Assembly (NCBI GenBank): GCA_016201275.1
Contig: JACQDB010000041.1
Span: 1 to 55,334, forward strand
DNA length: 55,334 nt
Reading direction: 5' to 3'
From: Acidobacteriota bacterium
GTDB taxonomy: Bacteria; Acidobacteriota; Blastocatellia; UBA7656
Positions 1 through 55,334 of the stretch are shown piece after piece; position 1 is the stretch's first letter, and each line of letters begins with the position of its first letter. A program made the translations under genes and the position numbers. A model generated the notes under the pieces. The model searched no databases and had not been told where the DNA came from. It saw only the letters and a list, made by a program, of their open reading frames with translations.

Positions 1-111
1 AGTGTGTTTGCGCTCAAGCAACAATTTACGATGGAGGTTGTCAAAGAACAGCTGGAGCGTTCGGAAACCAGATGGCGGAAAAAGTTCGATAAACTGCGGG
101 CGGCAGCCTAG
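1..111 (+). CDS. C-terminal fragment of an unidentified protein (cut by the window edge)
   Basis: The forward frame is open from the first base to a TAG at 109-111 and gives 36 residues. They are rich in Lys, Arg, Glu and Gln with heptad-like spacing, ending in KKFDKLRAAA, which looks like a coiled-coil tail. The composition is far more protein-like than in the other frames. It converges on the truncated hsdS, with 25 bases between the two stops. The family cannot be named from this fragment. It may be the last gene of whatever replaced the rest of the specificity gene. Confidence 0.45.
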   Translation, partial: SVFALKQQFTMEVVKEQLERSETRWRKKFDKLRAAA

Positions 112-121
112 TAAGGCTGCT
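104..121. terminator. Short GC-rich inverted repeat between convergent genes
   Basis: GCAGCC, a six-base spacer TAGTAA, then GGCTGC form a perfect 6-bp stem that overlaps the stop codon of the left-edge gene. There is no clear T-tract, so termination is only a guess from the position between two converging reading frames. Confidence 0.3.
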
Positions 122-136
122 GCTACCTGTCACTTT

Positions 137-421
137 TCAGTCATTAGATTTCGATTCCAATGTGCCACAAACATTAGTGCAATTGAATTTTCCATTACGA
201 TAAAAGACTGTACCGGCATAAGCTCCATCAGTTGTCCACGTCACATATTCGCCATCGAATTCATAAGAGTCGAGCCTTCCCATTTCCCCTTTATTGTAAG
301 ATTGTGAAGAATATACAGGGTATTCACCGGGATAAGAGTTTATTTCTTCTGCACTAATTACCCGACCGCGCCCAATCTCGCACAATTCTTTGATTTTCTT
401 TTTCTGCCACATTTTCATCAT
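137..421 (-). pseudogene. hsdS: Truncated type I restriction specificity subunit (HsdS N-terminus)
   Basis: The 94-residue product begins with a basic stretch followed by [13 protein letters not shown] and later YPVYSSQS and YVTWTTDGAYAGTVFYR, the typical opening of the first target-recognition domain of HsdS. Full HsdS proteins are about 400 residues with two recognition domains. This frame stops in the first one, and no continuation is seen in the other reverse frames before the window edge. The start overlaps the end of hsdM by 68 nt, as expected for hsdM-hsdS coupling. A complete specificity domain is therefore missing here. An intact or alternative hsdS, and hsdR, would have to lie outside the window. 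Confidence 0.6.
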
Positions 422-3101
422 TCATAAATCCCAATTGCGTCAAAAACCGATTCAACTCTTTCATCGTTATCTCGCGCTGCCCTTCAAGCTCTCGCGCAGA
501 GACTGCATACTTATCCCAAAGCTTTTCAAACACTGCAATCAACGAGCGTTTCTCGGCGTTCAAATACCGCAGTAATTCGTTGTTAATCAAATCATGGAGC
601 TTTTTCAAAATCAGCCGCTTCGCTTCATCCGCAGCAATCACGCCGCCAATCGCCGCAAGCTCTGCGTCCAAGCCTACAAGTTTTGCCTCTAAGGTCTTGC
701 GGTCTTTTGCCAGCCTTTCGAGTTTCGCCTTTCGCTGCTTTGCCGCCTTGCCATCTTTCGCCGGTGTCGCTTCAAGCTGTGTCGCTTCGCGCTCATTGCC
801 ATCAATCAAACTTTGCAAATCCTCTTTTTCGTCTTCAACGCCATCACGCTTGAATCTGAGCTTGCGCTCTAAAGCTTCCTTTTGCTGTTTCAGTTTTCGC
901 TTCAATTCGCCGATGCGATCTTCGCGCTCTTTGATGGCATCAAGTTGCGCCTCTAACTTTTCGCGCTCTTTCGTGGCGGTCTCAGAATCGGACTCCTGCA
1001 AATCTTGGATAGCTGCTTTCAGATAATCTTTGATCTGTTTGGCGGAAAGCTCTGCTGCTTCATCTTCGCTTTCATCGGCTTCATACTCTACGGCTCCGAC
1101 TGCTTCACCCAGCAAACTTTCGGCTTCGCCTATCTCTGCTTCTGTTGCTTCGATGGTTTGCACATCGCCCTGAAAGAAAGCCTCAATCAAATATGAATCG
1201 GGAATCAGGCTCGGATTCCAGCCTGTGCTGATGATGGTCTTCAAATCATATTTGATGGTTTGCCACCAGTTCACAAACACCCCAGCAGTTTGAAATTCAT
1301 CAAGCACGCCTACAGGAATCAACTTCTCTTTGATTGGCGCAAGCAGTTCAGCGCGGACTTGGGAAAGGATGTTATTGCCTTCGAGCTTGGCGAAATCGTC
1401 ACGCGCCAGATTCCACCAATCGGCTATCTCTGCATTCATCGTTTGATAGGTCTTGAGCAAATTTCCATCCGCTTCGATGATGCCTTTGATTGCTTGCTTG
1501 GCTTCGATTGCCGCTTTGAAATTCAGATAATTTGCCGTTCTCGGCTCGAATATGCGGTTCGGCTCAAAGCTGAATTTCTCGAATGTCTGCGCGTAAAGAT
1601 TGACTTCGTATTCAGGGATGCCGCCGGTCAGATGCGCCCTCACGTCTTCCGGCTCTGGCTCCGGCGTATTGTCAACGTAGCGGCGAATGTTCAAATTAAA
1701 ATCGTTTCCGACAATCTCGCTTTTCTCAACCAGCCGCGAATACTTGGGGATTTCCAGCTTGTGAGTAAAGACATAATCAATCTTTTCGATGTCTTCGGGG
1801 CGCAGCTTGTTTTGATTCTTGCCTTCGGCATATTCGCGGTCTGCATTGATGAAAAGAATCTGGTCGCGTAAATCGTCGGGCTTGTTTTTATTGATGACAA
1901 GAACACAAGCGGGAATGCCTGTGCCATAAAAGAGTGCAGGCGGCAAACTGATAATTGCTTCGATGATATTGTCATTTATGATTCCTGCGCGAATGACTTT
2001 TTCTTGTCCGCCACGAAACAAAACACCATGCGGCATAATCGTTGCCATCATGCCTTGCGGGTCTAGGCTGGCAATCATGTGTTGCACGAACATCAAATCG
2101 GCTTTCTTTCCGGTTTCCGGCGCAAAGCCGTATTTGAAGCGATTCTTAAAATTCATACTGGCTTTGCTATAGTTTTGCGAGAATGGCGGATTCGCCAGAA
2201 CGCGGGAAAATTTGCGAATGGTGCCGAGATGTAGATGTTGAGGATTTTCGAGCGTGTCATCATTCTCGATGTGGGCAGTCGTGATGTTATGCAAAATCAT
2301 GTTCATCTGACAGATTGCCCAAACTGTACCGCTCGACTCTTGCCCGTAGAGTTGTAGATGACGCGGGTTCTGTCCCTGCTCTTCAACGTACTGAAAAGAT
2401 TGAATGAGCATACCGCCCGAACCGACGGTCGGATCGTAAATGGACATGGTTTCTTGGGGCTTGAGAATTTGCACTAGCAAACGCACGACTTCGCTAGGCG
2501 TATAAAATTCGCCGCCCTTTTTGCCTGCGCTATCGGCAAAGAATTTAATCAGGTATTCGTAAGCCGCGCCGAGCAAATCGGGAAACTCGAAGTTCTCGTT
2601 TGTGAGAACAAGGGTATTAAAATGCGCGAGCAAATCTATCCATCGTTGGTCAGAAATCTTGCTCTTGCCTTTGACTTCGTTGAAATCAATGTTGTTCTTT
2701 AAAACGCCTTCCAGCACATCGTTATGATCTTCTATGGCGTGAATTGCTTGATTTAGGCGCTGCCCGACATCCTTCTTGACATCTTTCAAAGCTGGAACTT
2801 CTTTCCCGTCTTCATCCAAGTAAGCATCGTTCCATCTGGCATTCTTAGGAACAAAGAAGGTTTCGCCGTAAGAAGTCTTGTCTTCGAGCAATTCATCTAT
2901 GACATCAGGCGGCAAATGGGAATAAACATATTTTCTCAAGCGTTCGCGCTCGACTTCAAAGTTGTCAGACATTCTTTTGATGAAGAGCATTCCGAAGATG
3001 AACTCTTTGAACTCGGAAGCATCCATTTTGCCGCGCAAAATATCCGCCGCTTTCAAAAGGAAACTCTCTAATTGAGACAGGGTTATTTTCTGCTTTTTCA
3101 T
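354..3101 (-). CDS. hsdM: Type I restriction-modification DNA methyltransferase subunit M
   Basis: HsdM methylates adenine at N6 in the recognition site chosen by HsdS. The 915-residue protein has the helical HsdM N-terminal domain (residues 1-160), the FYTP segment near 199, SAM-binding motif I (DPTVGSGG, about 223-230) and catalytic motif IV (NPPF, about 304-307). It is long for HsdM (usually 500-800). The extra length is a highly charged coiled coil at about 690-840 before a short helical tail, as in the long N6-methylase subgroup. It is followed by a broken hsdS, so function depends on a specificity subunit supplied elsewhere. The base composition looks more AT-rich than the housekeeping genes further right, consistent with transfer. 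Confidence 0.93.
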
Positions 3102-3289
3102 GTAACGACAGCCAAAATCACAAATATATTTTACAAAATCCTTGTAGGAATCACGATTTTCAATCGCGCTTATGCCTGAGAATTTTCCATTGCTTTTTCA
3201 AAATGAAGCGAGCATATCGCGCCAAAGTCTATCACGCCAAGCTATTTTGGAGTAAAGGAAATCGAAGACCTTTTGCAAAACAAGGCCAA

Positions 3290-4174
3290 TTACGGTTTGC
3301 CAATAGTTACTTTGACTGTAGCAAGCACATTGCCTTTTCTTGTGGCCTGTAAGTTCTCAATCTCATGCATCGCTTTGTAAAGACTGCGTTCAAGATGTGA
3401 CTCGTAGCGATAGAGCTTGTCCAGAGTATCGGTATTGGGAAGAAGATTTTTTCGCCGCTTTCGATCTATTTCTACCGCTGCTTTTTCAAATTCAATCCTT
3501 GCTTTCGCCTCGCTTGAGATAATGCTTAATTGCGCGGAGTGCAGCATCTCATCGAAAGGCTTGGCTTCGGATTCGGCTATCGCTTTTATTGCGTCTAAAA
3601 GAAGCTTTGCTGTCCAGTCGTCAAACGTATCAAGATATTGATCCTCTGGAAAGCCGGGGATTTCTAATTCATCTATGTCTGTGTTTTCAGCCAAGTTTGC
3701 AACCACATCGAAAATTGAAACGGCCTCATAGGTTCGGATAGGTTGACTATCTTTCATCTCTGGAAGCTTGGTTATCAAAACGCGAAGGCGTTTATAATCT
3801 GTTGCCAAGTCCTGCACATCCTCAAGGGTCTTATGCTCTTTGTGTTCAAAATGCTTTTCTTCCATTCTCTCTTGCTCGATAGCGGCAAGCTCGCGCTCAT
3901 AACGGTTGGCTCTGCCTAATCGCCAGATCAACATGGCTATGCGCTCCGTCAAGATGGTTTCCAGATGCCCAACCGGGGAAAGGCTTCCAATGATGCCTTG
4001 ACGGTGGGCTTCCCAATCTTCGGGATTCTCGACAAAAGGAATCACTGCGGCTTCGGATGTCAATCCATGTGTGACCGCGTTGAATCGCACAATTGCTTTG
4101 CCTTCGGGCGTTGTCGCTCCTGTGGATTTCAAAGCGTTTTTTCGGTTTGCTTCTATCTGTTTTTGACTTGCCAT
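3290..4174 (-). CDS. Conserved hypothetical protein with N-terminal TGATTPEGKA motif
   Basis: 294 residues. The N-terminus (ASQKQIEANRKNALKSTG, then TTPEGKAIVRFNAVTHGL) is the hallmark of a widespread uncharacterised family in Planctomycetes, Acidobacteria and Proteobacteria, often multicopy. The rest is predominantly helical and charged, with LIWRLGRANRYERELAAIE at about 85-105. No signal peptide or membrane segment is seen. It runs in the same direction as the two small genes upstream (19 bp from the nearer one) and hsdM downstream. No function is established. The context suggests cargo of mobile DNA. Confidence 0.75.
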   Translation of the reverse strand: MASQKQIEANRKNALKSTGATTPEGKAIVRFNAVTHGLTSEAAVIPFVENPEDWEAHRQGIIGSLSPVGHLETILTERIAMLIWRLGRANRYERELAAIEQERMEEKHFEHKEHKTLEDVQDLATDYKRLRVLITKLPEMKDSQPIRTYEAVSIFDVVANLAENTDIDELEIPGFPEDQYLDTFDDWTAKLLLDAIKAIAESEAKPFDEMLHSAQLSIISSEAKARIEFEKAAVEIDRKRRKNLLPNTDTLDKLYRYESHLERSLYKAMHEIENLQATRKGNVLATVKVTIGKP

Positions 4175-4192
4175 TGCTAAACCTCCGGTTTT

Positions 4193-4525
4193 TTATTGCA
4201 TCGCTTTTAGCGCGAGTATCAAGTTTGATGTGCTGACATTTTTGCCTCGTACATCATCCAGCATTGCGCCAAGAGCCGCTGGATTCTTGCGAAGCCAATT
4301 CACCCGCTTATCGTTTTCCTGGCAGCTTGTATAGGTCAAATCATGGCAATGGCGGCAGCCAAAATAACGACCGGTTGGCGGAGAATAAATTTTCGAAACC
4401 CGGCGATTGCACGTCTTGCCGTTGACGATCAAAGGACAAATGAACCACCAGCGCAGACCGCCGAAATTCGGGCGTGTCGTCGTGAGGCGAACCTTGAAAT
4501 CAATTCTCTCTTGAGTGCTTTTCAA
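4193..4525 (-). CDS. Small zinc-ribbon-like hypothetical protein
   Basis: 110 residues. RWWFICPL then CNRRVSKIY, GRYFGCRHCHDLTY and a downstream SCQEND describe a treble-clef or zinc-ribbon fold seen in small proteins of mobile and phage-like regions. It starts with TTG, and the start overlaps the stop of the preceding gene in a TTGA arrangement, so it is probably translated by coupling. The C-terminal part (NPAALGAMLDDVRGKN onwards) is unassigned. The function is unknown. The metal-binding cysteines are visible and are the basis for the name. Confidence 0.65.
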   Translation of the reverse strand: MKSTQERIDFKVRLTTTRPNFGGLRWWFICPLIVNGKTCNRRVSKIYSPPTGRYFGCRHCHDLTYTSCQENDKRVNWLRKNPAALGAMLDDVRGKNVSTSNLILALKAMQ

Positions 4526-4929
4526 GGTGTAATGAAGTCGAAGCCAACAGTAATGCGGACTCGTGGTGTCCAGTTCATAGCCCTAAGACTGTCTCCAGTC
4601 AACGCATCGCCGCATAAATAGCACTCGCCCTTCGTTGTCTTGACGCCTTCACGCGCTACAAGAAGCGGATAGGGCGGCTTTGCAGGCATCTGCTTTTTCA
4701 TTGCCTCTAAGCGCCAAGCTATTGCTTCATCTTCTTCAATCCGCCTCTCACGCAAAGCACCTTTTCGGATCGGCAGAATCTCTAAAATTGCCGCCTTATG
4801 TCCGGCGAGGGCTTCGAGCCTTTCCGTCGTAAGCCAGTCTTCGGGCGCATCAACAATTAAATCATTGCCATCAACTTCAAGCCGGACGCCTGCCGCTTCC
4901 AGATTTTTTATCAATTCAATTGCCGTCAT
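4522..4929 (-). CDS. TubC N-terminal docking-domain-like protein
   Basis: The ATG at 4929 is chosen because an AGGTG lies about 7 nt upstream and the homologous region begins there. An upstream ATG at 4986 would add 19 unrelated residues. The product has 135 residues. Positions 1-50 (TAIELIKNLEAAGVRLEVDG, then LTTERLEALAGHKAAILEIL) match the TubC docking-domain fold. In small stand-alone proteins this fold occurs in mobile regions next to replication or primase genes and has no known docking role. A CYLCGDAL motif follows near 100. It is the first gene of a tight pair with the TTG-start gene downstream. Confidence 0.65.
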   Translation of the reverse strand: MTAIELIKNLEAAGVRLEVDGNDLIVDAPEDWLTTERLEALAGHKAAILEILPIRKGALRERRIEEDEAIAWRLEAMKKQMPAKPPYPLLVAREGVKTTKGECYLCGDALTGDSLRAMNWTPRVRITVGFDFITP

Positions 4930-5009
4930 AGTCGCACCTGTTTGCGCTTCGGCTCTTGAGGGGTTTCGGCTTGTTTGACATCGCACACCCTCATAAGCTT
5001 CTCAACGCT

Positions 5010-5140
5010 TAGTACAGGGCGCGACAACTTCACCGCTGGTTAGAAAATACTGATTTGCTGCAAAAAGCCTATGTTTATTGGCTTATTTGAAAAATCATGG
5101 CGTTGCTAACTAGCGGCCTATTTACTGTGCCTTGTACTTA
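5010..5140. repeat. MITE-like palindromic element, family A, copy 1
   Basis: The ends are imperfect inverted repeats (TTAGTACAGGGC against TAAGTACAAGGC read inward from the other end). Nested inside are CCGCTGGTTAG with CTAACTAGCGG, then AAGCC with GGCTT around an apical loop. The whole 131-bp unit can therefore fold as one long hairpin. A second copy lies inverted at 48223-48354. It encodes nothing. Confidence 0.8.
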
Positions 5141-5209
5141 GTTACTTTCCAACTCATCTGCGGCGCAGTATGGTGCAATCGAAAAAATCGTAGCTGCCAA
5201 CGGGGTGGT

Positions 5210-5255
5210 GGGGCCAAATGAGATGATCAAAAGGGGCCAAATCAGGTTGTCAAAA
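5210..5255. repeat. Two tandem 23-bp repeats, probable IS21-family end remnant
   Basis: Two adjacent 23-mers begin GGGGCCAAAT and end TCAAAA, differing at a few central positions. Multiple GGGGCC-type repeats at the termini are characteristic of IS21-family elements. No istA or istB reading frame is present nearby, so this would be a solo end left after deletion or a decayed insertion. Confidence 0.4.
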
Positions 5256-5280
5256 CTAGATATGGCTTCGGGTCGGTGAT

Positions 5281-6345
5281 TTATCTGGCGGGTTGTTGTT
5301 GTGTCAGGCAATGCAACGTGCCGAGTCCCCAGACTAAATCTACGGCGTGAATGCCAATAACCGGGCGGTCTGTGAAAGCTTCAGCAAGGATGCCTAATGC
5401 TTTGCGGTCGTTTTCATCGTTGAATGTCGGAACCAGCACCGCCGCGTTGGTGATGTAAAAATTGGCGTAACTTGCGGGTAGTCTCCGACCTGCAAAATAG
5501 AGCGGCGCAGGCATCGGCAACGTAACAACTTTTAGCTTCGAGCCATCTTCGAGTCTGGCGCTTTTTAGGCGCTCAAAATTTTCTTCCAGCACCGCGTGGT
5601 TGTAATCCGCAGGATTTTTTTCTCTACACAAGACCACCGTGTTGTGATTGACGAAGCGGCAAAGGTCATCAACGTGACCGTGAGTGTCGTCGCCTTCGAT
5701 GCCTTTGCCGAGCCACACGATATTGCTCACGCCTAAAAATTGACGCATGGCTTCTGCAATCTCTTCTCTGCTCAAGTTTGGATTACGCGCTTGCGTCTGT
5801 TGATCGAGCAAGCATTCTTCCGTAGTAATCAAAGTGCCGCGCCCATTCACCTCAATTGCACCGCCTTCTAAAACGACATGAGTATTTTTGTATTCGGCTT
5901 TGAAGATTTTTAACTTGAGTGCCTCTGCCGCCAGTTCCGGCACTAGATTATCTTTCTCGAAATCTTTGTACTTTGCCCAAGCATTAAATTTAAAATTGGC
6001 AATCGCTACTTCCGAACGTCGCCCTGTGCGTTTCACAAAAAGAGGTCCGAAGTCTCGCGTCCAACCGCGATTAGTCGGAAAACGGAAGAACTCTAGGCGA
6101 GAAAAATCCGCGCCGACTTTATCAAGTACGCGACGAGCTAAGGTTTCGTGCGTTTCGTTGTTGACGATGATGCGAGCGATTTCGCCTTGCGCGAGTTTGC
6201 GGGTGATCTCGCCATAGACCCAATGAATCGGGGCGATTTTTCCGGGCCAATCAGTTTTATTGTGCGGCCAGCCAAGCCAAGTAGCTTCGTGCTTCTCCCA
6301 TTCGGCGGACATCGCAAAGCCCTTTGCGGCAGGTGTGTTTTTCAT
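5281..6345 (-). CDS. aguA: Agmatine deiminase
   Basis: It converts agmatine to N-carbamoylputrescine and ammonia in the cytoplasm. It is 354 residues, normal for the family, and belongs to the guanidino-group-modifying superfamily. Visible signatures are TWLGWPH near 22, GWTRDFGP at about 94-101, LEGG at about 159-162, DDTHGHVDD at about 219-227 and the catalytic cysteine in GLGTLHC at about 346. The next enzyme of the pathway, aguB, lies 95 bp upstream in the same direction, with a heptamer-repeat hairpin between them. Together they give the arginine-decarboxylase branch of putrescine synthesis. No speA is seen in the window. Confidence 0.93.
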   Translation of the reverse strand: MKNTPAAKGFAMSAEWEKHEATWLGWPHNKTDWPGKIAPIHWVYGEITRKLAQGEIARIIVNNETHETLARRVLDKVGADFSRLEFFRFPTNRGWTRDFGPLFVKRTGRRSEVAIANFKFNAWAKYKDFEKDNLVPELAAEALKLKIFKAEYKNTHVVLEGGAIEVNGRGTLITTEECLLDQQTQARNPNLSREEIAEAMRQFLGVSNIVWLGKGIEGDDTHGHVDDLCRFVNHNTVVLCREKNPADYNHAVLEENFERLKSARLEDGSKLKVVTLPMPAPLYFAGRRLPASYANFYITNAAVLVPTFNDENDRKALGILAEAFTDRPVIGIHAVDLVWGLGTLHCLTQQQPAR

Positions 6346-6425
6346 CAGTAGTCAGTAGTCAGTAGTCAGTAGTCAGTAGTCAGTAGTCAGTAGTCAGTAA
6401 ACTTCTACTGACTACTGACTACTGG
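6346..6425. repeat. CAGTAGT heptamer array with an inverted arm
   Basis: About 7.5 copies of the heptamer CAGTAGT run from 6346 to 6398. After a short spacer, the reverse complement follows at about 6405-6425 (ACTGACTACTGACTACTG). The transcript between aguB and aguA can form a register-shifting hairpin directly upstream of the aguA start at 6345. The array leaves no ordinary Shine-Dalgarno in front of aguA. Confidence 0.8.
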
Positions 6426-6440
6426 CTACGGGCAATTGTT

Positions 6441-7352
6441 TTATTCATCTATGAAGCGGCGGTCTATGCCTGTGTAGGCGTCAATTCTTCTATCGCGCAA
6501 AAAGGGCCAGTTGCGGCGCACTTCTTCCATTCGCGCTGAGTCAATTTCGCCAATTAAAATTTCTTCTTTATCGGTTGAAGCTTCGGCGATGACAACGCCA
6601 AACGGGTCGCACAAAAACGAACTTCCCCAGAACTCTATGCCCGCTTCTGTCTCTTTCCATTTCTCGTGACCGACGCGATTAACCGCCGCGACATACACTC
6701 CATTCGCTATAGCGTGGCTACGTTGAATGGTGCGCCAGGCATCGCGTTGCTGTGCGCCGTACTGCTCTTTTTCATGCGGATGCCAACCGATAGCCGTCGG
6801 ATAAAACAAGACATTCGCGCCGCGCAACGCGGTCAATCTTGCGCCTTCCGGGTACCATTGATCCCAACAAATCAGAGTGCCTATGCGACCGGCTTGCGTA
6901 TCAAAAGCTTTGAAACCCAAATCGCCCGGCGTGAAATAAAACTTCTCGTAGTAGGCGGGGTCATCGGGTATGTGCATCTTGCGATAGAGGTTTGCGACTT
7001 CGCCATCTGCGTCAATATAAGCAACGGTGTTGTGATAAAGCCCTATGGCGCGACGCTCGAACAGAGAAGCAACAATGGTGATTTTTTTAGCTTTAGCGAT
7101 TTTGCCTAAAGCCTCTGTTGAAGCGCCGGGGATTGCTTCGGCGAGGTCGAACAAGTCGGCGTCTTCGCGCTGACAGAAATATTGCGAGCGAAAAAGCTCC
7201 GGCAGACAGACGACCTCTGCGCCAAGCCGCGCCGCTTCCTCGACCTTTGAGACAGCACGATGGAGATTCTCATCAGCGTCTGTCGTCATCCGCATCTGTA
7301 CCAAACCGACGGTGAATTTCTTTGCCTCTTGCATAACCAAATCAGCATACAC
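6441..7352 (-). CDS. aguB: N-carbamoylputrescine amidase
   Basis: It hydrolyses N-carbamoylputrescine to putrescine, CO2 and ammonia. It is a nitrilase-superfamily enzyme of 303 residues with the Glu-Lys-Cys triad visible: CLPELF (E52), RKMHIPD (K125) and ICWDQWYPE (C162). The GTG at 7352 is preferred because GAGGT lies about 7 nt before it. An ATG at 7334 has no ribosome site. It precedes aguA, so the two form the two-step agmatine-to-putrescine module. A related carbon-nitrogen hydrolase is conceivable, but the pairing with aguA makes this assignment firm. Confidence 0.92.
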   Translation of the reverse strand: MYADLVMQEAKKFTVGLVQMRMTTDADENLHRAVSKVEEAARLGAEVVCLPELFRSQYFCQREDADLFDLAEAIPGASTEALGKIAKAKKITIVASLFERRAIGLYHNTVAYIDADGEVANLYRKMHIPDDPAYYEKFYFTPGDLGFKAFDTQAGRIGTLICWDQWYPEGARLTALRGANVLFYPTAIGWHPHEKEQYGAQQRDAWRTIQRSHAIANGVYVAAVNRVGHEKWKETEAGIEFWGSSFLCDPFGVVIAEASTDKEEILIGEIDSARMEEVRRNWPFLRDRRIDAYTGIDRRFIDE

Positions 7353-7430
7353 AAAACCTCAAAAAGCTGCCAATTGCTGGCTCATCAAAAAACGCGAATT
7401 CAGGCAGAGAAACTTGCTTCACACGCTGCA

Positions 7431-8378
7431 TTAAAACGCCGGGACAAGATCAATGACGGTGACTTCCGGGGTCGCGCAAAAACGGACTCGCGGCGCATTG
7501 CCGCCTTCCATTCCTATGCCTCTGTTGACGTAGAGCGAGGTTTGTTTGACTTGGTACAAACCCGCTTCATACTGTTTGCCGAATTTCGACAAGGTGATTA
7601 ACGCGCCGTAAAAAGGCAACGCAATTTGTCCGCCGTGCGTGTGTCCGGCGCAATAGAGGTCTATGTTTTGCTCGGCGATTTCCGCGATCAAATCGGGGTA
7701 ATGATAAAGAAAAATCGAAAACTCATTGGGTGGAATCGAAGCCAGCGCCTGTTTCATTTGCCCTTCGTTGCCAACCGCAATTCCGGCAATATGCAAAGCC
7801 GTTCCCTTCACCTTGAGGGACGCCGCTTTGCCGTTCAATTCGATAGCGTCCGTGCCTTCAAACAAATTCAAGCGGCTCCAAAAAGCCGTGTCCCAATTGC
7901 CTTTGACAACATAGGTCGGAGCGACTGTCGCAAGGCTTGCAAGACACTCGCGAAAGACCTGCAAGCCTGCGGACGAGTTGATGCTGTCGCCGGTAAAAAA
8001 TATCAAATCCGGTTTTTCATTTTTGATAATCTCTGGCAGTTGTTTTTCCAGTCGCGCTTTTGCATCGCTGTGCAAATCCGAGATGTGAACAAGGCGAATC
8101 GGGCTTGCGCCGCTGGCAAGTTTGTCGCTTTTGATCTCTACGCGGGTGATGGAGATTCGATAGGGTTCGATGAAATAGCCATAGCCGATGCAGAGCAATC
8201 CTATGAGACTCAGGCTGAAAATAATGCGGCGAAACCACACCTGGCTTTTGTGTTGTGAAAGCGCGGCGATGCCGAATTTGTGCAAGAGCCATTTGATAAC
8301 CAGGATTGCCGCAAAGGCGTAAATGGCGACCACCAAGCTGAAAAAAATAGTGACGCGAAGGTATTCAGCGTTTTGCAT
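7431..8378 (-). CDS. Membrane-anchored metallophosphoesterase
   Basis: 315 residues. Two hydrophobic segments (about 8-30 and 48-68) anchor it in the membrane. The calcineurin-like phosphoesterase domain follows, with HISDLHSD near 97-104, FFTGDS, KGNWD (in place of the usual GNHD/E) and AGHTHGGQ. These residues form a two-metal centre. The subgroup resembles YkuE and related enzymes acting on lipid or phosphoester substrates at the membrane. The exact substrate cannot be told. Its stop is 16 bp from the start codon side of the next gene's stop (8395), and both are read leftwards, so co-transcription with the YjbQ-family gene is likely. Confidence 0.85.
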   Translation of the reverse strand: MQNAEYLRVTIFFSLVVAIYAFAAILVIKWLLHKFGIAALSQHKSQVWFRRIIFSLSLIGLLCIGYGYFIEPYRISITRVEIKSDKLASGASPIRLVHISDLHSDAKARLEKQLPEIIKNEKPDLIFFTGDSINSSAGLQVFRECLASLATVAPTYVVKGNWDTAFWSRLNLFEGTDAIELNGKAASLKVKGTALHIAGIAVGNEGQMKQALASIPPNEFSIFLYHYPDLIAEIAEQNIDLYCAGHTHGGQIALPFYGALITLSKFGKQYEAGLYQVKQTSLYVNRGIGMEGGNAPRVRFCATPEVTVIDLVPAF

Positions 8379-8394
8379 TCGTAGGTTTTTCCGT

Positions 8395-8814
8395 CTATTC
8401 GCCGATGATTTTCACGAGTACGCGCTTGCGCCGTTTGCCGTCAAACTCGCCGTAAAAAATCTGCTCCCACGTGCCAAAATCCAAACGCCCGTTGGTGATG
8501 GCTACAACCACTTCGCGCCCCATGATTTGCCGCTTGATATGAGCATCGGCGTTGTCTTCGCCGGTGTCGTTGTGCCGGTAATCGCCGACCGGTTCATGCG
8601 GCGCAAGCTTTTCTAAAAACACTTCGTAATCGTGATGCAAGCCGCGCTCGTCATCGTTAATAAAAACCGAAGCCGTGATGTGCATGGCGTTGACCAAGAC
8701 CAAGCCTTCTTTGATACCGCTTTCGCGCAGGCAATCTTCAACTTGCGGCGTGATGTTGAGGAAGGCTCGGCGCGTCGGAATGTTGAACCACAACTCTTTT
8801 CGATAACTTTTCAT
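8395..8814 (-). CDS. YjbQ family protein (UPF0047)
   Basis: 139 residues, full length for the family. Signatures are [19 protein letters not shown] at about 40-58, [32 protein letters not shown] in two consecutive parts and the C-terminal [13 protein letters not shown]. The conserved His, Asp and Glu residues form a small enzyme active site. Members show weak thiamine-phosphate synthase activity and the true substrate is uncertain. It is upstream of the metallophosphoesterase in the same orientation. No ribosome site is conspicuous beyond a purine-rich stretch. The 298 bp beyond it (8815-9112) show no recognisable gene. Confidence 0.9.
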
Positions 8815-9112
8815 TGCTGTTTTCCCAACTGAGTTGCAAGGTAGAAGCCGAATTCGGGAGGCTATGAAGTGGTAAAACCCAAACCGCGAATCCCGAACTT
8901 TGAACCCTGATCCAGTTTATCTCATCGCTCTGGTGATGGGGAGCCGCAGCGCAGGAAGGCCGTCAAACAGCGTACTTGACGAATGAGGCTCTCTGGTCTG
9001 GCGTGTGAAGGCTCACAAGATATTGTATGCGGTCGTCGTAGAGACCCCAATATGTTGAGTGCCTTCACGGAAGCCCTCAGATCACCGCGACTGAAGGCGT
9101 ATCGGGGCTTGG

Positions 9113-10489
9113 CTATTCGTTGCGAATCTCTATGGTCAACGTGCTAGAGGACAGTCCGCCGTTACGCACTTCAACGGTCATCATTCCCGGTGCGGGGACT
9201 CGACCGGGAAGAAGCTTGGCGCTCATCTGGCTGGCGCTGACCAAGGAAGCCTGCACTTCTGTCGAGTTCAGCAAAACTTTCGAGTTGGCATTGAAGCCGC
9301 TGCCCGTCAGTGTAATTTGGTAGCGCTTCGCTTTCGCTCCCGCTACCAGATAATCTACCGGCTTACCTTTTTTGAGAATCTGCACAGCGACAAGCGCCGG
9401 AGGCACCGAAGGAACTGGCGCAGCGTTGTTGATCTCACGCATCAAGGGTTCCAGTGCGCTGTTCAAAATATCACTGTTCCAAACCTCCTGATATTGCACG
9501 CCTGTATCCAAGGCAAGTTCGGCGGCCTTAAAAATGCCGCCATCGCCGAAGTCATCCGGGGTCTGGGTGTGACTGGCCACCATTTGAATGGCAGAGAAAC
9601 TCTGCGTCGCGGCTGCCTGTATCAAGCGGAACATCCCCGGATAAACACTCGCCGCATTTTTCTGACTCCACCATCCGGCAAAAACTCCGAACCGCGTTCC
9701 CCATTGCGCCTGCCCGTAGGTCACCACCCCTTGCGCCACCAGGTCGCTGCCCAGAACCGGATGGACTTCCACATCGAGCGGACTGGCAGGAAAGGCCGAG
9801 GCAAAAGCGTCAACCACGGTTTTCCACGAATCAATCAAGCGCTGCTCGGTGTAACCGATTTGTTGCCAGGCTTGCTGATCAATGGGAGAAAACGGCAGTT
9901 GCATCTCGAAACCATTGCTGGTCGAGTGGGTGATATGGACGAGCGTGATGTTTGCGTTGTTCTGGTATCGCGCCCCTAGTCGAGCCACAAAACTTGTCCA
10001 GGCGGAGAGATAAATTTCATCCCAAGGAACCGGCAGCGCCGTCGCTCCGCCTCGGAAGGTGTACGAAAACATCTTCGCCCCTTTGGTCGTCAACCACGCA
10101 GGCGCGGCTGGTCCGTTGACCACTGCTAGAGTAACTTTCTTTCCTGCCTGCCGAGCCAGTTCTAACTCGTTATCGAGTAACGTCCAGGTAGGTGAACCTT
10201 CAACGGGTTCCAGGTCGCTCCATCCGATGCGTATCAGTATGCCGTCAACAAAATCTTTAGCCGCCACCTCCGGCAGCACGGAATGGCTGCGCGTACTGGT
10301 GGGCGGACAACTGCAATAAAGCCCCTTGGGCGGCGTGATGGCGGCATCGCCGGTTTGCGCTTGGCGGCTCGCCGTTTCACCGATAGAAGTCGGCAAAATC
10401 GGCGTCATCAAGATCAGGGCGAACATCAACAACAGACTCAAAGCGAAACGAGTAAGGCAATTCATCAAGCTGTCTTTCCGGTTTTTCAT
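9113..10489 (-). CDS. Exported beta-barrel hydrolase-like protein with C-terminal IPT/TIG-like domain
   Basis: 458 residues. The N-terminus has basic residues, a hydrophobic core (CLTRFALSLLLMFALILM) and a probable signal-peptidase site around residue 35-45. Residues 80-360 (ILIRIGWSDLEPVEGSPTW, YLSAWTSFVARLGARY, HITHSTSNGFEMQ) resemble the TIM-barrel start of GH42/GH5-type glycoside hydrolases, but no confident catalytic Glu pair can be named. Residues 365-458 form a beta-sandwich with LTGSGFNANSKVLLNSTEV, an IPT-like fold shared in outline with two other exported proteins here. AAGGAGA precedes the ATG. The substrate is unknown. Confidence 0.65.
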   Translation of the reverse strand: MKNRKDSLMNCLTRFALSLLLMFALILMTPILPTSIGETASRQAQTGDAAITPPKGLYCSCPPTSTRSHSVLPEVAAKDFVDGILIRIGWSDLEPVEGSPTWTLLDNELELARQAGKKVTLAVVNGPAAPAWLTTKGAKMFSYTFRGGATALPVPWDEIYLSAWTSFVARLGARYQNNANITLVHITHSTSNGFEMQLPFSPIDQQAWQQIGYTEQRLIDSWKTVVDAFASAFPASPLDVEVHPVLGSDLVAQGVVTYGQAQWGTRFGVFAGWWSQKNAASVYPGMFRLIQAAATQSFSAIQMVASHTQTPDDFGDGGIFKAAELALDTGVQYQEVWNSDILNSALEPLMREINNAAPVPSVPPALVAVQILKKGKPVDYLVAGAKAKRYQITLTGSGFNANSKVLLNSTEVQASLVSASQMSAKLLPGRVPAPGMMTVEVRNGGLSSSTLTIEIRNE

Positions 10490-10606
10490 AGGCGTTATCT
10501 TGTCTCCTTTTCCGCATGAGTGAGCAACTCACAAGGAAATGAAAAGCTTGAAATGTTGGGAAGAGATTTGTTGCAAAGCCAGGATTGTAGCCTGAACTTT
10601 GCAGCG

Positions 10607-10635
10607 ATTATACCAACGCAGAGTGATTTGTGCAT
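10607..10635 (-). promoter_or_regulatory. Candidate extended -10 promoter for the exported hydrolase-like gene
   Basis: On the minus strand TTGGTATAAT (extended -10, TGn-TATAAT) occupies 10607-10616, giving a leader of roughly 110 nt before the ATG at 10489. No good -35 is seen at 17 nt, as is common with extended -10 promoters. The rest of 10490-10966 holds nothing else that can be supported. Confidence 0.35.
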
Positions 10636-10966
10636 ATCTATTTTGACGATGATAGACGCAAAACTAAAATAGCCTCCCACTCTCTCTGTAGAGCGAATTT
10701 CATTTGCCTTCAAGCTGCACTCGAATAAAAATCTCTGTCGTCAAAGCGTGGTTACGTCGGTATGGAAAACGCCGCCTACTTGACCTCCTGTCGTAAGATT
10801 CGGCAATCAGACAATGAACTACACGCCACGCTTTGCCAGCAGCGCACAAACATTTTCGCCCACCTCAACCAAGGCTTTTGTGTGAGCCATTTTTTCTCAC
10901 CTGATGATGTGTCGTACAATGCAGACAGCCAGATGGAAGGCTCAGATATTCTTTGAGGGCAACGAT

Positions 10967-11191
10967 ATGATGGAAAACAATCTTTTGCAACGCATCACCA
11001 TAGACCCGGAAATTTGTCACGGCAAACCCTCTATCAGAGGTCTGCGCTATCCTGTGGAGATGATTCTGGACTTACTTGGTTCGGGAATGACCAATGAAGA
11101 GATTCTTGCCGATTACGAAGATTTAGAGCGTGAAGACATTTTGGCGGCTCTGCGTTTCGCTGCAAAACTGAGTAAAGGTGAGCGAGTCTAA
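10967..11191 (+). CDS. DUF433 domain protein (antitoxin-type partner)
   Basis: 74 residues from the ATG at 10967, chosen because GAGGG lies about 8 nt upstream and the domain begins at once. RITIDPEICHGKPSIRGLR followed by VEMILDLLGSGMTNEEILADYEDL is the complete DUF433 helix-turn-helix-like domain. These small proteins usually sit directly before a DUF5615 PIN-like gene and are thought to be the antitoxin. Here the matching DUF5615 sequence lies 230 bp downstream but is deleted internally and lacks a standard start codon. This gene therefore appears intact but orphaned. Confidence 0.88.
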   Translation: MMENNLLQRITIDPEICHGKPSIRGLRYPVEMILDLLGSGMTNEEILADYEDLEREDILAALRFAAKLSKGERV

Positions 11192-11422
11192 TCAGCAACA
11201 ATCAGACGGCGCGATTTTTTTTCTGATACATCTTCAAACCATCGCGGAATTTATGAGGCCATCGCCGATGAAAAGCGAATGAGCCGGTGATGAAGTCGAG
11301 TGAAGCGCACGGGACGGCAACCGTAGTGTGAAGCGTTAGATTGTGCTTCCGTACCTCAAATATCGCTTTTGCTATAATGAAACTGTAGGAAATAGTTTTA
11401 ATTTTGGCGGTTATTTATCTAT

Positions 11423-11641
11423 ATAAAATTTCTCGTTGATGCTCAACTGCCGCGCCGACTTGCAAACAAGTTGCGCGAGTTCGGACATGAGAGTTTACAT
11501 ACTCTCGACTTACCAAACGGCAATATCAGAAATGCTGAACTGGAAGCCCTATTTCTGACCAAGCTGCAACAACTCGAGGCGAACTTCGCAAACTGCGACT
11601 TTATCGAGATTGACTTGTTGAATGTTATCGTCCACATTTAA
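11423..11641 (+). pseudogene. Internally deleted DUF5615 PIN-like toxin remnant
   Basis: Read from 11423 the frame gives KFLVDAQLPRRLANKLREFG and then HTLDLPNGN, the exact N-terminal signature of DUF5615 proteins. It then jumps at once to IRNAELEALF, and NFANCDFIEIDLLNVIVH ends at the TAA 11639-11641. Known members are about 110-115 residues; only 72 codons remain. The lost segment carries the second conserved acidic motif. The codon in the start position is ATA instead of ATG. A TATAAT box lies upstream near 11370. A GN/GNI microhomology at the junction would explain the deletion. This is the decayed partner of the DUF433 gene. Confidence 0.75.
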
Positions 11642-11680
11642 TGCGTTCTTTGCGGAAAGCCGAATCTTGACCCATAAACG

Positions 11681-12592
11681 ATGGAGCATAGACTTCTGAA
11701 AACATTTAAAGCGGTAGCCGAAGCCGGTTCCTTTACGCACGCCGCCGTCCGCATCCATTTGACCCAGGCCGCCGTCAGCGTTCACATCAAACAACTCGAA
11801 GAAGAGATCGGCACGCCGTTGTTTCTGCGCGTCAATAAAAAATTATTCCTGACCGATGCCGGTCGTTTGCTGCTGTCGCACACCGAAAAAATTTTGCGCG
11901 CTCACGACGCCGCGCAAAACGATTTGGCGGCCATTACCGAAGCCTCGCGGGCGCGGCTGCATCTGGGGGTGTCGTCAACTTCGTTTACGCTCAACCCGCT
12001 GCCGGAAATTCTCAGCGAACTCAAACGCCTGCATACGCTGTTGGATTTATCCGTGGTCGGCGGCACCAGCGAATGGATTATCGAACAAATCGTCGCCAAC
12101 AAAATGGACGCCGGTGTGGTGTCGCTGCCGGTCGAAGCCTCGGACGTGACGACCGAGATGTTGAAGAGCGACAAGCTGGCGGCGGTTATGAGTCCACAAC
12201 ATAGATTCGCCAATCTGCGCGTCATCACTGCCGAACAACTCGCCGGTGAACCATTGATACTCGGCGAAAAAGGCGGCAACACACGGCGTTTGATTGATCT
12301 GTTTTTTGAAAAGAGCGGCTTGTCGCCGGTCATCGTCATGGAATTGCAGCGCACCGAAGCCATCATCAAAATGGTCGAGTTGGATTTCGGCGTCACCATA
12401 TTGCCGCAAGCGCCTTTGCAACGCGATGTGGCGCGTGGTCGCTTGCGCGCCGTGCGCGTCAAAGAGTTGAACTTGAAATGGCAGTTTGGCATAGCGTACT
12501 TGAAAAGCGATTATGTGCCTCCGGCGGTGCGCTCGTTTTTGAAATTGTGCCGCGCTTACGTGGGCGAAAGCGGTAATGTCGCTGCCGAATAA
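11681..12592 (+). CDS. LysR family transcriptional regulator
   Basis: 303 residues, typical length. The winged helix-turn-helix at 1-62 reads LLKTFKAVAEAGSFTHAA then LTQAAVSVHIKQLEEEIGTP and LFLRVNKKLFLTDAGR. The C-terminal periplasmic-binding-like effector domain (about 88-295) includes LHLGVSSTSFTLNPLPEIL. The effector is unknown. LysR regulators usually control a divergent neighbour, but here the upstream neighbour is the co-directional toxin remnant, so the target may lie elsewhere. It is followed by a good intrinsic terminator. Confidence 0.92.
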   Translation: MEHRLLKTFKAVAEAGSFTHAAVRIHLTQAAVSVHIKQLEEEIGTPLFLRVNKKLFLTDAGRLLLSHTEKILRAHDAAQNDLAAITEASRARLHLGVSSTSFTLNPLPEILSELKRLHTLLDLSVVGGTSEWIIEQIVANKMDAGVVSLPVEASDVTTEMLKSDKLAAVMSPQHRFANLRVITAEQLAGEPLILGEKGGNTRRLIDLFFEKSGLSPVIVMELQRTEAIIKMVELDFGVTILPQAPLQRDVARGRLRAVRVKELNLKWQFGIAYLKSDYVPPAVRSFLKLCRAYVGESGNVAAE

Positions 12593-12610
12593 GGAAAATA
12601 AACGTCAGGC

Positions 12611-12635
12611 AAAAACCGGCGCTTCCGGTTTTTTT
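12611..12635 (+). terminator. Rho-independent terminator after the LysR gene
   Basis: AAAAACCGG and CCGGTTTTTT pair around a short loop and end in a run of T. The spacing of 18 bp after the stop codon fits. The following 290 bp up to 12925 show no gene or clear motif. Confidence 0.8.
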
Positions 12636-12925
12636 CAACGTCTGGTCTCGGCTTTGAAATTTCCTTGACGAGAAATTGCCATTTCATTGTATAGCTACTT
12701 TCCACTTGCGGTACTTTCTTCCCGTTCTACTTGCAACCTAAGTTCCCACTCATAAAACGTAAAAGCCTTCGTCAAGTTTGCGTTTTATCTGGCTAAGGCT
12801 TGTCTGGCATAACACTTAAACGCTTTTCAAGCGTGTAAAGCGGGAAGGTTTTCGCCGTGGCACAATGTGTGCAAAACCTAACGTCAAGCGTTCACTGGCA
12901 AGAATCAGGAATGAAAAGGTGAATT

Positions 12926-15900
12926 ATGATGGCGTTCAGATTGAATCGTGCAGGACGTTTGACAGCCGTTCTTGCAAGCCTGATCGCTTTATTGGTTGGT
13001 TCAAGGATGCCGCCCGTGACGGCAGTTTCAGCACACGTTACGCCGGGTCAGGCTTCGCGGCCTGAAGCGAGAGGTGAGTCGAAAGCTTCCCTCGATCAAT
13101 TACCGACCAGGCGACGGCCAGTTGCTTTCGGGCAATTGAGTTTTGGGTTTGAGCAAAATATCGGGCAGTTTGATCACGCCATCCAGTTCTTGGGTCGCGG
13201 CAGCGGTTATCAACTGGCGCTGACCGGGAATGAGATCGTCTTGCAGCTTGAGAAGGCGAAAGAAAGAAAGCGGAATGGTTGCGAAGAAGTTGTGGGAGAT
13301 TGTGAGCGCTTGAAGCTTCCTCCTTCCGCTTTCTGTCTTGCGCCTTCCTCAAGCGCCGGATCACCGATCCGCAATTCGCAACAATCGAAATCGCAGAACC
13401 GCGCCGAACTCTCATCACCGGCACGCCTCTCTTCACCCCAAGCCGTATCACAGAGGGAACGCTCCGACCGTGACTTCACCCGTTCATCGGAGCGTTCCAT
13501 AATTCTTGATGCCGCGTCCGTCCGTCAAGCGGCCACCGTGAAGATGAAGTTTATCGGCGCAAACGCTGCGTCGCATCCTGTCGGCGTGGATGTGCTTCCG
13601 AGCAAAAGCAATTACTTCATAGGCAACGACGCGAAGCAGTGGCGCACCAATATTTCCACCTTCGCTAAAGTCAACTACGCGAATCTCTATCGCGGCGTTG
13701 ATCTGCTGGTTTATCAACAGCAGGGAACTTTCGAGTATGACTTGAAACTGGCTGTGGGAGCCGATTTCAAGGCGATAGCAATTTCCATCGAAGGCGCGCA
13801 GGCGCTCCGCATAGACGAGCAGGGCGATTTAATTTTCACCACTTCAGCAGGCGAATTGCGCCAGCAAAAGCCGGTTGCTTATCAAGAGGTCAACGGCGAG
13901 CGCCAAGCCGTTACTTGCAACTACAAACTCCTCAATGCGCCAGTGCAGCAAGCTGCAAAACGAAAAATCCGCAAGCTGCAAGCCGCAATCCGCAATCAAA
14001 TCGTTGCCTTTGAACTCGATGAACATGACAAACGCTTGCCGCTGGTCATTGACCCTGTGTTGGATTTTTCCACACACTTTGGCAGCGCACCGAGTCCTGC
14101 GACGTTCAACGCAACGGATGTGGCGCTCGATCAGGAAGGCAATATGTACGTGGTCGGCAATGAGTTGTTCGCGCCCATCCCGCAAGCGGTGGAAAGCGCG
14201 CAGGCGGTAGCAAATCGCAATAGCGTCTTTGTGGCAAAACTGGATGCCGCAAGCCAAAGTCTTGTCTATGCCACTTTTTTTGGCAGTGACGCTTTTGCTG
14301 ATCGAACCTCCACATACTTCGGTGCCAGCATCGCTGTAGATTTCGAAGGCAAGGTTTACATGACGGGCTATACAAGCGCCAGCGCCTTCCCCACAACGCC
14401 AGGAGCTTTTCAGACTTCGTTAAAAGGGGCGGAAAATGCTTTCGTAAGCAAGTTGAATCGCGACGGCAACGCGCTGATTTATTCCACCTATCTGGGAGCC
14501 GCAGACACCACCCCCGCTGGCAATACCTGCGCGATTGGCACGCGCTGTTCAACGAAAGGTTTTGCCATCAAGGTAGATTCCTTCGGCAATGCCTACCTCA
14601 CGGGGCAAACCAATGTCCGAAGTTTTCCGACCACCGCAAATGCGTTTAAACCCGTCAAGAGCAATGATGTCTGCTCTTCGGTTGGCGGTGATGCCATAAC
14701 CCTGTTTCCCTGTACGGAAGCCTTCGTAAGCAAATTGAACCCTTCAGGCAATGCTCTGGTTTATTCAACTTTTCTCGGCGGCAATGGCAACGACTCAGGC
14801 AACGGTATAGCGGTTGACGATTCCGGCAATGCCTATATTGTTGGGACTACAGAAGCGCAGAATTTCCCTATAAAAGATGCGCTCTATGCCAATTTCATTG
14901 GCGGCAAAAACGATGCTTTTGTCACGAAGCTTAATGCAGCCGGTTCGGCTCTGATTTATTCCACGTATCTTGGTGGTAAAAGTGACGACGCGGGCAAATC
15001 CATCGCCGTTGATGTCGCAGGCAGCGCTTATGTCTGTGGCGATACGTTCTCCGCAGACCTTCCGGTTACCGCAAATGTCTTGCAGAGGGAGATCGGCAAT
15101 GCGCCGTTTTTCAAGACCACCGATGGTGGCCTTCACTGGCAGCCGGTTCGCCGAGGACTAAGCAGTAATCTGCTTATGCAGCTTCTGGCGGTTGACCCGA
15201 ATGTTTCTTCAACCATTTATGCTGGAACCAACAGCGGCGTTTTCAAAAGCACCGATAGCGGCAACAGTTGGAGCGGGGCTCTGCCAGTAGGCTTCCCCTT
15301 CAGGCAAATCCTGGCGTTTGCGCCGCAGAATCCCTCTGTAGTTTTCGCCAGCACAATTGGCGCGTTCCCGTTGGATATTCTGTTAAAAAGCACGGACGGG
15401 GGAAATACCTGGATCAGGATTAACTCACCGTCTCCGGCAGGTGTACTGGTTCATTCGATCATTCAAGTGACGATTGATCCAACAGACTTATCAACATTTT
15501 ATGTGGCAGCAAGAACTCTTCAGCCTACCGTCACATTATTCAAAACTACAGATGGCGGCACCTCCTGGCAAGCCATCAATAAAGGCTTGCCACAGGCGGA
15601 CGCAGCGATTCTGGGGATTGATCCAAAGAATCCGTCAACCCTGTACGCTCAATCTATCCACCTCTTCAAAAGCGCCTCTGGCGGGAAGAAATGGCAGCCA
15701 ACCAGTATCATCGACATCGCGCTTGCGGATGTTGCCTTTGACCCTGCCAAGTCCTCTCAGATTTATGCGAGCGGCAACGGTTTATTCAAAAGCTCGGATG
15801 GTGGAGAAAGCTGGAGTGAAATCGAAAATAATTTATACAGCCTCGGAGAACTACTGATTGACCCGACAAACTCAGCCATTCTCTACACGATTTCATCAGG

Positions 15901-17002
15901 CAAAATCTATAAAAGTATGGATGGCGGCACAGTCTGGAAAGCGATCAATCTCAATCCAGCTGCTGTGAGCATCTCTCTGGCAATGGATCCGAAAACTCCC
16001 TCGACGCTTTACACGGGCACCAATAACATCGGCACAGACGCTTTTGTAATGAAGTTGAACGCGCAAGGTTCGGCGCTTGACTATTGCACCTATCTTGGCG
16101 GCTACGATTCCGATAGCAGCGCCAGCATAGCGGTGGACTCATCATTCAATGCTTACCTGACAGGCACCACCAACTCGGATGATTTTCCAACACGAAATGC
16201 TTTTCAACCCGACAAACGCAATGAAAAGGATGCTTTCAATGCCAATGAGGCTTTTGTGGTGAAGCTGAACCCTTTGGCAACCGCAGCAATCTACTCTTCT
16301 TATCTGGGCGGCAATAATTCCGATTCCGGCAATGGCATTGCGATAGATAAATCGGGCAGAGTTTATGTGGTCGGAAGCACACGCTCGACAAACTTTCCGA
16401 CCATCAATTCGCTTCAACCGTTCCACCGACCTGGCGATGCGTTCATCTCAAGACTCGTTGACCTCAATAATACCAATCCTGCGCCGACGGTTTCCAGCGT
16501 GATGCCAAACTCCGGCTCCGCATCAGGTCAAACCGCCATCACCATCAACGGCACGAATTTTCTATCGGGCGCAGCAGTGAGCATAGGAGGCGTGTTGGCG
16601 ACAGAGGTTGTCGTGGTGAATAGCAATACGATTCGCGCCAGGACTGACACGGCGTTTTCAGCCGGCGTGAAGAACCTATTCGTCATCAACTCTGATGGGC
16701 AAAGCGGCGCGCTGAACAACGGGTTTTCTTATCTTCTGACCCCCACAATTCTCGGTGCAGCCATAAATAACAACAGGCTAGGGGTTGATGGGATAGGTTT
16801 CAATGGATACGGATTTGATAAAGGCGCGGTCATACTGATTGATGGCAATGCGGTGCCGACGCTCAATGATAGAAATTTTCCTCAAGTCATTTTGCTGAGT
16901 AAAAAAGCGCTCAAGAAAATTAACCCCGGTCAAAGGGTCGTACTACAGGTGCGAAATGTTAATGGGCTGGTCTCGGAGCCATTTGCTTTTACACGACCAT
17001 GA
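12926..17002 (+). CDS. Large exported SBBP-repeat / BNR-repeat protein with IPT/TIG domains
   Basis: 1358 residues with an N-terminal signal peptide (LTAVLASLIALLVGSRM). About 70-370 is the DUF7948 domain that precedes SBBP repeats (FEQNIGQFDHAIQFLGRGSG, NYFIGNDAKQWRTNI, YRGVDLLVY). SBBP beta-propeller repeats (YSTYLGG, IAVDSSGNAY-type units) follow at about 385-695 and resume at about 1030-1170. Between them sits a sortilin/BNR-type propeller (FKTTDGGLHWQ, FKSTDSGNSWS, FKSSDGGESWS). An IPT/TIG domain lies at about 1178-1260, then a C-terminal module ending in FTRP. Residues 107-191 are a low-complexity insert encoded by palindromic DNA. It is probably surface-exposed; the ligand is unknown. 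It converges on the kinase gene with 20 bp between stops. Confidence 0.85.
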   Translation: MMAFRLNRAGRLTAVLASLIALLVGSRMPPVTAVSAHVTPGQASRPEARGESKASLDQLPTRRRPVAFGQLSFGFEQNIGQFDHAIQFLGRGSGYQLALTGNEIVLQLEKAKERKRNGCEEVVGDCERLKLPPSAFCLAPSSSAGSPIRNSQQSKSQNRAELSSPARLSSPQAVSQRERSDRDFTRSSERSIILDAASVRQAATVKMKFIGANAASHPVGVDVLPSKSNYFIGNDAKQWRTNISTFAKVNYANLYRGVDLLVYQQQGTFEYDLKLAVGADFKAIAISIEGAQALRIDEQGDLIFTTSAGELRQQKPVAYQEVNGERQAVTCNYKLLNAPVQQAAKRKIRKLQAAIRNQIVAFELDEHDKRLPLVIDPVLDFSTHFGSAPSPATFNATDVALDQEGNMYVVGNELFAPIPQAVESAQAVANRNSVFVAKLDAASQSLVYATFFGSDAFADRTSTYFGASIAVDFEGKVYMTGYTSASAFPTTPGAFQTSLKGAENAFVSKLNRDGNALIYSTYLGAADTTPAGNTCAIGTRCSTKGFAIKVDSFGNAYLTGQTNVRSFPTTANAFKPVKSNDVCSSVGGDAITLFPCTEAFVSKLNPSGNALVYSTFLGGNGNDSGNGIAVDDSGNAYIVGTTEAQNFPIKDALYANFIGGKNDAFVTKLNAAGSALIYSTYLGGKSDDAGKSIAVDVAGSAYVCGDTFSADLPVTANVLQREIGNAPFFKTTDGGLHWQPVRRGLSSNLLMQLLAVDPNVSSTIYAGTNSGVFKSTDSGNSWSGALPVGFPFRQILAFAPQNPSVVFASTIGAFPLDILLKSTDGGNTWIRINSPSPAGVLVHSIIQVTIDPTDLSTFYVAARTLQPTVTLFKTTDGGTSWQAINKGLPQADAAILGIDPKNPSTLYAQSIHLFKSASGGKKWQPTSIIDIALADVAFDPAKSSQIYASGNGLFKSSDGGESWSEIENNLYSLGELLIDPTNSAILYTISSGKIYKSMDGGTVWKAINLNPAAVSISLAMDPKTPSTLYTGTNNIGTDAFVMKLNAQGSALDYCTYLGGYDSDSSASIAVDSSFNAYLTGTTNSDDFPTRNAFQPDKRNEKDAFNANEAFVVKLNPLATAAIYSSYLGGNNSDSGNGIAIDKSGRVYVVGSTRSTNFPTINSLQPFHRPGDAFISRLVDLNNTNPAPTVSSVMPNSGSASGQTAITINGTNFLSGAAVSIGGVLATEVVVVNSNTIRARTDTAFSAGVKNLFVINSDGQSGALNNGFSYLLTPTILGAAINNNRLGVDGIGFNGYGFDKGAVILIDGNAVPTLNDRNFPQVILLSKKALKKINPGQRVVLQVRNVNGLVSEPFAFTRP
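13246..13354. repeat. Palindromic insert inside the SBBP gene, part 1
   Basis: The arms 13246-13275 (GCTTGAGAAGGCGAAAG onward) and 13324-13354 (ending GCGCCTTCCTCAAGC) are about 30-bp imperfect inverted repeats around a 48-bp loop. They are translated in frame within the DUF7948 domain. Confidence 0.7.
13457..13498. repeat. Palindromic insert inside the SBBP gene, part 2
   Basis: GGAACGCTCCGA (13457-13468) and TCGGAGCGTTCC (13487-13498) are perfect 12-bp inverted repeats around an 18-bp loop, also translated in frame. Confidence 0.75.
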
Positions 17003-17022
17003 CGCAACCTACAATAGGACGG

Positions 17023-19554
17023 TTACGAAAGCCCTGTGCGATGCAGCAAATCTTGAAAGCGCGGTGTGGTTCGCACCGCATCCCACAACGGGTCAACCTT
17101 GAGCCAGACGACGTAATAAGATTTTTCCTCGGCTACTTTGTCAAGCCACACAAACGCTTGCTCTTTATCGCCCAATGCCGCGTAGCCTATGGCAATCATG
17201 TACGGCGAAACATATTGCTGCTTTGACAGCGCTTTTAATTCATTCAGTATCCGGCGCGCTTCCTGCTGTTTTCCGGCAATCGCGTATTCGCGGGCGATCC
17301 AGCCTTTCATGGTCGGGTCGTCAAACAATTCCACAGACTTTTGAAACGCCGCCGCCGCTTCGTTATAACGGCCTTTGCCTTCGTAAGCCAACGCCATTTG
17401 AAAATGCGCTTCGGCAAAATTCGGCTCAATCTCCAGCGTCTTTTTCAGTTGCTCTATGGCTTCGTCATAGCGTCGCGCTCCGCAATACATACGCCCCAAA
17501 CCGGTGTTGATAATCAAAGACAACGGGTCAAGCTCAAGCGCCTTTCTGAGTTGTAGCTCGGCTTCGGCAAAACGCGCCATGCTGCTCAAATAAATTCCAA
17601 ACCAATGATGTGCGGTCGCATAATTGGGATTGATCTTGATGGCCAACTGATATTCGCTTTCAGCCCCCTGCCAATCCCACTCGTATTCGTGAACCGCCGC
17701 CAGCGAGGTGTGCGCTTCGGCCAAAGCGTCATCGAGCGCTATGGCTTTTTGCGCCGCGTCTTTGGCCAAGGGCAAGGCTTCCCGCATAGGCAATCTGCCG
17801 TATTCACCCAACAGCGCGTAACAATCGGCAAGTCCCGCATCAGCCAGCGCGTACTGCGAATCTTTTTCCAGCGCCTGCTTGAAATATTCTATGCCGCGCA
17901 TCATCGCCTCCGCCGTGCGTTTGTTCCAGTGATAGCGCCCGCGCAGATAGAGTTGATAAGCTTCGGCGTTGTCGGTATTGGGTTTCGTCATGCGCTGTTT
18001 TTCGGCGCTGCTCAATTGCGGCTGCAAATGCGCCGATAATTGATTGGCGATTTCCTGTTGCACAATGGCCAGATCGCTCATGCGGCGGGCATAGCGTTCG
18101 CCCCAAATCTGTGTGTCGTCCCGCGCATCAATCAATTCCAGATTAATCAACAAGCCGTCCGGCGTTTGCGTCAAGCGCCCGGTCAACACGGCGCTGACGC
18201 TCAAAGTTTTGCCGACCTCTCTGGCGTTCAACTCTTTGCCTTTGTATTGAAAGACTGAATTGCGCGACATCACTTTCAGGTTCGGCAAACGCGACAGCGA
18301 GTTGATTAAACTTTCGGTCAAGCCGTCCGACAAATAATCCGTGTTGGCATCGCCGTTGACATTGAGAAAAGGCAACACAGCGATTGAATCTATGCCGCGT
18401 GGTTTGCTTCGCCGCAGGTAAATCGCCGTCGCTGCCGCCATCACCAGCATCAACGAAACCAAAGCCAACAACACCAATCGTTGCTGTTTTCGATTATCGC
18501 CCAGAGTGTGCAAATCCATCCGCGTGGTCTGGCCGCCCGCCGTGATTTTGGTCGCGGTCAATTCAACGGTTTTTTTCTTACCGTCCGCTGCGGTCGCCTC
18601 GTCGTCTTGATTCGGCGCGTTGCTCGATTCGGGCGGCGTTGACACTTCAAAGCCCGCGTCAAATTCGATGCGCCGTTTGACGCGCTGCAAATCCCGCAGC
18701 ATCTCTTTGACGTTTTGATAACGCTCGCTGACATTTTTCGCCAACGCTTGTTGAATAATCCGGTCGAGTTTTTCCGGCGTATCGGGCAAGCTTGCTAAAA
18801 TCGTTTTCGGCTCCTGCGTTAAAATTGCTACGATCAAATCGCTGATCGTAGCGCCTTCAAAAGGGCGTCGGCCTGCGACCATTTCGTAAAGCATCACGCC
18901 GAGGCTGAAAATATCGGAGCGCTCATCAACCGCCAGACCTCTGGCCTGTTCGGGCGACATATAATTCGGGCTGCCGATGATGATGCCGGGTTCGGTCTTC
19001 ACCGGCGTTCGCAGCGTCGCGGTTTCCGTTCCGCCTTCAAACTCGCCGTCAAAATTCGCCGGTTGCGAAAAGGTCTCTTTCAATTTGGCGATGCCGAAAT
19101 CCAAAACTTTCACATAGCCATCCGGTCGCAGCATCAAGTTATCGGGTTTGATGTCACGATGAATGATGCCGGCCTGATGCGCCGCTACCAACGCATTCGC
19201 CGTTTGAATGGCAATATCCAAAACCTCCAACAACTCCAAGGGCTGGCGCGCCAGACGTTGGCGCAGGGTTTCACCTTCGATGAATTCGGTGACGATGAAA
19301 TGCGCCACGTCGGTCTGGCCGATTTCATGTAGGGTGATGATGTTGGGATGATTGAGGGCGGAAACGGCGCGCGCTTCCTGCTCGAAACGCAGCACGCGGC
19401 GGTCGTCTTTGACCAGTTCGGCGGGCATGATTTTCAAGGCGACTTTGCGTTCCAGGCGGGAGTCTTCGGCCAGATAAACTTCACCCATACCGCCATTGCC
19501 TATCGAGTGCAGGAGTTTGTAATGCCCAAGATATGTGCCAGAGGTGAACGCCAT
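17023..19554 (-). CDS. Serine/threonine protein kinase with FlgO-like and TPR domains
   Basis: 843 residues. The PknB-type kinase domain (about 10-270) has GNGGMGEVYLAE, VALKIM, HRDIKPDNL (about 131-139), DFGIAKL and SPEQARG. A single membrane segment at about 365-382 (LVLLALVSLMLVMAAATAIYL, in two halves) follows a linker. Outside it, a FlgO/TolB-N-like domain (IAVLPFLNVNGDANTDYLSD, LINSLSRLPNLKVMSR) covers about 390-510. Tetratricopeptide repeats fill 530-840 (GRYHWNKRTAEAM, LAEAHTSLAAVHEYEWDW, AEAHFQMALAYEGKGRY). This is a common Acidobacteria architecture, probably a signalling receptor kinase. The substrate is unknown. It is a single gene, convergent with the SBBP gene. Confidence 0.92.
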   Translation of the reverse strand: MAFTSGTYLGHYKLLHSIGNGGMGEVYLAEDSRLERKVALKIMPAELVKDDRRVLRFEQEARAVSALNHPNIITLHEIGQTDVAHFIVTEFIEGETLRQRLARQPLELLEVLDIAIQTANALVAAHQAGIIHRDIKPDNLMLRPDGYVKVLDFGIAKLKETFSQPANFDGEFEGGTETATLRTPVKTEPGIIIGSPNYMSPEQARGLAVDERSDIFSLGVMLYEMVAGRRPFEGATISDLIVAILTQEPKTILASLPDTPEKLDRIIQQALAKNVSERYQNVKEMLRDLQRVKRRIEFDAGFEVSTPPESSNAPNQDDEATAADGKKKTVELTATKITAGGQTTRMDLHTLGDNRKQQRLVLLALVSLMLVMAAATAIYLRRSKPRGIDSIAVLPFLNVNGDANTDYLSDGLTESLINSLSRLPNLKVMSRNSVFQYKGKELNAREVGKTLSVSAVLTGRLTQTPDGLLINLELIDARDDTQIWGERYARRMSDLAIVQQEIANQLSAHLQPQLSSAEKQRMTKPNTDNAEAYQLYLRGRYHWNKRTAEAMMRGIEYFKQALEKDSQYALADAGLADCYALLGEYGRLPMREALPLAKDAAQKAIALDDALAEAHTSLAAVHEYEWDWQGAESEYQLAIKINPNYATAHHWFGIYLSSMARFAEAELQLRKALELDPLSLIINTGLGRMYCGARRYDEAIEQLKKTLEIEPNFAEAHFQMALAYEGKGRYNEAAAAFQKSVELFDDPTMKGWIAREYAIAGKQQEARRILNELKALSKQQYVSPYMIAIGYAALGDKEQAFVWLDKVAEEKSYYVVWLKVDPLWDAVRTTPRFQDLLHRTGLS

Positions 19555-19573
19555 GTTTTAAGAGAAAAGGAGT

Positions 19574-19738
19574 GAGGGAGATGGGGAGATGGGGAGAAAG
19601 GGAGAAAGGGAGAATTTGAATATCTCGAATTTTTTGTTATTCAAATTTTTCGCTATCTTGATGCCGTTGGTTTCATGCAAAAACGAGACAAACTTTATCC
19701 CCTGTCTCCCTGTCTCCCCGTCTCCCTATCTCCCTCAC
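19574..19738. repeat. G-run / C-run inverted low-complexity repeat
   Basis: At 19574-19611 five GGG/GGGG runs are separated by AGAT or AGAAA. At about 19699-19738 the complementary pattern (CCCCTGTCTCCC, CCCCGTCTCCC, CTATCTCCC) appears. The two arms can pair as a long hairpin, and the first could form a G-quadruplex. The second arm runs into the 3' end of the selenoprotein gene at 19735. The 87 bp between them are AT-rich. Confidence 0.7.
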
Positions 19739-20334
19739 TCGCCTTCCGGTTTTTGATAGTAGCCATGTGAAGCGATGCGTTTGCCGGACATTTCATAAGC
19801 AAAGGCCGGCATATCGGGTGTGCCCATCGCATCGTTCCAACGATTGTAGAAATTGAACAGGCTGCAAACCGTCACGGCATCGTAAATCGCTTCGTCCGAC
19901 CAGCCGAATTTTTTCAACTCATCTATGTCGCTTTGGCGGATTTGATTGGCCGCAGAGTTTACTTTTTCGAGAAAGGCGAACAACGCTTTTTCAGCATCCG
20001 CAAGGCGCGACGAACGAAAATCGTCCAGCACCTGGCGCACCAGTTCTTCATCTTCTAAGGTCGCCACAGCGCCCGCTGTGTGAGACCCTACTCAGAAGGG
20101 ACAGGCGTTTTGGCGCGAGGTGAAGGCGGCAATCAATTCGCGCATTCCGTGCGACAGCGGCGAAGGCCCGCGCATCGCCATATCGGTGAACTTCGATAGA
20201 TGCTCGGTCATCTCCGGTTTGAAAGCGAACAGATGCCAGATTTCCGGAACCGGTAAATCGTGCGCCTGCATCTGCGCGATTTTGTTATCGAAAGGGCCGT
20301 TGCTTTTTTTCTGCTGCACGTCTTTCAGAAACAT
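19735..20334 (-). CDS. Probable selenocysteine-containing AhpD/carboxymuconolactone-decarboxylase-like peroxidase
   Basis: The frame is interrupted by one TGA (20092-20094), which I read as selenocysteine 81. Before it, ELIAAFTSRQNACPF matches the AhpD/CMD active-site helix. After it the same frame continues VGSHTAGAV and on to the stop at 19735, giving 199 residues, the usual length of peroxidase-related enzymes. The family motif here is CPFC-VGSH, so the TGA falls exactly on the second cysteine of CxxC, making CxxU. A stem-loop of bacterial SECIS type starts a few bases after the TGA. KALFAFLEKVNSAANQI, SDEAIYDAVTVCSLFNFYNR and the C-terminal tail are family-typical. AAGGAG precedes the ATG. 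A frameshift is not needed; the only alternative is a nonsense mutation. Confidence 0.8.
20059..20087 (-). promoter_or_regulatory. Bacterial SECIS-like stem-loop
   Basis: On the mRNA, GGTC pairs with GACC and CACAGC pairs perfectly with GCTGTG, separated by a small internal loop (TCA/GC) and capped by the tetraloop GGGC. The apical loop starts 17 nt after the UGA and begins with G. Both points agree with the published bacterial SECIS model (16-37 nt spacing, a G within the first two loop positions). The hairpin is inside the coding sequence, as bacterial SelB requires. Confidence 0.72.
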
Positions 20335-20455
20335 CGGTAGCTGCTCCTTGTCGGTAGTCTTTGCGGTTACTTGGTGGCTTGGCGGCTTGGCGCGAACCGA
20401 ATTCTTTCACGCCGAGACGCCAAGGAGACGCAAAGAATTTCAGTTGAATAAAAAT

Positions 20456-21865
20456 TTATCGCGCATACAAATCCACGACGCGCTCGATGGCGCGTTGGCA
20501 AACTTTGCAAAACTCTTTGCTGCGCGTGAACATAATACAATCCACTTCGGGGCGATAATAACCTTTCGCTTCATAATTCGCACCCTCGAACGCGCCGACT
20601 TTACCAAAGTATTTTTCCTTTGCAAACAGTTGCACTTCAAATTCGCGGTTCTCGCGGAACAACGCCTCCATCTCTTCTTCGGGGCGATTTTGGGCGCGAA
20701 TCTGCGCCCGTCGTTTGCCGTATTCCAGAGCGTGTTTATCAAACTCCTCTTTCTGCCAAGGCGTCGGAACCGGCGTATCTTTCGCCACCAGGTCTTGCCA
20801 TTTCAATTTCGTCGGGTCAAGCAAGGCCGTGACGTTCGGCTCCCACGGCTCCATACGTTCGGCAGGCTGCGTATAAGCCACCGGTGAAGTGTAATATTCA
20901 TCGGCAAGTCCGGCGAAGTGATGGCCGAATTCATGAACGAAAATATAGGGAGCCTGTTCGCTGGCCGCAGCGACTGTGCTGTAGAGATTGAAAATTCCGC
21001 CGCCGCCATAGGTGCGCGAGTTGGTGATGATTTCGATGAACTCATAAGGCGCAAATTGCGCCACTTGCCGAAGCGCCCGATTGTCGAAGGTCAACACATA
21101 ACGCTCCGACCCAAAGGCATCATAAGTCGCGCCCAAAGGCGATTGCCGATGAAGGCCAGTCGAAGGCCGCGAGATGCCGGATTCCTGCGCCGGTGGACAC
21201 ATCGCCCAGACGTTGAAATCGTTGCGGCGCTCTTTGAAGGGCGAAGTCGCAAATAATAATTCCGTCAAACGGCGCGCCTCGCTTTCAAATTTCTTCAACT
21301 CGCTGGCGGTGTAGCCATCGCCTAAAATCAGAAAATCTACTTTGGTTGCCGGGTCGCCGCTCTTTTGAATTTCGATGAGCGGCGCAGGCGCTTTCGCAGT
21401 GGAGGTGTCAACGAACATATCTTTCGGATCAACCAGGACCGACCACACCTGTTGAAAAGCGTTGTTGGCGTCGCGCTTTTTCAACACGATTTGCACGGGC
21501 GCGGCGGGCGTGGGAAAGCGCAACGATTCATGAAAGGTGCGATTGATTTTTTTCGCTTCGTCGGTGGTCTCCCATTCGCCGTACATGGAAGCGAAGCCGC
21601 GTGAATAAACGACGCGATTGCTGTTGCGGTCAAGCACTTCAAAAAAGTATTTGCCGAGATTGGTGTCATCAATGGCGCGTTGCGGATTGCCCGCCCACGC
21701 TAAAGGTTCAACGACAACCTTATCCACGCTGAATAATTCCTGCGCGGCGTTGCCGGTGTGATAATAATCAAGCCGCATGGTGCGCGGCGCGGCGGCGTTG
21801 GTGTTTGCAGGTATCGAAATCATAGCCAGTAAAATTGCAGCAACAAACAAGAACCGATTTTTCAT
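20456..21865 (-). CDS. Secreted M64 family metallopeptidase (IgA-peptidase-like)
   Basis: 469 residues with a signal peptide (FLFVAAILLAMISIPANTNA). The catalytic core has VDFLILGDGYTASELKKFE near 170-190, NVWAMCPPAQESGISRP, and the zinc site HEFGHHFAGLADEYY at about 311-325. The HExxH-like HEFGH plus the downstream Asp/Glu are as in peptidase family M64. An N-terminal beta-sandwich-like domain (about 25-160) precedes it. The bacterial M64 prototype is the Clostridium IgA protease, but environmental members have unknown substrates. It is transcribed away from lepA, with about 180 bp between the two starts. The 121 bp towards the selenoprotein gene hold a degenerate repeat. Confidence 0.9.
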   Translation of the reverse strand: MKNRFLFVAAILLAMISIPANTNAAAPRTMRLDYYHTGNAAQELFSVDKVVVEPLAWAGNPQRAIDDTNLGKYFFEVLDRNSNRVVYSRGFASMYGEWETTDEAKKINRTFHESLRFPTPAAPVQIVLKKRDANNAFQQVWSVLVDPKDMFVDTSTAKAPAPLIEIQKSGDPATKVDFLILGDGYTASELKKFESEARRLTELLFATSPFKERRNDFNVWAMCPPAQESGISRPSTGLHRQSPLGATYDAFGSERYVLTFDNRALRQVAQFAPYEFIEIITNSRTYGGGGIFNLYSTVAAASEQAPYIFVHEFGHHFAGLADEYYTSPVAYTQPAERMEPWEPNVTALLDPTKLKWQDLVAKDTPVPTPWQKEEFDKHALEYGKRRAQIRAQNRPEEEMEALFRENREFEVQLFAKEKYFGKVGAFEGANYEAKGYYRPEVDCIMFTRSKEFCKVCQRAIERVVDLYAR

Positions 21866-22046
21866 AGGCGAGATTGTAGCAACACTATGAGAATCCGGCT
21901 ATTCGCCTTTGACCGCAAACGGCGCAGTCCAGAAGTCGGCTGGCGATGCCGGTTATTATAGTTTCTGGTTTATCGTTTGCACTTCAGGTATCATGCAACA
22001 TTACGATTCTCATAAAAAGGTCAACTGGATAATCGAAGCAAAAACC

Positions 22047-23849
<1,803 letters not shown>

Positions 23850-23868
23850 ACCTCAGACAGTCTTTTCT

Positions 23869-23984
23869 CCGCTGTCCGGCGTCCGTCCGACCGAGTCGCT
23901 TTCATTAAGCACTGCGTCGGCTGCGACCATCAAACCGCCTCACGAGAAGCCAACCTATTCGCGCAACAGGACGCCGGACAGCGG
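23869..23984. repeat. 16-bp perfect inverted repeat element between convergent genes
   Basis: CCGCTGTCCGGCGTCC (23869-23884) and GGACGCCGGACAGCGG (23969-23984) enclose 84 bp between the ends of lepA and the TonB-like gene. It could be a bidirectional terminator or a short non-autonomous element. No T-run follows either arm. Confidence 0.7.
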
Positions 23985-24007
23985 ACGATAAACGGCCTGC
24001 CTGCCGC

Positions 24008-24811
24008 TTAATCCAATTTGAAATTGAAGGTAATCACCCCGGTCACGCGAACCGCTGTGCCGTTTAATAAAGTTGGTTGAAAGCGCCAGCCCCGTGCCGC
24101 TTCCGCCGCCGCACTCATCAACAAAGGATGTCCGCCCAAAGCTCTTGCCGATTCGACTCGACCATCCGCCGAGATAAAAATTTCAACCGTGATCGCGCCT
24201 TGTGCATGAACCTGTTTGGCGAGCGGCGGATAGACCGGCGTTTTGCGTTCGATGGCTCTGCCGGTCAACACCGTTGAGGTTAATTTGACCAGAGGTTTTT
24301 CCACCGGCGGTTGCAACTTTTCCACCGGCTTTTGCACCGGCGGCGGCAGTTCACCGCCCGGATTGGGATTACCCGCCAGTATGCCATTACCTCCTATGGG
24401 GCCAATTCCATTGCGTACTTCGTTCGGGTCGCCAACGGGTACAGTGCCATCAGGATTGCCGATTAAATCGAAAGAGGGCGGTATCGGAACATTGGGTATT
24501 GGCTTGATAGCGGCTCGACTTACGAGATCGTCGAGTCTTTCAGGATGATAGATGTCTGGTCGTGGAACTGCTTGAGGTTTTGCAGAGCCTTGTGATGGCG
24601 TGCGCTTACCCAGCGGTGGCGGCAGCATAGGCGGCACGGCAACGATTCGCGTGACATCCACTTTTTCATAAAGCGCCGGGCTGGCGGCGACTACGGACAC
24701 GACGAGCGCCGAGGCGATAGCCAGTGAATAAAACAGCGAAGTCACGAAGAAAATTTTTCCCGTTCTTCCCTGACGACGGTCTGCACTTGATAAAACCAGT
24801 TTGTCAAACAT
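24008..24811 (-). CDS. TonB family energy-transducer-like protein
   Basis: The ATG at 24811 is preferred over an earlier in-frame start because AGGAGAA lies just upstream. The product is 267 residues: a short cytoplasmic stretch, one membrane segment at about 22-42 (FFVTSLFYSLAIASALVV), a Pro-rich periplasmic spacer at about 55-180 and a TonB C-terminal domain at about 185-267 (PVYPPLAKQVHAQGAITVEI, ISADGRVESARALGGHPLL, WRFQPTLLNGTAV). This domain contacts outer-membrane receptors in true TonB, but many Acidobacteria homologues stand alone with no known partner. It lies downstream of an ECF sigma and anti-sigma gene in the same direction, which may control it. Confidence 0.85.
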   Translation of the reverse strand: MFDKLVLSSADRRQGRTGKIFFVTSLFYSLAIASALVVSVVAASPALYEKVDVTRIVAVPPMLPPPLGKRTPSQGSAKPQAVPRPDIYHPERLDDLVSRAAIKPIPNVPIPPSFDLIGNPDGTVPVGDPNEVRNGIGPIGGNGILAGNPNPGGELPPPVQKPVEKLQPPVEKPLVKLTSTVLTGRAIERKTPVYPPLAKQVHAQGAITVEIFISADGRVESARALGGHPLLMSAAAEAARGWRFQPTLLNGTAVRVTGVITFNFKLD

Positions 24812-25164
24812 TGTTCTCTTCTCCTTGGTCGTCAACACACGTCTGCCCTTGCGCCGCGATGATCGCAGCGTGCAGGCAACAACGAGGTTGCGTTCAGGCG
24901 CTCTGAGGTTATGGATTCCGTTTCCGCGAAAGCGGCACGGGACGGCTTGAAACTCGAACGACGGCAGGCGCTCTACGAAAAAAATTTTTGGACAAGTGAG
25001 GGAATTTCAAAACGGCTTAGAACAACTCCAGTGCCTATCGCTTTGAAATATCGTGGTCAATCGCCTACTGAAACGGGACGATAAACGGTGGGCAAGGAGC
25101 GCTTCTTGAGGAAAAGAGGGAGCGCAGGGTTGGCGCGTCGCTGCCCTCTTTTCCATAACTTCAC

Positions 25165-25923
25165 TTAACCGCCCACATCCATCTTTTCTACTAACATGAC
25201 AATTTGAGTAGCCACCGGCTCACCGTTAATGGTCGCCGGTTTGAACGTCGGATTCATCAAGGCAAACCAGAACTGTTCTACCACCATAGGGTCTTTCGGA
25301 TCGTCCAGCACATCCACTATGCGGGCGCGGCCATCTACGCCAATCTGTACCAATGCCGCCATCCCTTCATCACCCGGTTTTTGATAAGCCAGATTACTGA
25401 AACTCACCATCGAGCTACTGTTCATCTGTGGCAATTCATATTCTTCGTTGCTGGACGAAGCCTTAGTGGCTGGCAGATTGTTGTATAAATTATATTCGAC
25501 CAGCGAACTCGGCACCTGCGGAACCGACGTGAGCGGCGGCGTCGTCAACTTCGAGGTATCAACCGGAAGCGGTCGGAAACCGGATAGCGTGGCGGCGAAA
25601 AGAATTACCGAAACCACCGCGCCGGTCGCAAAAGAGAACGGACGCGGATTCAATTTCATCATCCACTCGATAGCGCGTTGCCGCAAACTGATCTCGCCTT
25701 TCACGCGGCGTTCGATGGCTACCATTACATAGCTGTGCAGTTCACGCGGCGCTTCCGGTCGCGGTATCTCTTTAAAGCAAGCCGATGTGTTCTGCAACTC
25801 TTGCAGGTAGTTGCGGCACAGCGGACAAATCGCCAGATGCGAACGAGACGCTTGCAACTCGTGCGCGTTCAACTCCTCGTCTAAATAGGCCGAAGCCATA
25901 GTTTCAAAAGTTTCACATCTCAT
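25165..25923 (-). CDS. Anti-sigma factor with zinc-finger and TonB-C-like domain
   Basis: 252 residues. The N-terminal zf-HC2 domain (MRCETFETMASAYLDEELN, then HLAICPLCRNYLQ) carries the His-x3-Cys-x2-Cys zinc motif of anti-sigma proteins. One membrane segment lies at about 97-115 (FATGAVVSVILFAATLSGF). The periplasmic part ends in about 80 residues (ALVQIGVDGRARIVDVLDD, NPTFKPATINGEPVATQIVM) that resemble the C-terminal domain of TonB. It is 56 bp after the sigma gene, and the TonB-like gene follows. The unusual fusion suggests that sensing occurs through a TonB-C-like periplasmic module. Confidence 0.82.
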   Translation of the reverse strand: MRCETFETMASAYLDEELNAHELQASRSHLAICPLCRNYLQELQNTSACFKEIPRPEAPRELHSYVMVAIERRVKGEISLRQRAIEWMMKLNPRPFSFATGAVVSVILFAATLSGFRPLPVDTSKLTTPPLTSVPQVPSSLVEYNLYNNLPATKASSSNEEYELPQMNSSSMVSFSNLAYQKPGDEGMAALVQIGVDGRARIVDVLDDPKDPMVVEQFWFALMNPTFKPATINGEPVATQIVMLVEKMDVGG

Positions 25924-25979
25924 AACAGTCTCAATTTCGCGTCTTTCGTTTTCTACTCGAAAACGGCAAAACGGCTGGG

Positions 25980-26651
25980 TTACAACACCGCCTTCATGCG
26001 CCGCCGCAATTCTTCGCGGCCACGCGCAATTCGTGACTTCACCGTACCAATCGAAATTTCCAGAGTGGCGGCAATCTCGTCGTAAGAAAGTTCTTCAATC
26101 TCTCGCAGCATCAAGGCCACACGATATTCGGTCTTGATTTCGGCCAGGGCGTGCAGCAAACGTCTTTCGCGTTCGTTGTCAATCGCCAGCGTTTCGGGGG
26201 ACGCGCCCGTGCCTTCCAGCGTATGTCCAAGCGTCAACTCGGAGTCGTGGCGTTTCAAATCAAGCGATAGCGTTTCTTCGCGGCGGCGGCGTTTCCACCA
26301 GCGCTGTTGATTCATCGCTTGATTGATGGCGATGCGATAAATCCAGGTCTTCAAACCTGACTCGCCGCGAAAGTGCGCCAGGCCGCGATAAATTTTCAAG
26401 AAGGTCTCTTGCGCGGCATCCCGCGCATCTTCCGCGTCGTTCAACAAGCGATAACAGATGGAAAAAACCGGACGCTCGAAATGCGCTACCAGTTCATCAA
26501 AGGCCGCCAGATCATGCGCCTGCAAGCGAGCCAGCAACCCGACTTCGTAGAGATTTTCGACCGGCCTGAAATCTGCCTCGACCTCGGCCAGTGCCGTTTG
26601 CTCGATTGCAATCATGTCTCTAGCCGACATAAAGGCGCTCCTTAAAATCAT
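25980..26651 (-). CDS. ECF RNA polymerase sigma factor (RpoE-like)
   Basis: 223 residues. Sigma region 2 (FDELVAHFERPVFSICYRLL, DAEDARDAAQETFLKIYRGL, then FRGESGLKTWIYRIAINQAM) and region 4 (YRVALMLREIEELSYDEIA, LEISIGTVKSRIARGREELR) are complete, with an extra charged linker. It is first in a probable operon with the anti-sigma gene. An internal ATG at codon 8 is an alternative start. No matching ECF promoter was seen upstream, so autoregulation cannot be claimed. Confidence 0.93.
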   Translation of the reverse strand: MILRSAFMSARDMIAIEQTALAEVEADFRPVENLYEVGLLARLQAHDLAAFDELVAHFERPVFSICYRLLNDAEDARDAAQETFLKIYRGLAHFRGESGLKTWIYRIAINQAMNQQRWWKRRRREETLSLDLKRHDSELTLGHTLEGTGASPETLAIDNERERRLLHALAEIKTEYRVALMLREIEELSYDEIAATLEISIGTVKSRIARGREELRRRMKAVL

Positions 26652-26886
26652 GACGGGCTTGAGTGGGTCATCGCTCGCTGCCTACCGGAAGCCGAGCGCC
26701 GTTTGTTAGCTCCAAGCGGAACGGGCAATGACCCTCACCTCACTTGTCGCTAGGGTTAGACACCCCTTGCCTTCAAAAAGTTCCAACGACTTCCAATCTA
26801 TCACACAAACCCAAAACCGAAAACAGATTCATTCCTGACCAAAGCCCGCGCTGCGCTTGAAGCGGGAAGACAAAACTTCTCGCCTC

Positions 26887-27451
26887 CTTAGCTCGACTTT
26901 GTACATTTTTCAGAGGCGAACCGAGCTTGCCAATCCCCCCAACGGCAGTCGGGGGATAGTTAAAGTTCAGCCTACGAAACGCTGCCAACGAGAAAAGAAT
27001 CCCCCCGATGGCAATCGGTGGATACTTAAAGTCCAACCTTGCCCGATGCTCTGTAGGTTGGGCTTTAACCATCCCCCGATTGCCATCGGGGGGATTGCAA
27101 AAAAACTTTGCTTGCCTGTGGTGTAGGTTGGACTTTAACCATCCCCCAACTGCCGTTGGGGGGATTCAGATGAATGGCCTCACTGCCTCAGCTCTCCGTT
27201 GAGGGATTCAGACGAATGGCCTAACTGCCTCGGCTCCCGTTGGGGGAATTCAGATGAATTGCCTCACTGCCTCGGTTCTCCGTTACTAGATTTTTTAGAG
27301 GCGAAGCAGCCCGATTTCATTGGCTTTTTCAACCCTTGGAATGATTGAACCTCAGCTTGTTGAGGTGAGGTTCAATCATTCCAAGCGCAAACCGCAACGT
27401 CAGCGCTTGATTGGTGTGGTTCAATTTGAAATTGTACAAAGTCGAGCTTAG
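26887..27451. repeat. 565-bp composite repeat element bounded by 19-bp perfect inverted repeats
   Basis: The left end CTTAGCTCGACTTTGTACA (26887-26905) and the right end, its exact reverse complement (27433-27451), bound a block with three layers: palindromic units of the CCCCCAACTGCCGTTGGGGG type in both orientations (26930-27165), about three tandem 42-bp units starting GATTCAGATGAATGGCCT (27163-27290), and a unique part with the hairpin TGAACCTCA/TGAGGTTCA. A second copy lies inverted at 54960-55334. Short reading frames across it give only repeat-derived peptides. The flanks 26652-26886 and 27452-27647 show no gene. Confidence 0.82.
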
Positions 27452-27647
27452 ACTCGCTAGTAAAGTTTGAAGCGCCGCTTCTGTCTGGCGAATAAATCCG
27501 TGCCGCCATTTTGTCGGACGACCAAGACCATGCGACTATCTTGACAAGGCGCGCTCCGGGTCGGTATTTTGAAGGTTCGTCCAGACCGCGAAATAGATAA
27601 CCGCAGCGCGCCTTGCACGTTGTCGCATTTTCAGGAGGCTTACAGTT

Positions 27648-28433
27648 TTGGCAAATACAGCTAGGAAAAAACGGATCGCTACGAAGGATTTGAAATTCAA
27701 GAACGATCCGATGGTTCGATTTTACGACCGCACGCAGGAATGGCTACAGGATAAAACGCGCCCCGTCTTGCTCGGTCTCGGTGTGGTGGCGGGCGTGGTG
27801 GCGCTTTACTTTCTGGGAACCTGGTTCTTCTCGCAACGCGAAGCCAAAGCGGCGGTGGCTTTCGCTCAGGCGTTTGAAAAATACAAAGCGCCGGTGCTGG
27901 AACCCGGTGCTGTCGCCAATCCACAGCAAACCGGCACGTTTTATACCGACGCCAATCAGAAGTGGCAAGAGACCGCGCAGGCTTTTGAGCAACTGGCCAA
28001 TGAATATCCGGGATATTACGGCGCTATCGGCAACTACTATGCAGGCGTCGCCTATCTGCGGGTTGACCGCGACAAGGGCTTGCAACTGCTCAAAAAAGTG
28101 GCGGCTAAAAATGAACAACCGGCAAGCGACCTGGCACAACTGGCGCTTGCCGAAAACGATGTGGTGAACGGCGAAGCGCCAAACGCCATACCGCTTTACG
28201 AGAAATTGTTGAAGTCAACGGCGGTTCCCAATCAAGTCGTACAGACCGGATTAGGCCGCGCTTACGAAAAGACCGGTGACACGGAAAAGGCTGTGGCAGC
28301 CTATTTCGAGGCGGCGCGCTTGGCACGCGCGACGACGGCGACTTCGGACGCCGAAAAACGCTTGGCGGCGCTCGCCCCGGATAAAGTCAAAGACCTTCCG
28401 GCTTATGACCCGCTCGCCAACGCCACGCCCTAA
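27648..28433 (+). CDS. Membrane-anchored tetratricopeptide repeat protein
   Basis: 261 residues starting with TTG, supported by AGGAGG 9 nt upstream. The N-terminus is basic and cytoplasmic (ANTARKKRIATKDLKFKND), followed by one membrane segment at about 43-65 (VLLGLGVVAGVVALYFLGTW). The outer part holds YfgM/BamD-like TPR units (AQAFEQLANEYPGYYGAIGN, AGVAYLRVDRDKGLQLLKKV, LGRAYEKTGDTEKAVAAYFE). It may act as a periplasmic scaffold or chaperone. The exact role is not known. It precedes recG by 356 bp. Confidence 0.8.
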   Translation: MANTARKKRIATKDLKFKNDPMVRFYDRTQEWLQDKTRPVLLGLGVVAGVVALYFLGTWFFSQREAKAAVAFAQAFEKYKAPVLEPGAVANPQQTGTFYTDANQKWQETAQAFEQLANEYPGYYGAIGNYYAGVAYLRVDRDKGLQLLKKVAAKNEQPASDLAQLALAENDVVNGEAPNAIPLYEKLLKSTAVPNQVVQTGLGRAYEKTGDTEKAVAAYFEAARLARATTATSDAEKRLAALAPDKVKDLPAYDPLANATP

Positions 28434-28592
28434 GTGACGGAAAGCGTCGGCGACTGGTCTGCTTCGGCAAAGGTGATGGGAATGCGCCGACCGAGCTTTG
28501 ACACAAAAAATGGCCTCCTGATGTTGCTCCAATCATCCGCCGCTTCCCGTTTTGGGAAGTAAGGGAAGGGGAAAAATATAATTCCATCATTC

Positions 28593-28651
28593 CCGTTGAG
28601 AAGCAGTCTCTGACCGCCAGTCCAGCAGTCAGAGACTGCTTCTCAACGGGA
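28593..28651. repeat. 23-bp perfect inverted repeat (CCCGTTGAG core)
   Basis: Arms 28593-28615 and 28629-28651 (outer ends CCCGTTGAG / CTCAACGGG) are perfectly complementary over 23 bp with a 13-nt loop. The core matches that of the elements at 34826 and 40541. Apart from this, 28434-28789 contains no supported gene. Confidence 0.8.
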
Positions 28652-28789
28652 TGCTATTTCTTTCCGCTTCCCTAACGCTTCGTCCATCGAATTTGGCGGC
28701 GTCCCGGAAATCGGTGTGCCGCTTCCTGATCCGCCGACGGGCGACCATCACCGCGTCGTCCGTATCCGCAAACGCAATTTGTTGGAAGG

Positions 28790-30943
28790 ATGCCACGCTT
28801 GCTCAAGCTTGCCACGCCGCTTTATGAACTTCACCTGCACGAGATTCCGCGTGTCGCCACCAAGACCGCGCAGAAAATCGCCGCAGGGGTGGCGGCGACA
28901 ATTGGCGAACCCAACGCCCTGTTGGTGACGGTTGACGATCTGCTCAATAACCTGCCGATGCGTTATGAAGACCGCTCGAACCTGACCAAAATCCGCCAAC
29001 TGCAACACAACGAATTCGCTACTATCGAAGTCGAAGTCCGCATCGCCGGAACCTACGCGGTCAAAGGCGGCAAACTTCGCATCTTTGAATTTTCGGCAGT
29101 GGATGAAAGCGGCCAGATTCGCGCTTACTGGTGGAATCAGGCGTACCTGCAACAAGCGTTTCCGCGTGGTCGAAAAGTCTTGCTCTACGGGCAATGGCGA
29201 CGCGGCAAGCGCGGTTTCTTTGAAGTCGAAAATCCTGATTATGAATTTCTCAGCGACGACGAAGACAATGCCGAACCGATTCACACGGGTCGTCGCGTGC
29301 CGGTCTATCGCAAACTCGGCGAACTGCGCTCGAAACCATTGCGCTCGATTATGCACTACGTTTTGGAGCGCATGGATTGGGCGGAATTCACCGAAACCTT
29401 GCCGCAAGAGATGCTGTCTCGCACGCAGTTGATTTCCCGCATAGACGCTTTCAAACAGATTCATTTTCCGGCTGACGATGCACCGCTGGCGCTTTATAAC
29501 GCTTGCAAATCGCCCGCGCATCAGCGGCTGATTTTTGAAGAGTTCTTCTGGCTGGCGCTGGCTATGGGCATTCGCCGACAAGGGCGCGAAGCCTCGCCCA
29601 AAGGCACGCTCATCGAAATCAACGACCGCGTGCGCGAAGCCGTGCGCTCGATTCTGCCGTTCAAACCGACCAACGCGCAGAAGCGCGTCTTGAAAGAGAT
29701 CGTTGACGATATGGCCAGCACCAAGCCCATGAATCGCTTGCTGCAAGGCGACGTAGGATCGGGCAAAACCATCATCGCCATACAAGCGGCGGTCGTTGCC
29801 ATAGAGAGCGGTTATCAATCTGCGTTGATGGTGCCGACCGAAATTCTCGCCGAACAACACGCCAAAAATACCAAGCGCATATTGGCGCAATCGCCCTATC
29901 GCGTAGAGCTTTTGACCGGCTCGCTGACGGCAGCAAAAAAGCGCGATATTCATAACGCCATCGAAGCCGGCGAAGTTGATTTCGTCATCGGCACACACGC
30001 TTTGATTCAAGAAGGCGTGAAGTTTTCCAAACTCGGTTTCGTGGTCATAGACGAACAACATCGCTTCGGCGTTTTGCAACGCGCCGAGTTGATGAAGCGC
30101 GGCTACAATCCCGATACGCTGGTGATGACGGCAACGCCGATTCCGCGCAGCTTGACGATGACGCTGTACGGCGATTTGGATTTGTCCATCATTGATGAAA
30201 TGCCGCCAGGCCGCAAACCGATTATCACCAAAGTGCGCGGCGAAGATGCGCGCAACAAGATTTATCACTTCCTCGATGGCATCATACGACAAGGGCAACA
30301 AGTCTATATCGTGTATCCGTTGGTTGAAGAATCGGAAAAGTTGGATTTGTTGAACGCCACACAGATGGCCGAACATTTGCGAACCGCCGTCTTTCCGCAA
30401 TTCCGCATCGGCTTGGTTCACGGCAAAATGAAGCAGGAAGAAAAGGACGCGGTGATGGACGAATTTCGGCGCGGTGCAAGTCAAATTCTAGTAGCGACCA
30501 CCGTGATTGAAGTCGGTGTTGACGTACCAAATGCCAGCGTCATGCTGGTCGAACACGCCGAACGCTTTGGCCTTTCGCAACTGCATCAACTGCGCGGCAG
30601 AGTCGGTCGCGGCGACGCGCAGGCCTATTGCATATTGCTTGCCGGTGACAAACGCACAAGTGAAGCACGCGAGCGCTTGACGATTATGGAGCAGACTAAC
30701 GACGGCTTCAAAGTTTCGGAAAAAGATTTAGAGATACGCGGCCCCGGCGAAGTGATGGGGACGCGGCAATCCGGCATACCGACCTTTCGCGTCGGCAATA
30801 TCGTGCGCGACCGCGAGTTGGTCGAAATCGCCAAACGCGAAGCCGATTATATGTTGACCGAGCGGCGCAACTCCCGCGACACCGCCAAACTCGTAGAGCT
30901 TATCAAAAAACAAACCAAGTACGGATTGGCTTCGATTGGCTGA
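28790..30943 (+). CDS. recG: ATP-dependent DNA helicase RecG
   Basis: 717 residues, normal for RecG. The N-terminal wedge/OB domain (LPMRYEDRSNL, FSAVDESGQIRAYWWNQAYL) binds fork junctions. The helicase core has Walker A GDVGSGKT at about 319-326, the DEQHRFG box near 420, TATPIPRSLTMTLYGDLDLS and motif VI HQLRGRVGRG. It reverses stalled forks and branch-migrates Holliday junctions. Only GGAAGG directly before the ATG is visible as a ribosome site, closer than usual, so the exact start is less certain. Confidence 0.97.
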   Translation: MPRLLKLATPLYELHLHEIPRVATKTAQKIAAGVAATIGEPNALLVTVDDLLNNLPMRYEDRSNLTKIRQLQHNEFATIEVEVRIAGTYAVKGGKLRIFEFSAVDESGQIRAYWWNQAYLQQAFPRGRKVLLYGQWRRGKRGFFEVENPDYEFLSDDEDNAEPIHTGRRVPVYRKLGELRSKPLRSIMHYVLERMDWAEFTETLPQEMLSRTQLISRIDAFKQIHFPADDAPLALYNACKSPAHQRLIFEEFFWLALAMGIRRQGREASPKGTLIEINDRVREAVRSILPFKPTNAQKRVLKEIVDDMASTKPMNRLLQGDVGSGKTIIAIQAAVVAIESGYQSALMVPTEILAEQHAKNTKRILAQSPYRVELLTGSLTAAKKRDIHNAIEAGEVDFVIGTHALIQEGVKFSKLGFVVIDEQHRFGVLQRAELMKRGYNPDTLVMTATPIPRSLTMTLYGDLDLSIIDEMPPGRKPIITKVRGEDARNKIYHFLDGIIRQGQQVYIVYPLVEESEKLDLLNATQMAEHLRTAVFPQFRIGLVHGKMKQEEKDAVMDEFRRGASQILVATTVIEVGVDVPNASVMLVEHAERFGLSQLHQLRGRVGRGDAQAYCILLAGDKRTSEARERLTIMEQTNDGFKVSEKDLEIRGPGEVMGTRQSGIPTFRVGNIVRDRELVEIAKREADYMLTERRNSRDTAKLVELIKKQTKYGLASIG

Positions 30944-31063
30944 AATGATTTTGCGTTCGCAATTCACGATTCCCTGAATAGAGCTTGGCGCTTTGTACGT
31001 TTCCTTCCTCTTCGCCAATTCAGAACTTGGCCAAGCTGTGACCTTTTTTTCCAGGGCGATTTT

Positions 31064-31079
31064 TTTGTGGAACTATTTG
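31064..31079 (+). promoter_or_regulatory. ECF-type promoter element upstream of the DUF5666 gene
   Basis: TTTGTGGAACTATTTG is identical to the 16-mer at 31995-32010 upstream of the ECF sigma gene. It contains the GGAACT core typical of ECF -35 elements. The start codon is 161 bp downstream. Confidence 0.45.
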
Positions 31080-31239
31080 TCGGCCTCAAGAACATAACCG
31101 TTGACGACGATTTTGATAGAGCGGCCTCAATATTTTTTGAGATGCGGATTCACGGGAGCGACAAGAATGTTTGTTGTACCGCTATCTTTATGAGCCGCTC
31201 TATCCGTCGAAAAATTTTTCCGAACCTAATGGAGTCAAT

Positions 31240-31881
31240 ATGAGAAGCATCTTTAACAAAATCACTGCCAGCCTGTTGTTGGCCCTGCTCTTTACGTTTG
31301 CGACCACCATCTCAACCTTCGCGCAGCGCCCCGAAGGGCCGCCGCCTGACCCAGACCATCACGCTGGCGGCAAAGTCACCGCCGTTGGCAGCAATTCTCT
31401 AACCGTCACCAGGCGCGATGGCGAAACCCAAACTATCACCATTACCGCCGACACCAAACTGCTACGCAACGGCGAAGCGGCAACCTTGGCGGCATTCCAA
31501 GTCAATGATTTTGTCCACGCCATGGGCGCAAAAGATACCGCCGGACAATTTGTCGCCGAGCGTGTGATGGGCGGCGATAAACCACCGCGTGGTCACGCTG
31601 GCGGCGGTCGTGGACCGCACGGCCCGCGTGACGGCATCTTTGGCGAATATGTTTCGGCCAATCCCTCTACAGGAACCCTCACCATCAAAATGCCCGATGG
31701 CAAAGAGCAGACCGTTTATACCACGGCAACCACCGAGATTTCGCGCAACCGTCAAGCCGCAACCTTGAGCGATTTCAAAGCCGGTGACCACGTTGGCGCG
31801 ATTGGCAAAGCCGATGCCGAAGGCAAATACATCGCGGCGCGCATCATCGGAGGCGATCAACCACCGCCGCGCCGAAATTAA
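31240..31881 (+). CDS. Exported protein with two DUF5666 domains
   Basis: 213 residues from the ATG at 31240, preceded by GGAG. The signal peptide is FNKITASLLLALLFTFATTI ending before AQ. Two DUF5666 beta-barrel repeats follow: about 45-115 (GGKVTAVGSNSLTVTRRDGE, FVAERVMGG) and about 140-208 (GEYVSANPSTGTLTIKMPDG, YIAARIIGG). A His/Gly/Arg-rich linker joins them. The function of DUF5666 is unknown. A shared ECF-like promoter element suggests that it belongs to the regulon of the sigma factor downstream. Confidence 0.85.
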   Translation: MRSIFNKITASLLLALLFTFATTISTFAQRPEGPPPDPDHHAGGKVTAVGSNSLTVTRRDGETQTITITADTKLLRNGEAATLAAFQVNDFVHAMGAKDTAGQFVAERVMGGDKPPRGHAGGGRGPHGPRDGIFGEYVSANPSTGTLTIKMPDGKEQTVYTTATTEISRNRQAATLSDFKAGDHVGAIGKADAEGKYIAARIIGGDQPPPRRN

Positions 31882-31994
31882 ATCACGGGCAGACCAAACC
31901 CACACCAATAACTCAAGCTGGTTCGTACTGCTTATTACCGGGCGGCCTTTACGGGTCGCCCACGTTTTGGTTCTTTGCGATAATTTGGCGAAGC

Positions 31995-32010
31995 TTTGTG
32001 GAACTATTTG
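31995..32010 (+). promoter_or_regulatory. ECF-type promoter element upstream of the sigma gene
   Basis: GGAACT at 32000-32005 is followed after 14 nt by CGTACA, a plausible ECF -10. The 16-mer around it recurs at 31064. A position about 60 bp before the sigma start fits autoregulation. Confidence 0.5.
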
Positions 32011-32065
32011 CGCTTGCGGCGTACATCCATTAAGACAGCCGCTGGGTTCGGGCTTGGGTTGACGA

Positions 32066-32689
32066 ATGATAAAACTAATCGCAAATCAAGGGGATGACGA
32101 ACTGCTGCGGCTGATGTTGGCAGGCGATGCCGAGTCCTTTGAAACGCTTTATGAAAGACGACAGGCAGGCGTTTATCGTTTCGCTTTGCGGATGAGCGGT
32201 TCCGAATCCATCGCCGAAGATGTGACGCAAGATGTCTTCATCGCCTTGCTGCGCGACGGTGGACAATACGATTCATCACGCGGTTCGTTGGCCGCTTATC
32301 TGTACGGCATGGCGCGCCATCGCGTGTTGCGAAGATTGGAACGCGACCGTAGTTTCGTTTCCATCAGCGACGAGGTTGAAGAAGATGATCCAACGATGAG
32401 CGAAAAATTTATCAACCGTCAAGACCCGCTGGCTGAATTGACGCGCAATGAAATCATTGATTCGGTGCGTCAGGCGATACTGGCTTTACCGGCGCATTAT
32501 CGCGAGGTCGTGGTGTTGTGCAATCTACAGGAACTCAATTATGAAGACGCGGCCAACATCATCGGTTGTCCGGTCGGCACTGTGCGTTCGCGCCTGCATC
32601 GCGCTCGCACCATGCTGATTGAAAAATTGCAGACCATCAAAAAAGCGGAAGCGCCGCCGCGAAATCTGCTCTCTGCGAGGTGTGTGTGA
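32066..32689 (+). CDS. ECF RNA polymerase sigma factor
   Basis: 207 residues with complete region 2 (ESFETLYERRQAGVYRFALR, SIAEDVTQDVFIALLRDGG, AAYLYGMARHRVLRRLERD) and region 4 (LPAHYREVVVLCNLQELNYE, IIGCPVGTVRSRLHRARTML). Its stop overlaps the start of the anti-sigma gene in TGATG, so the two are translationally coupled. The operon continues with an exported protein. An ECF-like promoter motif lies about 60 bp upstream. Confidence 0.93.
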   Translation: MIKLIANQGDDELLRLMLAGDAESFETLYERRQAGVYRFALRMSGSESIAEDVTQDVFIALLRDGGQYDSSRGSLAAYLYGMARHRVLRRLERDRSFVSISDEVEEDDPTMSEKFINRQDPLAELTRNEIIDSVRQAILALPAHYREVVVLCNLQELNYEDAANIIGCPVGTVRSRLHRARTMLIEKLQTIKKAEAPPRNLLSARCV

Positions 32690-33618
32690 TGAATTGTCAT
32701 GAATTTGAAAAGCTGATTAATGACCTCGCCTGCGATCATTTGATGAGCGTCGCCAAACGAGCGCAGGCGTGGGCGCATCAAGAAACCTGTGCGGCGTGCG
32801 CGGCGCGCCTCGGCGAAGAGAAATTGCTGACCGAGCGCTTGCGTATGGTCGCCAACGCCGATGTCGAGCAAACTCCGGCGCACGTCAAAACCGCTTTGCT
32901 GGCGGCCTTCGCCCAACACGCGGCAAGCGTCGGCAACGCTTCCGTGAAGACCGCAAAACCTGCAACGCCTGCGCTCAACGCGCCCAAAAAACTTACGCCA
33001 TCGTCAAGCCTCGCAGCGCAGCGGTCGCGTTGGTTGTGGGCGGCAGCGGCGGCGGCAGTAATTTTGATTGCCGCCATCGTGACCTGGCGTTTGTGGAATG
33101 TGTCCGGCGCAATTGCCTTTCCTTCTAACACCACAACGATGGCTACTGATTCACGATCCGTAGAAGCCCCGTCGCAAAATCACCAGGCTGAGGTCACGAA
33201 CTCGCCGCAGGAAAATCCGTCTGAGCATCCTATCACCACAACGACGCCTGAACCCAAAGACACAGCGACAACGAGACCTCACGCGGTCACGGGAAAACCG
33301 CAAAGCGGTGGGCGCGGCGCAAACTCTTACCAGCCCCACACAACGCAGCAAACTATGGCAACTTCAAATCAAAATGAAGTGGTCACCGATTACATACCGT
33401 TGACGTATCTGAGCATCGCCACGGCGCTCGACAGCGGCCTAGTGGTGCGCGTGCAAGTGCCGCGCTCGACCTTGATTTCGATGGGCTTGCCGATGAATGT
33501 CGAAAGCTCGAAGGAACTCATCAAAGCCGACGTAGTGGTGGGCGACGATGGTGTGGCGCGGGCTATACGCTTCGTCCATGATTTGTCTGCCAAACCTGAT
33601 GGCAAGCTAATGAAGTGA
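32689..33618 (+). CDS. Transmembrane anti-sigma factor
   Basis: 309 residues from the ATG overlapping the sigma stop, with GAGGTG upstream. The N-terminal zinc-finger-like region contains MNCHEFEKLIND and HQETCAACAARLGEE, close to the His-x3-Cys-x2-Cys anti-sigma motif. One membrane segment lies at about 115-133 (WAAAAAAVILIAAIVTW). A Thr/Pro-rich periplasmic linker is followed by a conserved C-terminal domain (DYIPLTYLSIATALDSGLVV, KADVVVGDDGVARAIRFV) found on anti-sigma proteins of this phylum. It holds the adjacent sigma factor until an envelope signal arrives. Confidence 0.87.
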   Translation: MNCHEFEKLINDLACDHLMSVAKRAQAWAHQETCAACAARLGEEKLLTERLRMVANADVEQTPAHVKTALLAAFAQHAASVGNASVKTAKPATPALNAPKKLTPSSSLAAQRSRWLWAAAAAAVILIAAIVTWRLWNVSGAIAFPSNTTTMATDSRSVEAPSQNHQAEVTNSPQENPSEHPITTTTPEPKDTATTRPHAVTGKPQSGGRGANSYQPHTTQQTMATSNQNEVVTDYIPLTYLSIATALDSGLVVRVQVPRSTLISMGLPMNVESSKELIKADVVVGDDGVARAIRFVHDLSAKPDGKLMK

Positions 33619-33651
33619 TTCACCACTGACTAACAACAAGAGGTTCGCAAC

Positions 33652-34530
33652 ATGACTTCTCATAAAACAAACTGCTTCCTGACTCTTGCTCTGGCGCTGC
33701 TCCTCACCGGCAGCGCCTTGGCGCAAGGTCGTGCGCCGCGTGTCGGTGGGCTGTGGAGGCCGCCGCAAGGCTTGCCCGGACGCGATGGGCGTTTACAGGA
33801 TCACGACAGAAGACCAGGCCCCGGCAGAGACCGACCGCCGCACGGCGGCCCACCGGGCTTCAATCTGCTCTCTTCGGAAATGCGCTTCGACAGCAAAGTG
33901 GTCAAAGGCGCGCCATACTCGGCTCAAGCGATCAGCGAAAACACCCAAGTTCTCGCCGATGGTACGCGCATCACGCGCAAAAGTACGGCCTCGATTTATC
34001 GTGACAACGAAGGCCGCACGCGCCGCGACTTGTCGCTCGATGCCATAGGCCCGATTGCCAACTCCGGCGACGCGCAACAACTCATCTTCATCAACGACCC
34101 GGTGACGGGCAATCATTATGTTCTCTATCCGCAGAATCACAGCGGACGCAAAATGAAGATGTCCGCCAAAGAGCCGCCGCCGTTTGCCGAGTTATTGCCC
34201 ATGACCGAAGGCAAAACCGAAGCCCTCGGCAAACAGATGATTGAAGGCGTCGAAGCCGAAGGCACACGCTCGACGATTACCATTCCGGCTGGCCAGATTG
34301 GTAACGACCGCCCGATTGTCATCGTTTCCGAGCGCTGGTATTCCGACGCGCTACAGGCCGTGGTGTTGAGCAAACACAGCGACCCGCGAGTCGGCGAAAA
34401 TGTTTATCGTTTGCAAAACATCAATCGCCAGGAGCCTGCCAAAGCGCTCTTTGAAGTGCCAGCGGATTTTCACATCGAAGAAGATTCGCAGCGTCCGCCG
34501 CATCGAGGCCGCAGGCCGGATGAATTTTAA
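33652..34530 (+). CDS. Exported hypothetical protein of the sigma/anti-sigma operon
   Basis: 292 residues with a clear signal peptide (CFLTLALALLLTGSALAQ). After a Gly/Arg/Pro-rich stretch, a conserved domain (YSAQAISENTQVLADGTRIT, STASIYRDNEGRTRRDLSL) of a kind frequent in Acidobacteria occupies about 90-280. It has no assigned enzyme activity. It lies 33 bp after the anti-sigma gene with a weak AAGAGG site and is probably co-transcribed, so it may be either the sensor ligand or a target of the system. Confidence 0.72.
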   Translation: MTSHKTNCFLTLALALLLTGSALAQGRAPRVGGLWRPPQGLPGRDGRLQDHDRRPGPGRDRPPHGGPPGFNLLSSEMRFDSKVVKGAPYSAQAISENTQVLADGTRITRKSTASIYRDNEGRTRRDLSLDAIGPIANSGDAQQLIFINDPVTGNHYVLYPQNHSGRKMKMSAKEPPPFAELLPMTEGKTEALGKQMIEGVEAEGTRSTITIPAGQIGNDRPIVIVSERWYSDALQAVVLSKHSDPRVGENVYRLQNINRQEPAKALFEVPADFHIEEDSQRPPHRGRRPDEF

Positions 34531-34825
34531 GCGCCGTTGGTAAACTCGACGGCAAGTTGTCGTGGACAGGCGATGATGAAGCATCGAGTCGGCGCTTCAT
34601 CATCATCGCCGCGCAACGCTAACAGTTTTTCTTTATCATTTCAGCGACCCATATCGGCAAAGGTTTTTCGCCAGTCATTTTTTCATAACCCCTGTAACGC
34701 AATCGCATTCATGATTTTCGCTGCCATAGCGATGGCGTCAGCAGTGCACTGCAAATATAAAAAAGCCGGTTCCTCACACGGTATTTTTTAACCGCTCCCA
34801 ATCCAGTAACGACTGAATTATCCAC

Positions 34826-34951
34826 TAGAGCGGTTTTCATATGGGTGTACGGAACCCCTTATGGTTGAGCAGCGGTCTTCGACCGCACGAAGGTCTTCGA
34901 CCGCCGCTCAACGGGTTTGAGGTTTCCGTAATCTCAAACAAAAGCCGCTCC
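34826..34951. repeat. MITE-like palindromic element, family C, copy 1
   Basis: It starts TAGAGCGGTT, ends AAGCCGCTC and has a strong inner stem (GTTGAGC...CGCTCAAC around GCGGTCTTCGACCGC). It shares order and sequence of the landmark boxes with 40541-40664, and the CGTTGAG/CTCAACGGG core with 28593-28651. Confidence 0.72.
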
Positions 34952-34972
34952 AAGACTAAAGAGGACAAAAAG

Positions 34973-35098
34973 GTGAAAACCCTGAAACGAGGCGTGTGTT
35001 TATTGGGCGTTTTGTGGTTTGCGGCTGCGCTGACGACGACCAACGCCTTGCGAAATCGCCAGCGCGATCAGTTGATTAAATTTCTCAACACGCGGTAA
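34973..35098 (+). CDS. Possible small membrane or secreted peptide
   Basis: A GTG start with GAGGAC upstream gives 41 residues: KTLKRGVCLLGVLWFAAALT then TTNALRNRQRDQLIKFLNTR. A basic N-terminus, a hydrophobic core and a charged tail look like a signal-anchor peptide. The gene starts immediately after a palindromic element, so it may instead be the stump of a longer gene. There is no homology that I recognise. Confidence 0.25.
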   Translation: MKTLKRGVCLLGVLWFAAALTTTNALRNRQRDQLIKFLNTR

Positions 35099-35131
35099 TC
35101 ACGCCGGAGCCGCAAACCAAGCGTTGTAATC

Positions 35132-35232
35132 AGAGTGTATCGCAAAATCTCCGAAGTCTCCCAGATATTGTGGATGATTACACCATCACCTACAATATCT
35201 GGATAAACAATCCATTGCTGCGACACGCTCTA
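35132..35232. repeat. IS630/Tc1-type MITE, family B, copy 1
   Basis: The ends read AGAGTGTATCGCA and TGCGACACGCTC followed by TA. The interior contains CCAGATATTGTGG and ACAATATCTGG. It matches copies at 35235 and 40430 with more mismatches than they have to each other. Confidence 0.72.
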
Positions 35233-35234
35233 AC

Positions 35235-35337
35235 TAGAGCCTGTCGCAGAATTCCAGAAACCACCTATATGTTGTAGATAGTCAAACCATCATCTACAAG
35301 ATATGGACAGAAAAACCCATTTCTGCGACACCCTCTA
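35235..35337. repeat. IS630/Tc1-type MITE, family B, copy 2
   Basis: A TA dinucleotide stands at each end: TAGAGCCTGTCGCAGAA to TTTCTGCGACACCCTCTA. It is an about 103-bp hairpin-forming unit, two bases from copy 1 and in the same orientation. TA duplication is the signature of Tc1/mariner/IS630 transposition. No transposase is present. Confidence 0.78.
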
Positions 35338-35342
35338 TATGC

Positions 35343-35432
35343 GCGGCACACCAAGATTCGGGAGATGAAACTTGGCGCACCGCATGAATGTTCATCGCGT
35401 CGCGGCGCTCATACCGAATCTTGGTGTGCCGC
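35343..35432. repeat. 19-bp perfect inverted repeat element
   Basis: GCGGCACACCAAGATTCGG (35343-35361) and its exact complement at 35414-35432 enclose 52 bp. It abuts family B copy 2 and is followed by CTCTATAG. From 35437 to 35872 I see no supported gene. Confidence 0.75.
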
Positions 35433-35872
35433 CTCTATAGTTACTTTGGCGAGCGCTTTTGTTGGTGGAGTCGGCGAAGTCGGACGACCGCACAAAGCGC
35501 TGTGCGTAAGCGCAGGGTAGCGCCGCGTCCTGAACTCCGCAAGCCCGTGAAACCGGCTACAGGAGCCAGTTTCGTGTCTTTTATCGTCTGCCGTGCGGAA
35601 TCGAACCTGTGTTGCCACTCCTTTCTCCGTGCTGACGCACAGGGCTTTACGCGGTCACTCGCTGCGCGGACTTTTGCGCTTCCTCAGCAATTTTGAAAGC
35701 GGACAATTTTTTTCTGAATACGAATACCGTGACTCATCAAGGTGGCTTTTATCAGAGTCATTCCGTGTTCGCCAATGAAGCGGCAGGTCTCTGGCTTTTG
35801 CCTTTTGCCTTTTTACTTGTGCCTTATCTTTATGTTGCCCGTCCGCGCATTCGCCCATAGAATGTTTATTTA

Positions 35873-37120
35873 ATGAACCGTAAAATCCTCATTCGACCGG
35901 GCTATTTGCCGTATTTGCTGACGGGCGCGGTAGCATTGACCGCCGGTTCGACGCTGCTTGGCAATGGCTTATTTCATCAAGCGTTCATTTGCTGGTCGCT
36001 GTTATTGCCCATCGCCGCCGCTGCTTTCTTAGATCGCATCGAACTGGACGAGCACTTCATCACTCACAAAGGGCCATTGGCGGTGCTGTTGTCGTTGGCC
36101 TTTGACACGCGGCGACGCCTCGCCATTGCCGACATCGAAACCATCACCACCGAAACCCTCAGTTTCAGTTTTGCCAACGGCGACACGCGCATTAACTATC
36201 ACACACGCATCAGCGGCGCGGGCTTTGAAGTCCTCATTCGCTCGCATCGCAAATCCTATATCGCTTTTATTAAAACGCTGTTTCGTCTCGCTGGAACGCA
36301 TAAACTAGACCCGCGCTCGCACGAGCTTTTTGAATACTTCGATTCCGGCAAAGCGGTGAAACATTTTCCTCTGCTCAAAGATGAAATCGAAGAAATGCCT
36401 ATCTCGCTGCTGCGACGCATAGGCAATGCCTTGCGACTGGCAGGTCGGCTGTCGCAAGCTTCCAGCTATTTTCGCATCGCTTACGAAAAAGAGCCGCGCA
36501 ATCCCGAACTGCTTTATGAGATGTCGCGCTTCCTGCGTTCGTCGGCACAGACCGCAGACCCGCGTATGCTGCAACGCTCGGACGCCTGTTTGCGACTGGC
36601 TTCCAGGTTGGCGCGAGAAGCGCCCGATTTGCTGGAACGCATCGGCGAAGTTTTTTTCGAGCGCCTCGATTACAAACGCGCCGCCGATTGTTTTCGCCGG
36701 GTGCTGGAATTCGATGCGTCGCGCTTTCGCAGCAACGCCGGACTTGCTGAAATCGCTTTGCGTGATGGCAAGTTGGCGCACGTCGCGCATTTTTACAACG
36801 CCGCTTCAGCCAGTCCGGACGCCGCGCTGGCGAAACTGGCCAGACGCGAAGCCGGATATTATCAACGGCTGATGGGCGATGATGAATTTCTCGAAGCCGA
36901 GTTGCGTCGCATACGCGCCGTCAATCAAATTCGTTGGGCGCGCCGACTTTCGGCCTTTATCTTTTTAAGTGCCTGGCTGGTTGCCAGCCTTCTCGGACGT
37001 TTCGTGACGCCTGTGCAAACTTATGGCTGGGCGTTGATGGCAACCTCCGGCATGGTGTGGTGCGTCGGCGCTATCGCTCTGCAATACTTTCGCAACCGCC
37101 GCGCCCAGCCGGAAAATTAA
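35873..37120 (+). CDS. Membrane protein with TPR-like helical domain
   Basis: 415 residues. Two hydrophobic segments near the N-terminus (about 12-30 and 35-55) and two near the C-terminus (about 358-378 and 385-405) flank a soluble region. That region has a PH-like beta-rich stretch (FITHKGPLAVLLSL, ISGAGFEVLIRSHRKSYIAF) and then TPR-like helices (GNALRLAGRLSQASSYFRIA, DYKRAADCFRRVLEFDASRF). No enzyme motif is seen. The function is unknown. It precedes a peptidase C26 gene by 34 bp. Confidence 0.7.
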   Translation: MNRKILIRPGYLPYLLTGAVALTAGSTLLGNGLFHQAFICWSLLLPIAAAAFLDRIELDEHFITHKGPLAVLLSLAFDTRRRLAIADIETITTETLSFSFANGDTRINYHTRISGAGFEVLIRSHRKSYIAFIKTLFRLAGTHKLDPRSHELFEYFDSGKAVKHFPLLKDEIEEMPISLLRRIGNALRLAGRLSQASSYFRIAYEKEPRNPELLYEMSRFLRSSAQTADPRMLQRSDACLRLASRLAREAPDLLERIGEVFFERLDYKRAADCFRRVLEFDASRFRSNAGLAEIALRDGKLAHVAHFYNAASASPDAALAKLARREAGYYQRLMGDDEFLEAELRRIRAVNQIRWARRLSAFIFLSAWLVASLLGRFVTPVQTYGWALMATSGMVWCVGAIALQYFRNRRAQPEN

Positions 37121-37154
37121 GCCGTTCCAATCCACCTTACAAACTGGAAAAGCT

Positions 37155-37841
37155 ATGCCTTCAGCTCCCGTCATCGGCATCACCGTCAGCCTCGACCACG
37201 GCAAACTCATACGCCAATCGCACGACTATTTATATGTCAAACGCGCTTACGCACAGGCCATCAAGCGCGTCGGTGGGCAACCAATTTTGATTTCTCCAGA
37301 CCTTGCGCCATCAACCGTTGCCGCTCTCTGCGATGCTCTAGTCATTTCAGGAGGCGACGATTTAGCGCCCGAACTCTACGGCGAAGCCACTGGCGTCGGC
37401 CTCCATCTTGAATCCGCCGAACGGGTCGCCTGGGAACGGCAACTGCTCGATTTATTTGCCGAGACCGCAACGCCAGTCTTGGGCGTCTGCTACGGAATGC
37501 AGTTGATGAATGTGCATTTCGGTGGCTCTCTGCATCAAGACCTCGCGGCGCGTTGCGCCGAAGCGCTCGACCACGGCGGTTTTGGCCGACTCACCGCGCA
37601 CCCTATATTAATCGAGGAAACCTCGCGCCTGTTTCCGGCGCTTGGTGGGCGCGCTATGGTTTCGTCGCTTCATCATCAGGCCATCAAAAATCTCGCGCCC
37701 GGTTTTCGCATCGCCGCCAGCGCCGAAGATGGCGTTATCGAAGCCATCGAATGCCAAAATTTTCTCGGCGTTGAATGGCACCCCGAAGCCGACGCAACTA
37801 GCGACGCCATCTATTCCCTCTTGCTACAAAAGCCCATTTGA
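37155..37841 (+). CDS. Gamma-glutamyl-gamma-aminobutyrate hydrolase family (peptidase C26)
   Basis: 228 residues, a class I glutamine-amidotransferase-like fold. PVIGITVSLD opens the domain, ALVISGGDDLAPELYGE marks the oxyanion region, the nucleophile lies in VLGVCYGMQLM (Cys near 114), and the His-Glu pair in GVEWHPEAD near 206-210. Relatives such as PuuD hydrolyse gamma-glutamyl-GABA in putrescine breakdown, but the family is broad and no puu genes are nearby. It is probably co-transcribed with the TPR protein. Confidence 0.87.
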   Translation: MPSAPVIGITVSLDHGKLIRQSHDYLYVKRAYAQAIKRVGGQPILISPDLAPSTVAALCDALVISGGDDLAPELYGEATGVGLHLESAERVAWERQLLDLFAETATPVLGVCYGMQLMNVHFGGSLHQDLAARCAEALDHGGFGRLTAHPILIEETSRLFPALGGRAMVSSLHHQAIKNLAPGFRIAASAEDGVIEAIECQNFLGVEWHPEADATSDAIYSLLLQKPI

Positions 37842-37983
37842 CCACGACCGCCTCTCAACCCATCGCACCTCTGCAACCTGCTATATCTGGGTTTATCCGT
37901 GTTCATCTGTGGTTTCTTCGCGCTCTCTGAAAACGACGTGACCTTGCCTTTGAAGGAATCATTCGAGGAATTTTTTCGCCAAC

Positions 37984-38024
37984 TTGACAGAACTTCGATC
38001 TGTAACTATCGTAGTTACAGATCG
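37984..38024 (+). promoter_or_regulatory. Sigma70 promoter with overlapping palindromic operator for the Rrf2 gene
   Basis: TTGACA (37984-37989), a 17-nt spacer and TATCGT (38007-38012) make a near-consensus promoter. A perfect palindrome, 13-bp arms CGATCTGTAACTA / TAGTTACAGATCG with centre TCG, spans 37996-38024 and covers the -10 box. Binding there would block polymerase, so Rrf2 autorepression is the natural reading. Confidence 0.8.
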
Positions 38025-38040
38025 AGAAAGGAGCAGCGCA

Positions 38041-38490
38041 ATGCCAACCAGCAGCCGATTTGCCATCGCGGTTCATATGTTGACCCTGATGGCGCGCACC
38101 GATGAAGAGTGCATCAAATCGGAAGACATCGCCCGCAGCGTCAACACCAACGCCGTGGTTATACGGCGACTGATGTGCGCGTTGTCGGAAGCCGAATTGC
38201 TGGTTTCGCAGACCGGTCCTTGCGGCGGCTCGAAACTAGCCCGTGCGCCGCAGGCGATTACCTTGCTGGATATTTATCGAGCCGTTGAAGGCGGCTCGCT
38301 CTTTGCCCTGCATCGCCAAAAACCCAATCGTCATTGTACGGTCGGCAGAAATATCGAAAGCGTTCTCGAAGAGGTGCAGGCGCAGATGGATGAAGCCGTC
38401 GAAGGCGTACTGGAAACCATCACGCTGGAAAAGGTTCTGCAAACGGTTGACCCCAAAGCCAGCCGACGCAAGCGTAAAACCTACGCTTAA
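38041..38490 (+). CDS. Rrf2 family transcriptional repressor (YwnA-like)
   Basis: 149 residues from the ATG at 38041, preceded by AAAGGAG. The winged helix-turn-helix is at about 5-70 (RFAIAVHMLTLMAR, VNTNAVVIRRLMCALSEAEL, GGSKLAR). Cysteines are at about 24, 46, 61 and 99. The three-cysteine cluster of the Fe-S proteins IscR and NsrR is missing, while the single HCTVG cysteine (99) corresponds to KCPVG in Bacillus YwnA. It is therefore probably a thiol or electrophile sensor. It has its own operator, and a related site lies before the seven redox genes and thioredoxin that follow. Confidence 0.88.
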   Translation: MPTSSRFAIAVHMLTLMARTDEECIKSEDIARSVNTNAVVIRRLMCALSEAELLVSQTGPCGGSKLARAPQAITLLDIYRAVEGGSLFALHRQKPNRHCTVGRNIESVLEEVQAQMDEAVEGVLETITLEKVLQTVDPKASRRKRKTYA

Positions 38491-38503
38491 AAATTTTTAA
38501 TCG

Positions 38504-38530
38504 GGTTTGTATCAGCGACTGTTACAAATC
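38504..38530 (+). promoter_or_regulatory. Second Rrf2-type operator in front of the redox operon
   Basis: The half sites GGTTTGTATC and GTTACAAATC have the same 27-bp total span as GATCTGTAAC / GTTACAGATC in the Rrf2 promoter, and most half-site bases agree. It lies 48 bp before the first SDR gene. No clear -35/-10 pair could be assigned around it. Confidence 0.6.
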
Positions 38531-38577
38531 GTTTACCAAGATTTCAACTTCATAAAACGCGGAGGAAAAAAACAAAG

Positions 38578-39327
38578 ATGAGCAAAAAACTGGAAGGAAA
38601 AGTGGTACTGGTAACCGGTGCATCGTCGGGAATCGGCGAGGCTACGGCGCTGGCGCTGGCGGCAGAGGGCGCACGGGTGGCGCTGTTGGCGCGGCGCGCT
38701 GACCGCTTGGAAGCTTTGGCGGCGCGTATTCGAGAAGCCGGTGGCGAAGCCTTGCCGCTGATTACAGACCTTGCCGACGAAGCGCAGGCGCGCAGCGCGG
38801 TGTTGCAAACTCACCAGGCCTTTGGGCGTTTGGATATTTTGATTAACAATGCCGGAATCATGCTGTTGGGCTTCATTGACGGCGCAGATACCGAAGAATG
38901 GCGGCGCATGATTGACGTGAATGTGCTGGGGCTTTTTTATGCGACGCACGCGGCTTTGCCGTTGATGAAAGCGCAGGGCGGCGGCCACATCGTCAATGTT
39001 TCGTCGGTTGCCGGGCGCAAGGCGCGTGCCGGGTCGGGCGTTTATAGCGCGACGAAATGGGCGGTCGGGGCGTTTACTGAATCCTTGCGAGTCGAGGTCT
39101 TTCGTCACAACATACGCGTGAGTTTGATTGAGCCGGGAGCCGTAGATACGGAATTGCGAGAGCATATCAGCGACGCGAAAATCCGCGAGCAATCCGACGC
39201 TTTCTTTAAGAGCATCACGCCATTGCAAAGCCCGGACATCGCGGCGGGCATTTTGTATGCCATCACGCAAGCGCCGCACGTCAATGTCAACGAAGTGTTG
39301 ATTCGCCCTGTCGAACAGGAATATTAA
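38578..39327 (+). CDS. SDR family NAD(P)-dependent oxidoreductase
   Basis: 249 residues with GGAGG upstream. The Rossmann glycine motif is VTGASSGIGEA (12-22), NNAG lies at about 91-94, the catalytic Ser in VSSVAG near 142 and YSATK near 155-159. The closest type is the YdfG-like classical SDR that reduces carbonyls such as 3-hydroxy acid aldehydes or dicarbonyls with NADPH. It is the first gene behind the second Rrf2-type operator and thus the likely head of the redox operon. Confidence 0.9.
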   Translation: MSKKLEGKVVLVTGASSGIGEATALALAAEGARVALLARRADRLEALAARIREAGGEALPLITDLADEAQARSAVLQTHQAFGRLDILINNAGIMLLGFIDGADTEEWRRMIDVNVLGLFYATHAALPLMKAQGGGHIVNVSSVAGRKARAGSGVYSATKWAVGAFTESLRVEVFRHNIRVSLIEPGAVDTELREHISDAKIREQSDAFFKSITPLQSPDIAAGILYAITQAPHVNVNEVLIRPVEQEY

Positions 39328-39345
39328 AGCGCTTTGCACCTGAAT

Positions 39346-39375
39346 GTACGGGCGACCACAGAGGGTCGCCCGTAC
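39346..39375. repeat. Perfect 12-bp hairpin in the SDR-AKR junction
   Basis: GTACGGGCGACC and GGTCGCCCGTAC flank a 6-nt loop 18 bp after the SDR stop. There is no T-tract, so attenuation or mRNA protection is more likely than full termination. Confidence 0.8.
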
Positions 39376-39504
39376 AAGCAAGCGGCAACTGATCTAAGCG
39401 AATCAGCAGCCGACCACAGTAATTTCGCGGCGGCACGAAGCAGGCGCGCAAGGTTGGGTCAAGCCCAGCAGGGTGGTGAAAAATTTACGAAAGGATTTTT
39501 GAGC

Positions 39505-40401
39505 ATGGAAAAACGGCAGTTAGGAAAAACCGATATGCAGGTGAGCGTACTCGGATTCGGCGGCGCAGAGATCGGCTTTGAAGGCGCGACCGCCGACACC
39601 GTGGGCGAGTTGTTAAACAGCGCTCTGGATGCTGGCTTGAATGTCATTGATTCGGCGGCGGCGTATCTGGAAAGCGAAAAGCTGATTGGGCAGACGGTGG
39701 CCGGACGGCGCAAAGATTTTTATCTGTTCACCAAGTGCGGCGCAACCGATGGTTTTTCGACCAGTGATTGGAGCGAATCGGGAATCCTCATTCACATTCA
39801 AACCAGTTTGCAAAATTTGCAGACCGATTATCTGGACTTGATTCAACTGCACAGTTGCGGCGTGGACGAATTGCAGAAAGGCGAAGTGATTGCGGCTCTA
39901 CAGAAGGCGCGCGACAAAGGCTATGCGCGATACATAGGCTACAGCGGTGACGGGGAAGCGGCGCGTTATGCGATTGAAACCGGAGCCTTTGACACCTTGC
40001 AGACTTCCATCAGCATCGCCGATCAGCAGGCCCTTGAGTTGACCTTGCCGCTGGCACGCGAACGCGGCTTAGGCGTGATTGCCAAACGCCCTGTAGCCAA
40101 TGCCGCCTGGCGCACCGGGCAAAAACCCGTGAACTCGTATCATCACGCCTATTGGGAGCGCCTGCAAAAACTCGACTACGATTTTCTGCATGGTGATTTG
40201 GCGCAAGCCATCGCCATCGCTTTGCGCTTTACCTTGAGCCAGGCGGGAGTGCATACGGCGATAGTCGGCACCACCAAGCCGGGACGCTGGCGCGAAAACG
40301 CTCAGATGCTGGAAGCCGGAGCCTTGCCGCAAAGCGACATAGACAAGATTCGCGCCCGTTGGCACGCCGTCGCCGAGCCATCGTGGGGCGGCGAAATTTG
40401 A
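39505..40401 (+). CDS. Aldo/keto reductase (first of two)
   Basis: 298 residues from the ATG at 39505, where the family sequence begins (KRQLGKTDMQVSVLGFGG) and AAGGA stands upstream. The in-frame stretch before it is palindrome-derived. The (beta/alpha)8 enzyme shows the active-site Asp and Tyr in NVIDSAAAYLESE, Lys in FTKCGA and His in IQLHSCG. NADPH-binding residues lie in the C-terminal IVGTTKPGRW. It reduces aldehydes or ketones. It lies in the same strand and operon as its neighbours, though separated from both by palindromes. Confidence 0.9.
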   Translation: MEKRQLGKTDMQVSVLGFGGAEIGFEGATADTVGELLNSALDAGLNVIDSAAAYLESEKLIGQTVAGRRKDFYLFTKCGATDGFSTSDWSESGILIHIQTSLQNLQTDYLDLIQLHSCGVDELQKGEVIAALQKARDKGYARYIGYSGDGEAARYAIETGAFDTLQTSISIADQQALELTLPLARERGLGVIAKRPVANAAWRTGQKPVNSYHHAYWERLQKLDYDFLHGDLAQAIAIALRFTLSQAGVHTAIVGTTKPGRWRENAQMLEAGALPQSDIDKIRARWHAVAEPSWGGEI

Positions 40402-40429
40402 TGGCGCACAGATTTTGATGGCGCATAGA

Positions 40430-40531
40430 TAGAGGGTGTCGCAGAAATGAATTTTCTGTCCAGATATTGTGGGTGATGGTTTATCCATCTACAACATATA
40501 GACGGTTGCTGGAATTCTGCGACACGCGCTA
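40430..40531. repeat. IS630/Tc1-type MITE, family B, copy 3 (inverted)
   Basis: TAGAGGGTGTCGCAGAAAT to ATTCTGCGACACGCGCTA with TA at both ends. It is the reverse complement of the 35235 copy at most positions and sits between the first aldo/keto reductase and the Old Yellow Enzyme gene. Confidence 0.8.
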
Positions 40532-40540
40532 GATAAAGCC

Positions 40541-40664
40541 AGAGTGGTTGGCAAAGTCGTGTACGTGCAGCCTCTCGTTGAGCCGCAGTCTTTGACTGCA
40601 CGCCAGTCAGAGACCCTCGCTCAACGGGTTTGGATTGCCGTACTCGCACACCAAGACCGCTCTG
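40541..40664. repeat. MITE-like palindromic element, family C, copy 2
   Basis: AGAGTGGTT at the left and GACCGCTCT at the right, with inner arms CGTTGAGC / CGCTCAACG and a GTGTACG box. The order is as in 34826-34951. It lies 9 bp after the family B element and 41 bp before the next start codon. Confidence 0.7.
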
Positions 40665-40705
40665 ATCAAGTGACGTTTCAAGTGAAAGGAGAGAAGAGAG
40701 AAGCT

Positions 40706-41812
40706 ATGAATTCCTCGGAAAACAATTTATTCAGTCGCCTTCGCATAGGCGACATGGAATTGCCGAATCGCATTGTGATGGCTCCCTTAACCCGCAACCG
40801 TGCCAGCCGCGACAATGTGCCTACGCCTTTGATGGCCGAGTATTATCGGCAACGCGCCTCTGCGGGATTGATTATCACCGAAGCGACGCAGGTCTCCCCG
40901 CAAGGCATAGGCTATCCGCTCACGCCGGGTATTCATTCGTCCGAACAAGTCGCCGCTTGGCGACAGGTAACGGAAGCGGTGCATCAATATGGTGGGCGCA
41001 TCTTTTTACAACTCTGGCACGTCGGGCGCATTTCGCATCCGTCGCTGCAACCGAACGGCGAATTGCCGATAGCGCCAAGCGCCATTGCGGCGGCGGGCAA
41101 TGCGACAACGTATGAAGGGGCGAAGCCTTTCGTCACGCCACGCGCTTTGCACACGGCAGAAATCCCCGCACTCATTGAGCAATTTCGCCAAGGCGCAAAG
41201 AACGCTTTGGCAGCGGGTTTTGACGGCGTAGAAATTCATGGCGCGAACGGCTATCTGCTGGATCAATTTTTGCGCGATGGCACCAATCAGCGCACCGATG
41301 AATATGGCGGCGCGCTTGAAAACCGTGCGCGCTTTCATCTGGAAATCACCGCAGCCGTAGTCAAAGTTTGGGGCGCGCATCGCGTCGGAATGCGGTTGTC
41401 GCCAAGCGGCACGTTTAATGACATGAAAGATACCAATCCCCAAGCGACTTTTGGTTATTTGATAGAGGCGCTCAATCATTTCGATCTGGCCTATCTGCAT
41501 TTGATTGAGCCTGACGAAGCCGACCTGCGACACGGCGGCACAGCCTTTTCGACCAGTTATTTTCGCCCGATTTATAAGGGATTTTTGATGGTCAACGGCA
41601 ATTATGATGTGGACAGAGGCAATGCCGCCATTCACAGTGGTATGGCGGACATGGTGTCATTCGGCGTGAAGTTTTTAGCCAATCCCGATTTGCCCGAACG
41701 CTTCAAATTGCGTGCGGAATTGAATCCGCCGGACGTTGCGACCTTTTACGGCGGCGACGCCAGAGGCTATACGGATTATCCGGCGCTGACCAACCCTCAA
41801 GCGGTCAGTTAA
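40706..41812 (+). CDS. Old Yellow Enzyme family alkene reductase
   Basis: 368 residues from the ATG at 40706, with AGGAGAG upstream. This FMN TIM-barrel enzyme has the flavin-loop MAPLTRNRA at the N-terminus, LQLWHVGRISHPSLQ, the substrate-activating His/Asn in EIHGANGYLLDQFL (H178, N181) and GGALENRARF. It reduces activated C=C bonds of enals, enones and quinones, and nitro compounds, at NADPH expense. NemA-like members are induced by electrophiles, which matches the Rrf2-type regulation inferred here. Confidence 0.94.
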   Translation: MNSSENNLFSRLRIGDMELPNRIVMAPLTRNRASRDNVPTPLMAEYYRQRASAGLIITEATQVSPQGIGYPLTPGIHSSEQVAAWRQVTEAVHQYGGRIFLQLWHVGRISHPSLQPNGELPIAPSAIAAAGNATTYEGAKPFVTPRALHTAEIPALIEQFRQGAKNALAAGFDGVEIHGANGYLLDQFLRDGTNQRTDEYGGALENRARFHLEITAAVVKVWGAHRVGMRLSPSGTFNDMKDTNPQATFGYLIEALNHFDLAYLHLIEPDEADLRHGGTAFSTSYFRPIYKGFLMVNGNYDVDRGNAAIHSGMADMVSFGVKFLANPDLPERFKLRAELNPPDVATFYGGDARGYTDYPALTNPQAVS

Positions 41813-41834
41813 ACAGAATACCAAAGGAGTAGTG

Positions 41835-41892
41835 ATGCAATTGGAGGAAAAAGAAAAAGCTTCGTCGTTCCGCTTGCAGGCGGGATGACGAA
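41835..41892 (+). repeat. Imperfect hairpin overlapping a tiny 17-codon frame
   Basis: AAAGGAG followed by ATG at 41835 opens a frame of 17 codons that ends at 41888 inside the hairpin TTCGTCGTTCCGC / GCGGGATGACGAA. A real ribosome site without a real gene suggests either a leader peptide or a gene start overrun by a palindrome. The next gene has its own AGGAG further on. Confidence 0.45.
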
Positions 41893-41940
41893 ACTTTCCT
41901 ACTTATTGACTCACCATCTTTTTTTTAGAGGAGAATCGTT

Positions 41941-42879
41941 ATGTCAACAATGAAAGCAATGCGTATTCACGAATACGGCGGCATTGATGCGCTCAAACAG
42001 GAAGAGATTGCCAAACCGCAACCGGCGGCGGATGAAGTATTGGTCAAGGTGCAGGCGGCGAGCGTCAATCCGGTGGACTGGAAAATCAGCGAAGGTTTTG
42101 GTGAAGGCTGGCTCGGTTATACCCTGCCGCACACGCTCGGTTGCGATGTGGCTGGCGTAGTGGAGGCCGTAGGCAGGGCGACGCAAAAACTTCATATCGG
42201 TGCGGCGGTTTTCGGTTATACGAACCTGGCACACGAAGGCACTTATGCGGAATATGTGCTTGCCAAAGAATCGGAAGTGACGACAAAACCGGCGGCGCTT
42301 GATTTCATTCACGCCGCTGCGGTGCCGGTCTCCAGCTTGACCGCCTGGCAAGCGTTGTTCGATATAGCGGGGCTTGCCGCCGGGCAGAAAGTGCTGATTC
42401 ATGCAGCGGCAGGCGGGGTCGGTTCGATGGCTGTGCAATTGGCGAAAGTCCGAGGCGCAGTGGTGATTGGCACGGCCTCGGCGCGCAATGCGGATTTTGT
42501 CAAAGGACTGGGCGCAGACGAAGTGATTGATTATACGACTACGCGCTTTGAAGATGCGGTGCAGGAGGTTGATGTGGTGTTTGATTTGATTGGTGGCGAC
42601 ACGCAACAGCGTTCTTACGCGGTCTTGAAGCAAGGCGGCATACTGGTTTCTGCGGTGCAGCCGCCCGATGAAGCCGCCTGCAAAGCCGCCAGAGTGCGCG
42701 GCGAGATGGTTGGTGTACAGCCCAACGCTTCGCAGCTTGAAGAGATCAAGGCCTTGATTGAAGCCGGCAAAGTCAACGTCTCTGTCGAAAAAGTTTTGCC
42801 GCTCGACGACGCGAAACAGGCCTTGACGTTGAGCAAACAAGGCCGCACACGCGGCAAAATTGTGTTGACCGTCGCCTGA
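41941..42879 (+). CDS. NADP-dependent quinone-oxidoreductase-like MDR enzyme
   Basis: 312 residues, a zinc-free medium-chain reductase. The GroES-like half reads MRIHEYGGIDALKQEE and VQAASVNPVDWKI. The nucleotide fold has VLIHAAAGGVGSMAVQLAKV at about 149-168. No catalytic or structural zinc cysteines are present. Related enzymes reduce quinones or enones by one- or two-electron steps. AGGAG precedes the start, and the next gene is 39 bp away. Confidence 0.9.
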   Translation: MSTMKAMRIHEYGGIDALKQEEIAKPQPAADEVLVKVQAASVNPVDWKISEGFGEGWLGYTLPHTLGCDVAGVVEAVGRATQKLHIGAAVFGYTNLAHEGTYAEYVLAKESEVTTKPAALDFIHAAAVPVSSLTAWQALFDIAGLAAGQKVLIHAAAGGVGSMAVQLAKVRGAVVIGTASARNADFVKGLGADEVIDYTTTRFEDAVQEVDVVFDLIGGDTQQRSYAVLKQGGILVSAVQPPDEAACKAARVRGEMVGVQPNASQLEEIKALIEAGKVNVSVEKVLPLDDAKQALTLSKQGRTRGKIVLTVA

Positions 42880-42918
42880 TCGCTGCGGTCAGAAAAAGTA
42901 TTTCGGAAAGGAGAACAG

Positions 42919-43953
42919 ATGCGCTACAAATTATTAGGCAAAAGCGGCCTGCGGGTCAGTGAAATCTGCCTGGGCGCGATGACTTTTGGTGATGATTGGG
43001 GATGGGGCGCAAGCCCTGAGGAGAGCCGCAAACAATTCGACCTGTATGGCGAAGCAGGTGGCAATTTTCTCGACACGGCGAATCTTTACACCAACGGTTC
43101 GAGCGAAAAACTGGTTGGCGAATTCATTGCCGACGAGCGCGATAAATGGGTGTTGGCGACCAAGTACACCTTCAACAATCAAAGTGGTGAAGTCAATCGG
43201 AGCGGCAATCATCGCAAGAACATGGTGCAATCGGTGAACGCCAGTTTGAAGCGGCTCAATACCGATTACATAGATTTGCTGTGGCTGCACGGTTGGGATT
43301 TCACTACGCCGGTCGAAGAGGTGATGCGCGCCTTCGAGGATCTGGTGCGCGCCGGAAAAATTTTGTACATAGGCGTGTCGGATACGCCTGCATGGATTGT
43401 CGCCAAAGCGAACACGCTTGCAGAGTTGCGCGGCTGGTCTGCGTTCATCGCTTTGCAAATTGAATACTCGTTGCGCCAGCGCACCCCCGAACGCGACTTG
43501 CTGCCGATGGCTCAACATTTCGATATAGGCGTAACGGCGTGGAGTCCTTTGGGCGGCGGCGTCTTGACCGGCAAGTACAACAAGGGCGGCGAGGCGGACA
43601 CCGGCGGCAGATTACCGAAAGGCGCAAAGGCGAGTGATTTGAAAATCGCTGCGGTCGTGCTGGAAGTTGCCGAAGAGATTGGGCGACCGGCGTCGCAGGT
43701 GGCGCTCAATTGGCTGCGTCAGCAAGACAGTCGTTTTGGCGGCATCATTCCGATAGTCGGCGCGAGAACCGCCGCGCAGTTGGCCGACAATCTCGCCTGC
43801 ATCGAATTTGCCTTGACGCCAGAGCAGATGGCGCGCCTTGGTGAAGCCAGCAAAATCGAACTGGGTTTCCCGCACGATATGTTGAAGAGCGAGACGGTGC
43901 ATAAATTCGCGTTGAGCGGGACGCTGGAAAAAATTGATAATCACCGAGCTTGA
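42919..43953 (+). CDS. Aldo/keto reductase (second of two)
   Basis: 344 residues with AAAGGAG upstream. YKLLGKSGLRVSEICLGAMT opens the barrel. Asp/Tyr are in FLDTANLYTNGSSEKLVG, Lys in VLATKYTF and His in LLWLHGWD. GGIIPIVGARTAAQL is the NADPH pocket. It differs considerably from the other aldo/keto reductase in the operon, so the two are not a recent duplication. It probably reduces aldehydes or ketones derived from stress metabolites. Confidence 0.92.
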   Translation: MRYKLLGKSGLRVSEICLGAMTFGDDWGWGASPEESRKQFDLYGEAGGNFLDTANLYTNGSSEKLVGEFIADERDKWVLATKYTFNNQSGEVNRSGNHRKNMVQSVNASLKRLNTDYIDLLWLHGWDFTTPVEEVMRAFEDLVRAGKILYIGVSDTPAWIVAKANTLAELRGWSAFIALQIEYSLRQRTPERDLLPMAQHFDIGVTAWSPLGGGVLTGKYNKGGEADTGGRLPKGAKASDLKIAAVVLEVAEEIGRPASQVALNWLRQQDSRFGGIIPIVGARTAAQLADNLACIEFALTPEQMARLGEASKIELGFPHDMLKSETVHKFALSGTLEKIDNHRA

Positions 43954-43954
43954 A

Positions 43955-44026
43955 AGTTTGGCGTTCCGCCTTCAGGCGGTTGTTGTTGCAGTCCAAACAA
44001 ACTACTTGAAGGTGGAACGTCAAACT
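43955..44026. repeat. Imperfect 20-bp inverted repeat before the second SDR
   Basis: AGTTTGGCGTTCCGCCTTCA pairs with TGAAGGTGGAACGTCAAACT apart from three mismatches, with about 32 bp between. It begins 2 bp after the aldo/keto reductase stop and ends 16 bp before the SDR start, so it fills the junction. Confidence 0.75.
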
Positions 44027-44042
44027 CTTTGTGGGAGATTTT

Positions 44043-44801
44043 ATGAAACAATATGACAACAAAGTAGTCGTCATCACCGGCGGCACAGCGGGCATTGGAC
44101 GCGCTACGGCATTGGCGTTTGCAGCGGCAGGCGCGAAGGTGGTCATCACCGGTCGGCGCGAAAAAGAAGGGCAAGAGGTGGTGGATGAAATCACCAAAGG
44201 GGATGGCGAAGCGCTTTTCATCAAGACCGATGTGGCTCAAGAAGTCGAGGTCAAAGCGATGATTGACCAGACCGTTGCTGCCTATGGAAGATTGGATTTC
44301 GCCTTTAATAATGCGGGAGTCGAGCAGGCGTTAAAACCGCTGCCGGAACAGACCGAAGAAGAGTTTGATTTCGTCACCAACATCAACATCAAAGGCGTGT
44401 GGCTTTCGATGAAGTACGAAATCCCGGCGCTGTTGCAAAGCGGCGGCGGCGCGATTGTCAATATGTCTTCGATAGGCGGCTTGGTGGCGGCACCGGGTAT
44501 GGATATTTACGTCGCCAGCAAACACGCGGTCATTGGCTTGACCAAAAGCGCGGCGCTCGCTTATGCCAAGCGGAATATCCGCATCAATGTCGTCAGTCCG
44601 GGGGCGATTGCGACGGCGATGTTTCAGCGCATTGAGACAGACAATCCGGCGGCGGGTGCAGCTATTAAAGCGGCTCATCCGATGGGTCGAGCCGGAACCT
44701 CGGAAGAGATTGCCAGCGCGGTCTTGTGGCTGTGTTCTGCGGGCGCGTCATTTGTGACCGGACAGACGCTGGCGATTGATGGCGGCTACACCGCGCAATA
44801 A
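44043..44801 (+). CDS. SDR family oxidoreductase (second of two)
   Basis: 252 residues, with GGGAG upstream. VVITGGTAGIGRATALAF holds the TGxxxGIG motif, NNAGVEQALK the NNAG motif, MSSIGG the catalytic Ser and YVASK (near 156) the Tyr/Lys pair. The C-terminus FVTGQTLAIDGGYTAQ is typical of glucose-dehydrogenase-type classical SDRs. The substrate is not known. It shows low similarity to the first SDR of the cluster. Confidence 0.92.
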   Translation: MKQYDNKVVVITGGTAGIGRATALAFAAAGAKVVITGRREKEGQEVVDEITKGDGEALFIKTDVAQEVEVKAMIDQTVAAYGRLDFAFNNAGVEQALKPLPEQTEEEFDFVTNINIKGVWLSMKYEIPALLQSGGGAIVNMSSIGGLVAAPGMDIYVASKHAVIGLTKSAALAYAKRNIRINVVSPGAIATAMFQRIETDNPAAGAAIKAAHPMGRAGTSEEIASAVLWLCSAGASFVTGQTLAIDGGYTAQ

Positions 44802-44882
44802 GCAGGTGAGCGGCGAGCCGGTATTGGGTGAAATGATTTTGCGTGAGGCAACCAAACTTTGTATGAAGAGAAAGGAAGAACG

Positions 44883-45887
44883 ATGAAAGCATATGAGATT
44901 GAGAAATTCGGCTTTGATGGATTGGTCTTGACCGACAGGCCGCAGCCGGAAGCAAAAGCCGGACAAGTGTTGTTGAAGATGAAAGCGGCGTCGTTGAATT
45001 ACCGCGATTTGATGACGGTGAAGGGACAATACAATCCGCGTTTGCATATGCCGCAGATTCCGCTTTCCGATGGCGTAGGCGAAGTGGTGGCGGTGGGCGA
45101 AGGCGTCACGCGCATCAAGGTCGGCGACCGCGTGGCCAACACCTTCTTTGAAAAATGGGTGGCGGGTGAGTTAACCGAAGAGGGCGCGAAGTCGGCTTTA
45201 GGCGCGGGGCGTGATGGCGTGCTTGCCGAATATGTGGCGCTCGATGAAGACGGCGTGATTCACGTTCCCGCACACTTGAGCGACGAAGCAGCGGCGACCT
45301 TGCCGTGCGCGGCGTTGACCGCTTGGGCGGCGTTGATTACTTATGGCAAGTTGAAAGCGGGCGATACGATATTGGCAATGGGCACGGGCGGCGTTTCAAT
45401 TTTCGCTTTGCAGTTTGCGGCCCTGTCGGGAGCGCGGGTCATCATCACTTCGAGCAGCGATGCAAAGTTGGAACGGGCGCGCCAGCTTGGCGCAAGCGAT
45501 GTGATTAATTACCGGACGACGCCCGATTGGGAAAAAGAGGTATTGAAATTGACCGGCGGCAGAGGCGTTGATCACGTCGTCGAAGTCGGCGGTGCTGGTA
45601 CCTTCGCCAAATCCATACGGGCGGCGCGACGCGGCGGCACCATCAGTTTGATCGGCGTGTTGGCGGGTGGCGGCGAAACTAACTTAATGCCGATTCTGAT
45701 GAACGGCTTGACGGTGCAAGGCATCTTCGTCGGTTCGCGGCAAATGTTTGAAACCATGAATGCGGCCATCGCGCTGCATCGAATGAAGCCGGTGGTGGAT
45801 CAAGTGTTTGGGTTCGAGGAAGCGCCAGCGGCTTATCAGATGATGGCAGCCGGAGCGCACTTCGGCAAAATTTGCATACGATTTTGA
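44883..45887 (+). CDS. Zinc-independent MDR alcohol dehydrogenase / quinone reductase
   Basis: 334 residues from the ATG at 44883, with AAAGGAAG upstream. The GroES domain has KMKAASLNYRDLMTVKGQY and PLSDGVGEVVAVGEGV. The nucleotide fold is ILAMGTGGVSIFALQFAALS, and GKICIRF closes it. It lacks the zinc cysteine cluster of classical alcohol dehydrogenases. It has the subgroup-typical Phe/Trp segment NTFFEKWVAGE. It is the last of seven adjacent reductases and 136 bp ahead of thioredoxin. Confidence 0.9.
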   Translation: MKAYEIEKFGFDGLVLTDRPQPEAKAGQVLLKMKAASLNYRDLMTVKGQYNPRLHMPQIPLSDGVGEVVAVGEGVTRIKVGDRVANTFFEKWVAGELTEEGAKSALGAGRDGVLAEYVALDEDGVIHVPAHLSDEAAATLPCAALTAWAALITYGKLKAGDTILAMGTGGVSIFALQFAALSGARVIITSSSDAKLERARQLGASDVINYRTTPDWEKEVLKLTGGRGVDHVVEVGGAGTFAKSIRAARRGGTISLIGVLAGGGETNLMPILMNGLTVQGIFVGSRQMFETMNAAIALHRMKPVVDQVFGFEEAPAAYQMMAAGAHFGKICIRF

Positions 45888-46023
45888 AGCGTAGTTGGCC
45901 TAGAGTTAATTGGTTGACGGAGTTTGAGAAACCCAGTTGTAGCGAATTTCATTCGACCGCTCAACCGATTGGCGCAAAAGCCAACGGCACGGAATTTGTT
46001 AGGAATAATTCAGGAGGTAATTT

Positions 46024-46362
46024 ATGAGTGAAAAAGTGAAAAATGTAACAGACAGCAATTTTGAGGCAGAAGTTTTGCACGCCAATCAGCCGGTGCTAGT
46101 GGATTTCTGGGCAGCGTGGTGCGGCCCTTGTCTGGCGCTTGCGCCAACAGTTGAAGCCTTGGCCGAACAATACACAGGCCACGCCAAAGTCGTCAAACTC
46201 AACGTGGACGAAAACCCACGGGCGGCGGCAAGCTACGGGGTGCGCGGCATACCGACCTTGATACTGTTCAACCAAGGCAGCGAAGTAGAACGCAGCGTCG
46301 GCTTCACCTCAAAAGATTCGCTTGTCCGCTTGATTGACAAACACGTTGCCGTCGCAGCGTGA
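46024..46362 (+). CDS. trxA: Thioredoxin
   Basis: 112 residues with a strong AGGAGG. The redox site AAWCGPC (cysteines 33 and 36) lies after the beta strand PVLVDFWA; VKLNVDENP and the cis-proline loop GIPTLILF follow. The second position after the first Cys-Gly-Pro-Cys is Leu instead of the common Lys/Met, a mild variation. It is the last gene before the terminator, so the operon ends with the protein that would reduce the thiols oxidised or alkylated during the same stress. It is probably one of several thioredoxins in the genome. Confidence 0.93.
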   Translation: MSEKVKNVTDSNFEAEVLHANQPVLVDFWAAWCGPCLALAPTVEALAEQYTGHAKVVKLNVDENPRAAASYGVRGIPTLILFNQGSEVERSVGFTSKDSLVRLIDKHVAVAA

Positions 46363-46400
46363 GTCACGAGTTTAATCAAGATGCAATTTTCGATAGTCAC

Positions 46401-46441
46401 CCTTGAAGGAATCGGCGCGGCTGATTCCTTCAAGGATTTTT
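46401..46441 (+). terminator. Strong rho-independent terminator after thioredoxin
   Basis: CCTTGAAGGAATC and GATTCCTTCAAGG form a perfect 13-bp stem with a 9-nt loop, followed by ATTTTTC. It closes the Rrf2-linked operon. Confidence 0.85.
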
Positions 46442-46559
46442 CAGGAAGGGAGGGTTGCAAAATGTCTCCTTCGCGCTTTGTACTCGGCCCCGCAACCACG
46501 TTGAAAAGTATTTGACGGTAAACGACTGAACACCTGCAAGGATTGATAACGCGCTGTAC

Positions 46560-46802
46560 TCAGGTCGCCAGCCACAATCGAATTGATCTTTTCTGTTTGC
46601 GCTCAATAGTATCATTGCTCTTCGCTTGATTGACATTGGCATTGGTGACAAGGCCAGGAATCGAATCTTTAACATCATCGAACTCTTCTCTTAAACCCCA
46701 TCTGCCTGACTCTACTATCGCCGGAATGCCATAGAGAAGACAGCACTCAATTTTATGAAGCATCTCCAAGCGCAAAACTGAACCGGGCGTCGCCAACTTC
46801 AA
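46560..46802 (-). CDS. Hypothetical small protein after the hydrolase gene
   Basis: 80 residues starting with TTG in a TTGA overlap with the hydrolase stop. The sequence (VLRLEMLHKIECCLLYGIPA, EFDDVKDSIPGLVTNANVNQ) looks like a folded protein, but no family is recognised. Apart from this and the terminator, 46363-46798 shows no other gene. Confidence 0.25.
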   Translation of the reverse strand: MKLATPGSVLRLEMLHKIECCLLYGIPAIVESGRWGLREEFDDVKDSIPGLVTNANVNQAKSNDTIERKQKRSIRLWLAT

Positions 46803-48013
46803 GGTCTGGTAAACATCAATTCGTTTGATTTGCTGCCATCAGGATTTTGCACTTGAATCATCACGGTTTGCCCCGCAGTGATTTTCTTGCCCGCTTTTTT
46901 GGCGATCAAAAGCGTTTCCGGATTTTGCGAATCATTGACCGTGCTTTGCGCTTCGCCGTTAAGCAGAATCATCGCGTTGTTGGCAAAACCTTCGCCGTAA
47001 ACCAGCACCTTCTTTTTGCCCACTTCGGCACGGGCGATCTTCAAAGATTGCGGCGTTGGCGTGGCTGACTTCAAGTGCTGGTCGAAAAAGCCTTCAATCT
47101 GTTGCTGACTAGCGCTGCTGGTGAACGCCGCGCCGCCATGTCCGGCGTCTTGCCAATAGGTCAAGGTTGCGGTTACCCCTGAGTTTTTGAGCCGATCAAA
47201 AAGCTCCTGACTTTGCAGCGGCGGCACAGAACAATCGCTGGTTCCATGCATCAGCAAAAATGGTGGGTCATCTGCCGTCACATACGATGTGGGGCTGGCG
47301 CGTTCTGCTTTTTCGGGACAGCTTTGCACTGTGCAACCGATGAGTCTTGATTCAGGAGAATTCGCCGCGTTGTGATCCAGTATGCTGCAAGGGAGCGCCT
47401 GACTCGCTATGCTCAAGAGCCGCGTGGGACCGTACCAATCCACCACTGCCTGCACACGGCTAGAGTATTGCAGATTGCCGCCGACGCTGCCTTCAAGGTC
47501 AGCCACATCGCCGGAGGTTCCCAGCAAGGCGACCAAATGCCCACCCGCCGAACTGCCCCACACGCCTATGCGATTGGCGTCAATGTTGTACTGCGCGGCG
47601 TTGGCTCGCAGCCAGCGAATTGCCGCTTTGCAATCTTCTATCTGAGCCGGAAAAATTGCCTCGCCACTCAAGCGATAATTGAGGCTGGCCACCGCGTAGC
47701 CGCGAGTGGTTTGGCGAACTTGAAGACTGTTGAGGCTCAAAGCTTTGTCGCCGCCGCTCCAACCGCCGCCGTGTATCCATATCACCAGCGGGAAAGGTCC
47801 CTGTCCGCCGCTTGGCAAGAACAAATCCAGCAGCAATGCTTTGCTGCCGACACGAGCATATTCGACATTACTCATGACGACGGGTTGCGATTGGGCAAAC
47901 GCCTCTCTTGGAGCAAGCCATCCAGAGGTGGCAATGAAAGCCACTAATGCGCCTACGGTGACAACCCCACTAATAAAATATTTCCAGCCATAATTACTGC
48001 GGTTTCTTCGCAT
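46799..48013 (-). CDS. Secreted alpha/beta hydrolase with C-terminal IPT-like module
   Basis: 404 residues from the ATG at 48013, with AAGGAG upstream. A signal peptide or anchor lies at about 12-40. The BD-FAE/esterase-type domain shows HGGGW (81-85, oxyanion hole), GSSAG with the nucleophile Ser 155, Asp in MHGTSDCSVPP and His in DAGHGGAAF. Residues 315-404 form a beta-rich module ending QVQNPDGSKSNELMFTRP, closely like the end of the SBBP-repeat protein. It probably cleaves ester-linked groups on external polymers. The substrate is not known. Confidence 0.87.
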   Translation of the reverse strand: MRRNRSNYGWKYFISGVVTVGALVAFIATSGWLAPREAFAQSQPVVMSNVEYARVGSKALLLDLFLPSGGQGPFPLVIWIHGGGWSGGDKALSLNSLQVRQTTRGYAVASLNYRLSGEAIFPAQIEDCKAAIRWLRANAAQYNIDANRIGVWGSSAGGHLVALLGTSGDVADLEGSVGGNLQYSSRVQAVVDWYGPTRLLSIASQALPCSILDHNAANSPESRLIGCTVQSCPEKAERASPTSYVTADDPPFLLMHGTSDCSVPPLQSQELFDRLKNSGVTATLTYWQDAGHGGAAFTSSASQQQIEGFFDQHLKSATPTPQSLKIARAEVGKKKVLVYGEGFANNAMILLNGEAQSTVNDSQNPETLLIAKKAGKKITAGQTVMIQVQNPDGSKSNELMFTRP

Positions 48014-48222
48014 AAAAACTCCTTGTTTTATAGATTGTGGGTATGGGAGGATTACAGCACACACCTTTTAACCGTGATTAAGACAAGGCGGTGGGCAAAA
48101 AAGTTGGGAGAATACTCAAAAAAATCATCGCTACGCAAAAGCGGAGGTGGCACAAGTAGATAGAAGGTTGTGGCTGATGTCAAAACCGCGTTGCTTCTCA
48201 AGCGCCAACCCAAAAGCAAGGC

Positions 48223-48354
48223 TAAGTACAAGGCACCGTAAATAGGCCGCTAGTTAGCGACGCCATGATTTTTCAAATGAGCCAATAAACATAGGCTTTT
48301 TGCAGCAAATCAGTATTTTCTAACCAGCGGTGAAGTTGTCGCGCCCTGTACTAA
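48223..48354. repeat. MITE-like palindromic element, family A, copy 2 (inverted)
   Basis: TAAGTACAAGGCAC to GCGCCCTGTACTAA with the inner boxes CCGCTAGTTAG and CTAACCAGCGG. It is the reverse complement of 5010-5140 with only a few differences. The rest of 48014-48772 shows no gene that I can support. Confidence 0.82.
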
Positions 48355-48772
48355 GGAAGCGAAACAGGTGGTTGCACCCAAGCTTGACAAGCGCTCTTGC
48401 GAGTTGACGCTTGCCCACGACCGACGAAACGTACCGAGCGCAGGAACCAGCAAAATAGCCTATGATGATTGATCGAAATGGCTCTCCTCTTTTTCTCAGC
48501 CGTGCCTTTGGGCTTCAGTTCGTTTGAACCTTCTCGCCGTACACACAGGGGAAAATTGAGGCAGACGATCCTTCGTTTGCAGGCACCGCTATGGCGCGAG
48601 GCTGCGCTTGCCATCCTCTTCTCACACCTTGATTGTAACCGGCATCACATTGCGTTGTGATAGCCGTCATAGGCCGGTTCTGACCGATGCTCTATCGTGA
48701 CGATCAGGAAGCAAAGGCATCCGCTGTATAAAACGCCGGACGTTGTTCAGAGGGCGTTGGGGAGGTGTCCGC

Positions 48773-49171
48773 ATGAAATATTATCCGGCATTGCTGGTGC
48801 TGGTCGCTGCGCTGATTTTAAGCAGCGCGCCGAGGGCGGCAACGCAAATTCATCACACCCATATTGAAAGAGCCGTCATCAGCTTTGACGAGCCGGTGAA
48901 ACTCTTGGGCGTAACGCTTCAGGGCGAGTATCTGTTTCTGCATCATTCGGGCATGATGGAAAAACACAAGCCCTGCATTTTTGTTTATGCACACGAGGGC
49001 GGCAATTCGGGCAAGCTCATCGTCTCCTATCACTGTCAGGCGGTTCAACGCGACAAAGCCGAGCAATTCAAGGTGCGTATCGTGCGCCACGGTGACGCGG
49101 TTGCGCCGGAAATCGAAGAGGTACAATTTGCTGGCAGCACGCAAGGGCATAAAGTTCCGCCTATGGAATAA
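48773..49171 (+). CDS. Small secreted hypothetical protein, paralogue 1
   Basis: 132 residues from the ATG at 48773, with GGGGAGG upstream. The signal peptide is ALLVLVAALILSSAPRAA. The mature part has VKLLGVTLQGEYLFLHHSG, HKPCIFVYAHEGG, a second cysteine in SYHCQ and the ending EEVQFAGSTQGHKVPPME. The cysteine pair probably forms a disulphide. The same motif order recurs in the gene at 49545, so the two are tandem paralogues with long divergence. No function is known. Confidence 0.75.
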   Translation: MKYYPALLVLVAALILSSAPRAATQIHHTHIERAVISFDEPVKLLGVTLQGEYLFLHHSGMMEKHKPCIFVYAHEGGNSGKLIVSYHCQAVQRDKAEQFKVRIVRHGDAVAPEIEEVQFAGSTQGHKVPPME

Positions 49172-49544
49172 TGCCGGTGCGCGCTTCTCTTCAGACGCGG
49201 CAAAACCTCGCCGTATTTCAAACTCAAGGCGATGCCCAACCTTCAGCCAGGCGAAGCGCGGTGTCGCTCTCGCTCAATATGTTTTTTCTCTCTGCTTATC
49301 CGCGCTCTGCAAGCGCCGCAGATTAGGTCGCAACCTTTTCAACACGCTTCGATCAGACAGTGACGCATTGCGCGCTAGTGTCAAACTGGTGACCGCCATC
49401 ACTATGCGCCGTGACCTTCATCATAGCCGCTTGGCAAAAAAGCGCGTAGCGTTTCATCGGAAATCATTTTTGCGAACGCTCAGAAAGCAACTGGTTTTAC
49501 GAATTTCATGGCAGCCCATAAGGCGCTGCGGAGGAGGAGAAATT

Positions 49545-49934
49545 ATGAAACGCATGATGGTAATCGTCCTGGTGTGCAGTGCGCTGACAATCAGCATGGC
49601 GTTTGCACCGTTAGGCGCGGCGCAGACCCAAGGCAAAGAGATCGCTATCGTCGAAATCACTGACAAGGTCGAGTTACAGGGCAAGGTTCTTCAAGGCTCG
49701 TACATCTTCGAGCATGACGATGCACGCATGGCCAAAGGCGAGGCTTGTATGTATGTGTACCTCAACAACAAGGGCAAGGCGGGTGAATTGGTGACCTCTT
49801 TCCATTGCACTCCCATCGTCCGCGAGGTATCGAAGGTGGTGGTCATCAACGTGGCGATGACGGCTGATCCTTATGTCTGGAAGATGAAAGAAATTCAATT
49901 CGCTGGCAGCACCAAAGGTCATCTGGTGCCGTAA
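49545..49934 (+). CDS. Small secreted hypothetical protein, paralogue 2
   Basis: 129 residues from the ATG at 49545, preceded by GGAGGAGG. The signal peptide is MVIVLVCSALTISMAFA. The mature part shows KVELQGKVLQGSYIFEHDD, EACMYVYLNNKG, SFHCTP and the ending KEIQFAGSTKGHLVP, matching paralogue 1 box by box. It is separated from that paralogue by 373 bp of apparently non-coding DNA (49172-49544). It may share a function with the S46 peptidase region downstream, but this is only positional. Confidence 0.8.
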   Translation: MKRMMVIVLVCSALTISMAFAPLGAAQTQGKEIAIVEITDKVELQGKVLQGSYIFEHDDARMAKGEACMYVYLNNKGKAGELVTSFHCTPIVREVSKVVVINVAMTADPYVWKMKEIQFAGSTKGHLVP

Positions 49935-49953
49935 TCGGCAGAGTGGGAAGGCA

Positions 49954-50112
49954 AGGGCATTCGGTTTTCGCAGACCGAGAAAAATCCTCAGACGCACACC
50001 GATCAACAGCGCTAGGGAAAATCAAGGAAGCCCGGTTTTTTCGGTATCAGGGTTGATCGGTGTGCGTTTGTGATTCCCGTTCCTCGCTCATTCACAAAAA
50101 CTGAATGCCCTT
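49954..50112. repeat. Nested palindromic element
   Basis: Outer arms AAGGGCATTCGGTTTT / AAAACTGAATGCCCTT (49954-49969, 50097-50112; one mismatch) and inner arms ACGCACACCGATCAAC / GTTGATCGGTGTGCGT (49992-50007, 50052-50067, perfect). It is about 159 bp and could fold on itself completely. The rest of 49935-50283 is non-coding. Confidence 0.75.
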
Positions 50113-50283
50113 GTGCAGGGGTCTGGTTTGGTTTATGGAAAGCCGCGCTTTGACGGTGAAAAGCTTATGCGCGTAAAATGATATTTCGGACTTATTGAAA
50201 GCGTATGCGCTTCGACTGGCTCACATCAACAATGCACTGGGACCAGCCTGATTCACCATCACCAACAATTTGAGGACTCCATT

Positions 50284-52374
50284 ATGAGATTGAAAAAAAT
50301 ATGGTCGGTACTGCTGGCCATCGTATTCACGACTTCGACTTTTTCCCTTGCCTTCGCCGATGAAGGAATGTGGACCTTTAACAACGTGCCGAAAGCCGAG
50401 ATCAAAAAACGCTATGGCTTTACCGTCACCGATGAATGGCTGCATAAAGTACAACTCGGTTCCGTGCGTTTCAACAGCGGCGGTTCCGGCTCGTTCATTT
50501 CGCCCGATGGATTGGTGCTGACCAATCATCACGTCGCCGCCGAGACGCTGCAAAAAATCAGTACGCCGCAACAGGACTACATCAAAACCGGCTTCTATGC
50601 CCACAGCCGCGCCGAAGAGATCAAAGCGCCTGACTTGGAATTGAACGTCCTCGACAGCCTGGAAGATGTGACCGCACGCGTCAATGGTGCTGTCAAAGAG
50701 GGGATGGCGGCGGCGGATGCCAATGCCGCACGCCGCGCCGCGATTGCCGGCATTGAAAAAGAATCAACCGAAAAGACCGGCCTACGCAGCGATGTCGTGA
50801 CGCTGTATCAAGGCGGACAATACCATCTCTATCGCTATAAAAAATATACCGACGTGCGCTTGGTGTTCGCGCCGGAATTCGAGGCGGCCTTTTTCGGCGG
50901 CGACCCCGACAACTTCACCTTCCCGCGTTACGATTTGGATATGGCGGTGTTTCGGGTTTACGAAAATGATAAGCCGGTGAAAAGCCCTAGCTATTTCAAA
51001 TGGTCAACCACTGGCGCAAAGGCCGGAGAGTTGGTGTTCGTTTCCGGTCATCCGGGTTCAACGGCGCGCCTGAACACCGTGGCGCACCTGGAGTTTCTGC
51101 GCGATTACGGTTTGCCTTATACGCTCAAACGCTTGCAGGCCATGCGCGAGATGCTGAAGAAATTCGGTTCGCAGGGCGAAGAACAGGCACGCCGCGCACA
51201 AGAAGATTTGTTCGGCATCGAAAACGCTCTGAAGGCTTTAGAAGGGCAATACGCGGGCTTGAAAGATCACACCATCATCGCGAAAAAACGCCTGCTCGAA
51301 GCGACCCTTCGCAAGCGCGTTGCCGCCGACGCCAAAACCCAAAAAGAGTACGGCGAGGCGTGGGACGCGATTGCCAAAGGCCGACAAGCCTTCGCCGCCT
51401 ATTTCAAAGAACACTCGCTGATTGCCAACGGTGCGGCCTTTAATTCCACCCTCTTCGGCATTGCCCGTGCGCTGGTTCGCCTGGTTGCCGAAAGCGCCAA
51501 ACCGAACGCCGAACGCCTGCCCGAATACACCGAGGCACGGCGTCCGTCTTTGGAATTGCAGTTGTTTTCACCCGCGCCGATTTATGCCGATTTTGAAAAG
51601 GCGAAGCTCGCCGATTCGCTGGCTTTTATGCGTGACGAATTGGGAGCCAATAACGAGTTGGTGAAAAAAGTGCTGGCTGGCAAGACCCCCGAAGCACGCG
51701 CCGCTGAACTCATTGACGGCTCGAAAGTGCAGGATGTTGCCTATCGCAAGCAACTGGTAGCCGGGGGTGCCAAAGCCATCGCCGCATCGAATGACGCCCT
51801 GATAGAGCTTGCCCGTATGGTGGACGACCCGGCTCGCGTTTTGCAAAAGCGTTATGAAACCGAGGTGCAGGCCAACGAGCGCGCCAACTATGCGAAGATC
51901 GCCCGCGCCAAGTTCGACGCCGAAGGCACCAAAGTTTACCCCGATGCGACCTTTACCTTGCGGCTCTCTTACGGCGCGGTAAAAGGCTATCAGGAGAACG
52001 GCAAATTCATTGCGCCGTTTACCGATTTTGCCGGCCTCTTCAAACACGCGGCAGCGCATGGCGATAAGGACCCGTACAAAATCCCCGCAAGCTGGATGGC
52101 GAAAAAATCGCAGCTTAACCTGAAGACGCCGTTCAATTTTGTCTCCACCAATGACATCATCGGCGGCAATTCCGGCTCGCCCGTGATTAATAAAAACGGC
52201 GAACTGGTGGGCTTGATTTTCGACGGCAACATTCAATCGCTGGTCGGCAATTTCGTCTATGACGAAGCGCAGAATCGCGCCGTCTCTGTGGATGTTCGCG
52301 CCATGCTCTATGCCTTGAAAAATATCTATGGCGCAAAAGAGTTGGTAGAAGAATTGACCAGCGAAAAGCCTTAG
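50284..52374 (+). CDS. S46 family peptidase (dipeptidyl-peptidase 7/11-like)
   Basis: 696 residues, normal for the family. A signal peptide (WSVLLAIVFTTSTFSLAFA) leads to the mature start DEGMWTFNNVP. The chymotrypsin-like half has the catalytic His in GLVLTNHHVAAE (about 82-83) and the Ser in IIGGNSGSPVINK (Ser 630). A large helical cap lies between. DPP7 and DPP11 release dipeptides from oligopeptide N-termini in the periplasm. The residue that sets the specificity (Gly or Arg near the S1 pocket) cannot be fixed without alignment. Confidence 0.93.
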   Translation: MRLKKIWSVLLAIVFTTSTFSLAFADEGMWTFNNVPKAEIKKRYGFTVTDEWLHKVQLGSVRFNSGGSGSFISPDGLVLTNHHVAAETLQKISTPQQDYIKTGFYAHSRAEEIKAPDLELNVLDSLEDVTARVNGAVKEGMAAADANAARRAAIAGIEKESTEKTGLRSDVVTLYQGGQYHLYRYKKYTDVRLVFAPEFEAAFFGGDPDNFTFPRYDLDMAVFRVYENDKPVKSPSYFKWSTTGAKAGELVFVSGHPGSTARLNTVAHLEFLRDYGLPYTLKRLQAMREMLKKFGSQGEEQARRAQEDLFGIENALKALEGQYAGLKDHTIIAKKRLLEATLRKRVAADAKTQKEYGEAWDAIAKGRQAFAAYFKEHSLIANGAAFNSTLFGIARALVRLVAESAKPNAERLPEYTEARRPSLELQLFSPAPIYADFEKAKLADSLAFMRDELGANNELVKKVLAGKTPEARAAELIDGSKVQDVAYRKQLVAGGAKAIAASNDALIELARMVDDPARVLQKRYETEVQANERANYAKIARAKFDAEGTKVYPDATFTLRLSYGAVKGYQENGKFIAPFTDFAGLFKHAAAHGDKDPYKIPASWMAKKSQLNLKTPFNFVSTNDIIGGNSGSPVINKNGELVGLIFDGNIQSLVGNFVYDEAQNRAVSVDVRAMLYALKNIYGAKELVEELTSEKP

Positions 52375-52384
52375 CCGTGGAGGA

Positions 52385-52448
52385 GTGCGAAAACAGTAAG
52401 ACGCGACCGGCAATCAACTGCGCCGGTTTCGCCTTACTGTTTTCGCAC
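52385..52448. terminator. 16-bp perfect stem-loop after the S46 gene
   Basis: GTGCGAAAACAGTAAG and CTTACTGTTTTCGCAC enclose about 32 nt that contain a smaller GC-rich pairing. It starts 10 bp after the stop, so a terminator or mRNA-end role is likely, though no T-run follows. The remainder up to 52861 shows no supported gene; a perfect CACCATGTGGTG palindrome at 52818-52829 lies before the kinase start. Confidence 0.6.
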
Positions 52449-52861
52449 GACCGAAATTTGCTTGTCCGCGTGATCCCAAAAATGAGCCGTATATCAATCT
52501 CGCCGTTGCCGCAAAGCCGACGACCTCACAGCCGCGATAAAGACTTGTTGGATTTACTGACCGGACACAGCGACCACTACAAAGAGTTTCGCCAACGCTT
52601 TCGCTCTCTCAAAATCCTTGCGCCGCAAGCCGCTATAAACCTCTTCGCAACCCCCATTCACAAAACCGCAAACGGCTAGACCGGTTCGTTGACCTAAACG
52701 GTAATCTTCGGTCGGCACTTTCATCTGCGGCGCAACGACACGGTTGCCTGGCGAGCGCTCCCTTTCCTCATTTCTGCTTCCTGAAGCCACTGCGGTGAAA
52801 TAGTTTTTTTAATCTCGCACCATGTGGTGTAGAGTGATGCTATCAATACAAGGGGTTGCTG

Positions 52862-54592
52862 ATGAACTGCCCGAATTGTCAAAATCCATTGCGCGATCAA
52901 GCGCGTTTCTGCACCGCCTGCGGGATCGGCATTGCCACAGATGCGCCCACTGTTTTCGATCCCTCGTCAAGCCTTCGCACTCAATATGACGCCGCATCGG
53001 AAGCAACCGTGGTGCGACCTGGGCGCATGATTGGTCGGCTGCTCGACGCCAAATATCAGCTTACCGCGCAACTGGGCGAAGGCGGCATGGGGACGGTTTA
53101 TCGCGCCCGCCGCGTACACATAGGCGATGAGGTCGCCGTCAAAATTCTGCACAGCAAGTATGTCGCCGAAGAAGACGGCATCGAACGCTTTCGCCGAGAA
53201 GCGCGTGCGGCTGCCATGCTGCATCATCCCAACGTCGTCACCATTCATGATTATGGCGAATCGGGTGGCGATGCGGCTCCCGCCTACATTGTGATGGAAT
53301 TGATCTCCGGCCTTTCGCTGCGCGAGGTATTGAAACGCCAAGGTCGCCTCTCCGTAGATTATGCCATCACCTTGATGAGCCACATCTGTGCAGGAGTGGC
53401 GGCGGCGCATCGTCAGAACATCATTCACAGAGACTTGAAGCCCGACAATATTTTGATTCCGTCCGCCGCCGAAGAAGGTCACGTCGCCGCCAAAGTGGTG
53501 GATTTCGGCATCGCCAAACTGCGCGACTTGAGCGCTACGCAAGCGTTGACCATGACCGGCGGCATGATCGGCACGCCGTATTATATGTCGCCGGAACAGT
53601 GTCGCGGCGAAACGCTGGATGGGCGTGCGGATGTCTATAGTCTGGGCGCGATGATGTACGAAATGCTGGTCGGCGTGCGCCCTTTCGCTTCGCCTACACC
53701 GACGGCTGTGGTCGCCAAACACTTGGCCGAAACGCCGCCGCCTTTCCCCGCGCCGTTGGGCATTCCTGCAACGATAGAAGCCGTGATTATGCGGGCGCTC
53801 GCCAAAGATGCGGCGTCTAGGCAGACGGACGCGGCAGTATTGGCGCGGGAATTACGAGATGCCTTGCAACCCTCTGCGGTCGTTGCGGCAGGGCTGGAGA
53901 AAGCGCCTGTCGAACGCCTTGCCGAACGCATTGAAGTGCCCTTGCGGTCGCCACATCATTTTCAGGAGCCGGAACTCTACAGCAAAACGTATGAGCGAAT
54001 GCCTGAACGCGCCTTGCATGAGCGAATGCCTGAACGCGCTTTGAAGACTTCGCACCTCGTTGTCATTGCTATGCTCTTGCTGCTGTTCGGTGCGGCTGGC
54101 ACAGCGGCTTTTCTGTTCTTACGCGCCAATCAAACCGCGCCTCCGCAAGACACGACGGTAAACCACAATGTGTCGCCATCAAATAACAACTCGAATCCTA
54201 CGACCACCTCAACCAACGCCAACCAACCGCCCTTGGTTATTACGACGACGAGAGACTTGCCGGTACGCAATGCGAATCAGAATAAACCGGCAAACAATGA
54301 ATCGGTCATGGCTTCAACAGTAGATGTGAGCGGCAACTGGCAATCGTTTTACGGCAGCGTGCGGCTCTCGCAAGCGGGTTCCGCCATCAGCGGTTCAATC
54401 GTCTATGCCGATGGCAGCGGCACCGGGCGCATCAGTGGCACTCTCAACGGGCGCAAACTCACGTTTACCTGGAAGGACGCCAACTCTACCTACAACGGCG
54501 CGGGAACCGTTGCGCTGTCGGCGGATGGGCATTTGTTAAAGGGCAACATTCGATTAAACGGCACCACACAACCACTGGAATTACGCCGCTAA
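52862..54592 (+). CDS. Serine/threonine protein kinase with zinc ribbon and exported C-terminal domain
   Basis: 576 residues from the ATG at 52862, after AAGGGG. The N-terminal zinc ribbon MNCPNCQNPLRD ARFCTACG covers 1-24. The kinase (about 60-325) has LGEGGMGTVYRARR, VAVKIL, HRDLKPDNI near 188, DFGIAKL near 214 and SPEQCRGE. A duplicated ERMPERALHERMPERAL stretch lies before the single membrane segment (about 398-420). Outside, an Asn/Thr/Pro-rich linker leads to a beta-rich domain (VDVSGNWQSFYGSVRLSQAG, GTGRISGTLNGRKLTFTW). It probably transmits an envelope signal. Partners are unknown. Confidence 0.9.
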   Translation: MNCPNCQNPLRDQARFCTACGIGIATDAPTVFDPSSSLRTQYDAASEATVVRPGRMIGRLLDAKYQLTAQLGEGGMGTVYRARRVHIGDEVAVKILHSKYVAEEDGIERFRREARAAAMLHHPNVVTIHDYGESGGDAAPAYIVMELISGLSLREVLKRQGRLSVDYAITLMSHICAGVAAAHRQNIIHRDLKPDNILIPSAAEEGHVAAKVVDFGIAKLRDLSATQALTMTGGMIGTPYYMSPEQCRGETLDGRADVYSLGAMMYEMLVGVRPFASPTPTAVVAKHLAETPPPFPAPLGIPATIEAVIMRALAKDAASRQTDAAVLARELRDALQPSAVVAAGLEKAPVERLAERIEVPLRSPHHFQEPELYSKTYERMPERALHERMPERALKTSHLVVIAMLLLLFGAAGTAAFLFLRANQTAPPQDTTVNHNVSPSNNNSNPTTTSTNANQPPLVITTTRDLPVRNANQNKPANNESVMASTVDVSGNWQSFYGSVRLSQAGSAISGSIVYADGSGTGRISGTLNGRKLTFTWKDANSTYNGAGTVALSADGHLLKGNIRLNGTTQPLELRR

Positions 54593-54756
54593 CTTTTGTT
54601 GAAAATAATTGGCGCGGTTGCAAAATCCCTGACAAACTATAAAAATCCCCAATAAAATCGGCGTTTTTTGCTTGCTGCCACCATTATGAGAACCCTATCT
54701 GCACAGACAAACTCGCGGCAATTTCTGAAGGCTTGAATAAATATACTGGAACACCT

Positions 54757-54890
54757 AATGTGCGACTCTTTTTCCGTGCTTTGTTTTCAGCAGTTTGTGA
54801 TCGTAATTCTCAGTCAACGTCAAAAAGCCGAAAACACCGACATTGAAAATAAAGGACTTATGAAGCATCAAACCAAAAGAGTCGCACATT
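54757..54890. repeat. MITE-like element with 16-bp perfect terminal inverted repeats
   Basis: AATGTGCGACTCTTTT (54757-54772) and AAAAGAGTCGCACATT (54875-54890) enclose 102 bp with no coding potential. Only this copy is seen in the window. The 164 bp between the kinase and this element hold nothing recognisable. Confidence 0.75.
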
Positions 54891-54959
54891 GGGAATGATG
54901 GTCATCGCCTGCGGCGATTCGGGCAGGGACAAGCCTTGCCCCTACTGATGTCAACAAAC

Positions 54960-55334
54960 TTAGCTCGACTTTGTACAATTTCAAATTGAACCACACCAAT
55001 CAAGCGCTGACGTTGCGGTTCGCGCTTGAAATTATTGAACCTCATCTCAACAAGCTGAGGTTCAATCATTCCAGGTGCTGAAAAAGCCAATGAAATCAGG
55101 CTGCTTCGCCGCTGAAAAATCCAGCAACGCAGAGCCGAGGCCGTGAGGCCATTCATCTGAATTCCCCAACGGGAGCCGAGGCAGTTAGGCAATTCATCTG
55201 AATCCCTCAACGGAGAGCCGAAGCGGTTTGGCCATTCGTCTGAATCCCCCCAACGGAGAGCCGAAGCGGTTTGGCCATTCATCGGAATCCCCCCAACGGC
55301 AGTTGGGGGATGCTTAAAGTCCAGCCTACACACC
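54960..55334. repeat. Second copy of the composite repeat element, inverted and cut by the window edge
   Basis: TTAGCTCGACTTTGTACA at 54960-54977 is the same terminal repeat as at 26887. The unique part follows, then at least four tandem units of 42-43 bp (CCATTCATCTGAATCC type, from about 55149) and one CCCCCCAACGGCAG palindromic unit. The order is the exact reverse of 27120-27451. The unit number differs between the two copies. Confidence 0.82.

Follow-up and report, generated by a model that had tools for sequence, protein, structure and literature searches.

A predicted AhpD-like selenoprotein gene interrupted by an in-frame UGA in an Acidobacteriota genome

A single UGA codon separates two short open reading frames in the genome of an Acidobacteriota bacterium, and the locus raises the question of whether these frames are the remains of a broken gene, two separate proteins, or one selenoprotein gene in which the UGA is read as selenocysteine (Sec). 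The whole stretch of DNA analysed, referred to here as the window, is 55,334 nucleotides long (contig JACQDB010000041.1, positions 1 to 55,334; contig C85 of our numbering) and belongs to an assembly of 6.84 Mb that is 98.7% complete. Under translation table 11, the minus-strand frame 20334..20092 encodes 80 residues and ends at a TGA, and a second minus-strand frame, 20067..19735, starts at GTG and encodes 110 residues. When the TGA (20094..20092) is read through as codon 81, the two join into one frame of 199 residues that begins with ATG, ends with a TGA terminator (19737..19735), and contains no other stop and no frameshift. The initial annotation had proposed this joining and had placed the gene correctly at 19735-20334, to which we add that it lies on the minus strand. 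A long frame split in this way counts for little on its own, since 16 TGAs in the window are flanked on both sides by open stretches of at least 75 codons. Features of the locus are listed in Table 1.

Table 1. Features of the AhpD-like locus, in window coordinates.
Feature	Position	Strand	Basis
AhpD-like coding sequence, 199 residues, with UGA as codon 81	19735..20334	-	Frame reading; TIGR01926 106.6 bits (cut-off 81.8); Pfam CMD 40.1 bits (cut-off 23)
AAGGAG, likely ribosome-binding site, 9 nt before the ATG	20344..20349	-	Read directly from the sequence
Glu66 codon, at the start of the motif E-x11-C-x-x-C-x3-H	20137..20139	-	Invariant in 17 and in 27 aligned sequences; spacing as for Glu118 of M. 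tuberculosis AhpD
Cys78 codon, paired with Sec81 in C-P-F-U	20101..20103	-	Invariant in 17 and in 27 aligned sequences
In-frame UGA, codon 81, predicted selenocysteine	20092..20094	-	TGA aligned in 10/10 near orthologues (window gene counted); Cys in the next 4 homologues
His85 codon, at the end of the motif	20080..20082	-	Invariant in 17 and in 27 aligned sequences; spacing as for His137 of M. tuberculosis AhpD
Apical hairpin CACAGC-GGGC-GCTGTG	20065..20080	-	Arms 20080..20075 and 20070..20065, loop 20074..20071; 58/60 pairs in 10 Sec orthologues
Lower stem GGTC (20087..20084) / GACC (20062..20059)	20059..20087	-	Present, not conserved

Relatives of the gene were found at E <= 0.001 in 178 of the 396 genomes of the phylum that were searched. 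The eight nearest outside its own genome (47-75% identity) each carry one TGA, aligned with codon 81, as does an orthologue in a Gemmatimonadetes MAG (54% identity). The next four homologues (39-42% identity) have Cys in this column. Our alignment took in 71 loci (L022-L092), and 68 rows were used for the tests and the tree; L050 and L051, which duplicate L053 and L054, were left out together with L075. Column 81 holds TGA in 48 of the 68 distinct loci (window copy counted) and Cys in the other 20, with no third state, a ratio that is not a population frequency because the loci were picked rich in TGA copies (almost all of the 40 loci added to the comparison were chosen for showing one). In L075, for which a TGA and a TAG had been recorded, column 81 is Cys and the stops lie elsewhere. 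A second stop near the C-terminus in L054, L058 and L067 is taken as the alignment overrunning the gene end. A separate search for related loci yielded one, L052. Eight genomes were examined from the order of the source organism: the orthologue is present in G000 and G009 alone, three genomes gave no match and three contain distant relatives only. The genome that carries the window gene has three further weak A3 matches, two of them in one 459-codon frame and one partial; all three are stop-free, and no second AhpD-type Sec copy was detected there.

These alignments support the claim, first made from the window sequence alone, that the UGA replaces the second Cys of a family CxxC motif, since the aligned column holds Cys or UGA in the homologues. 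They also answer two questions posed with that claim: whether Cys or Sec stands at residue 81 in homologues, where across the 68 loci it is one or the other (Sec as UGA), and whether close relatives carry random stops elsewhere in the gene, of which the near orthologues have none. A chance nonsense mutation in a Cys-type AhpD gene, leaving a pseudogene, or a sequencing error is a reading that a single stop in a single gene always permits, and the window gene's own hairpin, discussed below, lies within chance. It is refuted by the TGA at the same codon in nine other near orthologues of 47-75% identity, and we consider it extremely improbable; the initial annotation had likewise judged a chance mutation unlikely. 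Substitution rates and the otherwise unbroken frame also stand against it. Comparison of the window gene with its orthologue in G009 gives a dN of 0.222 and a dS of 2.02 over codons 1-80, and a dN of 0.136 and a dS of 1.36 over codons 82-193. Six further pairs gave dN values of 0.23-0.39 before the UGA and 0.21-0.47 after it, with dS ranging from 0.81 to saturation. With dN well below dS on both sides of the UGA, the downstream part too is under protein selection.

The joined protein exceeds the cut-offs of both NCBIfam TIGR01926 (peroxid_rel) and the Pfam CMD domain. Among family matches at E up to 0.1, TIGR00777 (ahpD) is absent, and on this measure the protein is not of the M. tuberculosis AhpD type. 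The sequence CPF-U-VGSH is present as initially described and forms part of the motif E-x11-C-x-x-C(U)-x3-H, which comprises E66, C78, U81 and H85 and is invariant, with C or U at position 81, in both sets of aligned sequences. An AlphaFold model of the joined protein (mean pLDDT 94.9, pTM 0.92) consists of one confident domain that spans the UGA junction and has the all-helical AhpD-core fold. The best Foldseek matches in the PDB are the AhpD-core, peroxidase-related entries 2prr, 3c1l and 6k40 (E about 1e-8), and phmmer sequence matches fall in the same group. The model bears directly on the possibility that the locus encodes two proteins, one of 80 residues ending at the UGA and one of 110 residues starting from the GTG at 20067. 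Table 11 leaves both frames open, but the predicted domain runs across the junction, and Cys homologues are single uninterrupted proteins that align over both parts. The GTG lies inside the hairpin region, and starting there would lose the first residues after the UGA, His85 included. Two separate products are thus hardly credible.

Selenocysteine insertion depends on dedicated machinery, and the initial annotation had implied a working Sel system in this organism. Searching the genome found tRNA-Sec (66 bits against a gathering score of 47), selB (364 bits, cut-off 242), selA (539.6 bits, cut-off 268) and selD (356.5 bits, cut-off 125), so that all four exceed curated cut-offs and the selA/selB/selC/selD set is present. 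ARAGORN also calls a tRNA-SeC with anticodon tca in the same genome. The selD gene itself contains one in-frame TGA, in the context CAG-U-AAKL (L019 1501-2430, contig C76). Table 1 of a 2026 review lists the motif UxxK for Sec-type selenophosphate synthetase (PMC13188914), and this fit makes selD a second likely selenoprotein gene of the genome. A second TGA in the selD region examined lies upstream of the likely start, in added flanking DNA. Across the phylum, 252 of 396 genomes have selA at E <= 1e-60. Where a Sec copy was verified, 37 of 41 genomes have the gene, versus 1 of 17 with only Cys copies (Fisher p 9e-10), an association weakened because most Cys-only genomes belong to one family (f15). 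The cross-table counts as Cys-only those genomes whose copies, as fetched or listed, are all Cys, and it omits G129, the genome of L075. No selA was detected in four of the Sec-copy genomes: G140, which is 91% complete in about 650 contigs, and three others whose completeness is 72-75%.

A bacterial SECIS element is a hairpin that follows immediately after the UGA and carries a G at the first or second position of its apical loop. The initial annotation described such an element here, and its apical stem, its GGGC loop starting 17 nt after the UGA and the G first in that loop were all found; its lower stem is also present in the window gene (4/4 pairs) but is not conserved, with 0 to 2 pairs in the other nine orthologues. 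In an ungapped alignment of the ten orthologues, 96.7% of cells are paired in the apical helix and 40% in the lower one. A G occupies one of the first two loop positions in nine of the ten Sec orthologues, the exception being L026, whose loop is CACG.

We assessed these hairpins against synonymous recodings drawn from each gene's own codon usage, because the region codes for an Ala-rich stretch that readily forms pairs. Taken by itself, the window gene's hairpin is not significant, either at fixed geometry (6/6 pairs, p 0.24) or in a free search for the best hairpin (p 0.41 for energy, 0.36 for the stem), and Rfam at gathering scores gave no match in the window. Among the independent features invoked earlier, the window gene's own hairpin, being within chance, does not count as one. 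Across the ten Sec orthologues, 58 of 60 apical pairs form against 49.0 expected (sd 2.17), and 0 of 2000 recodings reached this count; the fixed-geometry test is not blind, because its register was taken from the window hairpin. The same positions pair at expectation in the four nearest Cys homologues (14/24 against 14.1) and in 20 Cys homologues (68/120 against 67.0). One pair, formed by two third codon positions (A-T, G-T, T-A or C-G), is made in all ten Sec genes and in none of the four near Cys genes. For covariation the score is 0.211; shuffled versions average 0.072 and none of 500 reaches the observed value, and slid versions do not exceed 0.111. Two other measures are not significant: 172 of 500 shuffles have at least as many pairs altered in both partners, and 93 of 500 at least as many further pair types.

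In free hairpin searches, z averaged -0.76 over the 10 close Sec genes, -1.28 over the 38 distant ones and +0.11 over the 20 Cys genes. A different hairpin, ACGGAGA/TCTCCGT-like, is present in about half of the distant Sec genes, and its loop also begins 17 nt after the UGA. In 37 distant Sec genes this triloop register, chosen after the free-search result had been seen, pairs in 203 of 259 cells, a count reached by none of 2000 recodings (153.2 expected); in the 20 Cys genes it pairs in 29 of 140 cells, with 25.5 expected. L053 belongs to the distant set of the free search and not to that of the fixed-geometry test. All seven pairs form in 18 of the 37 genes and six in 4; most of the 15 genes with five or fewer have a hairpin in another register, often with the loop 24 nt after the UGA. 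As related sequences are not independent, all of these hairpin statistics overstate certainty.

Pairing above expectation in the UGA genes and not in the Cys genes also bears on whether the UGA might be read through as another amino acid by near-cognate suppression. The inserted residue cannot be told from sequence, which leaves room for this reading. Against it, the position is UGA or Cys only in 68 loci, the genome has a complete Sec gene set, and the AhpD-like gene uses UGA as its own terminator. We rate suppression as very unlikely, if marginally less so than a pseudogene or two proteins.

Taken together, we consider with high confidence that the locus is a working selenoprotein gene, predicted from comparative sequence evidence to encode one 199-residue AhpD-like protein with Sec at residue 81 and a CxxU redox pair. 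In the proposed mechanism, SelB would bind the mRNA hairpin just after the UGA and bring Sec-tRNA-Sec, and the ribosome would insert selenocysteine at residue 81 to produce the all-helical protein. Cys78 and Sec81 would form the redox pair, and Glu66 and His85 would serve as proton-relay residues. By analogy, the selenol would replace a thiol most likely in the reduction of peroxide (or of a partner disulfide), since Sec81 stands at the position of Cys133 in M. tuberculosis AhpD. Sec insertion, peroxidase activity, substrate and reductant are all things that we infer. Ordinary annotation would call two fragments at this locus and so miss a predicted redox enzyme. The window gene leaves the understanding of how selenocysteine is coded unchanged; together with its relatives, it shows that AhpD-type predicted selenoproteins are frequent in the phylum. 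The literature consulted on the family yielded no measurement of its reaction.

The ten Sec orthologues found share a CPFU or CLFU motif; nine occur in six families of the window's phylum and one in the Gemmatimonadetes MAG. In the tree, which has a midpoint root only, they form one group with the four near Cys genes (support 98/99). The four Cys genes group together (98/89) inside a weak fork with three Sec genes (81/45), and with this support at the deciding fork the tree does not settle the order of the Sec/Cys change. Three of the four nearest Cys relatives are in genomes without detected selA. A joint reading of these data, to which we give slightly less than an even chance, is that the CPFU/CLFU orthologues make up a separate Sec subfamily of TIGR01926 that has a SECIS of its own, that the four nearest Cys relatives may descend from Sec ancestors, and that a second, unrelated-looking SECIS accompanies AhpD-type selenoproteins found widely across the phylum. 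If the near Cys relatives do have Sec ancestors, loss of the Sec machinery would have gone together with a change from Sec to Cys.

Numerous further AhpD-type genes in the phylum (L053-L091) have a UGA at the codon 81 column and different hairpins. Three Sec copies occur in G009 (L023, L089, L090) and two each in G008, G041, G286 and G371.

Flanking genes, with names read by eye, are common to the window gene and the G009 orthologue only; the other orthologues have different neighbours, and no operon link was therefore found. A 171-base palindromic element (window 19570-19740) lies between a kinase-like gene and the AhpD-like gene and overlaps the last bases of the latter. Its 41-nt arms are 90% complementary and are built of repeats of about 8 bases, GGGAGAxx. 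The same genome contains near-complete copies at C5 and C136 (92% and 91%) and a half copy at C144, and the arms match many other places, with 75 matches in all. The element looks like a MITE- or REP-type element. In G009, a different palindrome (L023 2090-2220) is located just after the end of the orthologue, with arms of tandem AGTAGGC-type 7-base repeats as judged by eye, so that, at the same site, these two related genomes have repeat-armed palindromes that are unlike each other. We also considered a stretch of 30 bases near 20408 as a dispersed repeat and rejected it, as it occurs once in the genome.

Among known systems, the closest is the AhpD-like selenoprotein family TIGR01926/COG2128, which the window gene resembles in its TIGR01926 score, its CxxU motif and the hairpin directly after the UGA. 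The family was first reported under COG2128 from the Sargasso Sea with 27 sequences (PMC1088965), and 'AhpD-like 1' in the GOS data has 299 (PMC2398784). Table 1 of the 2026 review lists the AhpD-like family with TIGR01926 and CxxU as predicted with high confidence (PMC13188914), and its representative accession is the one that a 2022 review gives under COG2128 (PMC9312934), which ties the two names together. For acidobacterial selenoproteins, a 2006 count gives three families and four proteins (PMC1794560), and a 2025 study gives three selenoproteins for an Acidobacteriota test genome (PMC12013277). Compared with the other TIGR01926 Sec genes sampled, which mostly have C-x-Y-U and other hairpins, the window's subgroup has CPFU or CLFU and a tetraloop SECIS in Ala codons; a search of titles and abstract openings in open PMC found no literature on this subgroup. 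The related (seleno)protein families NF041238 and NF053654 of NCBIfam are distant superfamily relatives, against which the window protein scores 41.8 and 14.9 bits, far below the cut-offs of 175 and 310.

The Cys-type AhpD-core proteins 2prr, 3c1l, 6k40, 2oyo and 2pfx match the window protein in sequence (E 2e-15 to 5e-13) and in fold (TM 0.73-0.77 by query), with C-x-x-C at the place of its CxxU in the three alignments inspected. They differ in having Cys rather than Sec and in sharing only 23-27% identity. M. tuberculosis AhpD, with its residues Glu118, Cys130, Cys133 and His137 (PMC3141380), has the same spacing, Glu-x11-Cys-x-x-Cys-x3-His, but is a poor whole-fold match to the window model (best E 0.27), and its His132 is replaced by Phe80. 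Gamma-carboxymuconolactone decarboxylase has only the broad Pfam CMD domain in common with the window protein, and its members are described in PMC3141380 as being without the C-x-x-C catalytic motif, unlike the window protein with its CxxU. The window gene is thus an additional member of an already described predicted selenoprotein family, and its kind is not new.
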